Source: Embleya scabrispora (GTDB lineage Bacteria > Actinomycetota > Actinomycetes > Streptomycetales > Streptomycetaceae). Taken from it: DNA of 64,000 nt. Both the position numbers and the translations under genes were made by a program. The notes under the pieces were generated by a model. It was given only the letters and a program-made list of their open reading frames with translations. It ran no database searches and had not been told where the DNA came from. Below, piece after piece: positions 1 through 64,000 of the stretch. Numbering within the stretch: the stretch's first letter is position 1; each line of letters opens with the position of its first letter. Location: the NCBI RefSeq assembly GCF_002024165.1, contig NZ_MWQN01000001.1, positions 6,572,001 to 6,636,000 on the forward strand, given 5' to 3'.

Positions 1-45
1 CGACGCCGGGCCCGCGGGCTCGGCCGGCCGGCGGCCGGCGCCGGA

Positions 46-1299
46 TCACTGTCGGTAGGACCCGATGAACTCGCCGATCCGGGTGATCGCGTCGGTCAGG
101 TCGTCGACCTGGGGGAGGGTCACGACGCGGAAGTGGTCCGGCTGGTGCCAGTTGAAGCCGGTGCCCTGCACGACCAGGATCCGCTGACTCTGCAACAGGT
201 CGAAGACGAACTTCTCGTCGTCGACGATCTTGCACACGTCCGGATCGATCCGGGGGAACGCGTAGAGCGCGCCCTTGGGCTTGACGCAGGTCACGCCCGG
301 GATCGAGGTCAGCGCCTCGTACGCGGCATCGCGCTGGGCGTGCAACCGGCCGCCCGGCAGGATCAGGTCGTTGATGCTCTGGTAGCCGCCGAGCGCGGTG
401 GCGATCGCGTGCTGCGAGGGCACGTTCGCGCACAGGCGCATGTTGGCCAGGATGTTCAGGCCCTCGATGTAGCTGGTCGCGTGCTGCTTGGGGCCGGACA
501 ACATCAGCCAGCCGGACCGGAAGCCGGCCACCCGGTACGCCTTGGACAGGCCGTTGAAGGTCAGGCACAGCAGGTCGGGCGCGAGCGAGGCGAGCGGGAT
601 GTGCACGGCGTCGTCGTAGAGGATCTTGTCGTAGATCTCGTCGGCGAGGAGGAGGAGTCCGTGCCGGCGGGCCAGGTCGACGATGCCCTCGAGGATCGGC
701 TCCGGGTAGACCGAGCCGGTCGGGTTGTTCGGATTGATCACCACGATCGCCCGGGTGCGGTCGGTGATCTTGGCCGCGATGTCGTCGAGGTCGGGATACC
801 AGTCGGCGCCCTCGTCGCACAGGTAGTGCACCGGGGTGCCGCCGGACAGGCTCACCGCCGCCGTCCACAGCGGGTAGTCCGGCATCGGCACGAGCACCTC
901 GTCGCCGTTGTTCAACAGCGCCTGGAGTGCCATCACGATCAGCTCGGAGACGCCGTTGCCCAGGTAGACGTCGTCGACGTCGACACCCTCGATGCCGCGC
1001 GTCTGGTAGTGCTGGACCACGGCCCGGCGAGCGGAGAGCACACCCTTGGAGTCCGAGTAGCCCTGCGCGGCCGGCAGGCTGCGGATCATGTCGTGCAGGA
1101 TCTCGTCGGGTGCCTCGAAACCGAACGGCGCGGGGTTGCCGATGTTCAGCTTGAGAATCCGGTGCCCCTCGTCCTCGAGGCGTTTCGCCTCGTCGAGAAC
1201 CGGGCCTCGGATGTCGTAACAGACGTCCGCGAGCTTGCCCGACTGGCGCAGCTCGGGCATCGGACGATTCTGTGGCTGCGACAACTCTTCGACGCTCAC
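46..1299 (-). CDS. Class I/II PLP-dependent aminotransferase (alanine aminotransferase-like)
   Basis: Cytosolic fold-type I aminotransferase of about 417 residues, close in pattern to AlaA-like alanine/valine transaminases that move an amino group between an amino acid and 2-oxo acid. Visible marks are the NPNNPTG loop near residues 189-195, the PLP-binding lysine near residue 253 in the LSKAYRVAGFRSGW motif, and the substrate-side arginine region near the C-terminus (HFRVV). I chose the GTG start at 1299 because GGAGGA lies nine bases before it; an internal ATG at 1260 and an upstream ATG at 1380 are alternatives, and the upstream one has no ribosome site. Substrate is inferred from family resemblance only. 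The gene is alone and is divergent from the GNAT gene. Confidence 0.88.
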   Translation of the reverse strand: MSVEELSQPQNRPMPELRQSGKLADVCYDIRGPVLDEAKRLEDEGHRILKLNIGNPAPFGFEAPDEILHDMIRSLPAAQGYSDSKGVLSARRAVVQHYQTRGIEGVDVDDVYLGNGVSELIVMALQALLNNGDEVLVPMPDYPLWTAAVSLSGGTPVHYLCDEGADWYPDLDDIAAKITDRTRAIVVINPNNPTGSVYPEPILEGIVDLARRHGLLLLADEIYDKILYDDAVHIPLASLAPDLLCLTFNGLSKAYRVAGFRSGWLMLSGPKQHATSYIEGLNILANMRLCANVPSQHAIATALGGYQSINDLILPGGRLHAQRDAAYEALTSIPGVTCVKPKGALYAFPRIDPDVCKIVDDEKFVFDLLQSQRILVVQGTGFNWHQPDHFRVVTLPQVDDLTDAITRIGEFIGSYRQ

Positions 1300-1625
1300 C
1301 TGGATGTCTCCTCCTCGCAGGGCGGTCGCCCGCGCGATCCTCGAGCACATGGTGAGCGGGCGATCCTGCGAGTCTTCCACGCCGGCGGTGCGGAACGCAG
1401 TGGGATATCTGCCACGTGGACGGCTCGGAGCCCGCTCGTGACCGGTCCGGTACCCCCTCGCGATCGGTTCGGCACCACTTCGCGACCGGTCCGGCGTCCC
1501 CTCGTGCCGCCGTCGATTGCCGCCTCGTGTCGCCGTCGATCGGCCGCCAAGAGTTCACCCGAGCGTTGCCCGCGTGGCAGATCCAAATCACTCCGCGGCG
1601 CCCTCGTGGTGCCACCCTGCCGCAC
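1300..1625. other. Divergent intergenic region with 22-bp tandem repeat
   Basis: 326 bp between the aminotransferase and the GNAT gene. It contains about four imperfect 22-bp tandem copies at 1416-1437, 1438-1459, 1460-1481 and 1482-1503, sharing the pattern GYGAYCGGTYCGG followed by a C-rich half. More diverged copies may continue to about 1550. No gene is supported. A 22-bp period places each copy on the same DNA face, so a protein-binding array is possible but unproven. Confidence 0.55.
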
Positions 1626-2150
1626 ATGGACGTGTCGTACTTCTACGGAACAGCGGGCGAAATCGACGCCGCGAGTCTGTACCGGCTGCTGGCGCTGCGC
1701 AGCCGGGTCTTCGTGGTCGCACGCCGACAGCCCTGGCTCGACCCCGACGGCCGCGACATCGAGCCCGGGACCGCGCACCTGTGGGCGGAAGCGGACGGCG
1801 TGGTGGTGTCCACGCTGCGACTCACCGAGGAGGGGGACGGCCTGTTGCGAATGGGCCGCGTCTGTACGCTTTTGTCCCATCGACGCCAGGGACACGCGAC
1901 GGTACTGGTTCGGCACGCCCTGGTCCTGGCCGGTCCGCGACCGGTGATCGCCGACGTGTACGCGCGCAGCGCCGACTGGTTCACCCGGCGCGGCTTCGAG
2001 CCGCGCGGCGGGCGCACCGTGGTGGAGGGCGAGGCGCACACCTCGATCCAGCACGTGCCGGCGGCCCGGCGAGCCGCGGCGGTACAGGCCGGCGGGAGCG
2101 GGTCCGGGCAGCGCGGCGGGGGGTACGTGCCGGCCTGGGCGCCGACCTGA
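1626..2150 (+). CDS. GNAT family N-acetyltransferase, ElaA-like
   Basis: 174-residue cytosolic acyl-CoA-dependent N-acetyltransferase of the ElaA type. The N-terminal part shows the family pattern LYRLLALRSRVFVV, then the D-x-DGRD turn near residues 39-44 and a His/Leu strand (TAHLWAEADGVVVSTLRL). The acetyl-CoA loop RRQGHATVL lies near residues 81-89 and the Phe-Trp substrate region (ADWFTRRGFEPRG) near 118-130. The last 25 residues are a Gly/Ala-rich tail beyond the usual ElaA end. Start ATG 1626 gives the correct family N-terminus; no clear Shine-Dalgarno site is present. Substrate unknown. Confidence 0.82.
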   Translation: MDVSYFYGTAGEIDAASLYRLLALRSRVFVVARRQPWLDPDGRDIEPGTAHLWAEADGVVVSTLRLTEEGDGLLRMGRVCTLLSHRRQGHATVLVRHALVLAGPRPVIADVYARSADWFTRRGFEPRGGRTVVEGEAHTSIQHVPAARRAAAVQAGGSGSGQRGGGYVPAWAPT

Positions 2151-2253
2151 GCCGAGGCCGGCTCCGGGAGACCGGAAAACCGGCGGCCTCGGCGGCCCCA
2201 CGGCGCGGCCTCGACGTGTTTGGATGGGTCCTCGCGTCGGGGAGGGATCGGCC

Positions 2254-3255
2254 ATGCGATTCGTGGTTCTGGGGGCCGGAGCGATCGGCAGCGTCCTCGG
2301 CGCCCGCCTCGCCCGGGCGGGGCACGACGTGCACCTGGTCGGTCGGCGGGCGCACGTCGATGCGATCCACGCCCACGGTCTGCGGGTCCGCACGCCCGAC
2401 GGCGAGGACGTGGTCCGCCTCGACGCGGTGACCACGATCGCGGATCTCGCGGCGCGGCCGATCTGGTCCGAGGTGGACGCGGTCGTGTTGTGCGTCAAGT
2501 CGCAGGACACCGCCGGCGCGCTGCGCGAGCTGGCCCGGCACGCCGAGCCGGAGCTGCCGGTCCTGTGCGCCCAGAACGGCGTGGCCAACGAGGACACCGC
2601 GCTGCGCATGTTCGCCAACGTGTACGGCGTACTCGTCGCGTGCCCGACCGCCTATCTGGAACCGGGCGTGGTGCACGCCTACTCCGCGCCGGTGACCGGG
2701 GTGCTGGACATCGGCCGGTACCCGCACGGTCGGGACGCGTTCGCGGCCCAGGTGTCACGTGTCCTGTCCGGCGCCGGATACGGCTCCGAGGTGTACGCGG
2801 ACATCACCGCGTACAAGTACGGCAAGCTCGTCACCAACCTGGGCAACGCGGTCGAGGCGCTGTGCGGCCCGAACGCGCGCGGCGGGAACCTGGACCGGCT
2901 GGCCATGGACGAGGCCCGCACGGTGCTCTTTTCGGCCGGGATCCACGCCGAGTTCGCGCCGGTCAGCCCGCTGGTCCAGGTTCGCCCGGTGGGCGGTGAG
3001 CGGCGGCCCGGCGGCTCGTCCTGGCAGAGCCTGTATCGCCGCACCGGCGGCATCGAGACCGACTACCTCAACGGCGAGATCGTGCGCCTCGGCCGACTGC
3101 ACGGGGTGCCGACGCCGGTCAACGCCGCACTCCAGCGGGCGGCCGATCGCCTGGCCGTCTCGGGGGGCGAGCCCGGCTCGGTGTCCGAACTGGAACTGCT
3201 GCGCGCGGTGGTGGACGCACGGGCCCCGGGACCGGGGCCGCGAGCGGCGGATTGA
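2254..3255 (+). CDS. 2-dehydropantoate 2-reductase family protein (ApbA/PanE-like)
   Basis: 333-residue NADPH-dependent ketoacid reductase of the ApbA/PanE family; the classical reaction is ketopantoate to pantoate in pantothenate synthesis. The Rossmann motif LGAGAIGS is at residues 6-13, followed by the R-rich NADPH loop (VGRRAH). VLCVKSQDT and CAQNGVANE match the family's nicotinamide-side motifs, and the C-terminal helical domain has the expected KYGKLVTNLGNAVEAL lysine/asparagine pattern. Start ATG 2254 follows GGAGG at 2241. Actinomycetes carry several paralogues, so this copy may act on another keto acid; no pantothenate gene is adjacent. Confidence 0.85.
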   Translation: MRFVVLGAGAIGSVLGARLARAGHDVHLVGRRAHVDAIHAHGLRVRTPDGEDVVRLDAVTTIADLAARPIWSEVDAVVLCVKSQDTAGALRELARHAEPELPVLCAQNGVANEDTALRMFANVYGVLVACPTAYLEPGVVHAYSAPVTGVLDIGRYPHGRDAFAAQVSRVLSGAGYGSEVYADITAYKYGKLVTNLGNAVEALCGPNARGGNLDRLAMDEARTVLFSAGIHAEFAPVSPLVQVRPVGGERRPGGSSWQSLYRRTGGIETDYLNGEIVRLGRLHGVPTPVNAALQRAADRLAVSGGEPGSVSELELLRAVVDARAPGPGPRAAD

Positions 3256-3324
3256 GCGATCGGGTCGGCCGGCCCGTGGCGTGCTCGGCGGGGAAAAGCC
3301 GGTGACCCCCGGCGCGGAGGCTCG

Positions 3325-3344
3325 CTAGCCTGACGATCCGTCGG
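3325..3344 (+). promoter_or_regulatory. Imperfect CTGAC-N5-GTCGG palindrome with -10-like TAGCCT
   Basis: TAGCCT (3325-3330) overlaps the inverted repeat CTGAC-GATCC-GTCGG (3330-3344), one base from the CTGAC-N5-GTCAG pattern found elsewhere in this window. It lies about 180 bp before the start of the zinc-ribbon SDR gene. It may be a promoter with an overlapping operator; a chance match cannot be excluded. Confidence 0.3.
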
Positions 3345-3520
3345 CGGTGTGCCGATATGCCGGCCCGGTGTCTCGGACGGCGCCGTGCCCACGACGCGTG
3401 CGGAAGGAGTCAGCCCATGGGAGAGCAGTCGACACATTCGCCTGCCGTCCCCCTGGCGGCCGGCTCCGAGCCGTAGGGCCGGTCGCCGGAGCCACCGCAA
3501 TGCCCTCGGGGGACCCCACG

Positions 3521-4870
3521 ATGACCGACTCGGACACACTGCCCACCACCCCGTCCCTCGAGGATTGCCTCGCCGTGCTCGGCGCGCTGTCCGACCTCGC
3601 GCCCGACGCCCCGGAGCGGCGCGCGATCGAGCGGGCTCTGGCCTCCTTCAACCGTTCGGGCCGCCATCGTCGCCGCGCCGAGCAGCGCGAACTGCGCACC
3701 CGGGAGCGGACCGAGGTGACCGAGCGGACCGCGCTCGGCGCCGTCGACCGGGTCGAGGACGTCGCCTTGGACGACACCGGGCTGCCCTCCTGCGTCGGCG
3801 TGGTCGAGATGGGCCTGCGCTGCTACATCTGCAAGCAGCCCTATCGACGCGTCGACGGCTTCTACCACCGACTGTGCCCGCCGTGCGCCGCAGAGAACCG
3901 GGAGCGCCGACACGCGCGCACCGACCTGAGCGGCCGACTGGCCCTGGTCACCGGCGGGCGGGTGAAGGTCGGCCACGAACTGGTGCTCAAACTGCTGCGC
4001 GACGGCGCGGAGGTGATCGTCACCTCCCGGTTCCCGCACGACACGCGCCGACGATTCGCCGCCGCGCCCGACCACGACCTCTGGGCGCATCGGCTGCGGG
4101 TGCACCCGATCGACCTGCGCGATCTGGGCGGGCTCGTCGCGTGGTGCGACCGCCTGGTGGCCGAGGGGCGCCCCCTGGACATCCTGGTCAACAACGCCGC
4201 GCAGACGATCCGTCGACCCGCGTCGGCGTACGGGCCGCTGCTCGCGGCCGAGCGGGCGGCGTTGGGCGCGGGCGCGTTCGTGCCCCGATTCGAACTCGGC
4301 GCGGCGCCGGGGGTACCGGTGCCCGGGTACGAGCCGGGGTCGGATCCCGTTCCGGTGGACCCGGCCGGGCTGATCCCGGACCGCGCCTCGGCCAACTCGT
4401 GGTCCCAGCGGGTGGACGAGGTGGATCCGGTGGAACTGCTCGAGGTGCAACTCGTCAATGTGACCGCCCCGTTCGTCCTGGTCGGTCGGCTGTTGCCGCT
4501 GCTGCGCTCGGCTCCGGCCGAGCGGCGCTACATCGTCAACGTCTCGGCGGTGGAGGGTCAGTTCGGGCGGGCGTACAAGTCGGCCGGGCACCCGCACACC
4601 AACATGGCCAAGGCCGCGCTGAACATGCTCACCCGCACCAGCGCCGAGGAACTGGCCGCGCGGGGCGTGTACATGACGAGCGTCGACACGGGGTGGATCA
4701 CCGACGAGAAGCCGGCCCCGGACAAGGAGCGGGTCGCCGCGGCCGGGTTCCGCACACCCCTGGACATCGTGGACGGCGCGGCCCGGGTGTACGACCCGAT
4801 CGTGCGCGGGGAGCGGGGGCAGGCGCCCTACGGCTGCTTCCTCAAGGATTATCGGGTCGCGCCCTGGTGA
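3521..4870 (+). CDS. Atypical short-chain dehydrogenase fused to an N-terminal zinc-ribbon domain
   Basis: 449-residue protein. An N-terminal helical segment of about 95 residues is followed by a likely zinc ribbon, C101-x2-C104 and C119-x2-C122. From about residue 140 there is an SDR Rossmann domain: TGGRVKVG at 144-151 replaces the usual TGxxxGxG, and NNAAQT replaces NNAG. At the catalytic position the Tyr of YxxxK is a Thr (T360, with K364 kept), although a tyrosine lies at about 352. A large insertion follows the NNAAQ motif. The C-terminus FLKDYRVAPW appears conserved-looking but I cannot name its role. Either the chemistry is moved to another residue or the domain only binds nucleotide. 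ATG 3521 is preceded by GGGGGA; ATG 3500 is an alternative. Confidence 0.75.
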   Translation: MTDSDTLPTTPSLEDCLAVLGALSDLAPDAPERRAIERALASFNRSGRHRRRAEQRELRTRERTEVTERTALGAVDRVEDVALDDTGLPSCVGVVEMGLRCYICKQPYRRVDGFYHRLCPPCAAENRERRHARTDLSGRLALVTGGRVKVGHELVLKLLRDGAEVIVTSRFPHDTRRRFAAAPDHDLWAHRLRVHPIDLRDLGGLVAWCDRLVAEGRPLDILVNNAAQTIRRPASAYGPLLAAERAALGAGAFVPRFELGAAPGVPVPGYEPGSDPVPVDPAGLIPDRASANSWSQRVDEVDPVELLEVQLVNVTAPFVLVGRLLPLLRSAPAERRYIVNVSAVEGQFGRAYKSAGHPHTNMAKAALNMLTRTSAEELAARGVYMTSVDTGWITDEKPAPDKERVAAAGFRTPLDIVDGAARVYDPIVRGERGQAPYGCFLKDYRVAPW

Positions 4871-4903
4871 CGCGCTCGCCCCGGTGATCGTTCACCGAGC
4901 GAG

Positions 4904-4953
4904 CCCGCAGCGCGCCGCGGCGGTCGGTCGTGACCGTCGGGACGCGCTGCGGG
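4904..4953. terminator. Bidirectional stem-loop terminator between convergent genes
   Basis: CCCGCAGCGCG (4904-4914) pairs perfectly with CGCGCTGCGGG (4943-4953), and an inner CGGTC/GACCG stem extends it. A smaller hairpin CGGTGA-TCGT-TCACCG precedes it. It sits between the convergent SDR and PadR genes. No U-tract, as is common in this group. Confidence 0.6.
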
Positions 4954-5022
4954 GGATCGCCGGAACCGGCGATCGGGGGCCGGGCGCCGGGGGGCGGCGC
5001 CCGGGAGTCCGGGCGGCCGACA

Positions 5023-5631
5023 TCAGTCGGCTTCGGCCAGGATCAGGTAGAGCCGCTTGCGGGTGTCGGTGACCACTTCGAGCGCCTTGGCCCGCTGGGC
5101 CTCGGTGCCGTTGGACATCAACTGGCGCAGTGCGTCGCCGATGCCGTGCATGGCCGAGCGCATGTCGTGGACGGCCTCGAAGTCGACGCCCTGGCTGGCC
5201 TCGTCCCACGGCTTGGTGTCCTCGGGCAGGGCGGCGGCCTCCTCGCGGCCGGCGTCGGTCAGCGTGAACAGCTTGCGGCCGCTGCCCTCGACGCCCTCGA
5301 TCACGCCCTCGTCCTCGAGGAGTTGGAGCGTCGGGTAGACCGAGCCGGGGCTGGGCTTCCACACGCCGCCGGTGCGTTCGCCGATCTCCTGGATCATCTC
5401 GTAGCCGTGCATCGGCCGTTCGGTGAGCAGGGCCAGGATCGAGGCCCGCACGTCGCCGCGCCGGGCACGACCGCCGCGCCCGCGGCCTCGCCCGCGCCCC
5501 TCCGGTCCGCCACGCCCACCGTGACCGTGCCCGCGTCCCCACGGACCCTGGGGCGGCGGGCCCCACGATCCGAAGGCCGGGCGGTTGTGCTCTTCGTCGC
5601 CCCAACGGGAGCGTCCTTTACTGCGGTGCAT
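5023..5631 (-). CDS. PadR family transcriptional regulator with Gly/Arg-rich N-terminal extension
   Basis: 202-residue DNA-binding protein. Residues 1-58 are a Gly/Arg/Pro/His-rich disordered extension, then a PadR winged helix (about 60-130) with the family pattern RASILALLTERPMHGYEM, followed by WKPSPGSVYPTLQLLEDEG and a beta-wing ending in GRKLFTLTDAG. The C-terminal helical region should form the dimer. The basic extension occurs in several streptomycete PadR proteins and may add non-specific DNA contact. Start ATG 5631. A palindrome-rich segment directly upstream may be its own operator. No adjacent transporter was found that would suggest an effector. Confidence 0.88.
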   Translation of the reverse strand: MHRSKGRSRWGDEEHNRPAFGSWGPPPQGPWGRGHGHGGRGGPEGRGRGRGRGGRARRGDVRASILALLTERPMHGYEMIQEIGERTGGVWKPSPGSVYPTLQLLEDEGVIEGVEGSGRKLFTLTDAGREEAAALPEDTKPWDEASQGVDFEAVHDMRSAMHGIGDALRQLMSNGTEAQRAKALEVVTDTRKRLYLILAEAD

Positions 5632-5708
5632 GAGTTTTCTCCTTGATTCGACGCGGACAGCCCGTATGCCCCGAAGGGAACGAGGGTGCTCCGCGATTTT
5701 GTGAACAT

Positions 5709-5743
5709 ATCGCGATCGTTCGCGATGGCTCAACGATATATCG
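5709..5743. promoter_or_regulatory. Palindrome cluster upstream of padR-like gene (candidate operator)
   Basis: Two TCGCGA palindromes four bases apart (about 5710-5725) are followed by the perfect palindrome CGATATATCG at 5734-5743. This AT-rich island in very GC-rich DNA lies between the divergent PadR and methyltransferase genes. PadR proteins commonly autoregulate through AT-centred inverted repeats; binding here is inferred. Confidence 0.5.
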
Positions 5744-5792
5744 GTACTGCTCGTTGCGCAAGCATGGAATGCGGGCCGGTCGTCCGGTCCCC

Positions 5793-5808
5793 TACAGTCG
5801 CCGGCGTG
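5793..5808 (+). promoter_or_regulatory. Leaderless promoter -10 (TACAGT) of the methyltransferase gene
   Basis: TACAGT at 5793-5798 is seven bases before the GTG start at 5806, the spacing typical of leaderless actinobacterial mRNAs. No Shine-Dalgarno sequence is present. Confidence 0.5.
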
Positions 5809-6474
5809 ACCGAGCCCTCCTACCTCGCCGCCGTCCGGGAGTCGTACGACACCGTCGCCGGCGACTACGCGGATCTCGTCAAGCCCCCGGCGGACCTGGA
5901 TCCGTTGTCGCGCGCGATGCTCGCCGCGTTCGCCGAGACCGTGCGGGCGGCCGGTCGCGGGCCGGTCGCGGACCTGGGGTGCGGGCCCGGCAAGGTCACG
6001 GCGCATCTGGTGGACCTGGGGGTGCCCGCGTTCGGCATCGACCTGTCCCCGAAGATGATCGAGTCGGCCCGGCAGGCCTACCCGAACCTGGACTTCACAG
6101 TGGGCTCGATGACCGCGCTCGCGATCGGGGACGACGAGCTCGGCGGCATCCTGGCCTACTACTCCACGCACCACACGCCGCCGGACCTGTTGCCCCTCGT
6201 GTTCGCCGAGTTCCATCGCACGCTCGCCCCCGGCGGCTGTTCGATGGTGGCCGGCCATGTGGGAGACGATGTGCGGCTGCGACCGACGCGGGCATACGGC
6301 GGCCATCCGGTGTCCTACGAGTCCCACCTGCAACCGCCGGATCGGATCGTCGCGCTCCTGGAACGGGCCGGACTCGTCGTCACCTCTCGACTGCTCCAGG
6401 AGCCGGACGAAGGAGCGCGGCGAACGATCGCCACCTTTCTGGCGCACAAGCCCGAACCGCCCGCGACCCCGTAG
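5806..6474 (+). CDS. Class I SAM-dependent methyltransferase
   Basis: 222-residue soluble methyltransferase of the methyltransf_11/25 type. Motif I VADLGCGPGKVT is near residues 48-60, the acidic SAM ribose contact lies in FGIDLSPKMIESAR, and motif II/III positions follow (GGILAYYSTHH, LAPGGCSMVAGH). The start YDTVAGDYADLV is the usual N-terminal helix of small-molecule methyltransferases. The GTG start at 5806 is favoured because a -10 element lies immediately upstream. The substrate cannot be told; the gene is divergent from a PadR regulator and could be under its control. Confidence 0.83.
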   Translation: MTEPSYLAAVRESYDTVAGDYADLVKPPADLDPLSRAMLAAFAETVRAAGRGPVADLGCGPGKVTAHLVDLGVPAFGIDLSPKMIESARQAYPNLDFTVGSMTALAIGDDELGGILAYYSTHHTPPDLLPLVFAEFHRTLAPGGCSMVAGHVGDDVRLRPTRAYGGHPVSYESHLQPPDRIVALLERAGLVVTSRLLQEPDEGARRTIATFLAHKPEPPATP

Positions 6475-6662
6475 GGGGATTGGGGCGGGGGTTTCGGGGC
6501 AGGACGCTGCGGCGGTGGGGAATCGCATGCGCGGTGCGCGAGGGGAACTTCGCTCGGGTGTCGGGCGTCCTTCGGGGGCATGGGATGCGCCGTGATCGAT
6601 CCACGCGGCGAGCCTTCGCAGGTTCTCCACGGAATCCGCACGAAGCGGGCGCACGAGACGCG

Positions 6663-6690
6663 TTGGGCGAGCCTCGCTTACGGGTAGATT
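6663..6690 (+). promoter_or_regulatory. Candidate promoter for small membrane protein gene
   Basis: -35-like TTGGGC (6663-6668) and -10-like TAGATT (6685-6690) with a 16-bp spacer, about 45 bp before the GTG at 6735. The rest of the 6475-6734 gap shows no gene. Confidence 0.4.
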
Positions 6691-6734
6691 TCGGTTGATC
6701 GCTCTTGGTGACCGGCTGGCGTGGGGAGAGGGCT

Positions 6735-7079
6735 GTGTGGACCTGGTTGGCGGTGGGGTCGGCCGCATACCTCGCGTTCCTCGCGTGCGTGATCGTGGTG
6801 CTGCGCGCCGCCAAGGCCCGCGCGCGGGTGGAACGGGCGGTGGACGCCCGGGAGTTCGGGGCGCCGTCGCCGTTGCCGTCGTCTCCGTCACCGCCGGCGA
6901 AGCCGGATCCGGGTTCGGCCGCGGCGCCGACGACGGATGGTGGGCCGGCGGAGCCTCGCGGCGAGGAGGAGGCGGCGCGGGCGCACCCGGAGCCGGGCGA
7001 GACCGGCGAGCCGGTGCGGGGATGTGCGCCGAGGCCGGTGGCACCGCCGAATCCGCCCACCTCACGGATGCGGGGCTGA
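6735..7079 (+). CDS. Small single-pass membrane protein, hypothetical
   Basis: 114 residues. A hydrophobic helix spans about residues 3-23 (VWTWLAVGSAAYLAFLACVIVVL), followed by a basic stretch and a long Pro/Glu/Ala-rich tail that is probably disordered. GTG 6735 is preceded by GGGAGAGG. Only 43 bp separate it from the Bpa gene, so the two may be cotranscribed. I do not recognise the family; the tail could be cytosolic given the positive residues after the helix. Confidence 0.55.
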   Translation: MWTWLAVGSAAYLAFLACVIVVLRAAKARARVERAVDAREFGAPSPLPSSPSPPAKPDPGSAAAPTTDGGPAEPRGEEEAARAHPEPGETGEPVRGCAPRPVAPPNPPTSRMRG

Positions 7080-7122
7080 GATCGAACCGTTTCCCCCGAG
7101 CGGCTCGGGGTAGGGGCGGCGC

Positions 7123-7554
7123 ATGGCCGACCCGATGCCCGCCGCCGCGCCCGATGGGGAGGACCGACGTCCGCTGGGCGAACTGGTGCCCGCCCCCGAT
7201 CGAGTGATGCGCATCGCCGAGATGGTTCGCCGACTCATGGAGGAACTGCGCGACGCGCCACTGGACGAACCCGGGCGCGACCGGGTCCGGGAGGTCTACG
7301 AACGCTCGTTGCCCGAGCTGCGCCGTTCCCTCGCGCCCGACCTGTACGCCGAACTGGAACGCCTCGCCGCGCCGTTCGCCGGCACGGACACCCCGAGCAT
7401 GGCCGAACTGCGGATCGTGCACGCGCAGTTGGTCGGCTGGCTGGAAGGGTTGTGGGGCGGAATCCGGCTGACCCTGTCGATGCGGCCCGGGGGCGCCGAG
7501 ATCGGCCCGCTCCGGCCGGTTTCGGACGACGGTGACGACGGCTCGTACCTGTGA
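7123..7554 (+). CDS. bpa: Bacterial proteasome activator Bpa (DUF2587 family)
   Basis: 143-residue ATP-independent activator of the actinobacterial 20S proteasome. Bpa forms a ring that docks on the core particle and opens its gate for unfolded or non-pupylated substrates. The conserved four-helix core is clear: DRVMRIAEMVRRLMEELRDAPLD near residue 27 onward, YERSLPELRRSLAPDLYAEL in the middle, and AELRIVHAQLVGWLEGLWGGI at about 97-117. The last residues are GSYL, matching the docking tail GQYL of characterised members except at one position. It is shorter than the mycobacterial protein (about 175 residues), having a reduced linker before the tail. Start ATG 7123. Confidence 0.93.
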   Translation: MADPMPAAAPDGEDRRPLGELVPAPDRVMRIAEMVRRLMEELRDAPLDEPGRDRVREVYERSLPELRRSLAPDLYAELERLAAPFAGTDTPSMAELRIVHAQLVGWLEGLWGGIRLTLSMRPGGAEIGPLRPVSDDGDDGSYL

Positions 7555-7574
7555 CGGTTGCCTGACTGTGTCAA

Positions 7575-7613
7575 GCTGACGGGAGGTCAGCCGCGCGCTG
7601 ACGACACGTCAGC
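7575..7613. promoter_or_regulatory. Two tandem 17-bp palindromes GCTGAC-N5-GTCAGC (candidate operator)
   Basis: Perfect inverted repeats at 7575-7591 (spacer GGGAG) and 7597-7613 (spacer GACAC), centres 22 bp apart, about two helical turns. They sit 23 bp before the start of the thioesterase gene, where a bound dimer would block transcription. The arm length and spacing suit a TetR-family repressor; the regulator is not encoded next to it. Confidence 0.65.
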
Positions 7614-7635
7614 CGAGCACCGTGGAGTGGCCACC

Positions 7636-8496
7636 ATGACCGAGCGGGCAGCCGCCGAGACCGCGCCGACCCCGGACGGGACGCGCTACGAACTCGACCG
7701 GGACACCACGTGTGTGGCCCGCCCGGACGCCCCGGGCGTCCTCGACACCACCCTGTCCGCGGACTGGGCGTTCGGCATGGGTGTCAACGGCGGCTACCTG
7801 CTCGCCCTCGCCGCCCGCGCACTCGGCACGAGCCTGCCGCAACCGGACCCGTTCACGATCACCGCCCACTACCCGACCGCCTCGCACCCCGGACCGGCGG
7901 AGGTGCACACCGAGGTGCTGCACGCGGGACGCACGCTGGCCACCGGCACCGCGCGGATCGTTCAGGACGGCCGGACCCGGGTGCACGTCACCGGCACCTA
8001 CGGCGACCTGGACGCACTGGATGCCGAGGTGCGGACCAGCGCCCGGCCGCCGGAGTTCCCCTCGTTGGCGGAGTGCGCGGCGAACGGCGCCCTCCCGGCC
8101 GCGTTCCGGCGCAACGCCTTCATGCACCGCAGCGAGCAGTTGCTCGATCCCGCGACGGTGCGCTGGGCGGCCGGCGAGCCGTCCGGGCGCGGCGAGATCC
8201 GGGCCTGGTGGCGCCTGGCCGACGGGCGCGACCCGGATCCGCTCGCGCTGCTGCTCGCGGTCGACTCGCTCGCGCCGACCGCGTTCGACCTGGGCCTGCG
8301 GGGCTGGGTGCCCACGGTGGAGTTGACCGTGCATGTGCGGGCCAGGCCGGTGCCGGGGTGGCTGCGGGTGTCGTTGCGTACGCGCAACCTGGCCGGCGGC
8401 TTCCTGGAGGAGGACGGCGAGGTGTGGGACGCGGCGGGGCGACTGGTCGCCCAGTCCAGGCAGTTGGCCCGGGCACCGCGGCGGCGGGAGGCGTAG
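7636..8496 (+). CDS. Thioesterase superfamily protein (double hot dog, acyl-CoA thioesterase-like)
   Basis: 286-residue protein with two hot-dog halves, resembling TesB-like/4HBT_3 acyl-CoA thioesterases. The first half shows LSADWAFGMGVNGGYLLALAARAL (about 41-64), the nucleotide and pantetheine side of such enzymes; the second carries LLLAVDSLAPTAFDLGLRGWVPTVELTVHVRARP (about 206-239). The expected catalytic Asp would be in the AVDSL segment. The reaction is hydrolysis of an acyl-CoA to the free acid, inferred. ATG 7636 lies just after two tandem operator-like palindromes, which implies control by an acyl-CoA or fatty-acid responsive repressor. Confidence 0.75.
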   Translation: MTERAAAETAPTPDGTRYELDRDTTCVARPDAPGVLDTTLSADWAFGMGVNGGYLLALAARALGTSLPQPDPFTITAHYPTASHPGPAEVHTEVLHAGRTLATGTARIVQDGRTRVHVTGTYGDLDALDAEVRTSARPPEFPSLAECAANGALPAAFRRNAFMHRSEQLLDPATVRWAAGEPSGRGEIRAWWRLADGRDPDPLALLLAVDSLAPTAFDLGLRGWVPTVELTVHVRARPVPGWLRVSLRTRNLAGGFLEEDGEVWDAAGRLVAQSRQLARAPRRREA

Positions 8497-8523
8497 CGCG
8501 GCGGTCCGGATGCCCGGCGCCGA

Positions 8524-9402
8524 TCAGCGTGGCGGTCCGTACGGTCCCGGTGGGCCGTAGGGGCCCTGGGGGCCGGGCGGACCGTACTGCCCGGGCGGGG
8601 GGCCGTACGGGCCCGGCTGTTGCGGCGGCGGGGGCGCGGCGCCGTGCGGGCCGCCGGGGCCGGCCCAGCCGTTGTTCCGGAAGCCGTCCCGCCCCATGCC
8701 GAAGTAGCGGTTGCCGTCGGTCGCGGTCAGGTTCGCGGGCAGGATCTCACTGGGCTGCACCACCACGTAGCCCTCGCCGATGAAGGCCATCGTCCAGCCC
8801 TCGCCGGTCTGGCGACGGCGCCGCCAGATGCGCTGGGACGTGGTCTGCGCTTGGAGGCTGGTCTGGAGGCCGGCGGTCCAGGCGATCACCGCGTCGGCGT
8901 CCGCGAACACTTCGCGATCGTGCGAGGCGCGCAGCACGAGCGGTGCGCCGGAGGTGGTGATCACGATCTTGCCGGTGCCGCCGATCTGCATCGAATACGC
9001 GCCCATGCCGCCGACGTTGTAGCCGGCGTCGATCTGGATCACGCTCCAGTTGAGCGTGCCGTCCAGGGCCAGCACGTTCTCGTCCTCGACGATCAGCGCC
9101 TCGTTGTTCAGGTTCAGGATGTGGATGCTCTGTGCCTGGTTGGCGAGATAGACCGTGCCGTGCCCGTGGCAGCGCATCAGGTCGAGCATGTCGCCGGTGA
9201 GCGCGCCGGTGCGCAGTTCGGCCGCGCTCTGGAAGGCGCCCTCGAACTGCACGTTGCCCTGGTAGGCCACCATCGCGCCCTTGCGGGCCAGCACCTCGGT
9301 GCCGACCTCCGGGGCCAGCAGGACCCGGAGCATGTGCGCGCTCTGCAGGCTGTAGCGCTCTGCGGACTGGCTCACCGTGTGGTTGAACAGCGGACTCTGC
9401 AC
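8524..9402 (-). CDS. AIM24 family protein with Pro/Gly/Tyr-rich C-terminal tail
   Basis: 292 residues. Residues 1-225 form the AIM24/TRAP-like beta-helical fold (HMLRVLLAPEVGTEVLARKGAMVAYQG; TVYLANQAQSIHILNLN; SGAPLVLRASHDREVFADADAVIAW). The C-terminal about 50 residues are repeats of GPYGPPG type and likely disordered. The function of bacterial AIM24 proteins is not established; the mitochondrial relative affects inner-membrane architecture. GTG 9402 is chosen because TCGGAGACCTC lies right before it; the longer upstream reading is Arg/His rich and unlike the family. Confidence 0.8.
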   Translation of the reverse strand: MQSPLFNHTVSQSAERYSLQSAHMLRVLLAPEVGTEVLARKGAMVAYQGNVQFEGAFQSAAELRTGALTGDMLDLMRCHGHGTVYLANQAQSIHILNLNNEALIVEDENVLALDGTLNWSVIQIDAGYNVGGMGAYSMQIGGTGKIVITTSGAPLVLRASHDREVFADADAVIAWTAGLQTSLQAQTTSQRIWRRRRQTGEGWTMAFIGEGYVVVQPSEILPANLTATDGNRYFGMGRDGFRNNGWAGPGGPHGAAPPPPQQPGPYGPPPGQYGPPGPQGPYGPPGPYGPPR

Positions 9403-9728
9403 GAGGTCTCCGACGGATCCGGCAACGGCGTTGGCGTGGTGGGTGCGGCGGGCGTGGTGGTTCGACGGCGCGGGCGGGCGGCCGAACCGGCAACGCCCGG
9501 TCGCAGCACAAGACTCATGATTCCCCGTCGGCGGTTCCGGCGGAAACCAAGGGCTGCCCATGTCGGTGGCGGGGGAGCGGACGGGTCTCTGTTACGGCGT
9601 TACAGTGCGGCGGTACAGTGCGGTGGCGCGGCGCGATGTCGTGTCGCGGTGCCGCGTCGGGGCGTCGCGGCGCACGGCGGCGTCGTGTTGGTTTCGCATC
9701 GCCGTTCCACGACCTCTCGGGGGTTCCC
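9403..9728. other. Divergent intergenic region, no gene seen
   Basis: 326 bp between the AIM24 and LLM genes. The only structure noted is the direct repeat TACAGTGCGG at 9601-9610 and 9614-9623, with -10-like TACAGT in each, followed by a G/C-rich stretch rich in CGCGGTG words. It may hold the LLM promoter. Confidence 0.4.
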
Positions 9729-10661
9729 ATGACCACGCCATCGCCCGGTGTGCCGGCCGCGCATCGACCCGTTCCGGAGTTGGGGCGGATCGGCCTGTGG
9801 ACCGCCGCACTCGATCACATGCCGGTGTCGCGACTGCGCGAGACGGTGGCCGAACTCGACGAACTCGGCTACGGCACGCTGTGGTGGGGCGAGGCGGTGG
9901 GCCGTGAGGCGTTCACGCAGGCGCTCCTCGTGCTCGGCGCCGCGCCACGGATCGCCGCCGCGACGGGGATCGCGAACGTCTGGGCGCGGGACGCGATGGC
10001 GGCCAACGCGGCGGCGCGGACCGTCGACGACGCGCACCCGGGGCGGTTCCTGACCGGGCTCGGGATCAGCCACGACGGCCTGGTCGAGGGCCTGCGGCCG
10101 GGCGGACGCCGGTACGAGAAGCCGCTGGCGCACCTGCGCGAGTACCTGGACGCGATGGACTCCGCCCTGTACCTGGCCGCCGGCGCCGACACTCCGCGAC
10201 CGGCGCGGGTCCTGGCCGCGCTCGGCCCGCGCATGCTCGACCTCGCGCGCGAGCGGGCCGAGGGCGCGCACACGTATCTGGTCACCCCCGAGCACACCGC
10301 CGAGGCGCGCGCGGCACTGGGCCCGGACCGCCTGCTCGCGGTGGAACAGGCGGTCGTGCTGTCCGACGATCGGGAAACCGTGCTGCGCCGCGCCCGCACG
10401 CACCTGGGCATGTACCTGTCCCTGCCGAACTACCGCCGCAACCTGCTGCGCCTGGGCCTGACCGAGGCCGACTTCGAGGCCGGCGGCAGCGCGCGGCTGA
10501 TCGACCGCCTGATCCTGTCCGGGTCGGAATCCGCCGTCGAGGAAGGTGTTCGGGCGCACATCGCGGCAGGCGCCGACCACGTGTGCCTCCAGGTACTCGG
10601 CGACACCCTGGGGGAGGCTCCGACCGCGGACTGGCGGCGGTTGGCGGCGGCGCTGATCTGA
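9729..10661 (+). CDS. LLM class F420-dependent oxidoreductase (TIGR03620-like)
   Basis: 310-residue TIM-barrel flavin/F420 oxidoreductase. Family signs are LGRIGLWTAALDHMP at the N-terminus, ELDELGYGTLWWGEAVGREAF, the A-x-TGIANVWARDAMAANAAARTVDDAHPGRFLTGLGISH core (about 77-115), and ADHVCLQVLG near the end. Such enzymes use reduced coenzyme F420, abundant in actinomycetes, to reduce or oxidise small molecules; the substrate is unknown. ATG 9729 matches the family N-terminus. It is convergent with the class V aminotransferase gene. Confidence 0.85.
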   Translation: MTTPSPGVPAAHRPVPELGRIGLWTAALDHMPVSRLRETVAELDELGYGTLWWGEAVGREAFTQALLVLGAAPRIAAATGIANVWARDAMAANAAARTVDDAHPGRFLTGLGISHDGLVEGLRPGGRRYEKPLAHLREYLDAMDSALYLAAGADTPRPARVLAALGPRMLDLARERAEGAHTYLVTPEHTAEARAALGPDRLLAVEQAVVLSDDRETVLRRARTHLGMYLSLPNYRRNLLRLGLTEADFEAGGSARLIDRLILSGSESAVEEGVRAHIAAGADHVCLQVLGDTLGEAPTADWRRLAAALI

Positions 10662-10673
10662 AGGCACCCGGGT

Positions 10674-10709
10674 GGGCCGGGACCGGAGTCCGCGGGCGGT
10701 GCCCGGCCC
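10674..10709. terminator. Bidirectional stem-loop terminator
   Basis: GGGCCGGG (10674-10681) pairs with CCCGGCCC (10702-10709) between the convergent LLM and class V aminotransferase genes. Confidence 0.5.
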
Positions 10710-10718
10710 TCCCGCCGG

Positions 10719-11774
10719 TCACGCGGTGAGCGCGCGAATCGCGTCGTCCACCTCGGCCTCGGTGTTGTACACGTGGAACGCCAGACGGGTACGGCCCGCG
10801 CGGGCGGAGAACCGGATGCCTGCGGCGCTCAGCCGGGCCTGGGCGTCGGACTGTTCGATGGCGACGATCGCGCTGTCGCCGGAGGGCAGGCCCAGGCCGG
10901 TCAGGAAACGGTTGGCCAGGCCGACGTCGTGGGCCCGGATGTGCTCGACGCCGATCCGCTCGACCACCTCGAGCGCGGGCGCGGCGCCCACCTGGCAGAA
11001 CCAGGCCGGCGAGGTGTCGAAGCGGCGGGCGCCGGCGGCCAGGCGCAGCGGCGGGCCGTAGTAGGGATCCCCGTCGGGCGCGCCCGCGTACCAGTTGGCG
11101 GCGTGCGCGAGGGTGCGCTCGGTCAGGTCCGGGTCCACGTAGCCGTACGCCGCGCCGCGCGGGGTCATCAGCCACTTGTACGCGCTGACCACGAACAGGT
11201 CGTAGCGGGTCACGTCCACCGGCAGCCAGCCGCACGCCTGGGTGCCGTCCACGTAGACGCGCGCGCCGTACGCGCGGGCCGCCGCGACGATGTCCGCCTC
11301 GGGGGCGATCGTTCCGTCCGCCGACTGGACCAGGCTGAACGCGACCGCGGTGGTGCGCTCGTCGATCGACTCGACCAGCTTGGACACCGGCACGGTGACC
11401 ACCTCGACGCCCCGGGCCTGCTGGACCAACCACGGGAAGAGGTTGGAGGTGAACTCCACCTCGGGCACCACCACTCGCCCGCCGACGGGCAGCCCGGCGG
11501 CGAACGGGGCGAGCAGGGCCGAGGTGGTGCCGCTCGCCATGATCGTCTCGGCCGGTGCGCCCACGAGGCGCCCGAAGGTCGCCCGGGCCCGCTCGCCGGC
11601 CGCGTGGAACTCGTCCATGTCGGTGCGACCCAGGCGCCACGACTCCTGGGCCAGGGTCATCGCCTCGTACGCGACGTCCGGCGGTAGACCGTGACTCGCG
11701 GTGTTGAGCCAACCGGGCTCCGCACTCCACCGTGCGTGCCCGCGGATCGGATTCTGGTCCGGATTCGAGTCCAT
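10719..11774 (-). CDS. Class V aminotransferase (cysteine desulfurase-like fold)
   Basis: 351-residue PLP enzyme of fold-type I, class V. Early family signs are WLNTASHG and a glycine/threonine phosphate loop (SGTTSALL, about 82-89). The PLP-contact Asp-Gly-x-Gln is in VYVDGTQACGW (about 172-182), and the Schiff-base lysine is in VVSAYKWLMTPRG (about 196-208). C-terminal GRTRLAFHVYNTEAEVD is the usual small domain end. No cysteine-rich desulfurase loop is obvious, so it is more likely an aminotransferase or lyase of unknown substrate than an IscS-type enzyme. ATG 11774 is the only good start. Confidence 0.8.
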   Translation of the reverse strand: MDSNPDQNPIRGHARWSAEPGWLNTASHGLPPDVAYEAMTLAQESWRLGRTDMDEFHAAGERARATFGRLVGAPAETIMASGTTSALLAPFAAGLPVGGRVVVPEVEFTSNLFPWLVQQARGVEVVTVPVSKLVESIDERTTAVAFSLVQSADGTIAPEADIVAAARAYGARVYVDGTQACGWLPVDVTRYDLFVVSAYKWLMTPRGAAYGYVDPDLTERTLAHAANWYAGAPDGDPYYGPPLRLAAGARRFDTSPAWFCQVGAAPALEVVERIGVEHIRAHDVGLANRFLTGLGLPSGDSAIVAIEQSDAQARLSAAGIRFSARAGRTRLAFHVYNTEAEVDDAIRALTA

Positions 11775-11873
11775 GCGTCGAGGCTAGGCGGCGAGCGGAT
11801 CGCCCGGACAGGGCCAATGAGAGGCGAGTGGCCTGATTTTTGCGCGGTTCGCTTGATCCGACGGCAGGTGAAC

Positions 11874-11895
11874 GGGCCACCCGGCGAGGTGGCCC
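11874..11895 (-). terminator. Stem-loop downstream of the cupin gene
   Basis: GGGCCACC-CGGCGA-GGTGGCCC, a perfect 8-bp stem with a 6-base loop, lies downstream of the cupin stop and upstream of the class V aminotransferase, both on the minus strand. Confidence 0.5.
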
Positions 11896-11973
11896 GCCGT
11901 GTGGCCTGTCGGAGTGCGGATGATGTGGCCCGCCGTCCGGCCCGCCGAGGCGCGTGCCGGATGGGGTTGCCGC

Positions 11974-12468
11974 CTACGTCGCAGCGCTCTCCGCCGCGGG
12001 GTTGCCGTCCGTCCGGGCGGCGAGCCAGTCGGGCCACGGGACCGGGGGATTGGGCAGGGGGGTGATGTCGCGTTCGGCGCACAGGCGTTCGAAGCCCTCG
12101 CGGTCGGCGGGGACCGCCCTCGGGTCGCCGCACATGATCTCGTACAACGTCGCGCCCTCCGGGCCGGCGATCAACGGGCCGAACGCGGCGCCCTGTTCGA
12201 GCGTGATGTGGGTGCCGGTCGGGCAGGGGCGGTCGCCGATCAGGACCTCGCCCGCCAGTACGAAGACGTAGTGCTCGGACATATGGCCGTGGCGTTCGAC
12301 CACGACGCCGGCGTCGTAGCGGGCGTAGATGACCAGGCGCTCGGGGGACCACTCCAGGAACTTCTCCCAGACCGACGTGCGCCGTCCGCCGTGCGACTGG
12401 GCCTTGACCTCGTGCCAGGGGGTCTCGGAGATGTGGGTGATGCGCAGTTCCGGTTCTCGATCCGTCAC
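11974..12468 (-). CDS. Cupin-domain protein, function unknown
   Basis: 164-residue single-domain cupin. The metal-site pattern of a cupin is partly visible: VVERHGHMSEHYVFVLAGEVLIGD (about 54-77) has two histidines and a glutamate-side position, and TGTHITLEQGAAFGPLIAG forms the second cupin motif. The opening SETPWHEVKAQSHGGRRTSVWEKFLEW and the closing NPPVPWPDWLAAR resemble ChrR-like cupins of actinobacteria. It could bind a metal and act as a sensor or small-molecule dioxygenase; I cannot decide. ATG 12468. Confidence 0.68.
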   Translation of the reverse strand: MTDREPELRITHISETPWHEVKAQSHGGRRTSVWEKFLEWSPERLVIYARYDAGVVVERHGHMSEHYVFVLAGEVLIGDRPCPTGTHITLEQGAAFGPLIAGPEGATLYEIMCGDPRAVPADREGFERLCAERDITPLPNPPVPWPDWLAARTDGNPAAESAAT

Positions 12469-12644
12469 GGGGTTGCCCTCCCAGAAGGTGACGATGCGTC
12501 AGATCGATCTTGGCATACGACACCAGGCAGAGTTTTGCCCGTTATTTGGCTGATTTCGGCGCTTCGAGCGGCAAATACTTACGCGGAATTTACCCCCGGG
12601 TCCCTTCTCCCAGTGTCCTCGTGTCGGAACGGCCGCATACAGTC

Positions 12645-12723
12645 GGTTGATACACCCAACCAAAACTCCCCACCGCGGGCCGCCGTGTGATCCAGTCGGT
12701 GCCCCGTACATGTCGTACATGTA
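12645..12723 (+). promoter_or_regulatory. Operator-like repeats before the MFS gene
   Basis: GGTTG-N7-CAACC (12645-12661) is followed by two 9-bp direct copies GTACATGTC / GTACATGTA (12706-12723) that contain the palindrome TACATGTA. The region is less GC-rich than its surroundings and overlaps the leader of the exporter gene. This is the usual position for a repressor of a drug efflux pump. Confidence 0.5.
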
Positions 12724-12734
12724 AGGAACCAGCC

Positions 12735-14216
12735 TTGAAGAGCGCGCAGCAGGCGCCGGCCGCCACTGTCCCGCCCACCACCCCCGAAACCCCGACCGCC
12801 TCCGATGCCCCCGGCGCCGACCGAGGGGGGATGAGCCGGACCGGATTCGTCCTGCTCGTCCTGATCATGGGCGCGCTCACCTACTCGCTGCTCCAATCGA
12901 TGCTGGCGCCGGCCCTGCCGCAGATCCAGACCGAGATCGGCGCGAGCGCGGACGCGACGTCGTGGCTGATGACCGGCTACCTGCTGTGCGCGTCGGTGAC
13001 CACGCCCATCCTCGGGCGGCTCGGCGACATGTACGGCAAGAAGCGCCTGTTCGTGTTCACCATCGGGATGCTCGCGGTCGGCTCGCTGGTCTGCGCGCTC
13101 GCCGACTCCGTCGGGCTGATGATCATCGGTCGAGTGATCCAGGGCTTCGGCGGCGCGGTCTTCCCGCTGTCCTTCGGCATCGTGCGCGACGAGTTCCCGC
13201 CGGAGCGCCGGGCCGGTGCGATCGGACTGATGTCGGCGATCATGGGCATCGGCGGCGGCATAGGCATCGTGGTGACCGGGCCGATCATGGATCACCTGTC
13301 CTACCACTGGCTGTTCTGGATCCCGATGGTCACCTGCCTGGTCACCGCGGTCGCTTCGTGGTTCCTGATTCCCGACTCGCCGGTCCGGGTCAAGGCGAGA
13401 ATCCACTGGCTCGGCGGCGCGCTGATGTCGCTCGGTCTGGTCGGCGTGATGCTCGCGCTGAGCAAGGGCGAGTCGTGGGGCTGGGGTTCGGTGAACACGA
13501 TCGGGCTGTTCGTGGCCGGATTCGTCTTCCTCGGGCTGTGGGTGTTCGCCGAGTCGCGCGCGGCGGAACCGCTCGTGGACATGCGGGTGATGCGGCTGCG
13601 CGGAGTGTGGGCGACCAACCTCGGCGGACTGCTCGTCGGCTTCTCGATGATGGCGGGGATGCTCCTCGTACCGCGCTTCCTGCAGATGCCGGAGAGCACC
13701 GGCTACGGCTTCGGTACGACCGTGACCGTGTCCGGGCTGTACGTGCTGCCGCAGGCATTCGCGATGTTGCTGATCGGGCCGATGGCGGGCGTGATCGACA
13801 AGCGCTTCGGGTCGAAGCTCGCGATGGTGGCCGGGTGCGTGCTGATGGCCGCCGGGTTCGTCTTCCTGGCCACGCTGCACACCAGCGGGTGGCACATCCT
13901 GGTGGCGATGTTCGTGTTCGGCATCGGCATCGGGCTGGCCATGTCGGCGATGGCCAACCTGATCGTCGGCGCCGTGCCGGTCGAGCAGACCGGCATCGCC
14001 ACCGGCATCAACACCATCGCCCGCACCGTCGGCATGTCCTGCGCCAGTGCGATCTCCACCACGCTGCTCACCGCCAACCCCGGCCCGGGCGGGCTGCCGG
14101 CCGAACGCGGCTTCGTGTTGACCTTCGTCTGCGCGGCCGTCGCCGCGGTCGTCGCGCTCGGCGTCACCTTCGTGGTGCCCAGCCGGGCCAAGCCGGGCGC
14201 CCGTCCCATCGCCTGA
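12735..14216 (+). CDS. MFS transporter, DHA2 (14-TM) drug efflux type
   Basis: 493-residue inner-membrane proton antiporter likely exporting a hydrophobic compound. Motif A variant GRLGDMYGKKRLFV is near residues 93-106. Motif C variant GIGGGIGIVVTGPIMDHLSYHWLFWI, diagnostic of drug antiporters, is near 172-197. About 14 hydrophobic helices are visible. I chose TTG 12735 because TAAGGAA is seven bases before it; GTG 12687 has no ribosome site and would add a Cys-rich non-family leader. The first 32 residues are a Pro/Thr/Ala-rich cytosolic tail. Repeats in the leader suggest repressor control. Confidence 0.87.
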   Translation: MKSAQQAPAATVPPTTPETPTASDAPGADRGGMSRTGFVLLVLIMGALTYSLLQSMLAPALPQIQTEIGASADATSWLMTGYLLCASVTTPILGRLGDMYGKKRLFVFTIGMLAVGSLVCALADSVGLMIIGRVIQGFGGAVFPLSFGIVRDEFPPERRAGAIGLMSAIMGIGGGIGIVVTGPIMDHLSYHWLFWIPMVTCLVTAVASWFLIPDSPVRVKARIHWLGGALMSLGLVGVMLALSKGESWGWGSVNTIGLFVAGFVFLGLWVFAESRAAEPLVDMRVMRLRGVWATNLGGLLVGFSMMAGMLLVPRFLQMPESTGYGFGTTVTVSGLYVLPQAFAMLLIGPMAGVIDKRFGSKLAMVAGCVLMAAGFVFLATLHTSGWHILVAMFVFGIGIGLAMSAMANLIVGAVPVEQTGIATGINTIARTVGMSCASAISTTLLTANPGPGGLPAERGFVLTFVCAAVAAVVALGVTFVVPSRAKPGARPIA

Positions 14217-14238
14217 CCGACGCGCCCCGCACCGAACC

Positions 14239-14266
14239 TCGGGGGTGGTGCTGACCCCACCCCCGA
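14239..14266 (+). terminator. Terminator after the MFS gene
   Basis: TCGGGGGTGG-N8-CCACCCCCGA: a perfect 10-bp stem starting 22 bp after the MFS stop, followed by TTCG. Confidence 0.7.
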
Positions 14267-14331
14267 TTCGCGTGGTCGCCCCATCGTGCCCGACCCCTCG
14301 CGATCCGTAGCTTCGAACCTGTTGGTTACGA

Positions 14332-14353
14332 CAGCGGTACCGGGCAGCGGTAC
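14332..14353 (+). promoter_or_regulatory. Direct repeat CAGCGGTAC x2 upstream of ABC operon
   Basis: CAGCGGTAC at 14332-14340 and 14345-14353, 13 bp apart, directly before the ABC ATPase gene. The close spacing next to a promoter position suggests activator or repressor half-sites; no consensus promoter was identified. Confidence 0.35.
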
Positions 14354-14370
14354 AGGACACGGGAGGCAGC

Positions 14371-15228
14371 ATGTTCGGGCGAGGCGGTCGCGGCACTCGG
14401 CAAGCGAAGCGGGATGCCGAGTACCCTCCGCGGCACGGGGTGCCCGTGTCGGCGGACCGTGGGCTGCCCGGGCCGGTCGACAGCGCGGTGCGGCTGGAGG
14501 CGGTGGCGAAGGCTTATGGGCGCGGCAGTTCGGCCGTGCACGCACTGCGCGGCATCGATCTGGTCATCCCCCGGAGCACCTTCACGGCGGTCATGGGTCC
14601 CTCCGGATCCGGCAAGAGCACCTTCCTGCACTGCGCCGCCGGCCTGGACCGACCGGACTCGGGACGGGTCCTGCTCGGCACCGACGACCTGACCGCGATG
14701 AAGGAGAACCAGCTGACCCGGCTGCGCCGGACCCGGCTCGGCTTCGTGTTCCAGGCGTTCAACCTGCTGCCCTCGCTGACCGTGGAGAAGAACATCCTGC
14801 TCCCGCTGCGGCTCGCGGGGCAGCGGCCGGAACGCGGCCGGGCCGCCGAGGTGCTGGCGATGGTCGGACTGGACCGGCACACCCGGCGGCGGCCAGCGCA
14901 GCTGTCCGGTGGTCAGCAGCAGCGGGTGGCGATCGCCCGTGCCCTGGTCACCCGGCCCGACGTGCTGTTCGCGGACGAGCCGACCGGCGCGCTGGACACC
15001 ACCACCGCCGCCGAGGTGCTGGCGCTGCTGCGCCGGGCCGTCGACGACACCGGGGCCACCGTCGTGATGGTCACCCACGACCCGGTCGCCGCCTCCTACG
15101 CGGACCGGGTGGTCTTCCTGGCCGAGGGCAACCTCGCCGGGGAGCTGTACCGGCCCACCCCCGAGGCGATCGCGGCCCGGATGGTCGACCTGTCCCAGGG
15201 CAACACGCGGCAGCGACAGGCGGCCTGA
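14371..15228 (+). CDS. ABC transporter ATP-binding protein (MacB/LolD type)
   Basis: 285-residue nucleotide-binding subunit. Walker [10 protein letters not shown] is near residues 76-84, the Q-loop is in [13 protein letters not shown], the signature [10 protein letters not shown] near 178-187, and Walker [13 protein letters not shown] near 201-212, with the H-loop in VTHDP. The first 40 residues are a variable basic leader. It energises the FtsX-type permease whose start is two bases after this gene's stop. ATG 14371 is preceded by GGGAGG. Pairs of this kind act as mechanotransmission systems or exporters of lipids and antibiotics. Confidence 0.92.
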
Positions 15229-15230
15229 TC

Positions 15231-17699
15231 ATGTCGCTGCTTCGACCCAACGGGCTCGCGCGCACCTCCGTGCGCTTTCGGCCCGCGTCCTTCGCGGGCT
15301 CCTTCGTGGCGCTGGTGTTCGCCGCGATGCTGGTCACCATGTGCGGTGTGCTCCTGGAGAGCGGGGTCCGCGCGCACTCCACGCCCGAGCGGTACGCCGA
15401 CACGCCGGTCCTGGTCACCGGGCCCGCCAAGGTGAGCAAACAACTGGGCAAGGGCGAGGGCAAGTACACCGAGTCCGCGCCGCTGCCCGAGCGCACCCGG
15501 ATCGACGCCGGACTCGCCGGTCGGATCGCCGCCGTACCGGGGGTGCGCGGGGTCATTCCCGACGTGACCTTCCCGGCGCAGACGGGGCGCGCCGTGCTGG
15601 ACGGGCACGGCTGGTCCTCGGCGACGCTGGCGGGTACCCGCGAGGGCACCGCGCCGGGCGCCGGGCAGGTCGTGCTGACGAGCGCGGCGGCCGATGGCGC
15701 GTACAAGGTCGGCGACACCGTATCGCTGACCACGCCCGGCGGTGAGGCCGAGCTGCGGGTGAGCGCGGTGGTGCCGGGTCGAGGCGCGCACCTGTACGTG
15801 TCCGACGTGGACGCGCAGCGGCTGGCCGGGCATCCCGGCTCGGTCACCGCGATCGGCGTACTGACGGCCGCCGGCGCGGACCCGGGCACGGTGGCCCGCG
15901 ACGTCCGCGCCGCGGTGACCGGCACCGACGCCAAGGTGTCCACGGGGGACGGCCGCGGCGCGGCCGAGGACATCGCGTTCGGCGACACCCAGGAGATGCT
16001 GACCTCGATCGGCGGCACCCTCGGCGGCATCGTGCTCCTGGTGGCGGTCTTCGTGGTCGCCGGCGCCACCGCGCTGTCCGTGGGTCAGCGCCGGCGCGAC
16101 ATCGCGCTGCTGCGTGCGGTCGGGGCCACGCCCTGGCAGATCCGCCGGATGATCGCCACCGAGACCGGCCTGGTGGCGCTCGCGGCGGGTGTGGTCGGGG
16201 TGCTGCCCGGCGCGCTGCTCGCCCGCTGGTGGTTCGGCGCGATGGACAGCCGGGGCCTGATCGCGCACGGCGTCACCGTGTCGGTGAGCTGGATTCCGAT
16301 GGTGGTCGCGATCGGGGCGGGGGCGCTGACCGCGCTGGGCGCGGGACTGCTCGCGGCCCGACGCAGCGCGAAGATCAAGCCGACCGAGGCGCTGGGTGAC
16401 GCGGCCTCCGAGCGGGTGTTCGTCGGCTGGTTCCGGCTGCTGCTCGGACTCGGCACGCTCGGCGGCGCGATCGCGGTGACCCGGTTCGCGCTGCACGCGA
16501 CCGGCGAACAGGCGGTCGCCGCGTCCGGCGGCGTGATCATGCTGTTCATGGTCGCGATCGGGCTGCTCGGGCCGATCCTGGCGCACGTACTGGTGTCGGT
16601 GATCGGCTGGTTCGGGAGCCGGTTCGGCGCCATGGGGCAACTCGCGTTCGACAACGCCCGGGCCAACTCGCGGCGTCTGGCGTCGGCGATCACCCCGATC
16701 GCCCTGGCCGTCGCCTTCGCGGCCACGCTGACCTTCATGTTCGCGGCCGAGGACCACCACGCGAGCGTGCAGTCCCGGGACGCGGTCACCGCCGACCGGG
16801 TTGTGGCCGGGCCGGGCTTCGCGCCGCAGACCACCCAGCGGGTGGCCGCCGCTCCCGGAGTCGCGTCGGTGACGTCGGTGCTGAACACCTCCGTGGTGGT
16901 CGTGCGCGACGGCGGCCTCCAGAAGGAGAGCGCCCAGGGCGTCGGCGGCACCACGCGGGATCTGGCGACCACCCTGGACCTCGGGGTGCGCGAGGGCAGC
17001 ACCGACGCGCTGCGGGCCGGTGCGCCGCAACCCGAGGGCGGGGCCATCGCATTGGATCGGCAGTTGGCGTCGGCGCTGCACGGCAAGATCGGCAAGCCGG
17101 TGTCGTTGTGGCTGGGCGACGGTACGCCGATCACGCCGGTCCTGGTGGCGATCTACGACCGGGGCCTGGGCACCGCGGCGGCGACCCTGCCGCGCGCCGC
17201 GGTGGAGCGGCACGTGGAGACGCCGTGGGACGCGCGGCTCCTGGTGCGGTTCGCCCCCGGCGCCGACGTACGGGCCGCGGACGCCGCGCTCGCCGGGCTG
17301 ACCCGGCAACACCCGGGGACGTCGGTCGACGACCGGGCGGGCTACGCGGCCCGGGTGGACAAGGACCGCGAGGTGAACAAGTGGCTGAACTACATCATGC
17401 TGGTCATCCTCGCGGGGTTCGCGACGATCGCCGCGATCAACACGATGATCGTCACCACGGCGGCCCGCAGCCGGGAACTGGGCCTGATGCGGATGATCGG
17501 CAGCACCCACGGCCAGGTCCGAGCGGTGATCCGGCGTGAGGCGATCCTGGTCGGGGTGATCGGCCTGGGTCTGGGCCTGTCGGTGGCGATGGCCAGCCTG
17601 GTGCCGTTCAACAAGGGCGCGTTCGACACCACGACCCCCTACGTCCCGCTCCCCCTGTGCCTGGCGATCAGCGCGGCAGCCCTTCTCCTGGCCCCCTGA
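15231..17699 (+). CDS. FtsX-like ABC permease, C-terminus lost by apparent -1 frameshift
   Basis: 822-residue membrane permease with two FtsX modules. An N-terminal TM helix (about 19-41) precedes a large extracytoplasmic domain. Then comes a three-TM FtsX domain (about 262-385: TSIGGTLGGIVLLVAVFVVAGATALSVGQ, RRDIALLRAVGATPWQIRRM). A second periplasmic domain and a second FtsX domain follow (KWLNYIMLVILAGFATIAAINTMIV, RELGLMRMIGSTHGQVRAVIRRE). It stops inside the last hydrophobic helix. Reading on in the -1 frame restores the standard cytosolic tail, so the reading frame as given is short by about 24 residues. It may be a real truncation or a sequence error in a C run. Confidence 0.88.
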   Translation: MSLLRPNGLARTSVRFRPASFAGSFVALVFAAMLVTMCGVLLESGVRAHSTPERYADTPVLVTGPAKVSKQLGKGEGKYTESAPLPERTRIDAGLAGRIAAVPGVRGVIPDVTFPAQTGRAVLDGHGWSSATLAGTREGTAPGAGQVVLTSAAADGAYKVGDTVSLTTPGGEAELRVSAVVPGRGAHLYVSDVDAQRLAGHPGSVTAIGVLTAAGADPGTVARDVRAAVTGTDAKVSTGDGRGAAEDIAFGDTQEMLTSIGGTLGGIVLLVAVFVVAGATALSVGQRRRDIALLRAVGATPWQIRRMIATETGLVALAAGVVGVLPGALLARWWFGAMDSRGLIAHGVTVSVSWIPMVVAIGAGALTALGAGLLAARRSAKIKPTEALGDAASERVFVGWFRLLLGLGTLGGAIAVTRFALHATGEQAVAASGGVIMLFMVAIGLLGPILAHVLVSVIGWFGSRFGAMGQLAFDNARANSRRLASAITPIALAVAFAATLTFMFAAEDHHASVQSRDAVTADRVVAGPGFAPQTTQRVAAAPGVASVTSVLNTSVVVVRDGGLQKESAQGVGGTTRDLATTLDLGVREGSTDALRAGAPQPEGGAIALDRQLASALHGKIGKPVSLWLGDGTPITPVLVAIYDRGLGTAAATLPRAAVERHVETPWDARLLVRFAPGADVRAADAALAGLTRQHPGTSVDDRAGYAARVDKDREVNKWLNYIMLVILAGFATIAAINTMIVTTAARSRELGLMRMIGSTHGQVRAVIRREAILVGVIGLGLGLSVAMASLVPFNKGAFDTTTPYVPLPLCLAISAAALLLAP

Positions 17700-17767
17700 C
17701 GGTGGCCCCGGTGACCCGCAGACTCCTACGCGCCACCCCGATCGACGCAGTAGGCGCAAAGGAGTAA
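17696..17767 (+). other. Out-of-frame remnant of the permease C-terminus
   Basis: Starting at CTG 17696 the -1 frame encodes LTVAPVTRRLLRATP followed by IDAVGAKE and a TAA at 17765-17767. That is the basic tail plus PIDAVGxKE ending typical of FtsX-family permeases. One extra C in the C5 run at 17692-17696 would join the frames. The terminator beginning 16 bp after this TAA supports it as the original gene end. Confidence 0.8.
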
Positions 17768-17782
17768 CCCACCCAAACCCGT

Positions 17783-17821
17783 AAGGGCGAGGCGGCGGCC
17801 GAAGGCCCCCACCTCGCCCTT
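17783..17821 (+). terminator. Terminator of the first ABC operon
   Basis: AAGGGCGAGG (17783-17792) pairs perfectly with CCTCGCCCTT (17812-17821), with an inner GGCC-GAA-GGCC helix. Confidence 0.7.
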
Positions 17822-18759
17822 CCGGGCACCCTCCACCGAACACACGCCAACACAGCCACTTCGCCCCACCACCACCTGCGCCCCGCGATCCCCACACCCG
17901 CCCGCAACCGCCGACCCGCTCGCGCACCCACCCGCCGGCACGCGCGACCACCAGCCGCCCACCGCCCATCCGGCCCACCTGCCTGCCGGCCCAGCCCGCC
18001 CACCTGCCCGCCCACCTGGCTGCTGGCCTGCCGGCCCACCTGCCTGTCTGCCGGCCCGCCTCCCTGCCGGTCGGCCTGGCCGGGCCACCTTGTCCGCCTG
18101 CTGCTTGCCGGCCCGCCTCCCTGCCGGCCTGCTCGCTCCACCACCACCTGCGCCCCGCGATCCCCACACCCGCCCGCCCGCAACCGCCGACCCGCTCGCG
18201 CACCCACCCGCCGGCACGCGCGGCCACCAGCCACCCACCGCCCAGCCCGCCCACTGCCGGCCCAGCCCGCCCACCTGCCTGCCGGCCCGCCTCCCTGCCG
18301 GTCGGCCTGGCCGGGCCACCTTGTCCGCCTGCTGCTTGCCGGCCCGCCTCCCTGCCGGCCTGCTCGTTTGCTTGCCTGCCCATCGGCTCGCCCGGTGGTC
18401 ACCCGCTCGCTTGCCCGCTTGCTTGTTTGCGCACCGGCTCGCCCGCTTGCCCGCTCGCCCAGGGGCCGCCCGCCCACCCGCGCGCTTGCCCGCCCCCTGC
18501 CTGCTCGCTTGTCCGGCCGCCCATCGGCTCGCCCGGGGGCCGGGTCGCTCGCTTGCCTGTCCACCCACCCACCCACCCACTCGCCCGCCCGTTTGCCTGC
18601 TCGCTCGTCTGGCCGCCCTCCGGCCCACTGGCACCCCGGCCCGTTCGCTTGGTTTGCGCCCGCACGCCCGGACACCCGCCTGCCCCTCTGCCTGGTTGTG
18701 GGCCTGCGGGCGGGTGTCTGTTTGCTTGGCTGTTGGTTCGGTTGGTGGGGCCGTGGGGG
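17822..18759. repeat. C-rich low-complexity repeat region with long duplicated segments
   Basis: About 940 bp without a credible gene. The plus strand is a pyrimidine-biased mix of CCTGCC, CCGGCC, GCCCGC, GCTTGCC and CACCCACC words. Two segments are duplicated: about 100 bp starting CCACCACCACCTGCGCC (17866 and again 18138), and 75 identical bp at 18061-18135 and 18292-18366. From about 18366 the words change to CTTGCCCGCTCG-type short repeats. The long reading frames across it encode only Ala/Arg/Gly or Pro/Cys monotony. The strand asymmetry (C on plus, G on minus) is compatible with G-quadruplex or R-loop formation; not tested. Confidence 0.75.
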
Positions 18760-19434
18760 TCAGGGGGTGGTGTGGCCCGGGGTGACCAGGGCGGTTTCGT
18801 AGGCGAAGACCACGAGTTGGGCCCTGTCGCGGACGGACAGTTTGGTCATTGCCCGGCTTACATGGGTTTTGGCGGTGAGGGGGCTGAGCACCAGGCGTTC
18901 GGCGATCTCGTCGTTGGACAGACCACGGCCGACCAGGGTGACGATTTCCCGCTCCCGATCGGTCAGCAGCGCGAGTTCGGCCATCGGCGCGGCGGTCGGA
19001 CGCAGCGCGCCGGCCGCGTATTCCTCGATCAATCGGCGGGTCACGTTCGGCGACAGCAGCGCGTCGCCCGCCGAGACCACCCGGACGCCGCGCAGCAGTT
19101 CGGCCGGTTCGGTGTCCTTGACCAGGAAGCCGCTCGCGCCGTTGCGCAGCGCCTCGAAGACGTACTCGTCGAGGTCGAACGTGGTCAGGATGACCACCCG
19201 CACGGCGGTGAGCGCCGGATCCGCCGCGATCAGCCGGGCCGCCTCCAAGCCGTCCATGCCCGGCATGCGGATGTCCATCAGCACCACATCGGGGCGCAGT
19301 TCGCGGGTGAGCCGCAGCGCCTCGCCGCCCTCACCCGCCTCGCCGACGACCTCCATGTCGGGCTGTGCGGAGAGCAGGGCCCGAAAGCCCGCGCGCACCA
19401 GCGCCTGGTCGTCGGCCAGCACCAACCTGATCAT
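18760..19434 (-). CDS. NarL/FixJ-type response regulator
   Basis: 224-residue two-component regulator. The receiver has acidic DD at 8-9, the phospho-acceptor Asp at 54 (VVLMDIRMPG), Thr at about 84-85 and Lys at 106. The C-terminal LuxR helix-turn-helix is at about 153-215 (LTDREREIVTLVGRGLSNDEIAERLVLSPLTAKTHVSRAM). Its ATG overlaps the kinase stop by four bases, so the two are translationally coupled. The likely target is the divergent membrane-protein/ABC operon starting at 21134, across a region with two matching palindromes. Confidence 0.93.
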   Translation of the reverse strand: MIRLVLADDQALVRAGFRALLSAQPDMEVVGEAGEGGEALRLTRELRPDVVLMDIRMPGMDGLEAARLIAADPALTAVRVVILTTFDLDEYVFEALRNGASGFLVKDTEPAELLRGVRVVSAGDALLSPNVTRRLIEEYAAGALRPTAAPMAELALLTDREREIVTLVGRGLSNDEIAERLVLSPLTAKTHVSRAMTKLSVRDRAQLVVFAYETALVTPGHTTP

Positions 19435-20816
19435 GCGTCCCCCTCGTTGGGCCGCGCCGCACCGCCGGCGGTCGCCGCCGACTCGACCGGCGAATCCGCG
19501 TCGCCATCATGCCCGTCGGCGCGCTCACCGTAGGGGAGGTGTGCCTGCACGTGGAAGCCGCGCCCCGGCACCGGCCCGGCCACGCAGCGCCCGCCGAGCG
19601 CGGCGGCCCGCTGGCGCATGCCGTGCAGACCGTTGCCACCGGAGGTGAGCGCGTCGTCGTCGGCCGGCCGCGGCGCCCCGACGGCGCCCCGGCCGTTGTC
19701 CCGGATGGTCAAATCCAGGCCGGACTTCCCATAGCCGACCCGCACCACCGCCTCGCTCGCCGCGGCGTGCCGCAAGGTGTTGGTCAGCGCCTCCTGGACG
19801 ATCCGGTACGCGGCGAGGTCCACCGCCGCGATCAACGGTCGGGTGGTGCCGGTGCGCTCGACCCGCACGGTGAGGCCGCCCGCCGAGGTGCGCGCGACCA
19901 ACTCGTCGAGCAGGTCCAGCCCCGCGGTGGGCGCACGCGGGGCGCCGTCGGGACCCGAACGGTCCACCGCGTCGCCCTTGAGGATCTCCAGCACCGAGCG
20001 CAGTTCGCCCAACGCCTCGCGACTGGCGTACTTCACCGCGGTCAGCGCCTCACGCGCCTGCTCCGGGGACGAGTCCATCAACTCCAGTCCCACCGACGCC
20101 TGCACGTTCATCAGCGAGATGTGATGGGCGAGCACGTCGTGCAACTCACGGGCGATCCGCAGCCGTTCGTCGCCCGCCCGGCGGCGCTCGGCCTCGGCCA
20201 ACCCGAGCGACTGCACCCGGGCCCGCTGTTCCTCGGCGGCGAGGTAGGCGCGGCGCAGTCGCACCACCTCGCCGATGCCCGCGAGCACCAGCATCCACGC
20301 GGCGAGACCCAGCGCGAGGCCCGGTGCGGGTATCGACTCGGCGGTCACCAGCGGGGAGATCCAGACGAAGCTCGTGTAGCCCACCGCGAGCACCACATAC
20401 GCCAGCAGGCGCAGGCCGGCGGCGAAGGCGCTCCACAGCGCGATGATCATCGCGAGGAAGAGCGGCCCGCGCGGATAGTCGAGCATCGTGTAGAGCAACC
20501 CCGCGCCGACCGCCACCAGGAGTACCGCGGCCGGATACCGCCGGCGCACGATCAGCGCCAGCGGACCGAGCGCGACCAACAGCACGCCCCACGCGTCCAG
20601 GCCCCGGGGGGCGTCCGACTGGTGTCGGGCCGCGAACACCATCGTGACCACCTGGATCGCACAGACCACCAGCGCGAGCGCGACATCGCGCGCCGCGCGG
20701 GGGATCGGGCGCAGGGCGTGTGCGAGCCAGCGCGCGCCTGGGCCGGAAGCGCGCAGCCACGGCGGCCCCGGGCGGGAGCCCGGGTGCCGGGGCGAGAGGT
20801 TCGAGGGGCTCGTCAT
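19431..20816 (-). CDS. Sensor histidine kinase, HisKA_3 (NarL-partner) type
   Basis: 461-residue membrane kinase. Several TM helices lie between residues 45 and 185 (ALALVVCAIQVVTMVFAA; AWGVLLVALGPLALIV; AVLLVAVGAGLLYTML; LFLAMIIALWSAFAAG; ALGLAAWMLVLAGIGEVV). The HisKA_3 phospho-acceptor is H226 in IARELHDVLAHHISLM. The HATPase_c domain has the N box AYRIVQEALTNTLRHA and G box DNGRGAVGAPR and GNGLHGMRQRA. The sensor part is mostly within the membrane, as in kinases that respond to envelope stress or antibiotics. ATG 20816 is preceded by TACCGT seven bases upstream, suggesting a leaderless mRNA. Confidence 0.92.
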   Translation of the reverse strand: MTSPSNLSPRHPGSRPGPPWLRASGPGARWLAHALRPIPRAARDVALALVVCAIQVVTMVFAARHQSDAPRGLDAWGVLLVALGPLALIVRRRYPAAVLLVAVGAGLLYTMLDYPRGPLFLAMIIALWSAFAAGLRLLAYVVLAVGYTSFVWISPLVTAESIPAPGLALGLAAWMLVLAGIGEVVRLRRAYLAAEEQRARVQSLGLAEAERRRAGDERLRIARELHDVLAHHISLMNVQASVGLELMDSSPEQAREALTAVKYASREALGELRSVLEILKGDAVDRSGPDGAPRAPTAGLDLLDELVARTSAGGLTVRVERTGTTRPLIAAVDLAAYRIVQEALTNTLRHAAASEAVVRVGYGKSGLDLTIRDNGRGAVGAPRPADDDALTSGGNGLHGMRQRAAALGGRCVAGPVPGRGFHVQAHLPYGERADGHDGDADSPVESAATAGGAARPNEGDA

Positions 20817-21133
20817 GTGATCAACGGTAGGGGGAGTCGGGGGCGTCGCGCGTCGGCTGAGCGTGGGCTTGTCGGATGCTCCCGAGGGAGCAGATCAAGC
20901 CCCGTGGACTGCTTCCCAGGGAGCAGGAAATCACCGGTCGACCCGCCCTTCGACCTGCCGGCGCAGCAGGCACGGTGCATCCCCCGGCCGGACGCCGGCC
21001 GGCCCGCGAATCGGAAGAGTTGAACCCGTCGACGAGGCCGCGAATCCCACCGGATCCCACCCCTCGCCGGCGCTGCCCGGGCCTACCCGCCCGACCGCGC
21101 GTCCCCAACCGTCGGCCTGCCAGGAGGCACACC
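20817..21133. promoter_or_regulatory. Divergent control region with two matching 16-bp palindromes
   Basis: 317 bp between the kinase and the membrane-protein/ABC operon. TGCTCCCGAGGGAGCA (20877-20892) is perfect; TGCTTCCCAGGGAGCA (20910-20925) differs at one arm base. Their centres are 33 bp apart, about three helical turns. NarL-family regulators bind such paired inverted sites, so these are candidate sites for the adjacent regulator. The kinase -10-like TACCGT is on the minus strand at 20824-20829. The rest shows no gene. Confidence 0.6.
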
Positions 21134-21760
21134 GTGAACGCGTCCCCGACAACCGGGACCAGGCGCTACTCGAAGTCCGTCCGTCGAGGCGTCAACTCCG
21201 CACACGTCGTCTTCGCCGTCGGGCTCCTGGGCATCGAGTGGGTGATGCTGGCGATCGCGGTCGTGGGCCGCACGACCGACGACCGCGCGCTGCAACACAG
21301 CGCCTATCGGCTCATGCGCGTCTTCGTCTTCACCGGCGGCATACCGTTCGCCGTGCTCGCGCTGGTCACCGGCGTGCTGTTGTGCCTGAAGACGCCGTGG
21401 GGGCTGTGGCGCCACCTGTGGATCAAGGTCAAGATCGTGCTGCTCATCGCGGTGATCGTGGCCGGAGCGGGCGTGATCAGCCAGTTCGCGCACCGGATGA
21501 TCGCGCACAGCGCCCCCGACGGAAACGCGGACGCGCTGCCGCCGCTGCAGACCTGGCACATCGTCCTGGTGGTCTTCCAGGTGATCGCGCTGATCGTTGC
21601 CACGGCGCTGTCCGTCTTCAAGCCGTCCGGCGATCGATCCCGCGGCCGGTCCGGGCCGCGTCGACGCCCCGGCGGCGCCGAGGGCACGACCACCGCCGCG
21701 GAGCGATCCGGCCCGACCTCCGCCTCCATCCCCACGCGCCGGCGCGTGGGCGCCGGCTGA
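21134..21760 (+). CDS. Integral membrane protein (DUF2269-like), four TM helices
   Basis: 208-residue membrane protein. Hydrophobic segments lie near residues 20-43 (AHVVFAVGLLGIEWVMLAIAVVG), 63-85 (VFVFTGGIPFAVLALVTGVLLCL), 95-113 (KVKIVLLIAVIVAGAGVIS) and 143-162 (IVLVVFQVIALIVATALSVF). It ends in a basic/Ser/Arg-rich cytosolic tail. Function unknown; relatives commonly sit beside MacB-type ABC pairs and two-component systems. GTG 21134 has GGAGG six bases upstream. It is first in a likely operon with the following ATPase and permease. Confidence 0.7.
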   Translation: MNASPTTGTRRYSKSVRRGVNSAHVVFAVGLLGIEWVMLAIAVVGRTTDDRALQHSAYRLMRVFVFTGGIPFAVLALVTGVLLCLKTPWGLWRHLWIKVKIVLLIAVIVAGAGVISQFAHRMIAHSAPDGNADALPPLQTWHIVLVVFQVIALIVATALSVFKPSGDRSRGRSGPRRRPGGAEGTTTAAERSGPTSASIPTRRRVGAG

Positions 21761-21819
21761 TCCGCGCCGCACGCCACCCGTTCCTTTCCGTCCACCCGCA
21801 ACTCCTCGCGAGGATCGTC

Positions 21820-22602
21820 ATGACCACGAACATCGACCCCACCGTCGTCCCCGACGCGGCCCGAGCCGTGCGCGTGTCCCGCGTACACGGCGAAGGGGAC
21901 ACCACCGTGCGCGCCCTGGACGACATCACCATCGGCTTCCCCCGCGGCAGATTCACCGCCGTGATGGGCCCCTCGGGATCCGGGAAGTCCACGCTGCTGC
22001 ACTGCCTGGCCGGCCTCGACGCCGTCACCGACGGCGCGGTCTACCTGGGCGACACCGAACTCGGTTCGTTGAGCGACCGACAGCTCACCCGGCTGCGCCG
22101 GGACCGGATCGGCTTCGTCTTCCAGGCGTTCAACCTGCTGCCGACCATGACCGCCCTGGAGAACATCGTGCTTCCCGCGTCGCTCGCCGGGCGCAGGTCC
22201 GACCCGGCCTGGCTGGATCGGGTGGTGGCCGCGGTCGGACTGGAGCAGCGGTTGCAGCACCGACCCGGCGAGTTGTCGGGTGGCCAGCAGCAGCGCGTCG
22301 CGGTGGCCCGGGCGCTGGTCGGCCGGCCGGAGATCGTGATGGCGGACGAGCCGACCGGCAACCTCGACTCGCGCGCCGGCGCCGAGGTGCTGGCGCTGCT
22401 GCGCAACGCCGTGGACGAACTCGGGCAGACCGTGCTGATGGTCACCCACGACCCCGTCGCGGCGGGCTACGCGGACAGTGTGGTGTTCCTGGCCGACGGT
22501 CGCATAGCGGACCACATGGAGGCGCCGACGCCGGACCGGGTGCTGGACCGGATGAAGGCGTTCGATCGAGTCGCCGCCGGTGCCGGCAGCCGAGGGGAGT
22601 GA
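21820..22602 (+). CDS. ABC transporter ATP-binding protein (MacB/LolD type), second copy
   Basis: 260-residue nucleotide-binding subunit paralogous to the one at 14371. Walker [10 protein letters not shown] is near residues 50-58, the Q-loop in [13 protein letters not shown], the signature [10 protein letters not shown] and Walker B IVMADEPTGNLD follow, and the H-loop is in VTHDP. It drives the permease starting six bases downstream. ATG 21820 is preceded by AGGA. The partner two-component system is divergent upstream, so the set resembles a sensor-controlled detoxification or envelope-stress module. Confidence 0.93.
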   Translation: MTTNIDPTVVPDAARAVRVSRVHGEGDTTVRALDDITIGFPRGRFTAVMGPSGSGKSTLLHCLAGLDAVTDGAVYLGDTELGSLSDRQLTRLRRDRIGFVFQAFNLLPTMTALENIVLPASLAGRRSDPAWLDRVVAAVGLEQRLQHRPGELSGGQQQRVAVARALVGRPEIVMADEPTGNLDSRAGAEVLALLRNAVDELGQTVLMVTHDPVAAGYADSVVFLADGRIADHMEAPTPDRVLDRMKAFDRVAAGAGSRGE

Positions 22603-22608
22603 CGTCCG

Positions 22609-25149
22609 ATGCTGATCCGTCTCTCGCTCGCCAACCTGTGGGCCCGCAAACGCCGGCTCGTGGGACTGTCCCTCGCGGTGCTGCTCGGCACCGCGTTCCT
22701 CTCCGGCGCGCTCGTGCTCGCCGACACCTTGAGCTCGTCCATCGGCGGGCTGATCCGTGACAGCGGCGCCGGCACCGACGTGGTGGTGCGCAACGCGACC
22801 GCGGTCACCGACCGGCCCGGCAGCCAGCGCGGCGGCATCGACGCGGCGCTGGTGGACCGGGTCCGGGCGGTGCCGGGGGTCGCCGCCGCCGAGCCGGTCA
22901 TCCAGGGCTACGGCCAGGTGGTCGGCAAGGACGGCAAGGCGCTCACCGGCAACGGCCCCCGGACGGCGGGCAATTGGGTGCCGGATCCGGCACTGACGCC
23001 GTACCGGCTGGCCACCGGGCGCGCCCCCGCCAAGCCCGACGAGGTGGTGATCGACCGGGCCACCGCCAAGCAGGGACACCTCGCCCCCGGCGACCGGGTC
23101 ACCGTGCTGACCCCGGGGCCGGTCCCGGTCACGATCGTCGGCGTCGCCACCTTCGGCGACGAGGATGCCTTCGGTGGCGGCTCGTACACCGCCTTCGACC
23201 TCGAGGGCGCGCGGCAACACGTGCAGCGCGATCCGGGCAAGGTCGGCACGATCGCCGTGCGGGCCGTGGCCGGCACCGACCAGAAGGAATTGGCCGCGCG
23301 GATCCAGCGGGCACTGCCCGCCGACACCCAGGCACTGCCCGGCAAGGCGGCCACGGGGGAGGCGGTCGATGCCGTCGAGGACGGCTTCCTGAAGGTCTTC
23401 CGCACCTTCCTGACCGTGTTCGCGGTGATCGCGCTGGTGGTCGCGGCCTTCTCGATCAACCACACCTTCTCCGTGGTGGCCGCGCAGCGCACCCGCGAGG
23501 TCGCGCTGATGCGGGCATTGGGCGCGAGTCGAGGGCAGGTGCTGCGGCAGGCGCTGATCGAGGCGTTGCTGATCGGTGTGGTGGCGTCCGCCGCCGGGCT
23601 GGCCGCCGGGCTCGGACTGGCCGCCGGGCTGAGGGAGTTGTTCGCCTCGATCGGCTTCACGCTGCCCGCTCGGGGGCTGGTGTTCAAGGCGGCCACGGCG
23701 CTGACGGTATTGCCGGTGGGCATCCTGGTGACGGCGTTCGCGGCGCTGGTGCCGGCCCTGCGCGGCTCGCGGGTGGCGCCGGTGACGGCGCTGCGCGGTG
23801 CGGGAGCCGAGCAGGTGCGGTTGCCGCGGCGTCGACTCGTCGCGGGGCTGGCGCTGCTCGCGGCCGGGCTTGGAATGGGCATTGTCGGCGGTGGCATGGT
23901 GGGCCTGGCCGTCGCGGCGCCGGCGGTGCTCGCGGGGGTCCTGCTGGTCGCCCCGGCGGGGATCCGGGCCGCGGGCGGACCGCTGACCGCTCTGCTGCCG
24001 CGACTGCGCGGTGCGCCCGGTGCGTTGGCGCGGGGCAACCTGCTGCGCAGTCCGCGTCGGACCGCCGGTGCGGCGACGGCGATGCTGCTCGGGATCGCGA
24101 TCGTGACGGTGTTCGCGGTGTTCGCGGCCTCGTTCAAGGAGGGCTCCGGGGCGGAGACCCGCAAGGTGGTCGCCGGGCAACTGGTGATCGGCGGCTCCTC
24201 GCCCGCCGGCTGGGCCGGTGGCGGACACAGCCCCGAACTCACGCGCCGGACGGCGCAGATACCGGGTGTCGAGGCGGTGAGCGGGCTGCGCAACGCGACC
24301 TCGCTCGTGGACGGGCAGAGCCGGCAGATGCTCGCCGTCGACTCGGCCCGGCTGGACCGGTTGTTCAACCTCGACGTGACCCGCGGGCGGGTGACGGCAC
24401 TGGGCCCGGCCGGGATGGCCGTGTCGGAGAGCGCCGCGAAGGATCGCGGCTGGGTGCTCGGCTCGACGACCGAGGTCACCTTCCCCGACGGCGCCCGGCA
24501 GCGCTTCACGGTGACGGGGCTGTACGACCGCACGGCGATCGTCGGCGACTACCTGATCGATCGCACGGCGTGGGAGTCGCACGCGGACGCGGCCCTGGAC
24601 GCGGCGACGGTGTTGCGGCTGGCGCCGGGTGTGGCCACGGGGACGGTCAAGGCCGAGGTGCAGCGGATCGCCAAGGACTACGGCGCGCCCACGGTACGTG
24701 ACAAGGAGGGGTTCGTGGCGGCCCGGGCGAAGATGCTGCAGACGCTGGTCGCGGTGGTCTACGTGCTCCTGGCGCTGGCGCTGCTGATCGCGCTGGGCGG
24801 GATCGCCAACACACTGTCCCTGGCGGCCCACGAACGCACCCGCGAACTGGGCCTGTTGCGCGCGATCGGCGCGGCCCGGGCCCAGGTGCGGTCGGCGCTG
24901 CGCTGGGAGTCGACGCTCGTGGCGGTGATCGGAGCCGCGACCGGGCTCGTGGTCGGACTGTTCCTGGGATGGGTGGCGATCCGCGCCATCGGCGGCCCGA
25001 ACGCGGGGGCGGCACTGCCGTTCGCGGTGCCCTCGACGCAGTTGGCGGTGCTGGTGGTGGTGGGCGCGCTCGGCGGATTGCTGGCCGGAGCACGTCCCGC
25101 CGCACGGGCAGCCCGACTGCCGGTCCTACGCTCGATCTCGGCCGAGTAG
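22609..25149 (+). CDS. FtsX-like ABC permease, second copy
   Basis: 846-residue permease with the full MacB/FtsX double layout. It has an N-terminal TM helix (about 15-37), a periplasmic domain, and a first FtsX module (about 255-385: FRTFLTVFAVIALVVAAFSINHTFSVV, REVALMRALGASRGQVLRQALIEALLIG). Two more TMs near 405-450, a second periplasmic domain and a second FtsX module follow (TLVAVVYVLLALALLIALGGIANTLSLA, RELGLLRAIGAARAQVRSALRWE). The ending ARPAARAARLPVLRSISAE is intact, in contrast with the truncated paralogue at 15231. GGGGAG precedes ATG 22609. A strong terminator follows immediately. Confidence 0.93.
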   Translation: MLIRLSLANLWARKRRLVGLSLAVLLGTAFLSGALVLADTLSSSIGGLIRDSGAGTDVVVRNATAVTDRPGSQRGGIDAALVDRVRAVPGVAAAEPVIQGYGQVVGKDGKALTGNGPRTAGNWVPDPALTPYRLATGRAPAKPDEVVIDRATAKQGHLAPGDRVTVLTPGPVPVTIVGVATFGDEDAFGGGSYTAFDLEGARQHVQRDPGKVGTIAVRAVAGTDQKELAARIQRALPADTQALPGKAATGEAVDAVEDGFLKVFRTFLTVFAVIALVVAAFSINHTFSVVAAQRTREVALMRALGASRGQVLRQALIEALLIGVVASAAGLAAGLGLAAGLRELFASIGFTLPARGLVFKAATALTVLPVGILVTAFAALVPALRGSRVAPVTALRGAGAEQVRLPRRRLVAGLALLAAGLGMGIVGGGMVGLAVAAPAVLAGVLLVAPAGIRAAGGPLTALLPRLRGAPGALARGNLLRSPRRTAGAATAMLLGIAIVTVFAVFAASFKEGSGAETRKVVAGQLVIGGSSPAGWAGGGHSPELTRRTAQIPGVEAVSGLRNATSLVDGQSRQMLAVDSARLDRLFNLDVTRGRVTALGPAGMAVSESAAKDRGWVLGSTTEVTFPDGARQRFTVTGLYDRTAIVGDYLIDRTAWESHADAALDAATVLRLAPGVATGTVKAEVQRIAKDYGAPTVRDKEGFVAARAKMLQTLVAVVYVLLALALLIALGGIANTLSLAAHERTRELGLLRAIGAARAQVRSALRWESTLVAVIGAATGLVVGLFLGWVAIRAIGGPNAGAALPFAVPSTQLAVLVVVGALGGLLAGARPAARAARLPVLRSISAE

Positions 25150-25156
25150 ACACAAC

Positions 25157-25203
25157 CCCGACCGCCGGCCGAGCCGAAACACCTCGGCCGGCGGTCGGGT
25201 TTT
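25157..25203 (+). terminator. Strong intrinsic terminator after the second ABC operon
   Basis: A perfect 17-bp stem (25157-25173 with 25183-25199, CCCGACCGCCGGCCGAG and its complement), a 9-base loop and TTTT. This is a textbook rho-independent signal, seven bases after the permease stop. Its right arm and T-run appear to be the parent of the short repeats that follow. Confidence 0.9.
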
Positions 25204-25545
25204 GCTCGACTTCGGCCTCAAGCGCCGGCCGGGCTGGGATGTGTCGGCCGGCGGTTGGGTTTTGTTGGGCTTGGCTTCGGGTGCCGGTCGGGTTGGGGTG
25301 TGTGGGCCGGCGGTTGGGTTGTGGTTTGGCTTTGGCCGCAAGCGCCGGTCGGGCTGGGATGTTTCGGTAGGCGGTTGGGTTTCGCTTTGGCTTTGGCTTT
25401 GGGTGCCGGCCGGGTTAGGTGGGTCGGTCGGTGGTTGGGTCTTGTTCGGCTTTGGGTTCGAGTGCCGGCGGCCGGGTTCAGGTGTGTCAGCCGGTGGTTG
25501 GGTTGTGGTTTGGTGCCGGTACGGGTCGATCCGGCACGTGTGATG
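25183..25545. repeat. About six diverged tandem copies derived from the terminator arm (~63 bp period)
   Basis: The word YGGCCGGCGGTYGGGTTTT of the terminator's right arm recurs with decay near 25184, 25241, 25305, 25366, 25426 and 25489. Between copies lies a second conserved word, roughly GGYTTCGGGTGCCGGTCGGG. Left arms are not preserved, so the copies cannot form the original stem. Reading frames over this stretch give only Gly/Trp/Leu/Val monotony and no ribosome site. Confidence 0.7.
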
Positions 25546-26317
25546 GGCCGCCGCCGGCGTTCGGGGCTCCAAGACTCCGGGCCTCCGGCGAGACGGGTGC
25601 ATGGCCTGGCGAAAACCGGCCGGCAGCGGGGAGCGGGTGGGTGGTTGGGTCCGGTTCCCCGGAGGGCCTTTTCGAGTGGGTCGGGCGCTTCCGGCGAGAA
25701 TCGTGCTTCGGCTGCGTGGGCCGGTGCGGGGTCTGTCCGAGTCGGTGGTGGGTTGCGGCCGGCGTTCGGGGCTCCGGGTTTTGGGGCTTTCGGTGAGGCG
25801 GGTGTGTTGGTTGGGGAAAGCGGCCAACGGCGGCCGGCCGGGGAGGGGACTCGGGTTGTGTCTGCCGGGCTTGCGCTCCCGAGTGGGCCGGCTGTTCTCG
25901 ACGGGCGTCGCGCCTTCGGCTGCGGGTGGCCGGTCCGGCGCCGGCCCGAGTCGGTGGCGGGTTGCCGCCGTCGTTCGGGCCCGAGAGACTGCGGCTTTCG
26001 GCGAGGCGGGTGCGTTGGTTGGGGAAAAGCGGCCAACGGCGGCGGGCGGGGTGGGCGCTCGGGTCCTGTTTGCCGGGCTTGCGTTCGCGAGTGGATCGGG
26101 TGGTCCTCGGCGGGCGTTGCGCCTGTGGCTGCGTGCAGCTGGTGCGGGGTTGGTCCGAGTCGGTAACGGGTCGCCGCCGGCGTCCGGGACTGCGGGCTTC
26201 CGGCGAGACGGGCGTGTTGCTTGGCGAAAACCGGCCGGCAACAGGGAGCAGGGAGGGCGCTCGGGTCGAGTCCTCCGGAGAGGCTTCCCGGGTGGGCCGG
26301 TGTTTCCGGCGGCCGGT
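25546..26317 (+). repeat. Left block of the 210-bp repeat array: four units in forward orientation
   Basis: Units end with the marker GAGTCGGTGGYGGG at 25739, 25948 and 26158 (209 and 210 bp apart); the fourth is partial and fades near 26317. Two subtypes exist. Type A has a core GGCGAAAACCGGCCGGCA (25608 and 26224), and type B has GGGGAAAGCGGCCAACGG or the same with one extra A (25813 and 26031). The order is A-B-B-A. On the minus strand each core reads as a short GC palindrome followed by TTTT. Confidence 0.75.
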
Positions 26318-26655
26318 GGCATGTGGGTGGCGAAGGTTCACGAACCCGGATCGTGTGGGGTGTTGTTTCCCTGTTCTGAGAGAAAACCGCAGGTCGATGC
26401 AGGCGGGCGGCTGTTGGGGGTGTCTCGGGATCCGGGTTCGGCTCCTACTGGGCACTTTCGGTCTTCTCGACGGCCTCTGTGGGGTCGCAGTGCCTGAATC
26501 TGGCTCCGATCGGGCGGTTTCGGTCGCCGCCCCTGCGTGGAGGGGGGCCGGAGCGTACGAAACCGGCACTCGACACCCGACTTTCCATCCCGGCCGCACA
26601 AAACCGCAGGTCACCGAAGCTCGAAGCCCGCAACCACCCCGCTGGGATCCGGTTT
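26318..26655. other. Centre of the repeat domain
   Basis: 338 bp separating the two opposed blocks. It has a 12-bp inverted repeat CGAACCCGGATC (26341-26352) / GATCCGGGTTCG (26429-26440), and the word AAAACCGCAGGTC occurs twice (about 26384 and 26600). GC content is slightly lower than in the blocks. No credible gene. Confidence 0.5.
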
Positions 26656-27730
26656 CGAGCCCCAACTCCTTTCCAACACCCCCCGAAACGCCCAGACCCA
26701 CTCGGAAAGGCTCCCCGACGGACTCAACCGGCCCCCCCGCCGCTGCCGGCCGGTTTTCGCCGAGTAACGCACTCGTCTCGCTGAGAGCCCCCGGTCTTGG
26801 AGCCCCGAACTCCGCGGCGGCCCACCACCGACCCGGACCGGCCCCGAAACGGCCCCGGAACGGCCACCCGCAGCCACAGGCCCAACGCCCGCCGAGGACT
26901 ACCGGCCCTCTACGGAACGCAAGCCCGGCGGACACGACCCGAGCCCCCTCCTCGGCCCGCCGCCGTTGGCCGCTTTTCCCCAACCAACACACCCGCCTCG
27001 TCGAAAGCCCCAGATCCCACGCCGGCGGCGGCACACCACCGACTCGGACAGACCCGCATTGGCTCCTCGTCACCGAAGCGCAACGCTCGTCCAGAACACT
27101 CGGCCCATTCGGGGAGGCTCTTCGGCGGACTCGACCGGACCGCCCTCCCCGCCCGCCGCTGCCGGCCGGTTTTCGCCGACCCACGCGCTCATCTCGTCGG
27201 GAGCTCTGTGTCTTGGAGCCCCGAACGCCGGCGGCGGCCCACCTCCGACTCGGGCAAACCCCGCACCGGCCACCCGCAGCCAAGGCGTAACGCCCGCAGT
27301 GGACTACCCGGCCCACTCGGGTACGCAAGCCCGGCAGGCGCGACCCGAGCCCCCTCCTCGGCCCGCCGCCGTTGGCCGCTTTTCCCCGACCAACACGCCC
27401 GCCTCGTCGAAAGCCCCAGGTCCCGGAGCCCCGAACGCCGGCGGCGGCCCACCTCCGACTCGGACAGACCCCGCTCCGGCCACCCGCAGCCCAAGGCGCA
27501 ACGCTCGTTGGGGACACTCGGCCCACTCGGGAAGGCTCTTCGGCGGACGGGACCGGACCGACCGCCCTCCCGGCCCGTCGCTGCCCGCCGGTTTTCATCG
27601 AGCAATGCACCCGTATTGTCGGGCACCGCTTGGTCTCGGAGTCCGGGACGTTGGCGGCGTTCCACGACCGTACTCGGGCGGACCTCGCGCCGGCCGCCGC
27701 AACCAGAAGCGCGCAATTCGGTAAGCGCGG
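26656..27730 (-). repeat. Right block of the 210-bp repeat array: five units in reverse orientation
   Basis: The complement of the left marker (CCACCWCCGACTCGG) occurs near 26821, 27034, 27238, 27448 and 27660, so the period is 204-213 bp. Cores alternate strictly: type A GCCGGCCGGTTTTCGCC near 26746 and 27162 (degraded near 27583), type B GTTGGCCGCTTTTCCCC near 26964 and 27371. Here the TTTT runs are on the plus strand, so the two blocks point away from each other. Stretches of 40-60 bp are nearly identical between like subtypes. Confidence 0.75.
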
Positions 27731-27955
27731 ACTGGGCTGGTGGGGGTGTGTCGGTCGGTGGTGGCTCGGGTGGTGCTTGGGGGTTGCCGATGTTTGGTTT
27801 CAAGTGCCGGTCAGGGCTACGTGGTTCGGCGGGGGAGCGTGGGCTGCTGCTTGGGTGGGGTGATGTGGTGTGTTTGTCCGAGGGGGACTGTGTTTGCGTG
27901 GGGCGCTCCGGGGTTTTCGGGACCATTGGGTGGTACTTATTTGGTGGGGTTTGGG
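27731..27955. other. G/T-rich spacer between repeat array and ABC exporter
   Basis: 225 bp with one more diverged copy of the short-repeat word (GGTTTCAAGTGCCGGTCAGGG near 27799) and many TGGGG runs. No gene or clear terminator for the minus-strand exporter was seen. Confidence 0.4.
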
Positions 27956-30900
27956 TCAGGCGGCGCGTTTGGTGGTGGCGGTGAAGGCTGCCCATAGGGA
28001 GGCGTAGGGGCCGGATTTGGTGAGGAGTTCGGTGTGGGTGCCGAGTTCGACCAGGCGGCCGCGGTCGATTACCGCGATGCGGTCGGCTCGGGCGGCGGTG
28101 GTGAGGCGGTGGGCCACGACCAGGGTGGTGCGGCGGCCGGTGAGGGTTTCCGTGGCTCGGGTGACCGCGGCCTCCGTGGCGAGGTCGAGGGCGGCGGTGG
28201 CCTCGTCGAGCAAGAGGATGTCCGGGTCGACCAGATAGGCCCGGGCGAGCGCGATCAACTGGCGTTGCCCCGCCGACAGGTTGCGGCCGCGTTCGCCGAC
28301 GTCGTGCAGATAGCCCCCGGCCAGGTCGGCGATCGCCGCGTGTGCGCCGACCGCGCGGGCCGCCGCCTCGACCTCGGCGTCGTCGGCGTCCGGGCGGCCG
28401 TACGCGATGGCGTCCCGGACGCTGCCGGGGGCCAGATACGCCTCCTGTGGGACGATGCCGAGCCGGTGTCGGTAGGCCGCGAGGTCGTAGTCGCGGACGT
28501 CCACCCCGTCCACCGTCACCGCACCGGACGTCACGTCGTAGAACCGGGCCACCAGCTTGACCAGCGTCGACTTGCCCGCACCCGTCTGTCCGACCAGCGC
28601 GAGCGTCTCACCCGGCTCGATCCGCAACGTCACTCCCGACAACACCTCGGGCGACCCCGCGGCCACCGACCCCGCCTCCGATCCGGCCTCCGCCTCCGCG
28701 AACGCGGGTGCGTTGTACGCGAAGTGCACGTTCTCGAAGGCGATCGCGCCCTTGAGCCCGCCCACCGGCACCGGCACCGCGGTGGCCGGCGGCGGTGTCG
28801 TGGTGGGCGTACGCAGCAGATCCCGGATTCGGCGCAGCCCCACCGCCGCCTGCTGATACCCGTCGAACACCTGCGACAGCTGCTGGATCGGCGAGAAGAA
28901 CATGTCGATGTAGAGCAGGTACGCGATCAACGCACCGGCCGACAACGTCCCGCCGCCCACGCGATGCGCCCCGACGATCAGCGCGAGCGCCGCCGCGAGG
29001 CTGGACAGGAACTGCCCGAACGGGAAGTACAGCGCGATGTAGCGCTGCGCCCGAAGCCGGGACGCGCGGTAGTCGTCGCTGCGCTCGGCGAACCGCTCCG
29101 AGTTGCGCCCCTCGCGCCGAAACGCCTGCGACACCCGCAACCCCGCGACGTTCTCCTGGAGATCGGCGTTGACCACGCTGACCTTCTCGCGCGCCTCGGT
29201 GTACGCCTTCGACGACCGCGACCGGAACACCACCGTCGCCGCGATCAACACCGGCAGCACGCTCATCACGATCAGCCCGAGCTCCCAGTCGAGCACGAGC
29301 AGCGCGACCATGATCCCGAAGAAGGTCAGCACACTGACCACCGCGCTGATCAGCCCGGTCTGCAAGAACGTGGACAGCGCGTCCACGTCGGTGGTCATCC
29401 GGGTCATGATCCGCCCGGACAACTCGCGTTCGTAGTAGTCCAGACCGAGCCGTTGCAGATGCGCGAACGTCTTCACCCGCAGCGTGTACAGCAACCGCTC
29501 GCCGGTACGGCCCGCGACCATCGCCTGTCCGACGTTGACGAACCAGTCCGCCATCACGATCACGATGGCGATCAGCGACACCGTCATGATCGCGCCGGTG
29601 GCCCCGTCGTCGATGCCCCGGTCGATCCCGTCCCGGATCAGCGCCGGCAACGCGAGCTGGGCGCCGGTGTCCAGGATCACCAGCACGAACCCGAGCAGCA
29701 GCGCCCAGCGGAACGGCCGCAGCAGCGACCGCAGATCGAACGCCGTGTCCGAGCGCCGCGCCGCCGCGTCGTCCACATCGGGCGTATCCGTCGCCGGGGG
29801 CAACTTCTGCACCTGGGCCAGCAGTTCGGGCGTGGCCTGGAGCATCGCCGCCCAATTCCCCGGACCACCACCGGTCCGGGTACGGGCCATCGCACTCGTA
29901 CTCGGCGCCGGGCGATCGGACGACGCCGTCGCGCGATCCCACAACCCGGGCGTCACCCCGTTCGCGCCGCCCGAGGCCGCCCCCGCCTCGGCGAGCGGCG
30001 ACGGAAGGTGCGCGTCCACCCCCTCGGCGTCGTCGCCCGGACCGGACAGCAGCAGGCGATACAGCGAACACCGCGCGGTCAACTGGTCGTGCGTGCCCAC
30101 GTCCACCAGCCGGCCCCGGTCCAACACCGCGATCCGGTCGGCCAGTTCCAACGTCGAGCGGCGGTGCGCGACCAGGATCGTGGTCCGCCCCGCCATCACC
30201 CGGTGCAGCGTGGCGTGGATCTCCGCCTCGACCTTGGGGTCCACCGCCGAAGTGGCGTCGTCGAGCAGCAGGATGCGCGGGTCGGTGAGCAACGCCCGCG
30301 CCAGCGCCACCCGTTGCCGCTGCCCGCCGGACAGGGTCAGCCCCTGCTCGCCGACCACCGTGGCGTAGCCGTCGGGCAGTTCGCGGATGAACTCGTCCGC
30401 CTCGGCCGCCCGCGCCGCCGCGCGCACCTGCTCGTCGGTCGCGTCCGGCCGGCCGTAGGCGATGTTCGCGCGCACCGAGTCGGAGAACAGGAAGCTGTCC
30501 TCCATCACCAGCCCGATCGCCGCGCGCAGCGAATCGAAGGTCAGGTCCCGCACGTCGCGCCCGTCCACCCGGATCGCGCCCGACTGCACGTCGTAGAACC
30601 GGGGGAGCAGCATCGACACGGTGGACTTGCCCGATCCGGACGTGCCCACAAGCGCCAAGGTCTCGCCCGGCTCCACCCGCAGCGACAGCCCGTCCAGCAC
30701 CGGCCGCGAGGCGACGTAGCCGAACCGCACGTTCGCCAACTCGACCGAGGCGGCGACCGCCGGCAACACCTCGGCGTCCGGCCTCTCGGTCACGACCGGC
30801 TGCGAGTCGATCACCTCGAAGATGCGCTCCACGCTGGCCCGCGCCTGCTGGCCGAAGGTCAGCAGGCCGGACAACATCCGCACCGGGCCGACCAACTGGC

Positions 30901-31774
30901 CCAGATAGGCGGAGAACGCGAGGAACGTACCGAGGGTGATCTCGCCGCGCACCGCCAACCACCCGCCGAGCGCGAGCACGCCGACCTGACCGAGCGCGGG
31001 GATCGCGGACAACGTCGGGGTGTACCGGCTGTTCAACCGCACCGAGCGCAACCGGGACGCGAACAGCGTGCGGCCGGCCGCCTCGAGCCGGGCCAACTCC
31101 TGCTCCTCCTGCCCGAAACCCTTGACCACCCGCACCCCGGTGACCGCGCTCTCCACCACCCCGGCCAGCGCGGCGGCGTCCTGCTGGGCCTGCCACGTGG
31201 CCGGGAATAGTCGCTTCCTGGACAGGTAGGCCACCGCGAACAGCCCCGGACCCACCGCCAGCGAGACCACCGTGAGCAGCGGGGACAGCCAGAACATCAC
31301 GCCGAGCGAGATGACGAACAGCAGTACGTTGCCGGTCATCATCGGGATCATCGCCATGAAGCCCTGGACCATGGTCACGTCGGAGATGCCCCGGCTGACG
31401 ATCTGTCCGGTCTGCAACTCGTCCTGCCGGGCCCCGTCCAGGCGGGAGAGCGCGCCGAAGATCCGGGTGCGCAGGTCGTACTGCACGTCGAGGGACAACT
31501 TGCCGCCGACATAGCGCCGGGCGTAGGCACACCCGAAGGTCACCAGGGCCGCGCCCACGAGCAGGATCGACAGCGGCACGAGGCCGCCCGTCTCACCCGC
31601 GACCGCGTCGTCGACCACCCGGCGCTGGACGAGCGGTACGAGCGCGGTCACGGCCATTCCCACGAGGGAGGCGCCGAACGCGATCAGAACGCTGCTCCGA
31701 TACCGCCACGAGGCCGCCATGAGTCGGCGGAGCCAGCCGTGTTCGGGGCGGCCTGGCGCGGGTCCGGTTGTCAT
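27956..31774 (-). CDS. Fused ABC exporter (TMD-NBD-TMD-NBD), heterodimer-type with one degenerate site
   Basis: 1272-residue single-chain type IV ABC exporter. TMD1 covers about 18-325 and NBD1 about 345-590 (Walker A GTSGSGKST near 377, LSGGQRQRV, Walker B ILLLDDATSAVD). A 90-residue linker follows. TMD2 covers about 680-965 and NBD2 about 1010-1265 (GQTGAGKST near 1060, LSAGQRQ, ILLLDEATAALD). NBD1 has Asp where the catalytic Glu belongs while NBD2 keeps Glu, as in asymmetric heterodimeric exporters such as TM287/288 or BmrCD, here joined in one chain. Likely exports a drug or lipid. ATG 31774 follows a TAGAAT -10, implying a leaderless mRNA. Confidence 0.93.
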   Translation of the reverse strand: MTTGPAPGRPEHGWLRRLMAASWRYRSSVLIAFGASLVGMAVTALVPLVQRRVVDDAVAGETGGLVPLSILLVGAALVTFGCAYARRYVGGKLSLDVQYDLRTRIFGALSRLDGARQDELQTGQIVSRGISDVTMVQGFMAMIPMMTGNVLLFVISLGVMFWLSPLLTVVSLAVGPGLFAVAYLSRKRLFPATWQAQQDAAALAGVVESAVTGVRVVKGFGQEEQELARLEAAGRTLFASRLRSVRLNSRYTPTLSAIPALGQVGVLALGGWLAVRGEITLGTFLAFSAYLGQLVGPVRMLSGLLTFGQQARASVERIFEVIDSQPVVTERPDAEVLPAVAASVELANVRFGYVASRPVLDGLSLRVEPGETLALVGTSGSGKSTVSMLLPRFYDVQSGAIRVDGRDVRDLTFDSLRAAIGLVMEDSFLFSDSVRANIAYGRPDATDEQVRAAARAAEADEFIRELPDGYATVVGEQGLTLSGGQRQRVALARALLTDPRILLLDDATSAVDPKVEAEIHATLHRVMAGRTTILVAHRRSTLELADRIAVLDRGRLVDVGTHDQLTARCSLYRLLLSGPGDDAEGVDAHLPSPLAEAGAASGGANGVTPGLWDRATASSDRPAPSTSAMARTRTGGGPGNWAAMLQATPELLAQVQKLPPATDTPDVDDAAARRSDTAFDLRSLLRPFRWALLLGFVLVILDTGAQLALPALIRDGIDRGIDDGATGAIMTVSLIAIVIVMADWFVNVGQAMVAGRTGERLLYTLRVKTFAHLQRLGLDYYERELSGRIMTRMTTDVDALSTFLQTGLISAVVSVLTFFGIMVALLVLDWELGLIVMSVLPVLIAATVVFRSRSSKAYTEAREKVSVVNADLQENVAGLRVSQAFRREGRNSERFAERSDDYRASRLRAQRYIALYFPFGQFLSSLAAALALIVGAHRVGGGTLSAGALIAYLLYIDMFFSPIQQLSQVFDGYQQAAVGLRRIRDLLRTPTTTPPPATAVPVPVGGLKGAIAFENVHFAYNAPAFAEAEAGSEAGSVAAGSPEVLSGVTLRIEPGETLALVGQTGAGKSTLVKLVARFYDVTSGAVTVDGVDVRDYDLAAYRHRLGIVPQEAYLAPGSVRDAIAYGRPDADDAEVEAAARAVGAHAAIADLAGGYLHDVGERGRNLSAGQRQLIALARAYLVDPDILLLDEATAALDLATEAAVTRATETLTGRRTTLVVAHRLTTAARADRIAVIDRGRLVELGTHTELLTKSGPYASLWAAFTATTKRAA

Positions 31775-31799
31775 AGCCAACCATTCTAATTGTTAACCC
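31775..31799 (-). promoter_or_regulatory. Leaderless promoter of the fused ABC exporter
   Basis: On the minus strand TAGAAT (31788-31783) lies eight bases before the ATG. The AT-rich word GGTTAACAATTAGAATGG overlaps it and could be a MarR-type operator; that is inference. Confidence 0.5.
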
Positions 31800-31919
31800 A
31801 GGAAACGATGTTCGGACAAGCACACCGAGCCCTGGACCCCGTACACCCACCGGGCCATCATGGGCCGCGCCCCGGCGCGCCGGGCCGACCTCCGCCCACC
31901 GCCGACCCACGGAGCCGCC

Positions 31920-33272
31920 ATGACGTCCCCCGCCACGTCCCCCGCCACCCCCTGGGACCTGCCCGCCGGATTCTCCTGGGGCACCGCCACCGCTGCCTAC
32001 CAGATCGAGGGCGCGGTCGACGAGGACGGCCGCGGCCCCTCGGTCTGGGACACCTTCTGCGCCGAGCCCGGCCGGATCCGCGACGGCCACACCGGCGCGG
32101 TGGCGTGCGACCATTACCACCGCTGGGCCGAGGACGTCGACCTGATGGCCGGCCTGGGCGTGGACGCCTATCGCTTCTCCATCGCCTGGCCCCGCGTACA
32201 ACCCGACGGCCGGGGCCGGCCCAACCCGGCCGGCCTGGACTTCTACGACCGTCTCGTCGACGCGCTGATCGCCCGCGGCATCACCCCCACCCCCACGCTG
32301 TTCCACTGGGACCTGCCGCAGGCCCTGGAGGACGACGGCGGCTGGCTCGCCCGGGACACCGCCACCCGATTCGCCGACTACGCCGGACACGTGGCGGACC
32401 GCCTCGGCGACCGGGTGCGCACCTGGATCACCCTCAACGAGCCCTTCATCCACATGGCCTGGGGCTACGCGCTCGGCGTGCACGCACCCGGTCACGCGCT
32501 GCTCCTGGACGCGCTGCCGGCCGCGCATCACCAACTGCTCGGTCACGGACTGGCCGCACGGCTGCTGCGCGAGGCCGGCGCCGAGCGCATCCTGGTGTCC
32601 AACAACCTGACCCCGGTGACCGCCGCGAGCGAGAGCGAGGCCGATCGCGCCGCCGCGGCCGCCTACGACACCCTGCACAACCGGCTGTTCACCGATCCGC
32701 TGCTGCTCGGCCGCTACCCGGACCTGGCCGCCTACGGCCACGACCGCGACGCGCTGCCGTTCGTCGAACCCGGCGACCTCGACCTGATCGGCGGCTCGCT
32801 CACCGGCCTGGGCGTCAACTACTACAACCCGACGGTGATCGCCGCGGCCGAGCCGGACGCGGCGCTGCCGTTCACCACGGTGGAGATCACCGGTGTGCCG
32901 CGCACCGCGTTCGACTGGCCGGTGGTGCCGGAGGGGCTGACCACCCTGCTGACCGGACTCGGGGCGCGCTACGGCGACGCGCTGCCGCCGATCTGGATCA
33001 CCGAGAACGGTTGCTCGACCGCCGAGGGCCGGGACGATCCGGAACGCATCGCGTTCCTCGACGGCCATATCGCCGCGGTGGCGGCGGCGGGCAAAGCGGG
33101 AATCGACGTGCGCGGCTATTACGTGTGGTCCCTGCTCGACAACTTCGAATGGGCCGAGGGCTATTCCCAGCGCTTCGGCCTGATCCATGTCGACTTCGCG
33201 ACCGGGACCCGCACGCCGAGGGCGTCGTATCACTGGCTGCGCGAGCGCATCGGCGCCGGGCGGCCCGGATAA
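31920..33272 (+). CDS. Glycoside hydrolase family 1 beta-glucosidase
   Basis: 450-residue cytosolic (alpha/beta)8 glycosidase that hydrolyses beta-glucosides such as cellobiose with retention. The family opening FSWGTATAAYQIEGA is near residues 19-33, the acid/base Glu is E174 in TLNEP, and the nucleophile is E362 in ITENG. The aglycone loop WSLLDNFEWAEGYSQRFGL near 404-422 is canonical. No signal peptide. ATG 31920 has GGAG six bases upstream; ATG 31860 would add a non-family leader. It is divergent from the ABC exporter, not next to a sugar importer. Confidence 0.95.
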   Translation: MTSPATSPATPWDLPAGFSWGTATAAYQIEGAVDEDGRGPSVWDTFCAEPGRIRDGHTGAVACDHYHRWAEDVDLMAGLGVDAYRFSIAWPRVQPDGRGRPNPAGLDFYDRLVDALIARGITPTPTLFHWDLPQALEDDGGWLARDTATRFADYAGHVADRLGDRVRTWITLNEPFIHMAWGYALGVHAPGHALLLDALPAAHHQLLGHGLAARLLREAGAERILVSNNLTPVTAASESEADRAAAAAYDTLHNRLFTDPLLLGRYPDLAAYGHDRDALPFVEPGDLDLIGGSLTGLGVNYYNPTVIAAAEPDAALPFTTVEITGVPRTAFDWPVVPEGLTTLLTGLGARYGDALPPIWITENGCSTAEGRDDPERIAFLDGHIAAVAAAGKAGIDVRGYYVWSLLDNFEWAEGYSQRFGLIHVDFATGTRTPRASYHWLRERIGAGRPG

Positions 33273-33538
33273 CGCCCGGCACGGGACATGGACACGTGTG
33301 GGAGCGCGCAGGCGCACAATCCTCACCCTTCCGAGTGAAATTGCGTGTCCTGGGCCCTGGGCCAACCGATGACGTCACCCGGGAGGGCGAACGGCGTCTT
33401 TTTCTTCGCCGACAAAACCCTAGAGTTGCCGCGCCGCCATGAAATCCCCGGGCGGCGCGGCGGAGCCGTGCCCGGAATTCCCCGGTGCGGCGGGACGCCG
33501 ATTCGATAACCCCGACGTCCCCGGTGAAGGGCAATTCC

Positions 33539-33742
33539 ATGGTCAAGCACGGATTTCGCAAGGCGGCAGTGATCGCGACCGCGGTCATCTTCGGCTCGAT
33601 GGCCTCGCTCTACATTCCGGCGGCACGCGCCGCGCAGACGCCCCGAGAGCCGCTGACGCCGGACAGCTTCCTGCCCGCGCAACTGCTGTTGCCCTTCCAG
33701 AGCGCGGTCTTCAACACCCAGGGGGCGGTGCGCTTCGGCTGA
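33539..33742 (+). CDS. Small secreted peptide, 67 residues
   Basis: A basic start (MVKHGFRKAA) leads into a hydrophobic core and an AxA-type cleavage site near residue 31 (PAARA-AQ). This leaves a mature peptide of about 36 residues with no cysteines (TPREPLTP, QLLLPFQSAVFNTQG). GAAGGG precedes ATG 33539 by seven bases. Family unknown. It lies between the GH1 gene and a minisatellite, with HbpS, another exported protein, beyond the repeats. Confidence 0.6.
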   Translation: MVKHGFRKAAVIATAVIFGSMASLYIPAARAAQTPREPLTPDSFLPAQLLLPFQSAVFNTQGAVRFG

Positions 33743-34490
33743 CCGCCCCGGGTGGCGGGGGGCCACGATCCGGTGTACGGGCGGGGGCCGACGGCGCGCG
33801 GGCCGGCGTGGGCGGTGCGCGGATCGGCGTGCGCGGACCGGGGGCGGCGTGCGAGCCGCCGCGGGCGGTGCGGGGCCGCCGCCGTCGGTGCGGGGCCGCC
33901 ACCGGCGGTGCGCAGGCCGACCCGGGTGGTGCGCGGGCCGGTGTGGGCGGTACGGGCCGGTGTGGGCGTCGTGCGGGCCGGTATGGCGGTGTGCGGGCCG
34001 GCGTTGGCCGTGTGCGGGCCGACGCGGGCGGTGCGCGGACCGTGGTCGGTGTTCGGGCCGATGCGGGCGGTGCGCAGACCGGTGTGGGCGGTGCGCGAGC
34101 CGACGTGGGCGGTGTGCGGGCCGGTGGGCGGTGCGCTGGCGGGTGTGGGTCGGTGTTCGGGCCGACCCGGGCGGTGTTCGGGCCGGTGTGGGCGGTTCAG
34201 GCCGGTGTGGGCGGTGCGCGAGCTGACGTGGGCGGTGTGCGGGCCGGTGGTCGGTGTTCGGGCCGGCCCCGGCGGTGCGCGGGCCGTGTGCGGGCCGGTG
34301 GGCGGTGCGCCGGCGGGTGTGGGTCGGTGTTCGGGCCGACGCGGGCGGGGCGCCGACCGGTCTGGTTGGTGTTCGGGCCGACCCGGGCGGTGCTCCGGCC
34401 GACCCGGGCGGTGTGCGGGCCGGTGTGGGCGGTTCAGGCCGGTGTGGGTGTTGGGCGGACCCACGCCGGTCGGGCCGGTTGCGCCAGGCG
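33743..34490. repeat. 21-bp minisatellite array
   Basis: About 700 bp of tandem units of the form RYGYGGGCGGTGYKCGGGCCG, mostly 21 bp with 18-23-bp variants, giving 30 or more copies. Higher-order copies exist: about 100 bp around 34075-34165 recurs around 34205-34340. All frames stay open for long stretches because the unit is a multiple of three, but no start with a ribosome site is present. The 33743-33860 start is more degenerate. Confidence 0.8.
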
Positions 34491-34558
34491 GGCGATCCCG
34501 GTGTCGGGGAAGTCGCGGCGGTGCGGGCCGCGACCTCCCCCACCACCCCGGGATCGCC
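34491..34558 (-). terminator. Large stem-loop terminator downstream of hbpS
   Basis: GGCGATCCCGG (34491-34501) pairs with CCGGGATCGCC (34548-34558), and an inner stem TCGCGGC/GCCGCGA plus GGGG/CCCC extends it. It starts 14 bp after the HbpS stop and separates the gene from the minisatellite. Confidence 0.65.
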
Positions 34559-34571
34559 CCGCGCCGGTCGG

Positions 34572-35129
34572 CTACTTCAGCTGACCGGCGATCGCGGCCA
34601 GGCCCTCGGCGGCGTACTTCTCGTCCAGGTCGCCGGCGGGGGCACCGGCCACCCCGATGCCCACGATCGGGGCGCCGTCCACCGCCACCGGTACCGCGCC
34701 GGCCAGGAACAGCGTGCCGGGGATGTCCCGGAGCGAGGCGCCCGGCGCGGTCACCCGCTGGGCCAGCGCCGAGGTCGGCGCGTTCCACGACACGGCGGTG
34801 TACGCCTTGCGCCGGGCCGACTCCTCCGACTGCGGGCCCGCGCCGTCGCCCTTGAGCACCACGCGCGTCGAGCCGTCGCGGGCCACCACGACCACGGTGA
34901 CCTTCTGGCCGTCCTTCTCGGCGGCGTCGAGCGCGGCCTGCGCGGCCTTGCTCGCGGCGTCCACGCCCAGCGTCTTGACCTGCACCACGGCCGGCGCCGG
35001 CCGCGCGTCGTGCCGGGCCTCGGTCGCGCTCGGCACCTGGGCCGCCGCGACGCCGGCGGTGACCGCGCCGACCGCCGCCAGCGAGAAGACCCCGGTCAGT
35101 ACCCGACCACGCGTGGAAAAGTTGCTCAT
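34572..35129 (-). CDS. hbpS: Secreted haem-binding protein HbpS (GlcG/HbpS family)
   Basis: 185-residue exported protein. In streptomycetes HbpS binds haem and iron outside the cell and controls the kinase SenS according to redox state. The Sec signal peptide is residues 1-30 (MSNFSTRGRVLTGVFSLAAV, then AGVAAA-Q). The mature GlcG/HbpS fold shows AASKAAQAALDAAEKDGQKVTVVVVARDGSTRVVLKGDGAG and the C-terminal GTLFLAGAVPVAVDGAPIVGIGVAGAPAGDLDEKYAAEGL. ATG 35129 is preceded by GAGGTAGG. It is divergent from senS/senR, which supports the assignment. Confidence 0.88.
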   Translation of the reverse strand: MSNFSTRGRVLTGVFSLAAVGAVTAGVAAAQVPSATEARHDARPAPAVVQVKTLGVDAASKAAQAALDAAEKDGQKVTVVVVARDGSTRVVLKGDGAGPQSEESARRKAYTAVSWNAPTSALAQRVTAPGASLRDIPGTLFLAGAVPVAVDGAPIVGIGVAGAPAGDLDEKYAAEGLAAIAGQLK

Positions 35130-35396
35130 CGTCCTACCTCTTTCGCATCTCCCGCGACAGTCCCGCGCCGTTCCCGAGCGGTCGTCGTCGGGTTGTTGTC
35201 CCGATGCCTCCACCCTCCCGGCCGCGCGCCCGCCCGCCATCGGCAAAGCCGCCGGTCCCGGCACGCCGGTCGGGGGGTGCGAAGATCAACCGATCGGCCG
35301 ATCCGCGCCCGGGCGAGCCGGCCCACGGTGGAGACGACCGTCGGTCCGCGCGCGTCGCGCGTGATCGAGCCGACCGGGACAGGGAACAGGTACGTC

Positions 35397-36608
35397 GTGC
35401 CCCGACAGCGAACACAACCGTGGCCGGTCCGGCACGCCGGACTGGTGATCCACGCGGGATTCCTGCTGCTGCTCACCGCGTCGCTGGGCCGCTACACGGT
35501 CCGGCACGGCACCGACGGCCGGGCCCCGTGGGTGTTCGCGCTGGCCGCACTGCTCGCCGCGCTCTACCTGGCCGGCCTGGCGCTGCCGCCGGAGCGTTCG
35601 CCCGCCCGGCTGGCCTGGCTGGCCGCGGTGCTCGCCGCGTGGCTGGCGCTGGTCACCGCCGCGCCCAGCTTCGCGTGGTGCGCGGTGCCGCTGCTGTACA
35701 CCGGTCTGCGGGTGCTGCCGACCCGCGCGGCGATCGGCACGGTCGTCCTGCTGACGACGGCCGTGGTGATCGCCCAGTATCGGCTCGCCGACACGATCGA
35801 CCCCAGCCTGTTCCTCGGCCCGCCCGCGGTCGCCGCGATCGCCACCGCCGTGTTCACCCGCATGCGCAGCGACCAGGAACGGCTGCGCGCCACGGCCGCG
35901 GAACTCGCGGTCAGCGAGCGCCGGGCGGGCACGCTGGCCGAACGCGAGCGGTTGTCCCGGGAGATCCACGACACCATCGCCCAGGGCACCTCCAGCCTGC
36001 GCATGTTGCTCCAGGCCGCCGACCGCGCCTGGGACACCGACCCGGCGGCGGCCCGCGCGCACGTACGCCGGGCCGAGCGGGTGGCGGCGCTCGGCGTGGA
36101 GGAGACCCGCCGCTTCGTCCGGGACCTGGCGCCCGTCGAACTGGCCGACGCACCCGGCCTCGCGGGCGGCCTGGCCCGGGTCGTCGACCGCTTCCGGGCC
36201 GACGACGGGCCCGACGTCACGCTCGCCGTGGACGGACGACCCCGCCCGCTGCCCGCGCCGGTCGAGGCCGCGCTCACCCGGACCGCCCAGGGCGCGCTGG
36301 CCAACGTGCGCGAGCACGCCGGGGCCCGGTCGGTGCACGTGACCCTCACGTACCTGCCGGACCGGGTCGCCCTGGACATCCGCGACGACGGCGACGGCTT
36401 CGACCCGACCCTGCCCCGCGGCGGCGACCTGCGCGGCTACGGCCTGCCCTCGCTGCGCCGCCGCCTGGCCGAGGTCGGCGGCGAACTCACCGTCGAAAGC
36501 GCCCCCGGCGAGGGCACCGCCCTGGCCGCCACCGTCCCGGACGCCGCGGCCCCCACGACCCGCACCTCGCCCCCGCTCGCCGACCCCGACCCCGGAGCCG
36601 CCCCGTGA
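35397..36608 (+). CDS. senS: Sensor histidine kinase SenS (HbpS partner)
   Basis: 403-residue membrane kinase. About five TM helices lie in residues 14-155 (LVIHAGFLLLLTASLG; APWVFALAALLAALYLAGLAL; AWLAAVLAAWLALVTAA; IGTVVLLTTAVVIAQY; PAVAAIATAVF). A HisKA_3 domain has H191 in SREIHDTIAQGTSSLRMLL. The HATPase domain has ALANVREHAGARSVHV, DDGDGFDP and GYGLPSLRRRLAEVGG. Short extracytoplasmic loops fit sensing through the secreted HbpS. GTG 35397 is chosen by position, with AGG six bases upstream; GTG 35361 is possible. The identification as SenS rests mainly on the adjacent hbpS. Confidence 0.85.
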   Translation: MPRQRTQPWPVRHAGLVIHAGFLLLLTASLGRYTVRHGTDGRAPWVFALAALLAALYLAGLALPPERSPARLAWLAAVLAAWLALVTAAPSFAWCAVPLLYTGLRVLPTRAAIGTVVLLTTAVVIAQYRLADTIDPSLFLGPPAVAAIATAVFTRMRSDQERLRATAAELAVSERRAGTLAERERLSREIHDTIAQGTSSLRMLLQAADRAWDTDPAAARAHVRRAERVAALGVEETRRFVRDLAPVELADAPGLAGGLARVVDRFRADDGPDVTLAVDGRPRPLPAPVEAALTRTAQGALANVREHAGARSVHVTLTYLPDRVALDIRDDGDGFDPTLPRGGDLRGYGLPSLRRRLAEVGGELTVESAPGEGTALAATVPDAAAPTTRTSPPLADPDPGAAP

Positions 36609-37237
36609 CGCCGATCCGTCTCGTCGTCTGTGACGACCACGCCGTGGTGCGGGCCGGGCTGCTCGCCCTGTTCGCCGGTGAGGACGGGATCGAGGTGATC
36701 GGGGAGGCGGCCGGCGGCGAGGAGGCGGTCCGGCTCGCCGCCGCGCTGCGCCCCGACGTGGTGCTGATGGACCTGCAACTGGTCGGCGGGATCGACGGCG
36801 TGGAGGCCACCGGGCGACTGCTTGCGCTGCCCGAGCCGCCACACGTTCTGGTGTTGACCATGTACGACACCGACGCGGACGTCTCGCGCGCGATCGAGGC
36901 GGGCGCGGCCGGCTACCTGCTCAAGGCGGGCAGCCCCGAGGACCTGTTCCGGGCCGTGCGCGACGCCGCCGCGGGCCGCACCGTACTGGCCCCGGAGGTG
37001 GCCGCCCGCCTGTTCAGCCGGATGCGCAGGCCGGACGGCGCGCTCACCGTCCGCGAGGTGGAGATCCTGCAACTGCTCGCGCGCGGCGTGGGCAACGCGG
37101 AGATCGCCCGCCGATTGTTCATCTCCCAGGCCACGGTGAAGACCCACCTGGGCCACATCTACGCGAAGCTCGGCGTGGACACCCGTACCGCCGCGGTCAG
37201 CGTCGCCACCGAGCGGCGCCTGATCCGGCTCACCTGA
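36605..37237 (+). CDS. senR: Response regulator SenR (NarL/FixJ type)
   Basis: 210-residue regulator. The receiver has DD at 10-11, the phospho-acceptor Asp 56 (VVLMDLQLVGGID) and Lys 107. The LuxR helix-turn-helix lies at about 145-205 (LTVREVEILQLLARGVGNAEIARRLFISQATVKTHLGHIYAKLGV). GTG 36605 overlaps the kinase stop by four bases. In the HbpS/SenS system the regulator acts on oxidative-stress genes; here no catalase-peroxidase or furS gene is adjacent, so the targets lie elsewhere or have changed. Confidence 0.87.
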   Translation: MTPIRLVVCDDHAVVRAGLLALFAGEDGIEVIGEAAGGEEAVRLAAALRPDVVLMDLQLVGGIDGVEATGRLLALPEPPHVLVLTMYDTDADVSRAIEAGAAGYLLKAGSPEDLFRAVRDAAAGRTVLAPEVAARLFSRMRRPDGALTVREVEILQLLARGVGNAEIARRLFISQATVKTHLGHIYAKLGVDTRTAAVSVATERRLIRLT

Positions 37238-37330
37238 CGACCCGTCACCCGCGGCCCCGACGGCCTTGCCAAGGCAACTTCCACACTCCATAGTGCTAAA
37301 CACAGTCAAGCATCCAGTGTGCGGAGTGTG
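37234..37330 (+). promoter_or_regulatory. Inverted-repeat-rich control region of the SDR/LLM operon
   Basis: It contains CTGAC-GACCC-GTCAC (37234-37248, overlapping the senR stop), TTGCCAAGGCAA (37266-37277), CACT-CCAT-AGTG (37284-37295), and a wider pair CACACTCC (37282-37289) / GGAGTGTG (37323-37330). The latter two flank the AT-rich stretch CATAGTGCTAAAC, the most promoter-like sequence before the ATG at 37333. TetR-type control is likely. Confidence 0.45.
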
Positions 37331-37332
37331 CC

Positions 37333-38238
37333 ATGCCTTTCGGACCCGACACCACCACCGACGAGGTCCTGGCCGGCCTCGACCCGAGCGGTCGCACCGT
37401 GCTGATCACCGGCGGCACCTCCGGCCTGGGCCGGGAGAGCGCGCGGGTGCTCGCGGCGGCCGGGGCGCGCGTGGTGGTGACCGCGCGCGACGCGGACAAG
37501 GGCCGGGCGGCGCTCGCCCAACTGCCCGACGGCGTCGAGTACGCCGTGCTCGACCTGACCTCGCTCGCCTCGATCCGCGCGGGCGCCGCGCAGGTGCGCG
37601 AGCGCTTTCCCCGGGTGGACGTGCTGATCAACAACGCGGGCGTGATGGCCACCCCGTTCGAGCGCACCGTCGACGGCTTCGAGCTCCAGTTCGGCACCAA
37701 TCACCTGGGCCACTTCCTGTGGACCAACCTGCTCGTGTCGACCCTGGGCGCGGGCGCGCGCGTGGTCAACCTCAGCTCCGCCGGACACGTCGCCTCGGAC
37801 GTGCGCTGGGCCGACCCGAACTACGAGAGCGCGCCGGAGGAGTACCACCCCTGGACGGCGTACGGCGCGTCCAAGACGGCGAACATCCTGTTCACCGTCG
37901 AACTGGACCGCCGGCTGCGCGAGCGCGGCGTGCGCTGCTACGCGGTGCACCCGGGCATGGTCGCGACCAACCTCGGCCGATACCTGACCCCCGCCGCCGG
38001 GCGGGAGTTGCACAAGAAGGTCACCGCCGCGAAGATGCCGCCGCTCAAGCGGGTGGAGAGCGGCGCCGCGACCCAGGTATGGGCGGCGACCGCGCCCGAA
38101 CTCGCGGACGTCGGCGGGGTGTACCTCGCCGACTGCGCGATCAGCGCCGAGCACGCGCCGTGGGCGCTCGACGTCGCCGCGGCGGCGCGGTTGTGGACGC
38201 TCTCCGAGGCGCTGGTCGGCCAGGACTTCCCCGGGTGA
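37333..38238 (+). CDS. Short-chain dehydrogenase/reductase (retinol dehydrogenase-like)
   Basis: 301-residue NAD(P)-dependent oxidoreductase. TGGTSGLG lies near residues 26-33, an Arg after strand 2 (VVVTARD) indicates NADP preference, and NNAGVMA lies near 97-103. The catalytic Ser is in VVNLSSAGH and YxxxK in AYGASKTAN (about 176-184). The overall pattern, with an SDR C-terminal helix after LGRYLTP, is that of the RDH/WWOX-like SDRs. It is translationally coupled (GTGA overlap) to an F420-type LLM enzyme, so both may act on one substrate. Confidence 0.9.
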   Translation: MPFGPDTTTDEVLAGLDPSGRTVLITGGTSGLGRESARVLAAAGARVVVTARDADKGRAALAQLPDGVEYAVLDLTSLASIRAGAAQVRERFPRVDVLINNAGVMATPFERTVDGFELQFGTNHLGHFLWTNLLVSTLGAGARVVNLSSAGHVASDVRWADPNYESAPEEYHPWTAYGASKTANILFTVELDRRLRERGVRCYAVHPGMVATNLGRYLTPAAGRELHKKVTAAKMPPLKRVESGAATQVWAATAPELADVGGVYLADCAISAEHAPWALDVAAAARLWTLSEALVGQDFPG

Positions 38239-39257
38239 GGGTCTACACCGGGATGGACCCCCGGCTGCCGCTGCGCGAGGTGCCGGCCCACGCGCGGCGC
38301 GTCGAGGCGGCCGGGTTCGACGGACTGGGCGTGGCCGAGACCGTGCACGACGCGTTCGCCGCGGCGCTGCTCGCGCTGGAGCACACCGAGCGGATCGTGG
38401 TGCGCACCTCGGTGGCCCTGGCGTTCGTGCGCTCGCCACTGCTGAGCGCGTACGGCGCGTGGGACCTGGCCCGGTTCTCCGGCGGACGGTTCGAACTCGG
38501 CCTGGGCAGCCAGGTCCGGCAGAACATCGAGGACCGGTACGGGATGCCGTGGTCGGCGCCGGTGGCGCGGATGCGGGACTACCTGGGCGCGGTCCGGGCC
38601 GCGTTCGAGGCGTTTCGCACCGGCGAGCCGCCCGCCCACCACGGCCCGCACCACCGACTCACCCGGATGCAGCCCTACTTCAACCCCGGCCCGGACCGGG
38701 AGACCGCGCCGCCGAGGATCCTGCTCGGCGGGGTCGGCCGGGGGATGTGCGCGCTCGCGGGCGAACTCGCCGACGGGCTGGTCACCCACCCCACCAACTC
38801 GAACCCGCGCTACCTGCGGACGCTCGCCCGCCCGGCCGTGGCCGAGGGACGCGCCCGCGCGTCGGCCCCGCGCCGGTTCGAACTCGTCGCGGGCACGCAG
38901 GTGATCGCCGGTCCGGACCGGGCCGCGCTCGACGCGGAACGCGAGCGGCAGCGGCGGCTGTTCGCGTTCCTGTACTCCACGCCCGCCTATCGCGGCACGC
39001 TCGAGCTGTACGGCTGGGGCGAACTCCAGGACCGGCTGGGGGAGATGATCCGCCGCGACGCGTGGGCGGAGTCGGGTCGGCTGGTCACCGACGAGGTGCT
39101 GGACACGCTCGTCCCGATGGCCACCTACGAGGAGTTGCCCGACCTGATCACCGCGCGCTGGGCCGGTCTGGCGGACGCGGTCACCGTGCCGCTGCCGGGT
39201 GATCCGGCGCACGACGGGCGGATCCGGGACGTGGTGCTCGCGCTGCGCCGGGCGTGA
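38235..39257 (+). CDS. LLM class F420-dependent oxidoreductase (TIGR03617-like)
   Basis: 340-residue TIM-barrel F420 enzyme. Family signs are FDGLGVAETVHDAFAAALLALEHTERIVVRTSVALAFVRSP, then GGRFELGLGSQVRQNIEDRYGMPWSAPVARMRDYLGAVRA (about 87-126) and PRILLGGVGRGMCALAGELADGLVTHPTNSNPRYL. GTG 38235 overlaps the SDR stop by four bases, giving the N-terminus VRVYTGMD. Substrate unknown. The pairing with an SDR recurs in actinobacterial degradation of hydrophobic compounds. Confidence 0.88.
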   Translation: MRVYTGMDPRLPLREVPAHARRVEAAGFDGLGVAETVHDAFAAALLALEHTERIVVRTSVALAFVRSPLLSAYGAWDLARFSGGRFELGLGSQVRQNIEDRYGMPWSAPVARMRDYLGAVRAAFEAFRTGEPPAHHGPHHRLTRMQPYFNPGPDRETAPPRILLGGVGRGMCALAGELADGLVTHPTNSNPRYLRTLARPAVAEGRARASAPRRFELVAGTQVIAGPDRAALDAERERQRRLFAFLYSTPAYRGTLELYGWGELQDRLGEMIRRDAWAESGRLVTDEVLDTLVPMATYEELPDLITARWAGLADAVTVPLPGDPAHDGRIRDVVLALRRA

Positions 39258-39611
39258 AAGGGCGGCCCCGGCGCGGCGGTTCGCCGTTTTGCCCAGGGGG
39301 TGGAACGGGGGCGACGGACCCGCGAGCGGGGGGAATGCCCGCGGGCCCGTCTTCCTCGGCGGCGCACTGGGGGGAGGTGCACGCCGCCGGCCACCCCGCC
39401 GGTACCGTCCCGGGCCCGGCGGGAGCTTGAGGCCACGATGCCCGGTCGACGGCCCTCCGCGCCGGAGGATCGCCGATTCCGGTCCGCAGCAATCCACAAA
39501 CACAGTCCACCTGACGAGGATTGGACCTTTCAGGGCGGTCCGATCATGCACAGAATGGGAAGTGGCTCGTCGTTTTGCGAGCCGATTCCTTGGTGTCGTC
39601 CGGAGGATTTC
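39258..39611. terminator. Intergenic region with two terminator-like hairpins
   Basis: 354 bp after the LLM gene. CGGCG-GTT-CGCCG followed by TTTT (39274-39290) is a compact intrinsic signal. GACGGACCCGCG (39313-39324) pairs with CGCGGGCCCGTC (39340-39351) with one G-U and is followed by TTCC. No gene is evident between 39352 and 39611. Confidence 0.55.
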
Positions 39612-39740
39612 GTGAACGCGTCCGTCGCCTGGTTCCTCTTCCTGTTCTCGGCGGCCATCGTCCTGCTCGGGCCCCGATACGGCGCCGACTCGCGCGACGG
39701 CGCCGACCGGTCCGCGCTCGGGAGGCGCCGCCGACCGTGA
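39612..39740 (+). CDS. 42-residue single-pass membrane peptide
   Basis: GTG 39612 has a clear CGGAGGA five to ten bases upstream. The product has one hydrophobic helix (about 4-21, SVAWFLFLFSAAIVLLGP) and a charged tail with RDGADRS and RRRRP. No family was recognised, but the good ribosome site and the compact membrane design make it a credible small protein rather than noise. Confidence 0.55.
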   Translation: MNASVAWFLFLFSAAIVLLGPRYGADSRDGADRSALGRRRRP

Positions 39741-40027
39741 GTGCTGCCGCCCGAGAGTGGGCAGTGCTTCGCGGGCGAGATATCTGACGGATGGTCAGAA
39801 TTGCCGGGTCGCACCCGTACAGGCGGTCTACGGCGGCGAATTCCATCGAGTGATCTTCCGGCGGGGGGCACTCCCGGTCCTTCGCGACGACCGCTAGCAT
39901 CCGCGCTGAGGAGCTGCCGGAAAGCCGAGCGCGCGGAATCCGCCGAACCCGGGAAAGCGGGGGTCGGGGTGGGCCGTCCGGTGCCGTCCGGTATCGAGAG
40001 CCGCAGCCCACCCGGGGGTCCATCTCC
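39741..40027 (+). promoter_or_regulatory. Intergenic region with TCTGAC-GGATG-GTCAGA palindrome
   Basis: 287 bp before the surface-protein gene. The perfect 6-bp-arm palindrome at 39783-39799 matches the CTGAC-N5-GTCAG sites at 7575-7613 and 62008. GCTAGCAT near 39892 contains -10-like TAGCAT. The remainder is featureless. Confidence 0.5.
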
Positions 40028-41590
40028 ATGCACAGCGTCATTCGCCGTCGTCGCCCGCGCCCTCGGTCCCTCGGCACGGGCCTGCTCGCGGCGGCGATCG
40101 TGCTCGCCGCGCTCGCCCCGGTGGCCGCCGCGGCGCCGGCCGGCATCCGCTCCCGACCCGCCGCCCCGACCGCGCCGGGCGGCAGCACGCAGGTGCAGAC
40201 CCCCGTCGCCGGGGCCGGCGACCATCGGGTCACCGTCCCGGCCGGCGCGACCGCGATGACCGCCACCGTGTACGGCCGGGCGGTCGGCGGCACCCAGGGC
40301 ACGTCGGTGGCCGGCTCCGCCGCGGTGAGCGCGGGCGGTCCGCTCCAGGCCGGCGCGACGCTGGTGGTACGGATCGCCGACGACGGCACCACGCTGTTCT
40401 CGGCCTCGACCCCGCTGCCCTGGCTGCACGCCCCCGCCGCGGCCGCCGGTCTGCCCTACGCCGATCCGCTCGTCTTCCCCGGCGCGCAGGCATCCGCCAC
40501 CGGCGGCGTCGGCGACGGCCACGCGCTGCTGTCCTTCACCGTGCCCGCCGCGCAGGTGGGCGACGTGCTGCCGGCCATCGACTTCGGCGCCTCGCCCGTC
40601 GGGCAGAAGGCCACCCGCAACCTGCCGATCACCGCGAGCGGCGACGTGCCGTTCATGATCTCCGCCGCGACCGCGGACGGCCCGTTCGCGATCGACCCCG
40701 GCGGCACCACCTGCGCCTTCGGCCCGGACACCAACGTGCCCGGCGGGTCCTCGTGTTCGTTCGCCGTCGTGTTCACCCCGACCAAGCGCGGGGCCGCCAC
40801 CGGCAAGCTCACGCTGACCGGCAACATCCCGGGCGGCAGCCGCACGGTGACCCTGGCCGGAGTGGGCAGCGGCAAGCCGGGCGCCCCCGGCGGGTTGTCG
40901 GTGACGGCCGGACAGGGCCAAGCCGTGCTCTCCTGGATGCCGCCTGCCGACACCGGTGACAGTCCGCTCACCAACTACCTGATCCACCGCTCGACCAACG
41001 GCGAGGCCGCGGCCGGTCCGCCGCTCGCCACCCTCGGCGCGGACACCCTGACCTACACCGATCAGGGCCTGGACAACGGCACGACCTACTCGTACACGGT
41101 GAGCGCGGTCAACGCGGTCGGCGAATCCGATCCCTCCGCCGCCGTCGACGGGGTGCCCTCGGCCGCGCTGGTGCTGCCGGCCGCCGCGCTGCCGCCCGCG
41201 ACCGTCGGCCGCGCCTACACCGCCAAGCTGGCCGCCCAGGGCGGCACCGCCCCGTACCACTGGATCGCCGACGACCCGCTGCCGCCGGGCCTGACCCTGG
41301 ACCCGGACAGCGGAGGAATCACCGGCACACCGACCGCGGCCGGCGAGACCGGCTTCGGCGTCACCGTCTCCGACAACGCGCCGGCCAAGCACGAGGCCAA
41401 GGCCCGCTTCGGGATCACCGTGACCGCCGCGGTCGAGGCCGCCGGGCCCGCGCGCGCCGCCCTCGCGCCGGGTGACGGCGGCGGTGGCGGCAGCGCGGGG
41501 ACCTCGACCTGGCTGTGGGCGATACTCGGCGGCGTCGGCCTGATCGGCGTGGTGATCGCGATACGCCTGCTCCGGGCCCGCCGCGCCTGA
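40028..41590 (+). CDS. Exported surface protein with Ig-like, fibronectin III and C-terminal TM anchor
   Basis: 520 residues. A signal peptide spans about 1-36 (RRRRPRPRSLGTGLLAAAIVLAALAPVAAAA). A choice-of-anchor-D/ASPM-like beta domain lies about 180-277 (IDFGASPVGQKATRNLPITASG; CSFAVVFTPTKRGAATGKLTL). A fibronectin type III domain is about 281-376 (PGAPGGLSVTAGQGQAVLSWMPP; GTTYSYTVSAVNAVGESDPS). A putative Ig domain is about 379-470 (LPPATVGRAYTAKLAAQGG; LPPGLTLDPDSGGITGTPTAAG). A Gly-rich linker then leads to a TM helix (about 492-513) and a basic end. It is probably displayed outside the membrane for binding; the ligand is unknown. Confidence 0.82.
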   Translation: MHSVIRRRRPRPRSLGTGLLAAAIVLAALAPVAAAAPAGIRSRPAAPTAPGGSTQVQTPVAGAGDHRVTVPAGATAMTATVYGRAVGGTQGTSVAGSAAVSAGGPLQAGATLVVRIADDGTTLFSASTPLPWLHAPAAAAGLPYADPLVFPGAQASATGGVGDGHALLSFTVPAAQVGDVLPAIDFGASPVGQKATRNLPITASGDVPFMISAATADGPFAIDPGGTTCAFGPDTNVPGGSSCSFAVVFTPTKRGAATGKLTLTGNIPGGSRTVTLAGVGSGKPGAPGGLSVTAGQGQAVLSWMPPADTGDSPLTNYLIHRSTNGEAAAGPPLATLGADTLTYTDQGLDNGTTYSYTVSAVNAVGESDPSAAVDGVPSAALVLPAAALPPATVGRAYTAKLAAQGGTAPYHWIADDPLPPGLTLDPDSGGITGTPTAAGETGFGVTVSDNAPAKHEAKARFGITVTAAVEAAGPARAALAPGDGGGGGSAGTSTWLWAILGGVGLIGVVIAIRLLRARRA

Positions 41591-41908
41591 ACGACCGCGC
41601 GCCCGTGCGGACGCGCGTGCGCCCTCCCACCGGGACAGGGCGCCCGTGTGCCCCGCCCGAAGGGCCTCCCCGCCCCGGTGCGGCGACCGAGGGTCGTCCC
41701 GTGCCGGGGCGACCCGGCCGGGCGTCGTGGAGGGTGGCGCGGGTCCCGAATACTGTGTGCTCTGTCCTCCGGGGGAGCACCCCCGACCCCAGCCGCTACC
41801 CCCGTGGGCGGATCGGCCCGCGGGAAGACGGCGCCGGCGACACATACGATCGTCGACGCCTCGTCCACCGTGGGCGCAGACCTGTGTCACGTCACAAGGA
41901 GCATCTCT
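41591..41908. other. Intergenic region before helD
   Basis: 318 bp. A -10-like TACTGT (41751-41756) is about 150 bp before the start, and the C-rich block 41760-41800 can form a small hairpin (CTCCGGGGGAG). I did not recognise a rifamycin-associated element, but its consensus could not be tested by search. Confidence 0.35.
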
Positions 41909-44137
41909 ATGCCCGCGCCGGCAGGCGACCCCCAGGCCAAGGAACACGAGCTCGCCGCGGAGCAGGGCCACGTCGACCGCTCCTACGCGCGCCTGGAGCA
42001 CATGCGCGACGAAGCCCAGGCACTGCTGCGGCAGGGCTACCGGCAGGCGCAGGTCGGCACCCGCGCGGCCCTGGTCGAGCGCGACGTCATGGTCTACCGC
42101 GCCGAACTGTGGGCCCGCTCACTCGACGCCGCCGACGACGGCCTCGTCTTCGGACGGCTCGATCAGCTCGACGGCGAGACCCGGCACATCGGCCGAATCG
42201 GCATCCGCGACGAGGACAGCGAGGTGCTGGTCGTCGACTGGCGCGCCCCCGCCGCCGAGGCCTTCTACCGCGCCACCCCCGACGACCCGCGCGGGGTGGT
42301 CCGCCGCCGCGTCCTGCACTGCCGGGGCCGCTCGGTCGTCGACATCGAGGACGACCTGCTCGACCCGGACGCCGCCGGCGACATGGTGATCATCGGCGAC
42401 GGCGCCTTCCTGGCCGCGCTCTCCCGCACCCGCGACGGCTCGATGCACGACATCGTGGCCACCATCCAGCGCGAGCAGGACGAGGCGATCCGGGCGCCCA
42501 TCGACGGCTCGGTCCTGGTCCGCGGCGGCCCGGGCACCGGCAAGACCGCCGTCGCGCTGCACCGCGTCGCGTACCTGCTCTTCCAGTACCGCCGCCGGTT
42601 CGGCTCGCGCGGCGTGCTCGTGGTCGGCCCCAACCCCCGCTTCACCGCCTACATCGAACGGGTCCTGCCCTCCCTCGGCGAGGGCGGCGCGGTGCTGCGC
42701 TCCCTCGGCGACCTCGTCGACGGGGTCGATGCGGCCTACCACGACGACGCCGCGGCGGCCCGGCTCAAGGGCGCCGCCATGATGAGCGGCCTGCTCCGCC
42801 GCGCGGTGGCCGACGTACCGGCGGGCGCGCCGACCGAGTTCGCCGTCTCGCACCGCGGCACCCGGATCGTGCTCGACCACAAGGCGCTGCGCCGGATCCG
42901 CCGCGAGGTGCTGGCCAAGAACCGAGGCGGCCCGAACACCGCCCGCCTCCAGGTGGCCCGGCAACTGCTCACCGAGCTGTGGGGCCGGCTGCTCTCGCGC
43001 GGCGCCGGCCGCGGCGAGAAGGACGCCTTCCACGAGGACGTGGCCGCGCGCGACGAGTTCGCCGCGTTCCTGCGCGCGTGGTGGCCGCTACAGCGGCCGG
43101 TGGACGTGCTGGCGGGGCTGGCCGACCCCGAGCGGCTGCGCCGCTTCGAGCGCGACCTGACGCCCGAGCAGGTGACGGTGCTGGCCGGCTCCTGGGCGCG
43201 GACCGCGCGCACCGGCGAGGTCTCCTTCCACGACGTGGCGCTGATGGACGAGCTGACCGGCCTGCTCGGACCGCTGCCGCGCAAGCGCACGCCGGCGCAC
43301 GGCAGCCCCGACGAGGACAACCCGTACGTGGTGGACGGCCGGGACATCTTCAGCGGCGAGACGGTCGGCCGGGACGTGCCCGACGAGATCACCGAGGTGA
43401 CCACCTACGCCGACCGCATGTCCGGCGGGCGCGGCGCGCGCCGGGCGCGCGACGAGGACGAGGACGAGCCGGTCGAGTACGCGCACATCGTCGTCGACGA
43501 GGCCCAGGACCTGACCCCGATGCAGTGGCGGATGCTCGGCCGCCGCGGCCGGCACGCGACCTGGACCATCGTCGAGGACCCCGCGCAGAGTGCCTGGGAG
43601 GACCCGAGCGCGTCGGCCGAGGCGATGGCCGGGGCGCTGCGCGAACGCCGCCGGTACGAGTTCGAGCTCACCACCAACTACCGCAATCCGGTCGAGGTGG
43701 CCGACGTCGCGGCCCGCGTGCTGGTGCGCGCGGTGCCCGGGGCCCGACCGTCGCGGGCGGTGCGCAGCGGCGGCGAGCCGCCGACGGTGCACGCCACGGC
43801 GGGGGAGCGGGCCGGCCCGGTGGTGCGCAAGCTGGTGCGCGAACTCCTCGACGCGGTCGAGGGCACGATCGGCGTGGTCACCCCGGTCGGCGCGACCGAG
43901 GACCTGGCGGCCGACCTGGCCGGCCTGGAGGCGCGCGTGCAGCTGATGGACGCGCTCGACGCCAAGGGCCTGGAGTTCGACGTCGCGGTGATCGTCGACC
44001 CGCGCGGGATCGTGGAACAGTCCCCCAACGGCATGCGCACGCTCTACGTCGCGCTGACCCGGGCCACCCGGCTGCTGGCCGTGGTCACGGGGGACCCGGA
44101 CTGGACCGCCGAACTGCTCGGCGTCGAGCCGAGCTGA
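41909..44137 (+). CDS. helD: HelD-type UvrD/Rep-family ATPase (RNA polymerase recycling factor)
   Basis: 742-residue superfamily 1A ATPase. Actinobacterial class II HelD releases RNA polymerase from stalled complexes, and some copies (HelR) protect it from rifamycins. An N-terminal coiled coil (about 8-75, EHELAAEQGHVDRSYARLEHMRDEAQALL) precedes the HelD-specific GRIGIRDEDSEVLVVDWRAPAAEAFY. Walker A GGPGTGKTAVALHR is near 206-219, Walker B/DEAQD near 529 (HIVVDEAQDLTPMQWRML), and motif IV-VI in DAKGLEFDVAVIV and ALTRATRLL. ATG 41909 has AAGGAG seven bases upstream. Confidence 0.92.
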   Translation: MPAPAGDPQAKEHELAAEQGHVDRSYARLEHMRDEAQALLRQGYRQAQVGTRAALVERDVMVYRAELWARSLDAADDGLVFGRLDQLDGETRHIGRIGIRDEDSEVLVVDWRAPAAEAFYRATPDDPRGVVRRRVLHCRGRSVVDIEDDLLDPDAAGDMVIIGDGAFLAALSRTRDGSMHDIVATIQREQDEAIRAPIDGSVLVRGGPGTGKTAVALHRVAYLLFQYRRRFGSRGVLVVGPNPRFTAYIERVLPSLGEGGAVLRSLGDLVDGVDAAYHDDAAAARLKGAAMMSGLLRRAVADVPAGAPTEFAVSHRGTRIVLDHKALRRIRREVLAKNRGGPNTARLQVARQLLTELWGRLLSRGAGRGEKDAFHEDVAARDEFAAFLRAWWPLQRPVDVLAGLADPERLRRFERDLTPEQVTVLAGSWARTARTGEVSFHDVALMDELTGLLGPLPRKRTPAHGSPDEDNPYVVDGRDIFSGETVGRDVPDEITEVTTYADRMSGGRGARRARDEDEDEPVEYAHIVVDEAQDLTPMQWRMLGRRGRHATWTIVEDPAQSAWEDPSASAEAMAGALRERRRYEFELTTNYRNPVEVADVAARVLVRAVPGARPSRAVRSGGEPPTVHATAGERAGPVVRKLVRELLDAVEGTIGVVTPVGATEDLAADLAGLEARVQLMDALDAKGLEFDVAVIVDPRGIVEQSPNGMRTLYVALTRATRLLAVVTGDPDWTAELLGVEPS

Positions 44138-44151
44138 CACTTCCCGGCCGT

Positions 44152-44166
44152 GCCCGGACGCCGGGC
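44152..44166. terminator. Hairpin between convergent helD and hydrolase genes
   Basis: GCCCGG-ACG-CCGGGC starts 15 bp after the helD stop; further GC-rich inverted repeats follow up to 44235. Confidence 0.4.
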
Positions 44167-44242
44167 CCGCGGCCGGTCGTTCGCGAACGCCGGACGGGCC
44201 CGATCGCCTCGGTCCGTCCGGTGTCTCGCGGCCGGACACGTC

Positions 44243-45178
44243 TCAGGCGGCCCGGTCCGCGCACAGTTCGCGCAGCGGGGCGATGACGCTGTCCGGGCGT
44301 TCGGTGCAGACCATGTGGCCGCAGTCCGGGGCGATGTGCAGTGTGGCGTCGGGCAGTTCGGCGGCCAGTGCCCGGCTGTGGGCGAGCGGGGTGAGGCGGT
44401 CGTGGGCGCCCACCACTATGTGCACGGGTATGGTGCCCAGCGCCGCCAGCGCACCCGCCTTGTCGTGCCGTACCAGTGCCGGGAAGAAGCCGCACACGGT
44501 GGTCATGGGCGCCGCGAACAACATCCGCGCGCACTCGCGCACCAGGATCGGATCGGCGTCGGGACCGAACAGGCTCCGGCGCACGATCCGCAGGTGACGC
44601 GGTCGGTCCGGGCCCGGGAGCAGCGTGCGACCCCGGGTGAACACGCGCGGATACCGCTGTCCGAACGCGAAGAACCGGGTCTGCGCGACCGACCTGAGCC
44701 GCACCGACGCGGGGAACCCGCGGCCGGTCGGCACCAGGTCGCCCGCCGACGTGCCGACCAGGACCACCCCGGTGATCCGCGACCCGAACAGCTCCGGCCG
44801 GGCGGCGGCCAGGGCCATGATCGTCATACCGCCCATTGAGTGCCCGCACAGCACCACCGGGCCCTCGGGCGCCACCGTGTCGATCACGTCGGCGAGATCG
44901 TCGCCGAGCAGGTCGATCGTCCACGGCGAGGCCCGTCCGGCGGTGGATCGCCCGTGGCCGCGATGGTCGTAGGTGACCACCCGGACACCCGCCGCCACCA
45001 GCGCCTCGACATGGGGCCGCCACACCTCGCCGTGCAGCGTCCAGCCGTGTGCGAAGACCACCGTGACGCTCGCGTCCGGCGCCCCGGCCACCCGCGCGAC
45101 GAGCGCCGCGCCGTCGCCGGTGTGGATCGTGATGTCGTGCCGAAGGAGAGTCCCGGTGTCCCCGGTGTCCGTCGCCAT
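44243..45178 (-). CDS. Alpha/beta hydrolase
   Basis: 311-residue hydrolase. The oxyanion region is FAHGWTLHG, the nucleophile Ser 114 is in CGHSMGG, the Asp in VVGAHDRLTP and the His in APDCGHMVCTERP. No signal peptide. RBS GGGAGG precedes ATG 45178. It lies 35 bp downstream of an SDR gene on the same strand, so both are probably one operon. The pair resembles lipid or ester catabolism sets of actinomycetes; the substrate is unknown. Confidence 0.88.
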   Translation of the reverse strand: MATDTGDTGTLLRHDITIHTGDGAALVARVAGAPDASVTVVFAHGWTLHGEVWRPHVEALVAAGVRVVTYDHRGHGRSTAGRASPWTIDLLGDDLADVIDTVAPEGPVVLCGHSMGGMTIMALAAARPELFGSRITGVVLVGTSAGDLVPTGRGFPASVRLRSVAQTRFFAFGQRYPRVFTRGRTLLPGPDRPRHLRIVRRSLFGPDADPILVRECARMLFAAPMTTVCGFFPALVRHDKAGALAALGTIPVHIVVGAHDRLTPLAHSRALAAELPDATLHIAPDCGHMVCTERPDSVIAPLRELCADRAA

Positions 45179-45213
45179 GTCCGCCTCCCGCGCGTGCGCC
45201 CCTCCGTTACTTT

Positions 45214-46137
45214 CTACCCACCGGTAACGGGGCCCGAATACCCCTCCGCCGACAAAGCCGGCGCCGATCCCACCCCGTCCGGCGAGAGCGCGGGCCCGGC
45301 CGGGACCAGCGTGCTCGCCTGCCGCCGTCGGGACACCACGCGCACCAGCGGTTCGAAGACCGAGCCGAGCAGCCGCGAGCCGACGTCGATCGCGGTGGCG
45401 TCCGCGCCGACGAACACCCGGGACCGGCCGCGCCGCACCCCGCTCAGGATGATCCGCGCCGCGCGCTGCGCCGAGGTGCGCGAGACCGAGTCGTGCAGGG
45501 CCACCACGCGGCCCTTGTCGTGTCCGGCGGCGGCGCGCGAGTTGCGCACGATGTTCGTCCGGATCCCGCCCGGGTGCACGGTGGTCACCCCGACCCCGGA
45601 GCCGGAGACCCGCTGCTCCTGGCGCACCGACTCGGTGAAGCCGCGCACCGCGTACTTGGCCGCGCAGTAGGCGCTCTGCGAGGGCACGCCGAACAGGCCG
45701 AACACCGAGGAGATGTTGACCAGGTGCCCGTCGGGCGAGCGGCGCAGGTGGGGGAGGAAGGCCTTGGTGCCGTACGCGACGCCCCAGAAGTTCACGCCCA
45801 TCAGCCACTCGAAGTCGTCCCAGGACATCTCCTCGACGCCCGCGGTCAGCGCCACGCCCGCGTTGTTGACCACCAGGTCCACCCCGCCGAAGCGCGCGGC
45901 GGTGGCGTCGGCCCAGGCCAGTACGGCTGCCCGGTCGGCCACGTCGAGGACCTCGGTGTGCACCTCGCGAGCACCGAGCCGGACGGCCCGTGCCGCGGTC
46001 TCGGCCAGTCCCTCCGCGTCCACGTCGGCCAGTGCGAGGCGCGCGTCGTGCGCGGCCAGTTCCGTGGCCAGTGCCCGGCCGATGCCCGATCCCGCGCCGG
46101 TGACGACGCACACCCGTCCGGTGAAGTCCCGTATCAC
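45214..46137 (-). CDS. Short-chain dehydrogenase/reductase
   Basis: 307-residue SDR. TGAGSGIG lies near residues 13-20, the Asp after strand 2 (LALADVD) points to NAD, and NNAGVAL lies near 91-97. The catalytic Ser is in VNISSVFG, and YxxxK in AYCAAKYAV. The C-terminal 90 residues contain the FVGADATAIDVGSRLLGSVFEPLV segment typical of actinobacterial lipid-type SDRs. The start is GTG 46137, with AGGGAG five bases upstream; GTG 46143 is two codons longer. A perfect palindrome lies 19 bp upstream. Confidence 0.88.
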   Translation of the reverse strand: MIRDFTGRVCVVTGAGSGIGRALATELAAHDARLALADVDAEGLAETAARAVRLGAREVHTEVLDVADRAAVLAWADATAARFGGVDLVVNNAGVALTAGVEEMSWDDFEWLMGVNFWGVAYGTKAFLPHLRRSPDGHLVNISSVFGLFGVPSQSAYCAAKYAVRGFTESVRQEQRVSGSGVGVTTVHPGGIRTNIVRNSRAAAGHDKGRVVALHDSVSRTSAQRAARIILSGVRRGRSRVFVGADATAIDVGSRLLGSVFEPLVRVVSRRRQASTLVPAGPALSPDGVGSAPALSAEGYSGPVTGG

Positions 46138-46155
46138 GCGCACTCCCTGGGGTTA

Positions 46156-46170
46156 ATCGGATAATCCGAT
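46156..46170. promoter_or_regulatory. Perfect 15-bp palindrome ATCGGAT-A-ATCCGAT
   Basis: Seven-base arms around a single A, just upstream of the SDR/hydrolase operon. It is AT-richer than its surroundings, with flanking TTA/TAA. Size and position fit a TetR-family operator. Confidence 0.6.
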
Positions 46171-46514
46171 AACTGGCCTGTGCATCCCGTCGAGACACCG
46201 TCCGCGTGGGCCGGCGCCGCCATCCGGAGGCTACTGAGAGCCCTGATCGGCACGGAAGACCGGGTCCGGACCGGCCGATGGGCGGCCGGGGCGGGCGGCC
46301 GGGAAGCGCGTCGTGACCGAGGCGCGGACCCGGGAAGCGTCACCGAGACGCGTGATCGGGGGGTGCGGCCGAGACGCGTGGCCGGAGCACGCCCAGGTGC
46401 ATGATCGCGGCACGCGTGGCGGTCCGCGTGCCGGGGAAGGTCCGCGTGGTAGGCAAAGGACGATCGGGCGCACGCAAGGGGTGTCGCCCGCCGCGCCGGA
46501 TGAGGAGTACGACG
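46171..46514. other. Intergenic region, no gene seen
   Basis: 344 bp between the divergent SDR and UBP genes. CCGAGACGCGTG occurs at 46343-46354 and 46369-46380, 26 bp apart; other ACGCGTG and CCGCGTG words recur up to 46450. No reading frame with a ribosome site apart from the UBP gene. Confidence 0.4.
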
Positions 46515-46838
46515 ATGGCCGGGACGCAGTACCAGGTGGTTCAGGACGGTGCCGGGCGGCCCACGGACGCGCCCTGTTCGCACCTCGACACACTGCCCGA
46601 CAACGTGCGGCCGGGGTCGACCGAGGGCTGCGAGGACTGTCTGCGCGACGGCACCCGGTGGGTGCATCTGCGCGAGTGCCTGACCTGCGGGCACATCGGC
46701 TGTTGCGACAGCTCGCCGAACCGGCACGCGACCGCGCACTGGCACGCGGCCGACCATCCGCTGGTGCGCTCCTTCGAGCCCGGCGAGGAGTGGGCGTGGT
46801 GCTACGCCGACGAACTGGTCGCGGTGCCCGTGGACTGA
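46515..46838 (+). CDS. UBP-type zinc finger domain protein
   Basis: 107-residue protein made almost entirely of a ZnF-UBP domain, which in eukaryotes recognises the free C-terminal Gly-Gly of ubiquitin. Zinc ligands of the pattern are visible: C21, H23, C39, C42, C55, C58, C63 or C64, H71, H75 or H77 and H81, followed by the typical WCY at 96-98. ATG 46515 is preceded by GAGGAG. Such stand-alone copies are known in actinomycetes without ubiquitin; the partner is unknown. It lies 110 bp before a sigma-factor locus. Confidence 0.82.
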   Translation: MAGTQYQVVQDGAGRPTDAPCSHLDTLPDNVRPGSTEGCEDCLRDGTRWVHLRECLTCGHIGCCDSSPNRHATAHWHAADHPLVRSFEPGEEWAWCYADELVAVPVD

Positions 46839-46900
46839 CCCGCCGTCGCCCGGGCGCGGGTGGGCCGCGTCGCGCCCGGGCGATTGTCGGTGCGGCTGCC

Positions 46901-46906
46901 TAGACT
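46901..46906 (+). promoter_or_regulatory. -10 element TAGACT for a leaderless transcript
   Basis: TAGACT is seven bases before GTG 46914, the first codon of a short reading frame coupled to the sigma-factor gene. Confidence 0.5.
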
Positions 46907-46913
46907 CGGCCGC

Positions 46914-46952
46914 GTGGTCGATGAAGCCCCAATCCGCGGGAGATTCCGATGA
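46914..46952 (+). CDS. Leaderless 12-codon leader peptide coupled to sigma factor
   Basis: GTG 46914 opens a 12-residue frame (VVDEAPIRGRFR) whose TGA overlaps the sigma-factor ATG as ATGA. The -10 element directly before it suggests the mRNA starts at the GTG. The leader also contains the sigma gene's ribosome site (GGGAG), so its translation should influence sigma synthesis. Inferred from layout; the peptide may simply be a by-product. Confidence 0.45.
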   Translation: MVDEAPIRGRFR

Positions 46953-47938
46953 GTGACCTGGTCGCGACGGACGGCGCCGACGTGGTCGAGGAGCAGTTCG
47001 AGCCGTTTCGGGTCGAGCTCACCGGCTACTGCTACCGCATGCTGGGCTCGGTCTTCGAGGCGGAGGACGCGGTCCAGGACACCATGGTCCGCGCCTGGAA
47101 GAGCTTCGACCGCTTCGAGGGCCGCTCGTCGGTGCGCTCGTGGTTGTACCGGATCGCCACCAACGTGTGCCTCGACAGCCTCAACGGACGCGAGCGCCGG
47201 GCCCGCCCGATGGACCTGTCCTCGCCGGTGCCCGCCTCCTCCGCGCTGACCCCGGCCCGACCCGAGGCCACCTGGATCGAGCCGATCCCCGACGGCCGGG
47301 TCGTGCCGAGCGTGGCCGACCCGGCCGAGGTGGCGGTCGCGCGCGAGAGCGTACGACTGGCGTTCGTCGCCGCGCTCCAGCACCTGCCCCCGCGCCAGCG
47401 CGCGGTGCTGATCCTGCGCGAGGTGCTGGCCTGGAAGGCGAGCGAGGTGGCCGAACTGCTCGGCAGCTCGGTCGCCTCGGTCAACAGCGCGTTGCAGCGC
47501 GCCCGCGCCGCGCTCGCCGAGGGCGAGATCACCGCGACCGACCCGGTCCGGCCGATGGACGAGGAGCAGCAGTCGCTCCTGGCCCGCTATGTGGACGCCT
47601 TCGAGCGCTACGACCTCGACTCGCTCACCGCCCTGCTGCGCGAGGACGCGACCCTGTCGATGCCGCCGTACGAGCTGTGGCTGCGCGGGCACGCCGACAT
47701 CCGCGAGTGGTTCCTGGGCACCGGCATAGGTTGCCGGGGTTCGCGTTTGGTACCGATCGTGGCCAACGGCACGCCGGGCTTCGGCCAGTACCGTTCCAGC
47801 GGTCCCGGCGGCAGCTTCGAGCCGTGGGCGCTCCAGGTCATCGAGATCTCAGAGGGGCAGATCATCGGCCTCAACGCGTTCCTGGACGTGCCACACCTGT
47901 TCCCGCTGTTCGGCCTCCCGGCGACACTCGACGCCTAG
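46949..47938 (+). CDS. ECF-type sigma factor with C-terminal SnoaL-like domain (sigma-70 subunit 5 type)
   Basis: 329-residue extracytoplasmic-function sigma factor. Region 2 is YCYRMLGSVFEAEDAVQDTMVRAWKSFDRFEGRSSVRSWLYRIATNVCLD (about 28-77) and region 4 is LPPRQRAVLILREVLAWKASEVAELLGSSVASVNSALQRAR (about 148-188). A SnoaL/NTF2-like domain (about 208-322) ends the protein; in this class it acts in place of a separate anti-sigma factor. GGGAG precedes ATG 46949. The 3' end overlaps the convergent STAS gene by 90 bp. Confidence 0.9.
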   Translation: MSDLVATDGADVVEEQFEPFRVELTGYCYRMLGSVFEAEDAVQDTMVRAWKSFDRFEGRSSVRSWLYRIATNVCLDSLNGRERRARPMDLSSPVPASSALTPARPEATWIEPIPDGRVVPSVADPAEVAVARESVRLAFVAALQHLPPRQRAVLILREVLAWKASEVAELLGSSVASVNSALQRARAALAEGEITATDPVRPMDEEQQSLLARYVDAFERYDLDSLTALLREDATLSMPPYELWLRGHADIREWFLGTGIGCRGSRLVPIVANGTPGFGQYRSSGPGGSFEPWALQVIEISEGQIIGLNAFLDVPHLFPLFGLPATLDA

Positions 47939-48271
47939 CCCCGCCGCCCTCGGGCCGGCCCGGACGATCTCGTCCAGGCCGGTCAGGGCGAGCAGGTCGC
48001 GCAACTCGCCCGACGCGCCGCGCAGACGGATGCATCGGCCGAGTCCGCGCGCGGTCAACTGGAGGCGGGCCAGTGCCTCGATCACGGCCAGATCCGGGCG
48101 GACCAGGGCGCTCACGTCGCACGGGAAGGGGTCGGTCCGCTCGCGGTGGAGCAACTCGACCAGGCGCGCACACAGGCCGGGCACATCCGCGCGGGTGAGC
48201 GGGGCGTACACGATCAGGGCGGCGGCGGGCTGCGGGGCGGCTGGTTCGGGTGGCTCGGGTGGTTCGACCAT
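47849..48271 (-). CDS. STAS-domain protein (anti-sigma factor antagonist-like)
   Basis: 140 residues. After a Pro/Glu/Ala-rich start, the STAS fold is visible as LVELLHRERTDPFPCDVSALVRPDLAVIEALARLQLTARGLGRCIRLRGASGELRDLLALTGLDEI (about 38-103). The usual phospho-acceptor Ser of SpoIIAA-type proteins is not evident at its site, which suggests unphosphorylated or modified control. The last 30 codons are antisense to the end of the sigma-factor gene. ATG 48271 has AGGAGG upstream. Confidence 0.75.
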   Translation of the reverse strand: MVEPPEPPEPAAPQPAAALIVYAPLTRADVPGLCARLVELLHRERTDPFPCDVSALVRPDLAVIEALARLQLTARGLGRCIRLRGASGELRDLLALTGLDEIVRAGPRAAGLGVECRREAEQREQVWHVQERVEADDLPL

Positions 48272-48371
48272 CGACGACCTCCTGTGACGACGCTGTACCC
48301 GGTTATGACCGTTGCGCCGGGCAAAACTCATCACGAGCCGTGGGCCCGGGGCCGCGCGGCGAGTGTGAAGG

Positions 48372-48381
48372 TTTGATCAAA
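48372..48381. promoter_or_regulatory. Palindrome TTTGATCAAA and -10-like TAGGCT upstream of DUF574 gene
   Basis: The 10-bp perfect palindrome is AT-rich in a GC-rich setting. TAGGCT follows near 48412, about 30 bp before the TTG start. It may be an operator/promoter pair. Confidence 0.4.
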
Positions 48382-48448
48382 TCCCTTGTGAAGTCGTCGG
48401 TTTGGGTGTCGTAGGCTGACGCCGTACCGACTTCGAGGGGATGACACG

Positions 48449-49264
48449 TTGTCCGAGCAGGACTGGGCGCCCACCGGGATCGACATCAGTCGTCCCCACC
48501 CCGCCCGTGTGTACGACTACCACATCGGCGGCAAGACCAACTACCCGGTCGATCGTGAGCTTGCCGAACGGTTCATCGCGGTCGCCCCGCAGACCTCGGT
48601 CACCGCCCTCGACAACCGGGCCTTCCTCGGGCGCGCGGTCCGCTACGCGGCCGAGCAGGGCATCGACCAGTTCCTCGACATCGGCACCGGGATCCCCGCG
48701 CCGGGCAACACGCACGAGGTGGCCCAGGAGATCGTGCCCTCGGCCCGGGTGGCCTACGTGGACAACGACCCGATCGTGCTCGCGCACGCCCGCGCGTTGA
48801 TGCCCGCCACCGATCGGGGCCGGACCACGTTCACCATGGGCGACGTGCGCGAGCCGGAGAAGATCCTGGCCGCCCCCGAGGTGCGCGAGGTGATCGACTT
48901 CGACCGCCCCGTGGGGCTGCTCCTGGTGGCGATCCTGCACTACGTGGCGGACGCCGAGGACCCGGCGGGCATCGTGAACCGACTGCTCGACGCGGTGCCT
49001 TCGGGCAGCCTGCTGATCGCCTCGCACACCACGTCGGACTTCCTGCCGCCGATCTCGGCGGAACGAGTGCTGGAAATCAACGACGACGCCGAATTCATGC
49101 TGCCCCGCCCACACGCCACCATCGCGAGCTACCTGACCGGCGTCGACCTGGTCGAACCCGGCCTGGTCCAGGCCCCGTTGTGGCGCCCGGAGGAAGGTAC
49201 CGACCTTTCCCCCGAGCGCCTGTCCCAGTCCTGGATCTACACCGCGGTCGGCCGCAAGGCGTAA
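48449..49264 (+). CDS. DUF574 family SAM-dependent methyltransferase
   Basis: 271-residue protein of a family greatly expanded in streptomycetes. The diagnostic start DISRPHPARVYDYHIGGKTNYPVDRELAERF is at about 10-40, the SAM loop FLDIGTGIPAPGNTHEVAQ near 76-94, and YVDNDPIVLAHARALM follows as the ribose contact. The function of DUF574 enzymes is not established. TTG 48449 is the only start that keeps the family N-terminus, with GAGGGG upstream. Confidence 0.9.
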   Translation: MSEQDWAPTGIDISRPHPARVYDYHIGGKTNYPVDRELAERFIAVAPQTSVTALDNRAFLGRAVRYAAEQGIDQFLDIGTGIPAPGNTHEVAQEIVPSARVAYVDNDPIVLAHARALMPATDRGRTTFTMGDVREPEKILAAPEVREVIDFDRPVGLLLVAILHYVADAEDPAGIVNRLLDAVPSGSLLIASHTTSDFLPPISAERVLEINDDAEFMLPRPHATIASYLTGVDLVEPGLVQAPLWRPEEGTDLSPERLSQSWIYTAVGRKA

Positions 49265-49351
49265 CCGCCGCGCGCTGTGCGCTGCGCGCCAACCGGGTGC
49301 GAACAGCCCCGACCCCTGATGCCCGGGGCCGGGGCCGGGGCTGCCACGGTG

Positions 49352-50461
49352 CTAGGTGGTCGGCGCCGGTCCGATCTCCACTCTGCCGCCGCCGGGTTCG
49401 TCGAGCCATGCCCACTGGTCGTCACCGGTCACGGTGACCCCGTGCCGTTCGCGTGGCGGCTCGCCCTGATCGCGCCACGCCGCGTAGGCGGCTTCGATCT
49501 CCGCCCACAGGTCACGTGGCCCGTGCTCGTTCACCTCGTAGGTGTCCACGCCGGGTTTGTAGTCGATGGCTGCCCATGACGTTCCGTCGGCGTACCAGAC
49601 CGTGAACTGTTCGGCTCTGTCGCCCGATCCGAAGAACGTGCGGTGCTCCACCTCGGGCAGCCGCAACCCGATCGCGAAGTCGGCGTGCTCCTCCCGGATG
49701 GGTCGCGGATCCGTCGTGGTGTGTCGCACCCGGGCCGTGTCCGGGTCCGCGATGACGTCGCCCACCAATCTGCGGTCCTCGAACCGGCGGCGCTGCGACC
49801 GGGCGAACATGAACGCGGCGTTGCCGACGAACCGGCCGCTTGCCGTGCCGTCGCCCGCGACGACCAACCGCAACAGCGAGCTGTTGTTGTACGGCGTGCC
49901 CCAGGGCGTCACGATCACCCCACCGGGGCGTACCTGCTCCACCCACTCGTACGGCACGCGTTGAACCGCCATGGTCGCGATGAGGCGGTCGTACGGCGCA
50001 CCTTCCTTGTGCCCCCGCAATCCGTCGCCGACGATCAGCGTCGGTTCGAAGTCACGGGCGGACAGGGACTCTCGGGCTCGGCTTGCGACGGTCGGGTCCA
50101 CCTCGATGGATGTCACCCGACCGTGCGTCAGTGCCGTGGCCAACAGCGCTGTCGACCATCCGGTTCCCGTGCCGATTTCGAGCACGTTGTGATCGGTGTG
50201 CGGATCGAGCCGTTCGAGCATGAGCCGAACCAGGAACGGCATCGACACGGACGACGTGGGGATCATGTGGCCGGCGTCGGTCCCGTCGTCCACCTGGGTA
50301 ACGAGGGGGATGTCCGCCGCTACGGCTTCCTCCCATGCGTTTGGGTCGGTGCCGCGGTCGATCCGTGCGTCGTCATCGCCCGCCCACACCACGTCGGGGA
50401 CGTAGGGGCGACGGGGTGTGTCCGCGAACACGCGATCCCACAGGGGGCGAGTGTCCGTCAC
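49352..50461 (-). CDS. PIMT-like O-methyltransferase, RiPP-associated type (imiditide-like)
   Basis: 369-residue SAM enzyme related to protein L-isoaspartyl methyltransferase. It has PDVVWAGDDDARIDRGTDP and VTQVDDGTDAGHMIPTSSVSMP (PIMT active-site region, about 54-75), the SAM motif VLEIGTGTGWSTALLA (93-108), and PYDRLIATMAVQRVPYEWVEQVRPGG. Beyond the PIMT core it carries a C-terminal extension ending in HGVTVTGDDQWAWLDEPGG (about 340-358), of the kind seen in PIMT homologues of peptide-modification clusters. GTG 50461 overlaps the stop of a 43-residue peptide gene as GTGA. The likely reaction is methyl esterification of Asp in that peptide, followed by aspartimide formation. Confidence 0.8.
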   Translation of the reverse strand: MTDTRPLWDRVFADTPRRPYVPDVVWAGDDDARIDRGTDPNAWEEAVAADIPLVTQVDDGTDAGHMIPTSSVSMPFLVRLMLERLDPHTDHNVLEIGTGTGWSTALLATALTHGRVTSIEVDPTVASRARESLSARDFEPTLIVGDGLRGHKEGAPYDRLIATMAVQRVPYEWVEQVRPGGVIVTPWGTPYNNSSLLRLVVAGDGTASGRFVGNAAFMFARSQRRRFEDRRLVGDVIADPDTARVRHTTTDPRPIREEHADFAIGLRLPEVEHRTFFGSGDRAEQFTVWYADGTSWAAIDYKPGVDTYEVNEHGPRDLWAEIEAAYAAWRDQGEPPRERHGVTVTGDDQWAWLDEPGGGRVEIGPAPTT

Positions 50462-50589
50462 TCGTCCTTGTCCTTCGGGTCGGTGGGGTCGTTCGACGGG
50501 ATCGGCTTGTCCTTCGGCCATCGGCCGTCCTTGTCACGATGGGGGGTCTTGCCGTCCCCGTCGTTGCCGGGCCTTCCGTGCTCAGCCAT
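50458..50589 (-). CDS. 43-residue Asp/Lys/Arg-rich peptide, candidate aspartimide (imiditide) precursor
   Basis: A well-formed small gene: GGGAGG lies seven bases before ATG 50589, and its TGA overlaps the methyltransferase GTG. The product has 9 Asp, 2 Glu and 9 Lys/Arg in 43 residues, a single Trp (W24), no Cys and no hydrophobic helix. Three Asp-Gly pairs (D10, D12, D21) are the sequence context most prone to aspartimide formation; the end is NDPTDPKDKDE. High charge and coupling to a PIMT homologue fit the imiditide precursor type. It may instead be a small charged protein of other use. Confidence 0.65.
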   Translation of the reverse strand: MAEHGRPGNDGDGKTPHRDKDGRWPKDKPIPSNDPTDPKDKDE

Positions 50590-50687
50590 CGTCGTACCTC
50601 CCGAGGTGTCGAGTCGGTACCCATGCTGTGCCTGCCCGGCGGCCGCAGGAGGCCGAATACCCGAAAGTGTTGGGTTTGTTCGGCTTG

Positions 50688-50719
50688 GTGCCCGCCCGCC
50701 GGAGGCGGTGGGCGGGCAC
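50688..50719 (-). terminator. Stem-loop between phage-like gene and peptide gene
   Basis: GTGCCCGCCC (50688-50697) pairs perfectly with GGGCGGGCAC (50710-50719). It separates the 50751 gene from the downstream peptide/methyltransferase pair, which therefore likely has its own promoter in 50590-50687. Confidence 0.6.
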
Positions 50720-50750
50720 CGGGACTCGATGGGACTTGGGTGCGGGGGAG

Positions 50751-51272
50751 TCAGCGGGACGGGGACGGCGGGAGGGTGTCCTCCACCGCGGCTACCAGGG
50801 CGCGCAGGAGTGGGGTTTCGTCGATCCAGGCGACCGCGTCGCCGCGGCGACGCGGGTCTGCGTCGGCGCGGATCGCCGCCGCGTTGCGTTGGAGCCAGGC
50901 GGCGGCGTTGGCGCAGTGGTACGGGTGCATGTCGGCGATCTCCAGCACGTCGCCGCCCGCGGTGGTCCAGGTCAGCTCCTGGTTCAAGAGCGCGGCCCAC
51001 GCGCCCTTGCGGTGCCGGCCGCGGGCGATCAGCGCCTGGCGGCCGGCGCGGGTGATGCCCATGTTCCGGCCGCGCAGCGGTACTTCGGTGCCGAGGCGGA
51101 CCAGTCGGCCGCGCTGGAGGGTGGCCAGGGTGCGCAGCGAGATGCCGGGTGCGCCGGGCCGCCCGCCGTCGGGGTGGGTGCGCACGGTCTTGGTGTCGAT
51201 CCGGGTCAGGGCCCGGCGCACGGTCGCGGGTTTCACGGGGGTCAGCCGGGTCATGGTGTTGATCGTGGACAT
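50751..51272 (-). CDS. Hypothetical protein with helix-turn-helix-like middle
   Basis: 173 residues. The start TPVKPATVRRALTRIDTKTVRTHPDG is basic, followed by SLRTLATLQRGRLVRL and GITRAGRQALIARGRHRKGA, which resemble a winged-helix segment. The C-terminal half has GDVLEIADMHPYHCANAAAWLQRNAAAIR, similar to small helical proteins of actinophages. I cannot name a family. ATG 51272 follows the 12-bp palindrome GGAGGATCCTCC, which contains its ribosome site. Confidence 0.55.
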   Translation of the reverse strand: MSTINTMTRLTPVKPATVRRALTRIDTKTVRTHPDGGRPGAPGISLRTLATLQRGRLVRLGTEVPLRGRNMGITRAGRQALIARGRHRKGAWAALLNQELTWTTAGGDVLEIADMHPYHCANAAAWLQRNAAAIRADADPRRRGDAVAWIDETPLLRALVAAVEDTLPPSPSR

Positions 51273-51427
51273 GGAGGATCCTCCTCTGCGTCGAGCCGCG
51301 GCGGGTCGGCCGCGGTGGCGCTCAACCCATGTGTCGAGCATCCCATCCGGCACCGACACCGGGCCCGCTGCGACCTGCGCGTATGTGGGGCCAAGTCCGG
51401 CTTGTGGGACGGGAGTTACCGCCGGGG

Positions 51428-52801
51428 TCAGGTGGGTTGCCAGAGCGGTTCGGCGGAGCCCCACGGGGTCGGCGGGTGCGGCCGGGCGGCGGGCAGGCCC
51501 GGGAGTTCGAACGGCGGCCGCGCGTGGACGAGTCGACCGATCGCGGTGTCGGTTACGCCGAGGTGCGGCGCCGGGTCGAAGGGTTCGGCGACCTCGGGTT
51601 CGCCGGGCGCGTACCCGGACATCAGCCAGTGCGCGGTCCGGGCGAGGGCGAGGTCGATCCGGCTGCCCCGATGGCTCGCCCGACGCACGCTCAGCGCGCG
51701 CAGCACCGCCGCCGCGAGCAGGTAGCCGGTGGCCCGGTCGAGCACCTGGGTGGGCAGTGCGCCCGGGTTCGGGTCCTCGCCCGCCTCGATCCGGGCGATC
51801 CCGCACGCGCCCTGGACCAGGCTGTCGAAGCCGCGCCGGTTCACCCATGGGCCGGGCCCCCAGGCGTTGAACGCGGCGGTGATCAGGCCGGGGTGTCGGG
51901 CGGCCAGGGTGTCGTGGTCCAGGCCGAGCGCGGCCATCGCGTCGGTGCGGTATCCGGTGATCACCACGTGTGCGCCGGCGAGCAGTTCGTCGAAGCGGGC
52001 CCGGTCGCCGCGCTCGCGCAGGTCGAGCAGCGTGGAGCGTTTGCCGAACGCGTTGTCCCAGTATTCGCCCGGGTTCTCCGGCAGGTGCGGGGAGTCCACG
52101 CGCAGGACGTCGGCCCCGAGGTGGGCGAGGGTACGGGTGCCGGTGGGGCCGGCGAGGACCCGGGTGAGGTCGAGTACGCGGACCCCGGCGGCGGGCGCGG
52201 CCGCGGGCCCGACGCACCAGGGGTCGCCGACGTCGGTGGGGGAGAGGTCGAGCAGCGGCAGGGCGGCCGTCGCGGCGCCCTGCGGGTGGGCGGCCCACTC
52301 GGCGGGTGTACGCACCGCGAAGCCCAACGCGCCGTGTGCCGCGAGCAGTTCCTCGATCTCGGCGCCGGTGCGCTCGGCCAGGGCCTCGATCGCCGCCGCC
52401 GGAGTGTCCACGCCGAGCGCGGCGAACGCGGCCGCGCGGTGGTGCGGGTAGTTCCCGTGCAGGCGCACCCAGCCGTCGGCGCAGCGGTGGAAGCGGGAGA
52501 GCGGGTGCATCGACACCAGCGGTTGCCCGGCCAGGCGCAGATGGCGGTCGCTGCCCACCGCGACGGCCGCGGCCCGGCTGTCCAGGACCACCGGTGCGGG
52601 GTCGGATCCGCCGCGGGCGACGGCGAGTTCGCGGGCGGCCAGGGCGGCGGCGCCGATCGAGGCCTGGGCGAGCGCGGTCACCGGCAGCGCGGAGGACAGC
52701 GTGTGCGCGGGGCCGGTGAAGATGATGTGCGCGCGGTCGGCGGGGTCGCCGCCGAGGGCGCGCCAGGCCTGGTCGAGGAGTTGCGCGGGGGTGCTACGCA
52801 T
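51428..52801 (-). CDS. CoA transferase family III (CaiB/BaiF)
   Basis: 457-residue family III CoA-transferase. The N-terminal half carries PLVSMHPLSRFHRCADGWVRLHGNYPHHRAA and the C-terminal half the conserved GVRVLDLTRVLAGPTGTRTLAHLGADVLRVDSP (about 210-242). FGKRSTLLDLRERGDRARFDELLAGAHVVITGYR and GLITAAFNAWGPGPWVNRRGFDSLVQGACGIA follow. It moves CoA between carboxylic acids, for example in carnitine, bile-acid or branched acid activation. The order looks like two partial CaiB modules, as in the longer actinobacterial members. Acyl-CoA genes follow at 53381 and 54287. Confidence 0.85.
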   Translation of the reverse strand: MRSTPAQLLDQAWRALGGDPADRAHIIFTGPAHTLSSALPVTALAQASIGAAALAARELAVARGGSDPAPVVLDSRAAAVAVGSDRHLRLAGQPLVSMHPLSRFHRCADGWVRLHGNYPHHRAAAFAALGVDTPAAAIEALAERTGAEIEELLAAHGALGFAVRTPAEWAAHPQGAATAALPLLDLSPTDVGDPWCVGPAAAPAAGVRVLDLTRVLAGPTGTRTLAHLGADVLRVDSPHLPENPGEYWDNAFGKRSTLLDLRERGDRARFDELLAGAHVVITGYRTDAMAALGLDHDTLAARHPGLITAAFNAWGPGPWVNRRGFDSLVQGACGIARIEAGEDPNPGALPTQVLDRATGYLLAAAVLRALSVRRASHRGSRIDLALARTAHWLMSGYAPGEPEVAEPFDPAPHLGVTDTAIGRLVHARPPFELPGLPAARPHPPTPWGSAEPLWQPT

Positions 52802-52983
52802 CGAGACCTCACAGTTCGGCGAACCTCACAGCCCTGGGTTGCCTGTTCGAGGCGTCCCGAGGGCAAACTAGCGGGTCGGCGATCTCCGAGCGTGGCCGCG
52901 TCCGCACTGTGGGCGGCCGAGCAAACCTTTGGTCACTCGTTTGTGTAGGGGTTGTGCGGTTTGCCCCCTGGGGGTGGACCGTA

Positions 52984-52996
52984 TTCGAGACTCGAA
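52984..52996. promoter_or_regulatory. Inverted repeat TTCGA-GAC-TCGAA before HTH gene
   Basis: It lies two bases before ATG 52999, where a bound protein would block translation or transcription; it could be autoregulatory. Confidence 0.35.
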
Positions 52997-52998
52997 GC

Positions 52999-53358
52999 AT
53001 GAGGCGGATCTGGGGTGGGGACGGCGATTCGGGGCTCGGGTCCCACGACGCCCTGCTCAAGGACGCCCGGTTGAGTGTGTCGGCCCGCGGTCTGGCCGTG
53101 TATCTGTTGCTGTTGCCCGACGGGGCCCGGCCCGATCCCCGGGTGCTGGGTTCGCGGCCGGGACAGAGCGTGGCGTCGATCGCGGGCTGTCTGGACGAGT
53201 TGGCCGAGGCGGGCTATCTGACCCGGTCCGCCGCGGGGCGCGACGCGCACGGGGGGCTGCTGGAGCAGGTGCGGCTCGCGGCGAATCCGGGCGAGCACGC
53301 GGCGGCGGCCGGCCGGGTGTTCCGGTGGCCGGTGCCGGGCCCGGCCGGGGCCGGGTGA
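52999..53358 (+). CDS. Small winged-helix-like DNA-binding protein, hypothetical
   Basis: 119 residues. A pattern typical of actinomycete helix-turn-helix proteins is visible: ALLKDARLSVSARGLAVYLLLLPDG (about 18-42), then GSRPGQSVASIAGCLDELAEAGYLTRSAAG (about 51-80), with the recognition helix in ASIAGCLDELAEAGYL. The end is Ala/Gly/Pro-rich. ATG 52999 has no strong ribosome site. Function and partners are unknown. Confidence 0.55.
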   Translation: MRRIWGGDGDSGLGSHDALLKDARLSVSARGLAVYLLLLPDGARPDPRVLGSRPGQSVASIAGCLDELAEAGYLTRSAAGRDAHGGLLEQVRLAANPGEHAAAAGRVFRWPVPGPAGAG

Positions 53359-53380
53359 GGCGCGGGTCGTCGTTTGCGGC

Positions 53381-54187
53381 TCACATGTCCCGCCATACGG
53401 GCGCGCGGCGTTCGCGGAAGGCGACGGCGGCCTCGGTCATGTTGCCGGTGAAGGTGCCCAGGACCTGGGTGCGGTTCTCCAGTTCGATCTGTTGGCGCAG
53501 CGAGGCGGCGCCGATTCCGGACCACAGGCCCTTCTTGGTCATCCAGACGCCGTATTCGCTGTTGGTCGCGATCGCGCGGGCCAGGTCGAGGGCGGCGGAC
53601 ACGTGTGCGCCCGCCTCGGTGCGGGCGTTGAGCAGGCCGTACCGGTCCGCCTCGGCGGCGTCGAAGTGGCGTCCGGTGAGCATCAGTTCGGCGGCCCGGG
53701 TGGGGCCGACCAGGCGCGGGAGCAGGTAGCTGGTGCCGACGTCGGCGGAGGACAGGCCGACCTTGATGAACACCGAGCCGAAGCGGGCGCTCGCGTCCGC
53801 CACGCGCAGGTCGCAGGCCAGTGCCAGGGCCAGTCCGCCGCCCACCGCCGCGCCGTGCACGGCCGCGATCACCGGCTTCTCGCACTCGTGGACGGCCAGG
53901 ATCAGCTCGGACAGGTGTTCCTGCGAGCGGTAGACGTGTCCGACCGGGCCGCGGTCCTCGGCGTCGGGCGCGTGGTCGGGGTCGCCCGACAGGTCGGCGC
54001 CCGAGCAGAAGCCGCGCCCCTCGCCGGTCAGCACGATCGCGCGGATCCCGCGCTCGCGGTGCAGCGTGCCGAACGCCGTCTTCAGGTCCGCGACCATGGT
54101 CGCGGACAGGGCGTTGAGGCGGTCCGGGCGATTCAGGCGGACCACGGCGAGGCGGGGTTCGGGGTATTCGACGCGCACGTATTTCAT
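53381..54187 (-). CDS. Enoyl-CoA hydratase/isomerase family protein lacking the usual glutamates
   Basis: 268-residue crotonase-fold protein. The oxyanion loop GEGRGFCSGADL (about 55-66) and VHGAAVGGGLALALACDL (about 108-125) are present. However, the Glu of GGGxExA is Ala and the Glu of the second site (PEI in hydratases) is Phe in SVFIKVGLSSADVG. An Asp in SSADVGTSYLLPRLVG is kept, as in dienoyl-CoA isomerase-like members. Hydratase activity is therefore unlikely; an isomerase, or an acyl-CoA binding role, fits better. ATG 54187. Confidence 0.85.
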   Translation of the reverse strand: MKYVRVEYPEPRLAVVRLNRPDRLNALSATMVADLKTAFGTLHRERGIRAIVLTGEGRGFCSGADLSGDPDHAPDAEDRGPVGHVYRSQEHLSELILAVHECEKPVIAAVHGAAVGGGLALALACDLRVADASARFGSVFIKVGLSSADVGTSYLLPRLVGPTRAAELMLTGRHFDAAEADRYGLLNARTEAGAHVSAALDLARAIATNSEYGVWMTKKGLWSGIGAASLRQQIELENRTQVLGTFTGNMTEAAVAFRERRAPVWRDM

Positions 54188-54195
54188 GTGACTCA

Positions 54196-54210
54196 GTCAA
54201 ACAGATTGAC
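54196..54210. promoter_or_regulatory. Palindrome GTCAA-ACAGA-TTGAC upstream of crotonase gene
   Basis: Perfect 5-bp arms with 5-bp spacer, nine bases before the crotonase ATG. It has the same geometry as the CTGAC-N5-GTCAG sites but different arms. Confidence 0.45.
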
Positions 54211-54273
54211 CCGGTGAAGGAAATGCCCGCACCTCGGGCGCGAGGCGCCGTCCCGGGTGAAGTTACCTGCGGG

Positions 54274-54289
54274 TAGCATCGCGCCCATG
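54274..54289 (+). promoter_or_regulatory. Leaderless promoter -10 (TAGCAT) of the thioesterase gene
   Basis: TAGCAT at 54274-54279 is seven bases before ATG 54287; no Shine-Dalgarno sequence. Confidence 0.5.
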
Positions 54290-54751
54290 AGCGAATCGAC
54301 GATCGACTTCGATGCCGTCGCCGAGGGCCTGCGCGCCTCGGTGCCCTTCGTACGCACCCTCGGCCTGGAGTTCGTGGAACTCGCCGCCGACCGGGCGGTG
54401 CTGCGCCTGCCGGACGAGCCCGCGCACCACAACCACATCGGCGGCCCGCACGCGGGCGCGATGTTCACCCTCGCCGAGTCCGCCTCCGGCGCCATCGTGA
54501 TCGCCGCGTTCGGCGACCAATTGGCCCGGGCCACCCCGCTCGCGGTGGACTCCACCATCCGCTACCTCAAGGTCGCGCGCGGCCCGGTGCTGGCCGAGGC
54601 CCGGCTGGGCCGGCCCGCCGCCGAGGTGATCGCCGAACTGGACGCGGGCACCCGGCCCGAGTTCGTGGTGGCGATCACCATTCGGGACGAGGCGGGCGTG
54701 ACCACCGCGGAGATGACCGTCACCTGGACGCTGCGTCCCCATCGCGCGTAA
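54287..54751 (+). CDS. PaaI/DUF4442-type hot-dog thioesterase
   Basis: 154-residue single hot-dog protein. HHNHIGGPHAGAMFTLAESASGAIVIAAFG (about 46-75) matches the central helix of PaaI/YiiD-type thioesterases, and the strand VDSTIRYLKVARGPVLAEARLG follows. Likely hydrolyses acyl-CoA. It is divergent from the crotonase gene with 99 bp between, so the two may answer to one regulator. Confidence 0.8.
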   Translation: MSESTIDFDAVAEGLRASVPFVRTLGLEFVELAADRAVLRLPDEPAHHNHIGGPHAGAMFTLAESASGAIVIAAFGDQLARATPLAVDSTIRYLKVARGPVLAEARLGRPAAEVIAELDAGTRPEFVVAITIRDEAGVTTAEMTVTWTLRPHRA

Positions 54752-54827
54752 GTCCCGCACACTCGGGCAGGCAAGGCCCCGTACCCGGTCGGGAAGATCC
54801 CGATCACGTGCTTGCTTCGGGTTGGTG

Positions 54828-57107
54828 ATGATTTCCTATCGTACTGAGACGACCGGTCCGATCGTGGTGGGCAAGGTGTCCCGCCGAGTCCGGATCCGCG
54901 ACGCCTGGCTGCGGTGGCGCCGGGTGTGGCGGGCCCTGCTGACCGCGCTGGTGGTGCTGTCCGTCACGGTGATCACCGGGCTCGGGGTCGCCCGGACCAC
55001 CGTGCTGTCCGCGGACTGGTACGACGGCGTGTTCGAACGCGAACACGCCTACGACCGGCTCTACGACGAGGTCCTGGTCGACCCCCGGTTGGCCGGCGTG
55101 CGCAACGACCTGCTCGGCCGGCTGCCGATACCGCCCAACCAGGTCACCGCCAACCTGCGCCTGGTGCTGCCGCCGTCCACGCTGCGCGGCATGGTCCGGG
55201 TGCAGGTCGGCCACATCGTCGGCTATCTGCGCGGCGACGAGCGCGAGTTGCGGCTGAGCGTCGACCTCAAACCGGTGATCAACAACCTCGGCAAGGCCGC
55301 CGACGTCTACGTCGGCGACCTCACCGGCGACGTGCCCCGGGTGACCCAGGACAACGCGCCCGCGCTCGTGGACAACGTCTCCAAGGCTTTGGACGCGCTG
55401 GCCCAGGGCCGACCGCCCGAGGCGCTGCCCGCGCTGAACCTGGACCCCGCGGCGGCCCCCGAGGTGGCCGACCTGATCCTGGCCCGGCTGCCGGTCGAGG
55501 CGCGCGAGGCGATCCGCGGGCAGGTGGTGGCCTCGCTGCGCGCCGACGACCTCGGCGGGGTGCTGGTCGCCGTCGTCCCGGTGATCTTCGGCGAGAAGGT
55601 GCGCCAGGCCCAACTGGGCCTGACCGGCCTGTCGCACGGCGGCAGTTGGGACCTGACCCTGGACCTGCGGGCGGACCGGGCCAAGCAGACCGAGATGCGC
55701 CTGGGCCAGCTCGAACAACTGCGCGCGATGACCGTGTTCGGGCTGGGCAGGCTGCTGATCGCGGCCGGTGTCACCGCGCTGCTCGGGCTGGTGCTGCTGT
55801 GGTGGACCGCCCCCACGCGCGGCGCGGCCCGATTGCGGCTGCCGGCCCTGGCGCTGGCGGGCGGCGGGCTGCTCGCGGGGGTGGGCTGCCTGATCGGCTG
55901 GGGCCTGCTGCCGCACGTGGTACCGGAGCACCGTGACGGGTGGGCGCCCTCGGTGACCCGGCTCACCGGCGACCTCCAGGAGGCGGCGGCACGGGACGTG
56001 GTCGGGGTGTGGCTGGCCGCCGCCGCGGTGCCGCTGGTGTTCGGCGGCGTCACCTTCGGCGCGGTCGCGCTGTGGGAGCGACACCGCCACCGGCGGGCCG
56101 CACCGGTGCGCCACACCACCCGCCGTGTGCTCACCACCGGTGCGGCGGTGGCCGCGGCCGGGGCGCTCGCGCTGACCGTCTTCGTCCCGGTACCCACCTC
56201 CGGCTCGAAGTCGCAGGCCAAACGCTGCAACGGGATGACCGAGCTGTGCAATCGGCGCTACGACCAGGTCGCCTACCTGGCCACGCACAACTCGATGTCC
56301 TCGACCGCGGCGCGCTTCCTCAGCCCGCTCCAGGACGCGGACATCGTCACCCAACTCGACGCGGGCGTGCGGGGCCTGCTGGTGGACTCCTACACCTGGG
56401 AGGCACCCGAGGAGGTGGCGGGCCGGCTCGCCGAGTCGGACCTGGACCCCGACTCGCGCCGGATCATCGCCGGGGTGGTCAACGACGTCGCCCCGGCCCG
56501 GCCCGGGTTGTGGTTCTGCCACTCGGTGTGCCGCGGCGGCGCGCTGCCGATGGTGGAGACGCTGCGCGCGGTGGGGCAGTGGATGGATCGCAACCCGCAG
56601 GAGGTGGTCACCCTGATCGTGCAGGACGCGATCAGCGCACAGGCCACCGAATGGGCCTTCCGCGAGGCCGGGTTGGACCGACTGCTGTTCACCCCGGCCG
56701 CGGATCCGAGCGAACCGTGGCCCACTCTCGGCACGATGATCGAGCGCGGCCGACGCCTGGTGGTCTTCGCCGAGCGCGCCGACGGCCCCGCCCCGTGGTA
56801 CCGCAACTTCTACCGCTACGGCATGGAGACGCCCTACGAGTACGCGAACCCGGCCGAGATGAACTGCCTGCCCAACCGCGGCGGTACCGACAAGCGGCTG
56901 TTCCTGCTGAACAACTTCGTCACCGCCACCGGCGGCAGTCGCACCGACGCCGCACAGGTCAACGCGCGCCCGTTCCTGCTGGATCGGGCCCGGCGGTGCG
57001 AGCGCGAGCGCGGCGCGCCGGTGAACTTCGTCGCGGTCGACTTCGCCGGCATCGGCGACGCGAAGGGCGCGGTGGACGTGTTGAACATCACCCGGAAATC
57101 ACACTGA
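54828..57107 (+). CDS. Large membrane protein with extracytoplasmic PLC-like phosphodiesterase domain
   Basis: 759 residues. An N-terminal TM (about 26-48) is followed by an about 250-residue extracytoplasmic helical domain. Three TM helices lie between about 300 and 465 (VFGLGRLLIAAGVTALLGLVLLWW; LALAGGGLLAGVGCLIGWGLL; VVGVWLAAAAVPLVFGGVTFGAVALW; TTGAAVAAAGALALTVFVPV). A C-terminal PLC-like domain (about 470-755) starts CNRRYDQVAYLATHNSMSS, with catalytic-type H487. Other matching parts are DAGVRGLLVDSYTW, PGLWFCHSVC and NPQEVVTLIVQD. The role may be lipid or teichoic phosphodiester cleavage outside the membrane. The start is uncertain among TTG 54822, GTG 54825 and ATG 54828. Confidence 0.8.
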   Translation: MISYRTETTGPIVVGKVSRRVRIRDAWLRWRRVWRALLTALVVLSVTVITGLGVARTTVLSADWYDGVFEREHAYDRLYDEVLVDPRLAGVRNDLLGRLPIPPNQVTANLRLVLPPSTLRGMVRVQVGHIVGYLRGDERELRLSVDLKPVINNLGKAADVYVGDLTGDVPRVTQDNAPALVDNVSKALDALAQGRPPEALPALNLDPAAAPEVADLILARLPVEAREAIRGQVVASLRADDLGGVLVAVVPVIFGEKVRQAQLGLTGLSHGGSWDLTLDLRADRAKQTEMRLGQLEQLRAMTVFGLGRLLIAAGVTALLGLVLLWWTAPTRGAARLRLPALALAGGGLLAGVGCLIGWGLLPHVVPEHRDGWAPSVTRLTGDLQEAAARDVVGVWLAAAAVPLVFGGVTFGAVALWERHRHRRAAPVRHTTRRVLTTGAAVAAAGALALTVFVPVPTSGSKSQAKRCNGMTELCNRRYDQVAYLATHNSMSSTAARFLSPLQDADIVTQLDAGVRGLLVDSYTWEAPEEVAGRLAESDLDPDSRRIIAGVVNDVAPARPGLWFCHSVCRGGALPMVETLRAVGQWMDRNPQEVVTLIVQDAISAQATEWAFREAGLDRLLFTPAADPSEPWPTLGTMIERGRRLVVFAERADGPAPWYRNFYRYGMETPYEYANPAEMNCLPNRGGTDKRLFLLNNFVTATGGSRTDAAQVNARPFLLDRARRCERERGAPVNFVAVDFAGIGDAKGAVDVLNITRKSH

Positions 57108-57136
57108 TGGTCCGTCAATTTATCGACAATCGACGG

Positions 57137-57601
57137 TCAATAGGACAGGCCGTGCCCGGTTTCGAAGAGCGGTTCCGCGTCCGCCGGCAGCGCGTCGACC
57201 AGCCGGCCGGCCGGCGCGTAGCGGCCGAACACCACGTCGAGCACGCCCTCGTCGTCGGCGCCCCTGGTACCCAGCAACGCCGCGCAGTAGCCGACCAGAT
57301 CGGCCACCGCGGCGGGGCGGTACAGGTCGATCACGGCCACGGTGGGCACCGACGCGGCGATGTCCACGATCCGGTCGAGTTCGGCGTCGGCGTGCTCCTC
57401 GGGCAGCCGCAGCAGGGCCACGTCGGCGTCGGCGAGATCGCTCACCACGGTCGCGTAGCGGGCCGCGACGCCGATGTCCAGGTGCTCGGTGTACACGCGC
57501 AGCGCGTCGCGCAGCGGCAGGGCCGGGCCGCCGCTGGTGCTGATCCGTGAGCTGGTGCGGTTCGTGAGCAGCACGACGGCGTGCGGGTCCCGATCCGGCA
57601 T
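57137..57601 (-). CDS. Stand-alone glycoside hydrolase family 3 C-terminal domain fragment
   Basis: 154 residues matching only the second (alpha/beta sandwich) domain of GH3 beta-glucosidases, with the family ending GVLDVVFGRYAPAGRLVDALP and TGHGLSY. The first TIM-barrel domain with the catalytic Asp is absent, so hydrolysis is not expected. GGAGGAGGG nine bases before ATG 57601 indicates translation. It could be a decaying gene, or a domain reused for carbohydrate binding. Confidence 0.72.
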   Translation of the reverse strand: MPDRDPHAVVLLTNRTSSRISTSGGPALPLRDALRVYTEHLDIGVAARYATVVSDLADADVALLRLPEEHADAELDRIVDIAASVPTVAVIDLYRPAAVADLVGYCAALLGTRGADDEGVLDVVFGRYAPAGRLVDALPADAEPLFETGHGLSY

Positions 57602-57712
57602 GGGTGAGCCCTCCTCCTGGCCGCGGCACGCGCCGCCCTGACCCCGGACCCTACGCGCCGGGGACGACGTCTCGGGCACCAGGTTGCCGGCGCCTACCCC
57701 GAATCGGCCCGC

Positions 57713-58303
57713 TCAGCCGGTCGTCTCCAGCGCCGCCGCGGCGGTCCGGGCCAGTGCGACCAGGCGCTCGCGGTCGGCGTCGGGGACGGTGATGTCGACC
57801 GCGACGACCAGGTCGCCCCGGGCCCGGGCGAAGGCCAGGCCCAGGCCGCGGACGGGGTCCTGGTACAGCACCGCGGCCTCGGCGATCCCCGGCAGCGTCT
57901 CGCGCGGGCCGCTGCCGGTGGCCGACGAGCGCGCGGCGTCGGCCGGCCCGCCGACCATCGCCTGGGGCAACTGCCCGACGGTGACGGTCAGTACCCGCCG
58001 CTCGCGCCCGTCCAGATAGTCGCAGGTGCGGCCCGCCTCCGCGGGGCGGGTGTGCACGGGGCCGATCGCGAGCACCTCCTCGACCCGGGTGAGCGAGAGC
58101 AGGTCGCAGCCGCTGCCCGGCGGCGCGTTGGCGGCCGGCGCCGCGCGGGTGGGCCGGGGCGGGGCGCCCGCGGGATCGCCTGGAGTGGAGGTGGCCGAGG
58201 CCGTGTGCCGCGACGCCGGGTCGTCGCCGTCGCAACCGCCGAGCAGGCACGCCAGGCCCACCACGGCCACCAGGCCGGCGGTGGACCCGACGCGCCCGGT
58301 CAC
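57713..58303 (-). CDS. DUF3558-type lipoprotein, shorter copy
   Basis: 196 residues. A lipobox ending GLACLLGGC (Cys about 24) gives a membrane-anchored lipoprotein; a Pro/Ala/Thr linker is followed by a DUF3558-like domain (GCDLLSLTRVEEVLAIGPVHTRPAEAGRTCDYLD; VLTVTVGQLPQ; YQDPVRGLGLAFARARGDLVVAVDI). Two cysteines about 35 residues apart likely form a disulfide. GTG 58303 overlaps the previous gene's stop by four bases. Function unknown. Confidence 0.75.
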   Translation of the reverse strand: MTGRVGSTAGLVAVVGLACLLGGCDGDDPASRHTASATSTPGDPAGAPPRPTRAAPAANAPPGSGCDLLSLTRVEEVLAIGPVHTRPAEAGRTCDYLDGRERRVLTVTVGQLPQAMVGGPADAARSSATGSGPRETLPGIAEAAVLYQDPVRGLGLAFARARGDLVVAVDITVPDADRERLVALARTAAAALETTG

Positions 58304-59022
58304 ACCCGGCCGATCATCGTCCGGGCGATCGTGGCCAGCACATCGGGCGGGACGTCCTTGTCGCTGCGGGTGACGTAGACGTCGGCGTCCAGGTAGATGT
58401 CGCCCACGCGCTTGGCCCATACCACGCCGTTGGCGGTGGAGTCGCGGTAGGTGAAGGCCGCGTCGCCCACGCCGGCGAGCGCCACGGGGCTGTCGCTCGC
58501 GCCGATCGTGCCCTTCGCGGCCTGCTCGGCGGTGCTGTACCGGGGATCGCTGGTCGACATCATCACCGTCATCATGGACAACCCGCGCGAATCGCGGTAG
58601 TCGCAGAACGAACTGCTCGAAGAGTGGAGTTTCTCGTCCACTTCGGCCTTGACCACCGGAAGCCCGATGAACGAGGCCACCTCGGCGACGGTGAGCAGCT
58701 TGCACGGGTCGTTCAGATAGGGCGCCGCGGGCCCGGTCGCGGGAGCGGCGGTGCCGCTCGACGACGAACTCGCGGAGGCGCTCGGCGAGGACGACGTGCC
58801 GCCGGTGGGCGGCGCGGTGGTGCGGCGCGGCGGGCGGGTGGCGCTCTCGCTGGGGCGATCCGTGGGCCGGTCGCTCGTCCGAGGGCTCGACGCGGGCGGG
58901 CTCTCCAGCGCGCGCACGGTGTCCAGTGGGGATCGGCCGTTGCCCCCACAGCCGGCCACCGTGCCGGCCGTGGCCAGGGCGAGGAATACCGCGACGCCGG
59001 CGCGGACGGTCCTGATGCGCAC
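58300..59022 (-). CDS. DUF3558-type lipoprotein
   Basis: 240 residues. Lipobox AGTVAGC (Cys about 25) is followed by a long Ser/Thr/Pro linker and a DUF3558-like domain (NDPCKLLTVAEVASFIGLPVVKAEVDEKLHSSSSSFCDYRDSRG; VALAGVGDAAFTYRDS). GTG 59022 has GGGGGGA eight bases upstream and gives a proper signal peptide; ATG 59061 would add 13 polar residues before it. It is first of a coupled pair with the second DUF3558 protein, and the two may form a heterodimer on the membrane surface. Confidence 0.8.
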   Translation of the reverse strand: MRIRTVRAGVAVFLALATAGTVAGCGGNGRSPLDTVRALESPPASSPRTSDRPTDRPSESATRPPRRTTAPPTGGTSSSPSASASSSSSGTAAPATGPAAPYLNDPCKLLTVAEVASFIGLPVVKAEVDEKLHSSSSSFCDYRDSRGLSMMTVMMSTSDPRYSTAEQAAKGTIGASDSPVALAGVGDAAFTYRDSTANGVVWAKRVGDIYLDADVYVTRSDKDVPPDVLATIARTMIGRV

Positions 59023-59148
59023 TTTGGTGTTCCCCCCGATGTTCGAAGTGCAGTCGTCCATGAGATGAACCTAGGCCCCCGAAGGTTCCCCGAACGAGCG
59101 GTACCTCCCTTGCCCGTGCCCGGGGACCCCGAGGCGACTCCCGCACGG

Positions 59149-59163
59149 GATAATGCGCCCATG
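59149..59163 (+). promoter_or_regulatory. Leaderless promoter -10 (GATAAT) of the nucleotidyltransferase gene
   Basis: GATAAT at 59149-59154 is six bases before ATG 59161; no ribosome site. Confidence 0.55.
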
Positions 59164-59907
59164 ACTTCCGCTCCACACTCGACCACCCATCCGGGGGCCC
59201 GCGCGGTGACGCAGGCCGTGATCCTCGCCGGCGGGCAGGGTTCACGGTTGCGCCCCTACACCGACGATCGGCCCAAGCCGATGGTGGAGATCCCGGGCAC
59301 CGGCACCCCGATCATCGGGCACCAGCTGCGCTGGCTGGCCGCCGAGGGCGTGACCGACGTGGTGGTCTCCTGCGGACACCTCGCCGAAGTGCTGCAGGAC
59401 TGGCTGAAAAGCGCCGAGCTGCCGGTGCGCGTGGAGACCGTGGTGGAGACCGAACCGCTGGGCCGGGGCGGCGGGTTGAAGTTCGCCGCCGCCGCGCTGC
59501 CGCGTCCGGACGAGCCGTGGTACGCCACCAACGGCGACATCTGGACCAGGTTCTCGCTCACCGAGATGGCCGCCTTCCACCACGAGCGCACCGCGCTGGC
59601 CACGCTCGCGCTGGCCCGGCCCAGGATCCCGTGGGGGGTGGTGGAGACGGACAAGTACGGGCACGTCCTGGACTTCATCGAGGCGCCGCCCTCGCCCTAC
59701 CTGATCAACGCCGGCGTGTACGTGTTCGCGCCCGAGTTCACCGCGCTGCTGCCCGACGTGGGCGACCACGAGCGCACCACGTTCCCGGGCCTGGCGCGGG
59801 CGCAGAAGCTGGCCGGGTTCCCGATTCCGCAGGGTGCGTACTGGCGGGCGATCGACACCGCCAAGGATCTGTCCGAGGCGGCCCGGGAGTTGCGCGCCGA
59901 GGGCTGA
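59161..59907 (+). CDS. NDP-sugar pyrophosphorylase (sugar-1-phosphate nucleotidyltransferase)
   Basis: 248-residue nucleotidyltransferase that joins a sugar-1-phosphate and an NTP. The signature AVILAGGQGSRLRPYTDDRPKPMVEI lies about 19-44, VVSCGHLAEVLQDWL follows, ETEPLGRGGGLKFAAAAL is the mannose/glucose-type loop, TNGDIW holds the metal Asp, and NAGVYVFAPEF ends the core. It is shorter than RmlA and lacks an acyltransferase tail, most like mannose-1-phosphate guanylyltransferase-type proteins. With the His-type DegT protein and the aldo/keto reductase within 3 kb it may belong to sugar modification. Confidence 0.88.
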   Translation: MTSAPHSTTHPGARAVTQAVILAGGQGSRLRPYTDDRPKPMVEIPGTGTPIIGHQLRWLAAEGVTDVVVSCGHLAEVLQDWLKSAELPVRVETVVETEPLGRGGGLKFAAAALPRPDEPWYATNGDIWTRFSLTEMAAFHHERTALATLALARPRIPWGVVETDKYGHVLDFIEAPPSPYLINAGVYVFAPEFTALLPDVGDHERTTFPGLARAQKLAGFPIPQGAYWRAIDTAKDLSEAARELRAEG

Positions 59908-59939
59908 GCCGGCTCGGAGTACCGCGTCGGAACGGCCCC

Positions 59940-59967
59940 GGCCCCGGTCGCGGTCGCGACCGGGGCC
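59940..59967 (+). terminator. Stem-loop terminator after the nucleotidyltransferase gene
   Basis: GGCCCCGGTCGCG-GT-CGCGACCGGGGCC, up to 13 paired bases (the central ones form the loop), then CTCTTCTCC. Confidence 0.65.
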
Positions 59968-60100
59968 GGGCTCTTCTCCCCGGAAATATCGGCGGTTTCC
60001 TCCGGTGGTGCGTGTGTGGTTCGGGATCTCGTCGCGCTTCCCGTGACCCCCGCGGCCACGGGTCTGGGCGGTTTCGAGTTACCGCTTCAAGGCCGCGGAA

Positions 60101-60610
60101 TCAGGACGTGATGCCCGCTCGCGCACCCGGGTTGGCGGTGTCGCGCACCACCCGGAGGCCGTCGAGCAGGCCGTCGAGCTGACCGTCGGCCAGCGGATCC
60201 AGCAGCCAGGTCTGGATCAGTTCGACGTGGCCGGGCAGGACACCGCCGATGCGGTCCGCGCCGTCGCGGGTGAGCACCGCGAACAGGGCCCGGCGGTCGG
60301 TGGGACAGTTTTCGCGGGCGACCAGTCCTTCCTTTTCCAGGCGGTCCACCACTCGGGTCACCCCCGAGGTGGACAGCGACGTCTGTGCGGCGAGATCGCT
60401 CATCCGCAGGCGCTGCTCCGAGGAGCGGGCCAGGCGGACCAGCACGTTGAAGTCCACCGTGGACAGACCGTGCTCGCCCAGCTGCGGGCTGAGCCGATCC
60501 ATCAGGCCGGTGTAGACCTCCACGAGCAGGCCCATCGCGGTGATGCGAGGGTCGTCGAAGGGCGTGGTCGTCGTAGGGGTGGGGGATGCGGCTCTCGGGG
60601 GAGTGTGCAT
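60101..60610 (-). CDS. MarR family transcriptional regulator
   Basis: 169-residue winged-helix dimer. The helices and wing are visible: FNVLVRLARSSEQRLRMSDLAAQTSLSTSGVTRVVDRLEKEGLVARENCPTDRRALFAVLTRDG (about 54-117), with the Asp-x-Arg wing in CPTDRRALF. The first 20 residues are Pro/Thr-rich. ATG 60610 is preceded by TATGAT six bases upstream, so the transcript may be leaderless. Palindromes within 75 bp upstream suggest autoregulation. The target may be the gene itself or the neighbouring DegT gene. Confidence 0.9.
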   Translation of the reverse strand: MHTPPRAASPTPTTTTPFDDPRITAMGLLVEVYTGLMDRLSPQLGEHGLSTVDFNVLVRLARSSEQRLRMSDLAAQTSLSTSGVTRVVDRLEKEGLVARENCPTDRRALFAVLTRDGADRIGGVLPGHVELIQTWLLDPLADGQLDGLLDGLRVVRDTANPGARAGITS

Positions 60611-60616
60611 CCCTCC

Positions 60617-60696
60617 ATCATAGCAAGTAGTTGAGAAGTGGAATATGTCATCTCGATATGTTGTCAAGTCAGATATCCACTGAGCAACTAATTGCT
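60617..60696. promoter_or_regulatory. MarR control region with two related palindromic sites
   Basis: AGCAACTAATTGCT (60683-60696) is a perfect palindrome apart from its centre; AGCAAGTAGTTGAG (60622-60635) is a related half-conserved copy 61 bp away. The minus-strand -10 TATGAT (60622-60617) overlaps the second. The 80-bp stretch is much more AT-rich than its surroundings. A MarR dimer bridging or occluding the promoter is likely. Confidence 0.6.
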
Positions 60697-60764
60697 GTCG
60701 CGGCGGCGCCGCGACGGCGGGCACACGGCCACCGGTGCCGCCCCGCGCTGCCCGCGGTGCCGTG

Positions 60765-61964
60765 TCAGCGGCTCGCCAGGAACGCGTCGACCTGTTCGTG
60801 GATGTAGGCCACGTCGCCGGCGTCCATCCGGTGGTTCATCGGCACGATCAGCGCGCGCTCCATCACCCGGTCCGCGTGGGGGTAGCCGGCCGGGTCGGCG
60901 CGGTGCACGATGTCCTTGAAGCCGGGCTGGCGCAGGATGTTGCCCGACCACACGGTGCGCGTGGACACCCCGCGCCGCTCCAGCCAGGACTGCATCTCGC
61001 CCCGGCTGAACGGGACATCGTCGTTCAGCAGGATCGGGAAGTTGAGCCAGCCCGTCTCCAGGCCCTCGGTCTGCCTCGGCGCGGTGAACTCCGGCCGCGC
61101 GTCGAAGTAGGCGTGATGGGCCGCGAAATGCTCCCGGCGGCCGGCCAGGAAGCGGGGCAGCTTGGCGAGTTGGGCCAGACCGAACGCGGCGCCGAGCTCG
61201 GACGGCTCGAAGTTCCAGCCGATCTCGTCGAAGATGAACAGGTTGTCGTACAGGACGCCGTCGATCTCCTCGAAGAAGTCGCGGTTGCCGCGCTTGGAGC
61301 CGAACAGCTGCACCTCGCTGCGCCGACCCCAGCGACGCAGCAGCAGGCCGCGGTCGCGCAGCTCCTCGTCGTCGGTGAGCACCATGCCGCCGTTGCCGGC
61401 GCAGGTGATGATGTGCGACATCGCGAAACTGGTCACCGAGATGTCCGAGCGGGTGCCGGTGGGCGTGCCGCGCAGGGTGGCGCCGAGTGCGTCGCAGGAG
61501 TCCTCGACCACCTTCAGGCCGTGCCGGTCGGCGATCGCCCGGATCGTGTCCCAGTCGGGGGCGTTGCCCGCGAGGTTGGGGGTCAGGATGGCCCGGGTGC
61601 GCGGGCCGATCAGCGCCTCGATCCGGGCCGGGTCGATCTGGTAGGTGTCCGGCTCGACGTCGACGAGCACGGGTACCAGGCCCGCCTTGACCATCGGCGC
61701 GATGTCCGTGGAGAAGGTCAGCGTGGAGGTGATGATCTCGTCGCCGGGCGACAGGCGCAGCAGTTCGATCGCCAGATACAGCGCGGAGGAACCCGAGTTG
61801 CACATCAGGCCGTTGTGTTTGCCGAACAACTCCGCGACGCGCGACTCCATGGCCGCGACGTTGGCTCCGATGCCCATCGCCGAGGGAGGTCCGTTCAGGA
61901 CCGCCAGCATGGCGTCGATCTCGGCCTGGTCGTGCACGCTGCCGGCGTACGGGATCTTGCGCAT
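60765..61964 (-). CDS. DegT/DnrJ/EryC1 family protein with His in place of the PLP lysine (sugar 3-dehydratase-like)
   Basis: 399-residue fold-type I enzyme of the sugar aminotransferase family. SGSSALYLAIELL lies near residues 57-69, VVEDSCDALGA near 154-164, and SFAMSHIITCAGNGGMV near 179-195. The Schiff-base Lys of SFxxxK is His 184. This replacement is the hallmark of PMP-dependent NDP-4-keto-6-deoxyhexose 3-dehydratases (E1/RfbH, ColD, SpnQ), which remove the 3-hydroxyl. The four cysteines of the E1 iron-sulfur site are absent from the following RRWGRRSEVQLFGSKRG region, so ColD is the closer model. ATG 61964. Confidence 0.82.
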   Translation of the reverse strand: MRKIPYAGSVHDQAEIDAMLAVLNGPPSAMGIGANVAAMESRVAELFGKHNGLMCNSGSSALYLAIELLRLSPGDEIITSTLTFSTDIAPMVKAGLVPVLVDVEPDTYQIDPARIEALIGPRTRAILTPNLAGNAPDWDTIRAIADRHGLKVVEDSCDALGATLRGTPTGTRSDISVTSFAMSHIITCAGNGGMVLTDDEELRDRGLLLRRWGRRSEVQLFGSKRGNRDFFEEIDGVLYDNLFIFDEIGWNFEPSELGAAFGLAQLAKLPRFLAGRREHFAAHHAYFDARPEFTAPRQTEGLETGWLNFPILLNDDVPFSRGEMQSWLERRGVSTRTVWSGNILRQPGFKDIVHRADPAGYPHADRVMERALIVPMNHRMDAGDVAYIHEQVDAFLASR

Positions 61965-62007
61965 GGGTGTGCCTACCCTCGTGGTGGTGCCGCGATCGCG
62001 GGTGTGG

Positions 62008-62055
62008 CTGACGGGGCGTCAGTTGACGATGTGTCATAGCTATCATGGCTATGAT
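62008..62055. promoter_or_regulatory. Divergent operator region: CTGAC-GGGGC-GTCAG and TCATAGC-N7-GCTATGA
   Basis: The first palindrome (62008-62022) matches the motif seen at 7575, 7597 and 39783. The second (62034-62054) has perfect 7-bp arms with a 7-bp spacer. TTGACG (62023) and TATGAT (62050) resemble promoter boxes but are 21 bp apart. The region controls the DegT gene to the left and the aldo/keto reductase-GntR operon to the right. Confidence 0.55.
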
Positions 62056-62082
62056 GGGCGAACAAGACGACGGGAGCAGAGC

Positions 62083-63018
62083 GTGCGATACGCCACGGTG
62101 GGCAGGTCGGGCCTGAAGGTCTCCGCGATCGGCCTGGGCTGCAACAACTTCGGTATGCGCATCGATCAGGACGACGCCGACAAGGTGGTGGGCGCCGCGA
62201 TCGAGGCGGGCGTGACCCTGTTCGACACTGCCGACAGCTACGGCGGAGGGCAGTCGGAGGTGCTGCTCGGCAAGGCGCTGGGCAGCCGTCGCGAGGACGT
62301 GGTGGTGGCCACCAAGTTCGGCGCCAAGGTGGCCGAGGGGCCGTACGGCCGCGGCTCCTCGCGCCGGCACGTGGTGCGCAGTTGCGAGGCGAGCCTGCGG
62401 CGCCTGGGCACCGACCACATCGACCTGTACTACCAGCACTACGCCGACCCCGACACCCCGATCGAGGAGACGCTGGGCGCGCTCGACGACCTGGTCCGGG
62501 CGGGCAAGGTGCGCTACGCGGCCACGTCCAACCTGGCCGCGTGGCAACTCGCCGACGCGGCGCACCTGGCCGGCGGTACCCGGTTCGTCGCCGCGCAGTT
62601 GCAATGGAGCCTGCTCGACCGCACCATCGAGCGCGAACTGGTGCCCGCCGCCCGGCACTTCGGCGTCGGGATCATCCCCTACTTCCCGCTCGCCTCCGGT
62701 CTGCTGACCGGCAAGTACCGGCGCGGCGAGGCGTTTGCCGCGGACACCCGGCTCGGCGCCATCCCGCGCTTCGCGCAGGCGGTGGCCACGGACGAGAACT
62801 TCGCCATCGTGGAACGGCTCACCGACTACGCCGAGGGGCAGGGGCTGACCCTGCTCGAACTCGCCCTGTCCTGGCTCGCCGCGCAGCCCGAGGTGGCCTC
62901 GGTCCTGGTCGGCGCGACCCGCCCCGAACAGATCGCGGCCAACACGGCGGCGATCCGCGAGCTGACCCCGACCCAGGTCGCGGAGGCGGCCGCACTGGCC
63001 GCGGCGGTACCGGCGTGA
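62083..63018 (+). CDS. Aldo/keto reductase
   Basis: 311-residue NADPH-dependent TIM-barrel reductase. The catalytic tetrad positions are visible: Asp and Tyr in LFDTADSYGGGQSE (about 46-59), Lys in VVVATKFG (about 75-82) and His in LYYQHYADPDTP (about 114-125). SNLAAWQL, QLQWSLLDR and ATRPEQIAANTAAI belong to the cofactor side. It is of the YdhF/Gfo-like general AKR class used on aldehydes or keto sugars. GTG 62083 has GGGAG upstream. Its stop overlaps the GntR start, so the regulator probably controls this operon. Confidence 0.92.
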   Translation: MRYATVGRSGLKVSAIGLGCNNFGMRIDQDDADKVVGAAIEAGVTLFDTADSYGGGQSEVLLGKALGSRREDVVVATKFGAKVAEGPYGRGSSRRHVVRSCEASLRRLGTDHIDLYYQHYADPDTPIEETLGALDDLVRAGKVRYAATSNLAAWQLADAAHLAGGTRFVAAQLQWSLLDRTIERELVPAARHFGVGIIPYFPLASGLLTGKYRRGEAFAADTRLGAIPRFAQAVATDENFAIVERLTDYAEGQGLTLLELALSWLAAQPEVASVLVGATRPEQIAANTAAIRELTPTQVAEAAALAAAVPA

Positions 63019-63791
63019 ACCCCGCGGCGCAGCCGGTCCGCGCCGGCACCGAGCGGTCCCTGCACAACGCCGGCATCGCGGACGAACTGGCCCGCCGGCT
63101 GCGCCGCCGGATCCTGGACGGCCCGCTCCGGGACGGCGACATGCTGCCCAAACAGGACGACCTGATCGCCGAGTTCGGCGTCGGGCGCACCACGCTGCGT
63201 CAGGCGTTCCGGATCCTGGAGACCGAGGGCCTGATCACCGTCAAGCGCGGCAACACCGGCGGCGCGGTGGTGCACGTCCCGCAACCGGCCGACGCGGCGC
63301 ACATGTTCGGCATGGTCATGCACGCGCGCCAGGTCCGGCTGGACGACCTGGCACAGGCGCTTCGGCGGCTGGAACCGGTGTGCGCGGCATTGTGCGCGGC
63401 GCGGCCGGATCGGGCCACCGAGGTGGTGCCGTGGCTGCGCGAGGTGCACACGCGGATGGAGCGGGCGCTGGCGGACGGGCCGGCGTTCATTCGGGCGGCG
63501 CGCGACTTCCACGAGGCGCTGGTCCTGCTGTGCGGGAACGAGACGATGAAGATCCTGCTGGGCGCGGTCGAGGTGTTGTGGGCGCAGCAGGAGCAGGAGT
63601 GGGCGCGGGACGCGTTGGCCGACACGGGTGAGCGGGTGCGCCGCGCGGGACTTCGCGAACACGAGCACCTGATCGCGCTGATCGAGGCCGGCGACGAAAC
63701 CGAGGTCTACCGCGAATCCGTCCGCCACCTGGAAGCCGCCCAGGACTACCCCCTCAAGTCCCACTCCGCGACCCCGATCACGTCCCCGTGA
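63015..63791 (+). CDS. GntR family transcriptional regulator, FadR/FCD subfamily
   Basis: 258 residues. The winged helix is at about 18-85 (IADELARRLRRRILDGPLRDGDMLPKQDDLIAEFGVGRTTLRQAFRILETEGLITVKRG). An all-helical FCD effector domain covers about 100-245 (ARQVRLDDLAQALRRLEPVCAALCAA; RAARDFHEALVLLCGNETMKILLGAVEVLW; EHEHLIALIEAGDETEVYRESVRHLEA). The histidines that usually hold a metal in FCD are in FHEAL and EHEHL. GTG 63015 overlaps the reductase stop by four bases. Its ligand is probably a carboxylate or sugar acid, inferred from the subfamily. Confidence 0.9.
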   Translation: MNPAAQPVRAGTERSLHNAGIADELARRLRRRILDGPLRDGDMLPKQDDLIAEFGVGRTTLRQAFRILETEGLITVKRGNTGGAVVHVPQPADAAHMFGMVMHARQVRLDDLAQALRRLEPVCAALCAARPDRATEVVPWLREVHTRMERALADGPAFIRAARDFHEALVLLCGNETMKILLGAVEVLWAQQEQEWARDALADTGERVRRAGLREHEHLIALIEAGDETEVYRESVRHLEAAQDYPLKSHSATPITSP

Positions 63792-63792
63792 C

Positions 63793-63885
63793 CGGCCCGG
63801 CCGACAGGTGAGGTCACCCGGCCGGGCCGACGCGCGAGGCCCCGTGGCGCGGCCCGCCGGTGAGGTTGGTCACCGGCCGCGCCAC
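63793..63885. terminator. Two stem-loops between convergent gntR-type and sdhB-type genes
   Basis: CGGCCCGGCCG (63793-63803) pairs with CGGCCGGGCCG (63819-63829), starting two bases after the GntR stop. GTGGCGCGGCC (63844-63854) pairs with GGCCGCGCCAC (63875-63885), enclosing the iron-sulfur subunit's stop codon. Confidence 0.65.
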
Positions 63886-64000
63886 GCGGCGCCGAGTACG
63901 TCGGCGTTGAAGCGGCCGATGACGCCCAGGGGGATGCCCTTCGGGCAGACCGCCGTGCATTCGCCCGTGTTCGTGCAGCCGCCGAAGTCCGCCTCGTCGT
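63870..64000 (-). CDS. sdhB: Succinate dehydrogenase/fumarate reductase iron-sulfur subunit, C-terminal part
   Basis: Only the last 42 codons are in the window. They read DFGGCTNTGECTAVCPKGIP and then LGVIGRFNADVLGAAWRGR. The CxxxxxCxxxCP pattern is the end of the second ferredoxin-like cluster motif of the SdhB/FrdB family, which passes electrons from the flavoprotein to the membrane quinone. The gene begins beyond position 64000. The choice between succinate dehydrogenase and fumarate reductase cannot be made here. Confidence 0.88.
   Translation of the reverse strand, partial: DEADFGGCTNTGECTAVCPKGIPLGVIGRFNADVLGAAWRGR

What the first reader, a model, noticed from the sequence alone, without database searches (positions are those of the whole stretch)
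49352..50589. Imiditide-like RiPP locus: charged 43-residue peptide coupled to a PIMT-type methyltransferase
The sequence shows a small gene with a strong ribosome site whose stop overlaps the start of a PIMT homologue as GTGA, with no other biosynthetic gene attached. The peptide is extremely charged (9 Asp, 9 Lys/Arg), lacks Cys, and has three Asp-Gly pairs. The methyltransferase has the extra C-terminal segment ending WLDEP seen in peptide-associated PIMT homologues. Imiditides are known as a RiPP family defined by precisely this pair, where a PIMT homologue esterifies one Asp and it closes to an aspartimide. Assignment of this pair is inference; a new precursor subfamily is possible because no constraint-forming enzyme and no separate leader are seen.
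Basis: partly seen in the sequence, partly recalled or inferred. Interest (0 to 1): 0.85.

Follow-up and report, generated by a model that had tools for sequence, protein, structure and literature searches.

The report
Typical imiditide (type I pamtide) pair
The two small neighbouring genes are a real peptide-plus-enzyme pair of a recently described natural-product family in which an enzyme activates one aspartate of a peptide so that it closes into a ring or isomerises; it is a new but ordinary member of that family.

Summary
A 43-codon gene (window 50458-50589, minus strand) overlaps by GTGA a 369-residue PIMT homologue (49352-50461); ten neighbouring ORFs hold no other RiPP enzyme. The peptide is real and linked to the enzyme. 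It is present in 6 of 7 close homologues in four Embleya genomes; the seventh copy has lost its 5' end. A profile of the peptide alone hit 16 other genomes (all one genus of the same family) among 391 sampled, and all 16 have a homologous methyltransferase match just downstream, two of them partial. The methyltransferase carries the WXXXGXP motif (WRDQGEP), resembles T. maritima PIMT with its C-terminal domain, and stays far below repair-PIMT cut-offs. The testable defining features of type I pamtides (= imiditides) are met, except the basic C-terminus, which is inconclusive; the chemistry is inferred. Absence of a cyclase is normal for this class. Comparison of 25 precursors points to Asp21 (Asp-Gly of DG[QR]W) as the modified residue, with Asp12 as runner-up. 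Small peculiarities: a KDKD tail, and an enzyme about 20 residues shorter at its N-terminus than a distant paralogue. Verdict: new member of a known kind, fairly low interest.

The parts
50458..50589 (-). precursor peptide gene, 43 aa, type I pamtide/imiditide precursor of the DG[QR]W group; predicted modified residue Asp21, alternative Asp12
   Evidence: homologues and GTGA overlap; peptide-only profile search; conservation
49352..50461 (-). RiPP-associated PIMT homologue (PAMT), 369 aa, SAM-dependent aspartyl O-methyltransferase with C-terminal domain and WRDQGEP motif
   Evidence: model and 1dl5 match
50597..50602 (-). ribosome-binding site GGGAGG seven bases upstream of the peptide ATG; identical in 5 of 6 Embleya loci that hold the peptide, GGAAGG in L011
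49304..49337 (-). GC-rich hairpin just after the methyltransferase stop (13-pair stem, 8-base loop), possible transcript end; inverted repeats seen by eye at the same place in the six relatives printed
   Evidence: (MFE -39.2 kcal/mol, z -2.36, 3 of 200 shuffles as good); the consensus scan found no terminator with a T-run

Best explanation
A two-gene RiPP locus of the type I pamtide (imiditide) class in an Embleya species. The 43-aa precursor and its PAMT are translated from one transcript by stop-start overlap (inferred). The PAMT binds the linear charged peptide with help of its C-terminal domain, methylates the side-chain carboxylate of one Asp, most likely Asp21 in KDGRW, and the next backbone amide (Gly22) then expels methanol to give an aspartimide (+14 then -18 Da), which may persist or hydrolyse to isoAsp/Asp. 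Shown here: the gene pair, its conservation and linkage, the enzyme family, the invariant Asp-Gly. Inferred from characterised homologues: the reaction, the site, and any later processing. What the product does is unknown for the class (PMC13001092).
For: Whole-length match to the RiPP methyltransferase model and weak match to repair PIMTs. WXXXGXP motif, described for lasso, graspetide and imiditide PIMTs (PMC13001092). Fold model closest to T. maritima PIMT 1dl5, 357 columns, E 1.2e-14, against about 215 columns for the one-domain PIMTs next in the list. No RiPP enzyme domain in ten neighbouring ORFs scanned. Precursor size and composition fit the published type I profile: 43 aa, 49% Gly+Pro+Asp; the 48 precursors collected average 42.7 aa with G 21.7, P 15.3, D 13.0% (published ~45 aa, G 17.3, P 16.8, D 10.2%). 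Peptide and in-frame GTGA overlap kept in 6 of 7 close Embleya homologues and in L043 and L044 of other genera. Peptide-only profile: 17 of 391 sampled order genomes incl. own; all 16 others have an enzyme match downstream, 14 along most of the enzyme, 2 (L112, L115) partial. Asp21-Gly22 and Asp12 in 25 of 25 DG[QR]W-group peptides; position 10 is D 12, E 12, A 1.
Against: No biochemical data on this pair. NmaA/NmaM and SpaA/SpaM could not be compared: their sequences are not in the text I could read. The TIGR04188 score is under its curated cut-off. The peptide ends KDKDE with net charge -2, whereas the review speaks of strong positive charge in the class. Most peptides were picked by eye among ORFs with a ribosome site. 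7 of 59 enzyme loci have no recognised peptide, among them one homologous group in three Embleya genomes (L019, L022, L029). Asp12 is as invariant as Asp21 within the subgroup, and the search profile and counting pattern favour both, so conservation alone does not settle the site. In a quick, unfinished tree the enzymes of the DG[QR]W group fall in three places, not one clade. The match to 1dl5 has rmsd 8 A, so the domain arrangement is not well fixed, and residues 217-239 of the model are below pLDDT 50.
Confidence: 0.88

Rival explanations
1. The methyltransferase is a protein-repair PIMT and the upstream ORF is not its substrate.
For: It has a PCMT domain (PF01135, 90.9 bits), and all its best PDB relatives by sequence are PIMTs.
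Against: Repair models score at most 98.8 bits with cut-off 188; 369 aa with a C-terminal domain and WXXXGXP; the peptide travels with it across genera; the genome holds 22 PF01135 matches. Which of them is the housekeeping repair enzyme was not established (one search shows none of the ten tested reaching a repair-model cut-off).
Confidence: 0.03
2. The pair is an accessory part of another RiPP class (graspetide, lanthipeptide, lasso) whose other genes lie elsewhere.
For: Best named model is the ATP-grasp-associated methyltransferase; known PAMTs of other classes act on cyclised peptides (PMC13001092).
Against: No such enzyme among the ten neighbours scanned; the peptide has no Cys and matches no Pfam or NCBIfam family; among the 25 neighbour families listed, the window shares with the six close Embleya homologues only the enzyme (some of those loci share a neighbour family with each other).
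Confidence: 0.06
3. The modified Asp is Asp12 (or both Asp12 and Asp21) rather than Asp21 alone.
For: Asp12 is present in 25 of 25 DG[QR]W-group peptides.
Against: The residue after Asp12 varies widely (K, R, G, S, D, A, Q, W) while Asp21 is always followed by Gly; all 39 other collected precursors contain an Asp-Gly and none matches the Asp12...Asp21 pattern. [quoted passage not shown]
Confidence: 0.25

Closest known systems
Type I pamtides: SpaA/SpaM of Streptomyces sparsogenes (PMC10787088; parts 1-4 of 5 of the text read, plus passages)
   Same: Two-gene cluster; ~45-aa linear precursor rich in Gly, Pro, Asp; PAMT with C-terminal domain; no cyclase.
   Different: SpaA sequence not available to me, so no residue-level comparison; the Embleya peptides end in KDK/KDKD.
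Imiditides: NmaA/NmaM of Nonomuraea maritima (Cao et al. 2023, not held; known here through the review PMC13001092, parts 1-3 of 5 read, plus passages)
   Same: PAMT acting on a linear, highly charged precursor, recognised partly by charge.
   Different: In NmaA, His follows the modified Asp; here Gly follows the proposed one. Loss of the last 10 residues of NmaA impairs modification; not testable here.
T. maritima PIMT, PDB 1dl5
   Same: Best fold match of the model, over both domains.
   Different: 18-19% identity, rmsd about 8 A; a different biological setting.

Membership tests
Type I pamtides / imiditides | Two-gene unit of precursor and PAMT, no primary RiPP enzyme | tested here: met
   ten neighbouring ORFs between 44246 and 54751 scanned against Pfam, no RiPP enzyme domain
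Type I pamtides / imiditides | PIMT homologue with C-terminal extension of over 100 aa | tested here: met
   PCMT match ends at residue 217 of 369; model aligned to 1dl5 over 357 columns
Type I pamtides / imiditides | WXXXGXP motif near the C-terminus | tested here: met
   WRDQGEP, residues 329-335
Type I pamtides / imiditides | Precursor of about 45 aa rich in Gly, Pro, Asp (and Lys), no tetracysteine motif | tested here: met
   43 aa, 49% G+P+D, no Cys
Type I pamtides / imiditides | Highly conserved Asp near conserved Pro or Gly | tested here: met
   Asp21-Gly22 in 25 of 25; the counting pattern required it, but no peptide failed the pattern
Type I pamtides / imiditides | Conserved acidic/basic residues at the termini, basic C-terminus | tested here: inconclusive
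   The six Embleya peptides end KDK/KDKDK/KDKDE, net charge -2 to 0; of the 19 other group members 17 are +1 to +4 and 2 are -1; in the 24 precursors listed net charge runs from -7 to +5
Type I pamtides / imiditides | Clade membership with SpaM/NmaM | not tested
Type I pamtides / imiditides | +14 / -18 Da conversion of one Asp | not testable with these tools
   needs mass spectrometry
Type II pamtides / cysimiditides | CxxCxGxG tetracysteine motif | tested here: not met
   no Cys in the peptide
Graspetide-associated methyltransferase (TIGR04188 system) | ATP-grasp enzyme in the cluster; model cut-off reached | tested here: not met
   no ATP-grasp among ten neighbours; 294.5 bits against cut-off 380
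Repair PIMT (Pcm) | Equivalog model cut-off | tested here: not met
   98.8 bits against 188 (NF001453), 80.7 against 159.05 (TIGR00080)

The most novel reading that the evidence does not exclude
The Embleya group (with its two nearest relatives in other genera, L043 and L044) may be a distinct variant of type I pamtides: a precursor with two invariant Asp residues and, in Embleya, a KDKD tail, paired with a PAMT about 20 residues shorter at its N-terminus, so that substrate recognition, or the number of modified Asp, differs from NmaA and SpaA.
Probability: 0.12. Interest if true: 0.4.

Novelty: new member of a known kind. Interest (0 to 1): 0.3.

Why it matters
It adds a well-supported precursor group with a proposed Asp-Gly site to a class whose product function is unknown. 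Six dissimilar precursor-enzyme pairs recognised in one genome would make a convenient set for testing which precursor goes with which enzyme. As a discovery it is incremental: the review PMC13001092 already counts 1,414 type I pamtides.

Tried and rejected
New RiPP subfamily because no cyclase is seen: rejected, this is the published norm for type I.

Repair PIMT: rejected on model scores and the C-terminal domain.

Longer methyltransferase from the in-frame ATG at 50521 (389 aa): not favoured; homologue L011 has no start codon upstream of its GTGA start in that frame, and the extension would overlap the peptide gene.

Near-neutral charge as a peculiarity of the Embleya peptides: weakened on recount; several other collected precursors are also at 0 or -1 and one is at -7. 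I lowered the probability of the novel case from 0.15 to 0.12 for this.

Tandem locus G002:C2 with an rSAM-like gene and a PAMT upstream of a precursor-PAMT pair: looked at as a possible new combination; 593 bases separate the two pairs, and 5 of the 17 loci fetched with the rSAM-like protein had a similar PAMT in their flanks of at most about 1.5 kb, so no claim is made. 'rSAM' is my reading of a CxxxCxxC-type motif from memory; NCBIfam gave no match at E <= 1e-20.

Tree: quick tree only, the careful search did not finish. Three of 74 rows (L118, L124, L125) were apparently translated in a wrong frame by my script and must be ignored; with them left aside, the DG[QR]W-group enzymes stand in three places. 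No canonical repair PIMT is in it, so I use it only for the nearest neighbours of the window enzyme.

Full report
What is there. On the minus strand, a 43-codon gene (50589-50458) with a GGGAGG ribosome site is followed by a 369-codon gene (50461-49352) whose GTG start overlaps the stop of the first as GTGA. The window lies in an Embleya genome: genome G001, placed in the same genus, contains the contig that genome contigs names Embleya hyalina NBRC 13850 (contig length 639,333 in both).

The enzyme. It matches PF01135 (90.9 bits, residues 70-217) and, along residues 5-349, the RiPP methyltransferase model TIGR04188 (294.5 bits, below its cut-off 380); repair PIMT models score 98.8 bits at most against a cut-off of 188. 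It carries WRDQGEP, the WXXXGXP motif that the review PMC13001092 describes for lasso, graspetide and imiditide PIMTs. A predicted structure (5 sequences, mean pLDDT 76.7, pTM 0.79, residues 59-66 and 217-239 below 50) is closest in the PDB to T. maritima PIMT 1dl5 (E 1.2e-14, 357 columns, TM 0.50/0.57, rmsd 8 A), which has a C-terminal extension; one-domain PIMTs follow with about 215 columns.

The surroundings. Ten neighbouring ORFs between 44246 and 54751 were scanned against Pfam: S-adenosyl methyltransferase PF04672, CoA-transferase, enoyl-CoA hydratase, ECF-type sigma factor, STAS, DUF4442, short-chain dehydrogenase, hydrolase, zf-UBP and one without match; no RiPP enzyme. A GC-rich hairpin follows the methyltransferase stop, and by eye inverted repeats stand at the same place in the six relatives printed. 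The pattern scan found neither a sigma-70-type promoter nor a T-run terminator.

Is the peptide real and linked. Four Embleya genomes hold seven loci with an enzyme 66-100% identical. Six have the peptide; in the seventh (L017, G002) the enzyme's first 20 residues and the peptide are gone, with unrelated sequence in their place. The in-frame GTGA overlap is present in the six and in L043 and L044 of other genera; L057 ends in TGA without such an overlap in frame. dN is below dS for the peptide in all 15 pairs of the six, from 33-43 codons; the ratio is 0.49 for the window and E. hyalina, and 0.81-0.95 in three of the five pairs with L012. Of 59 enzyme loci examined in the genus and family (L009-L038, L040-L068; L039 left out as a duplicate of L010), a peptide of this kind was assigned by eye in 48 and by similarity in 4 more, 52 of 59; the seven without are L017, L019, L022, L029, L036 (where an ORF that looks ATP-grasp-like by eye stands upstream), L042 and L052. 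Independently of the enzyme, a profile of nine peptides searched in 391 sampled genomes of the order gave matches in 17 (a loose first look, so a lower bound). The 16 other than the window's genome, all of one genus of the same family, have an enzyme match beginning 57 to 161 bases after the peptide's stop, 14 of them along most of the enzyme and 2 partial (L112, L115).

Which Asp. In 25 peptides of the DG[QR]W group (24 distinct) Asp12, Asp21 and Gly22 occur in all; my pattern required these, but no peptide failed it, and 16 of the 25 were found by a profile that favours them. Position 10 is D 12, E 12, A 1; the residue after Asp12 varies; Trp24 is kept in 23 of 25. All 39 other collected precursors contain an Asp-Gly but not the Asp12 pattern. 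This points to Asp21 as the site, with Asp12 as runner-up; it is inference from conservation.

Comparison with the known. PMC10787088 (parts 1 to 4 of 5 read, and passages) describes type I pamtides as two-gene clusters of a ~45-aa precursor rich in Gly, Pro, Asp and a PAMT with C-terminal domain, without conserved cyclase; PMC13001092 (parts 1 to 3 of 5 read, and passages) equates them with imiditides, gives 1,414 type I members and says they are commonest in Streptomyces and Actinomadura. Of PMC11048544 I saw three passages; other papers only as listings. The window pair meets the defining features I could test except the basic C-terminus, which is inconclusive: the six Embleya precursors have net charge -2 to 0 and end in KDK, KDKDK or KDKDE, but neutral or negative precursors also occur among the other paralogues. 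Neither paper names Embleya in the main text held; their supplements were not open to me, so I cannot say that this very locus is unlisted. Searches for 'imiditide' and 'pamtide' listed 4 and 2 papers. The group is common: 43 of 150 sampled genomes of the family have an enzyme match at E <= 1e-70.

Differences. The window enzyme begins about 20 residues later than the paralogue L093, directly at the overlap with the peptide gene (compare). The same genome has five further enzyme loci with a recognised precursor (L015, L018, L027, L031, L035), each with a different peptide. In a quick, unfinished tree the window enzyme sits with the other Embleya copies, then L043, then L044, but the DG[QR]W group as a whole stands in three places (three mistranslated rows ignored).

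Verdict. A genuine type I pamtide/imiditide pair, a new member of a known kind. The reading 'new precursor subfamily' is weak: the group is a recognisable sequence variant shared with relatives in the same family, and nothing points to a new chemistry.

Noticed in passing
L073 (G002:C2:126000-139100), 6061-9846, minus strand: An rSAM-like ORF (my reading of its motif) overlapping a PAMT ORF lies 593 bases upstream of a pamtide precursor-PAMT pair. PMC10787088 reports 249 rSAM-PAMT clusters without a known precursor.
   Followed up: partly
L018/L090, L020/L107, L032, L010/L069, L017/L074, L077: XRE/DUF5753-type regulator genes stand within a few kilobases of several PAMT loci in Embleya and relatives; none was called beside the window pair. 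Not tested statistically.
   Followed up: partly
L019, L022, L029: One group of closely related PAMTs in three Embleya genomes has no recognisable precursor beside it; its substrate is unknown.
   Followed up: no
G000: The window's genome holds about 20 PIMT-type matches, including six with a recognised pamtide precursor and one FxLD-type fused methyltransferase (L095, 437 bits); the three other Embleya genomes have 17 to 24 matches to the window enzyme.
   Followed up: partly
window 46401-46838 (+): A bacterial protein with a zinc finger of the ubiquitin-hydrolase type (zf-UBP, PF02148, 48.3 bits).
   Followed up: no
L017 (G002:C158): A 5'-truncated PAMT copy whose upstream part is probably antisense to an adjacent XRE/DUF5753 gene; looks like a decaying locus.
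   Followed up: partly
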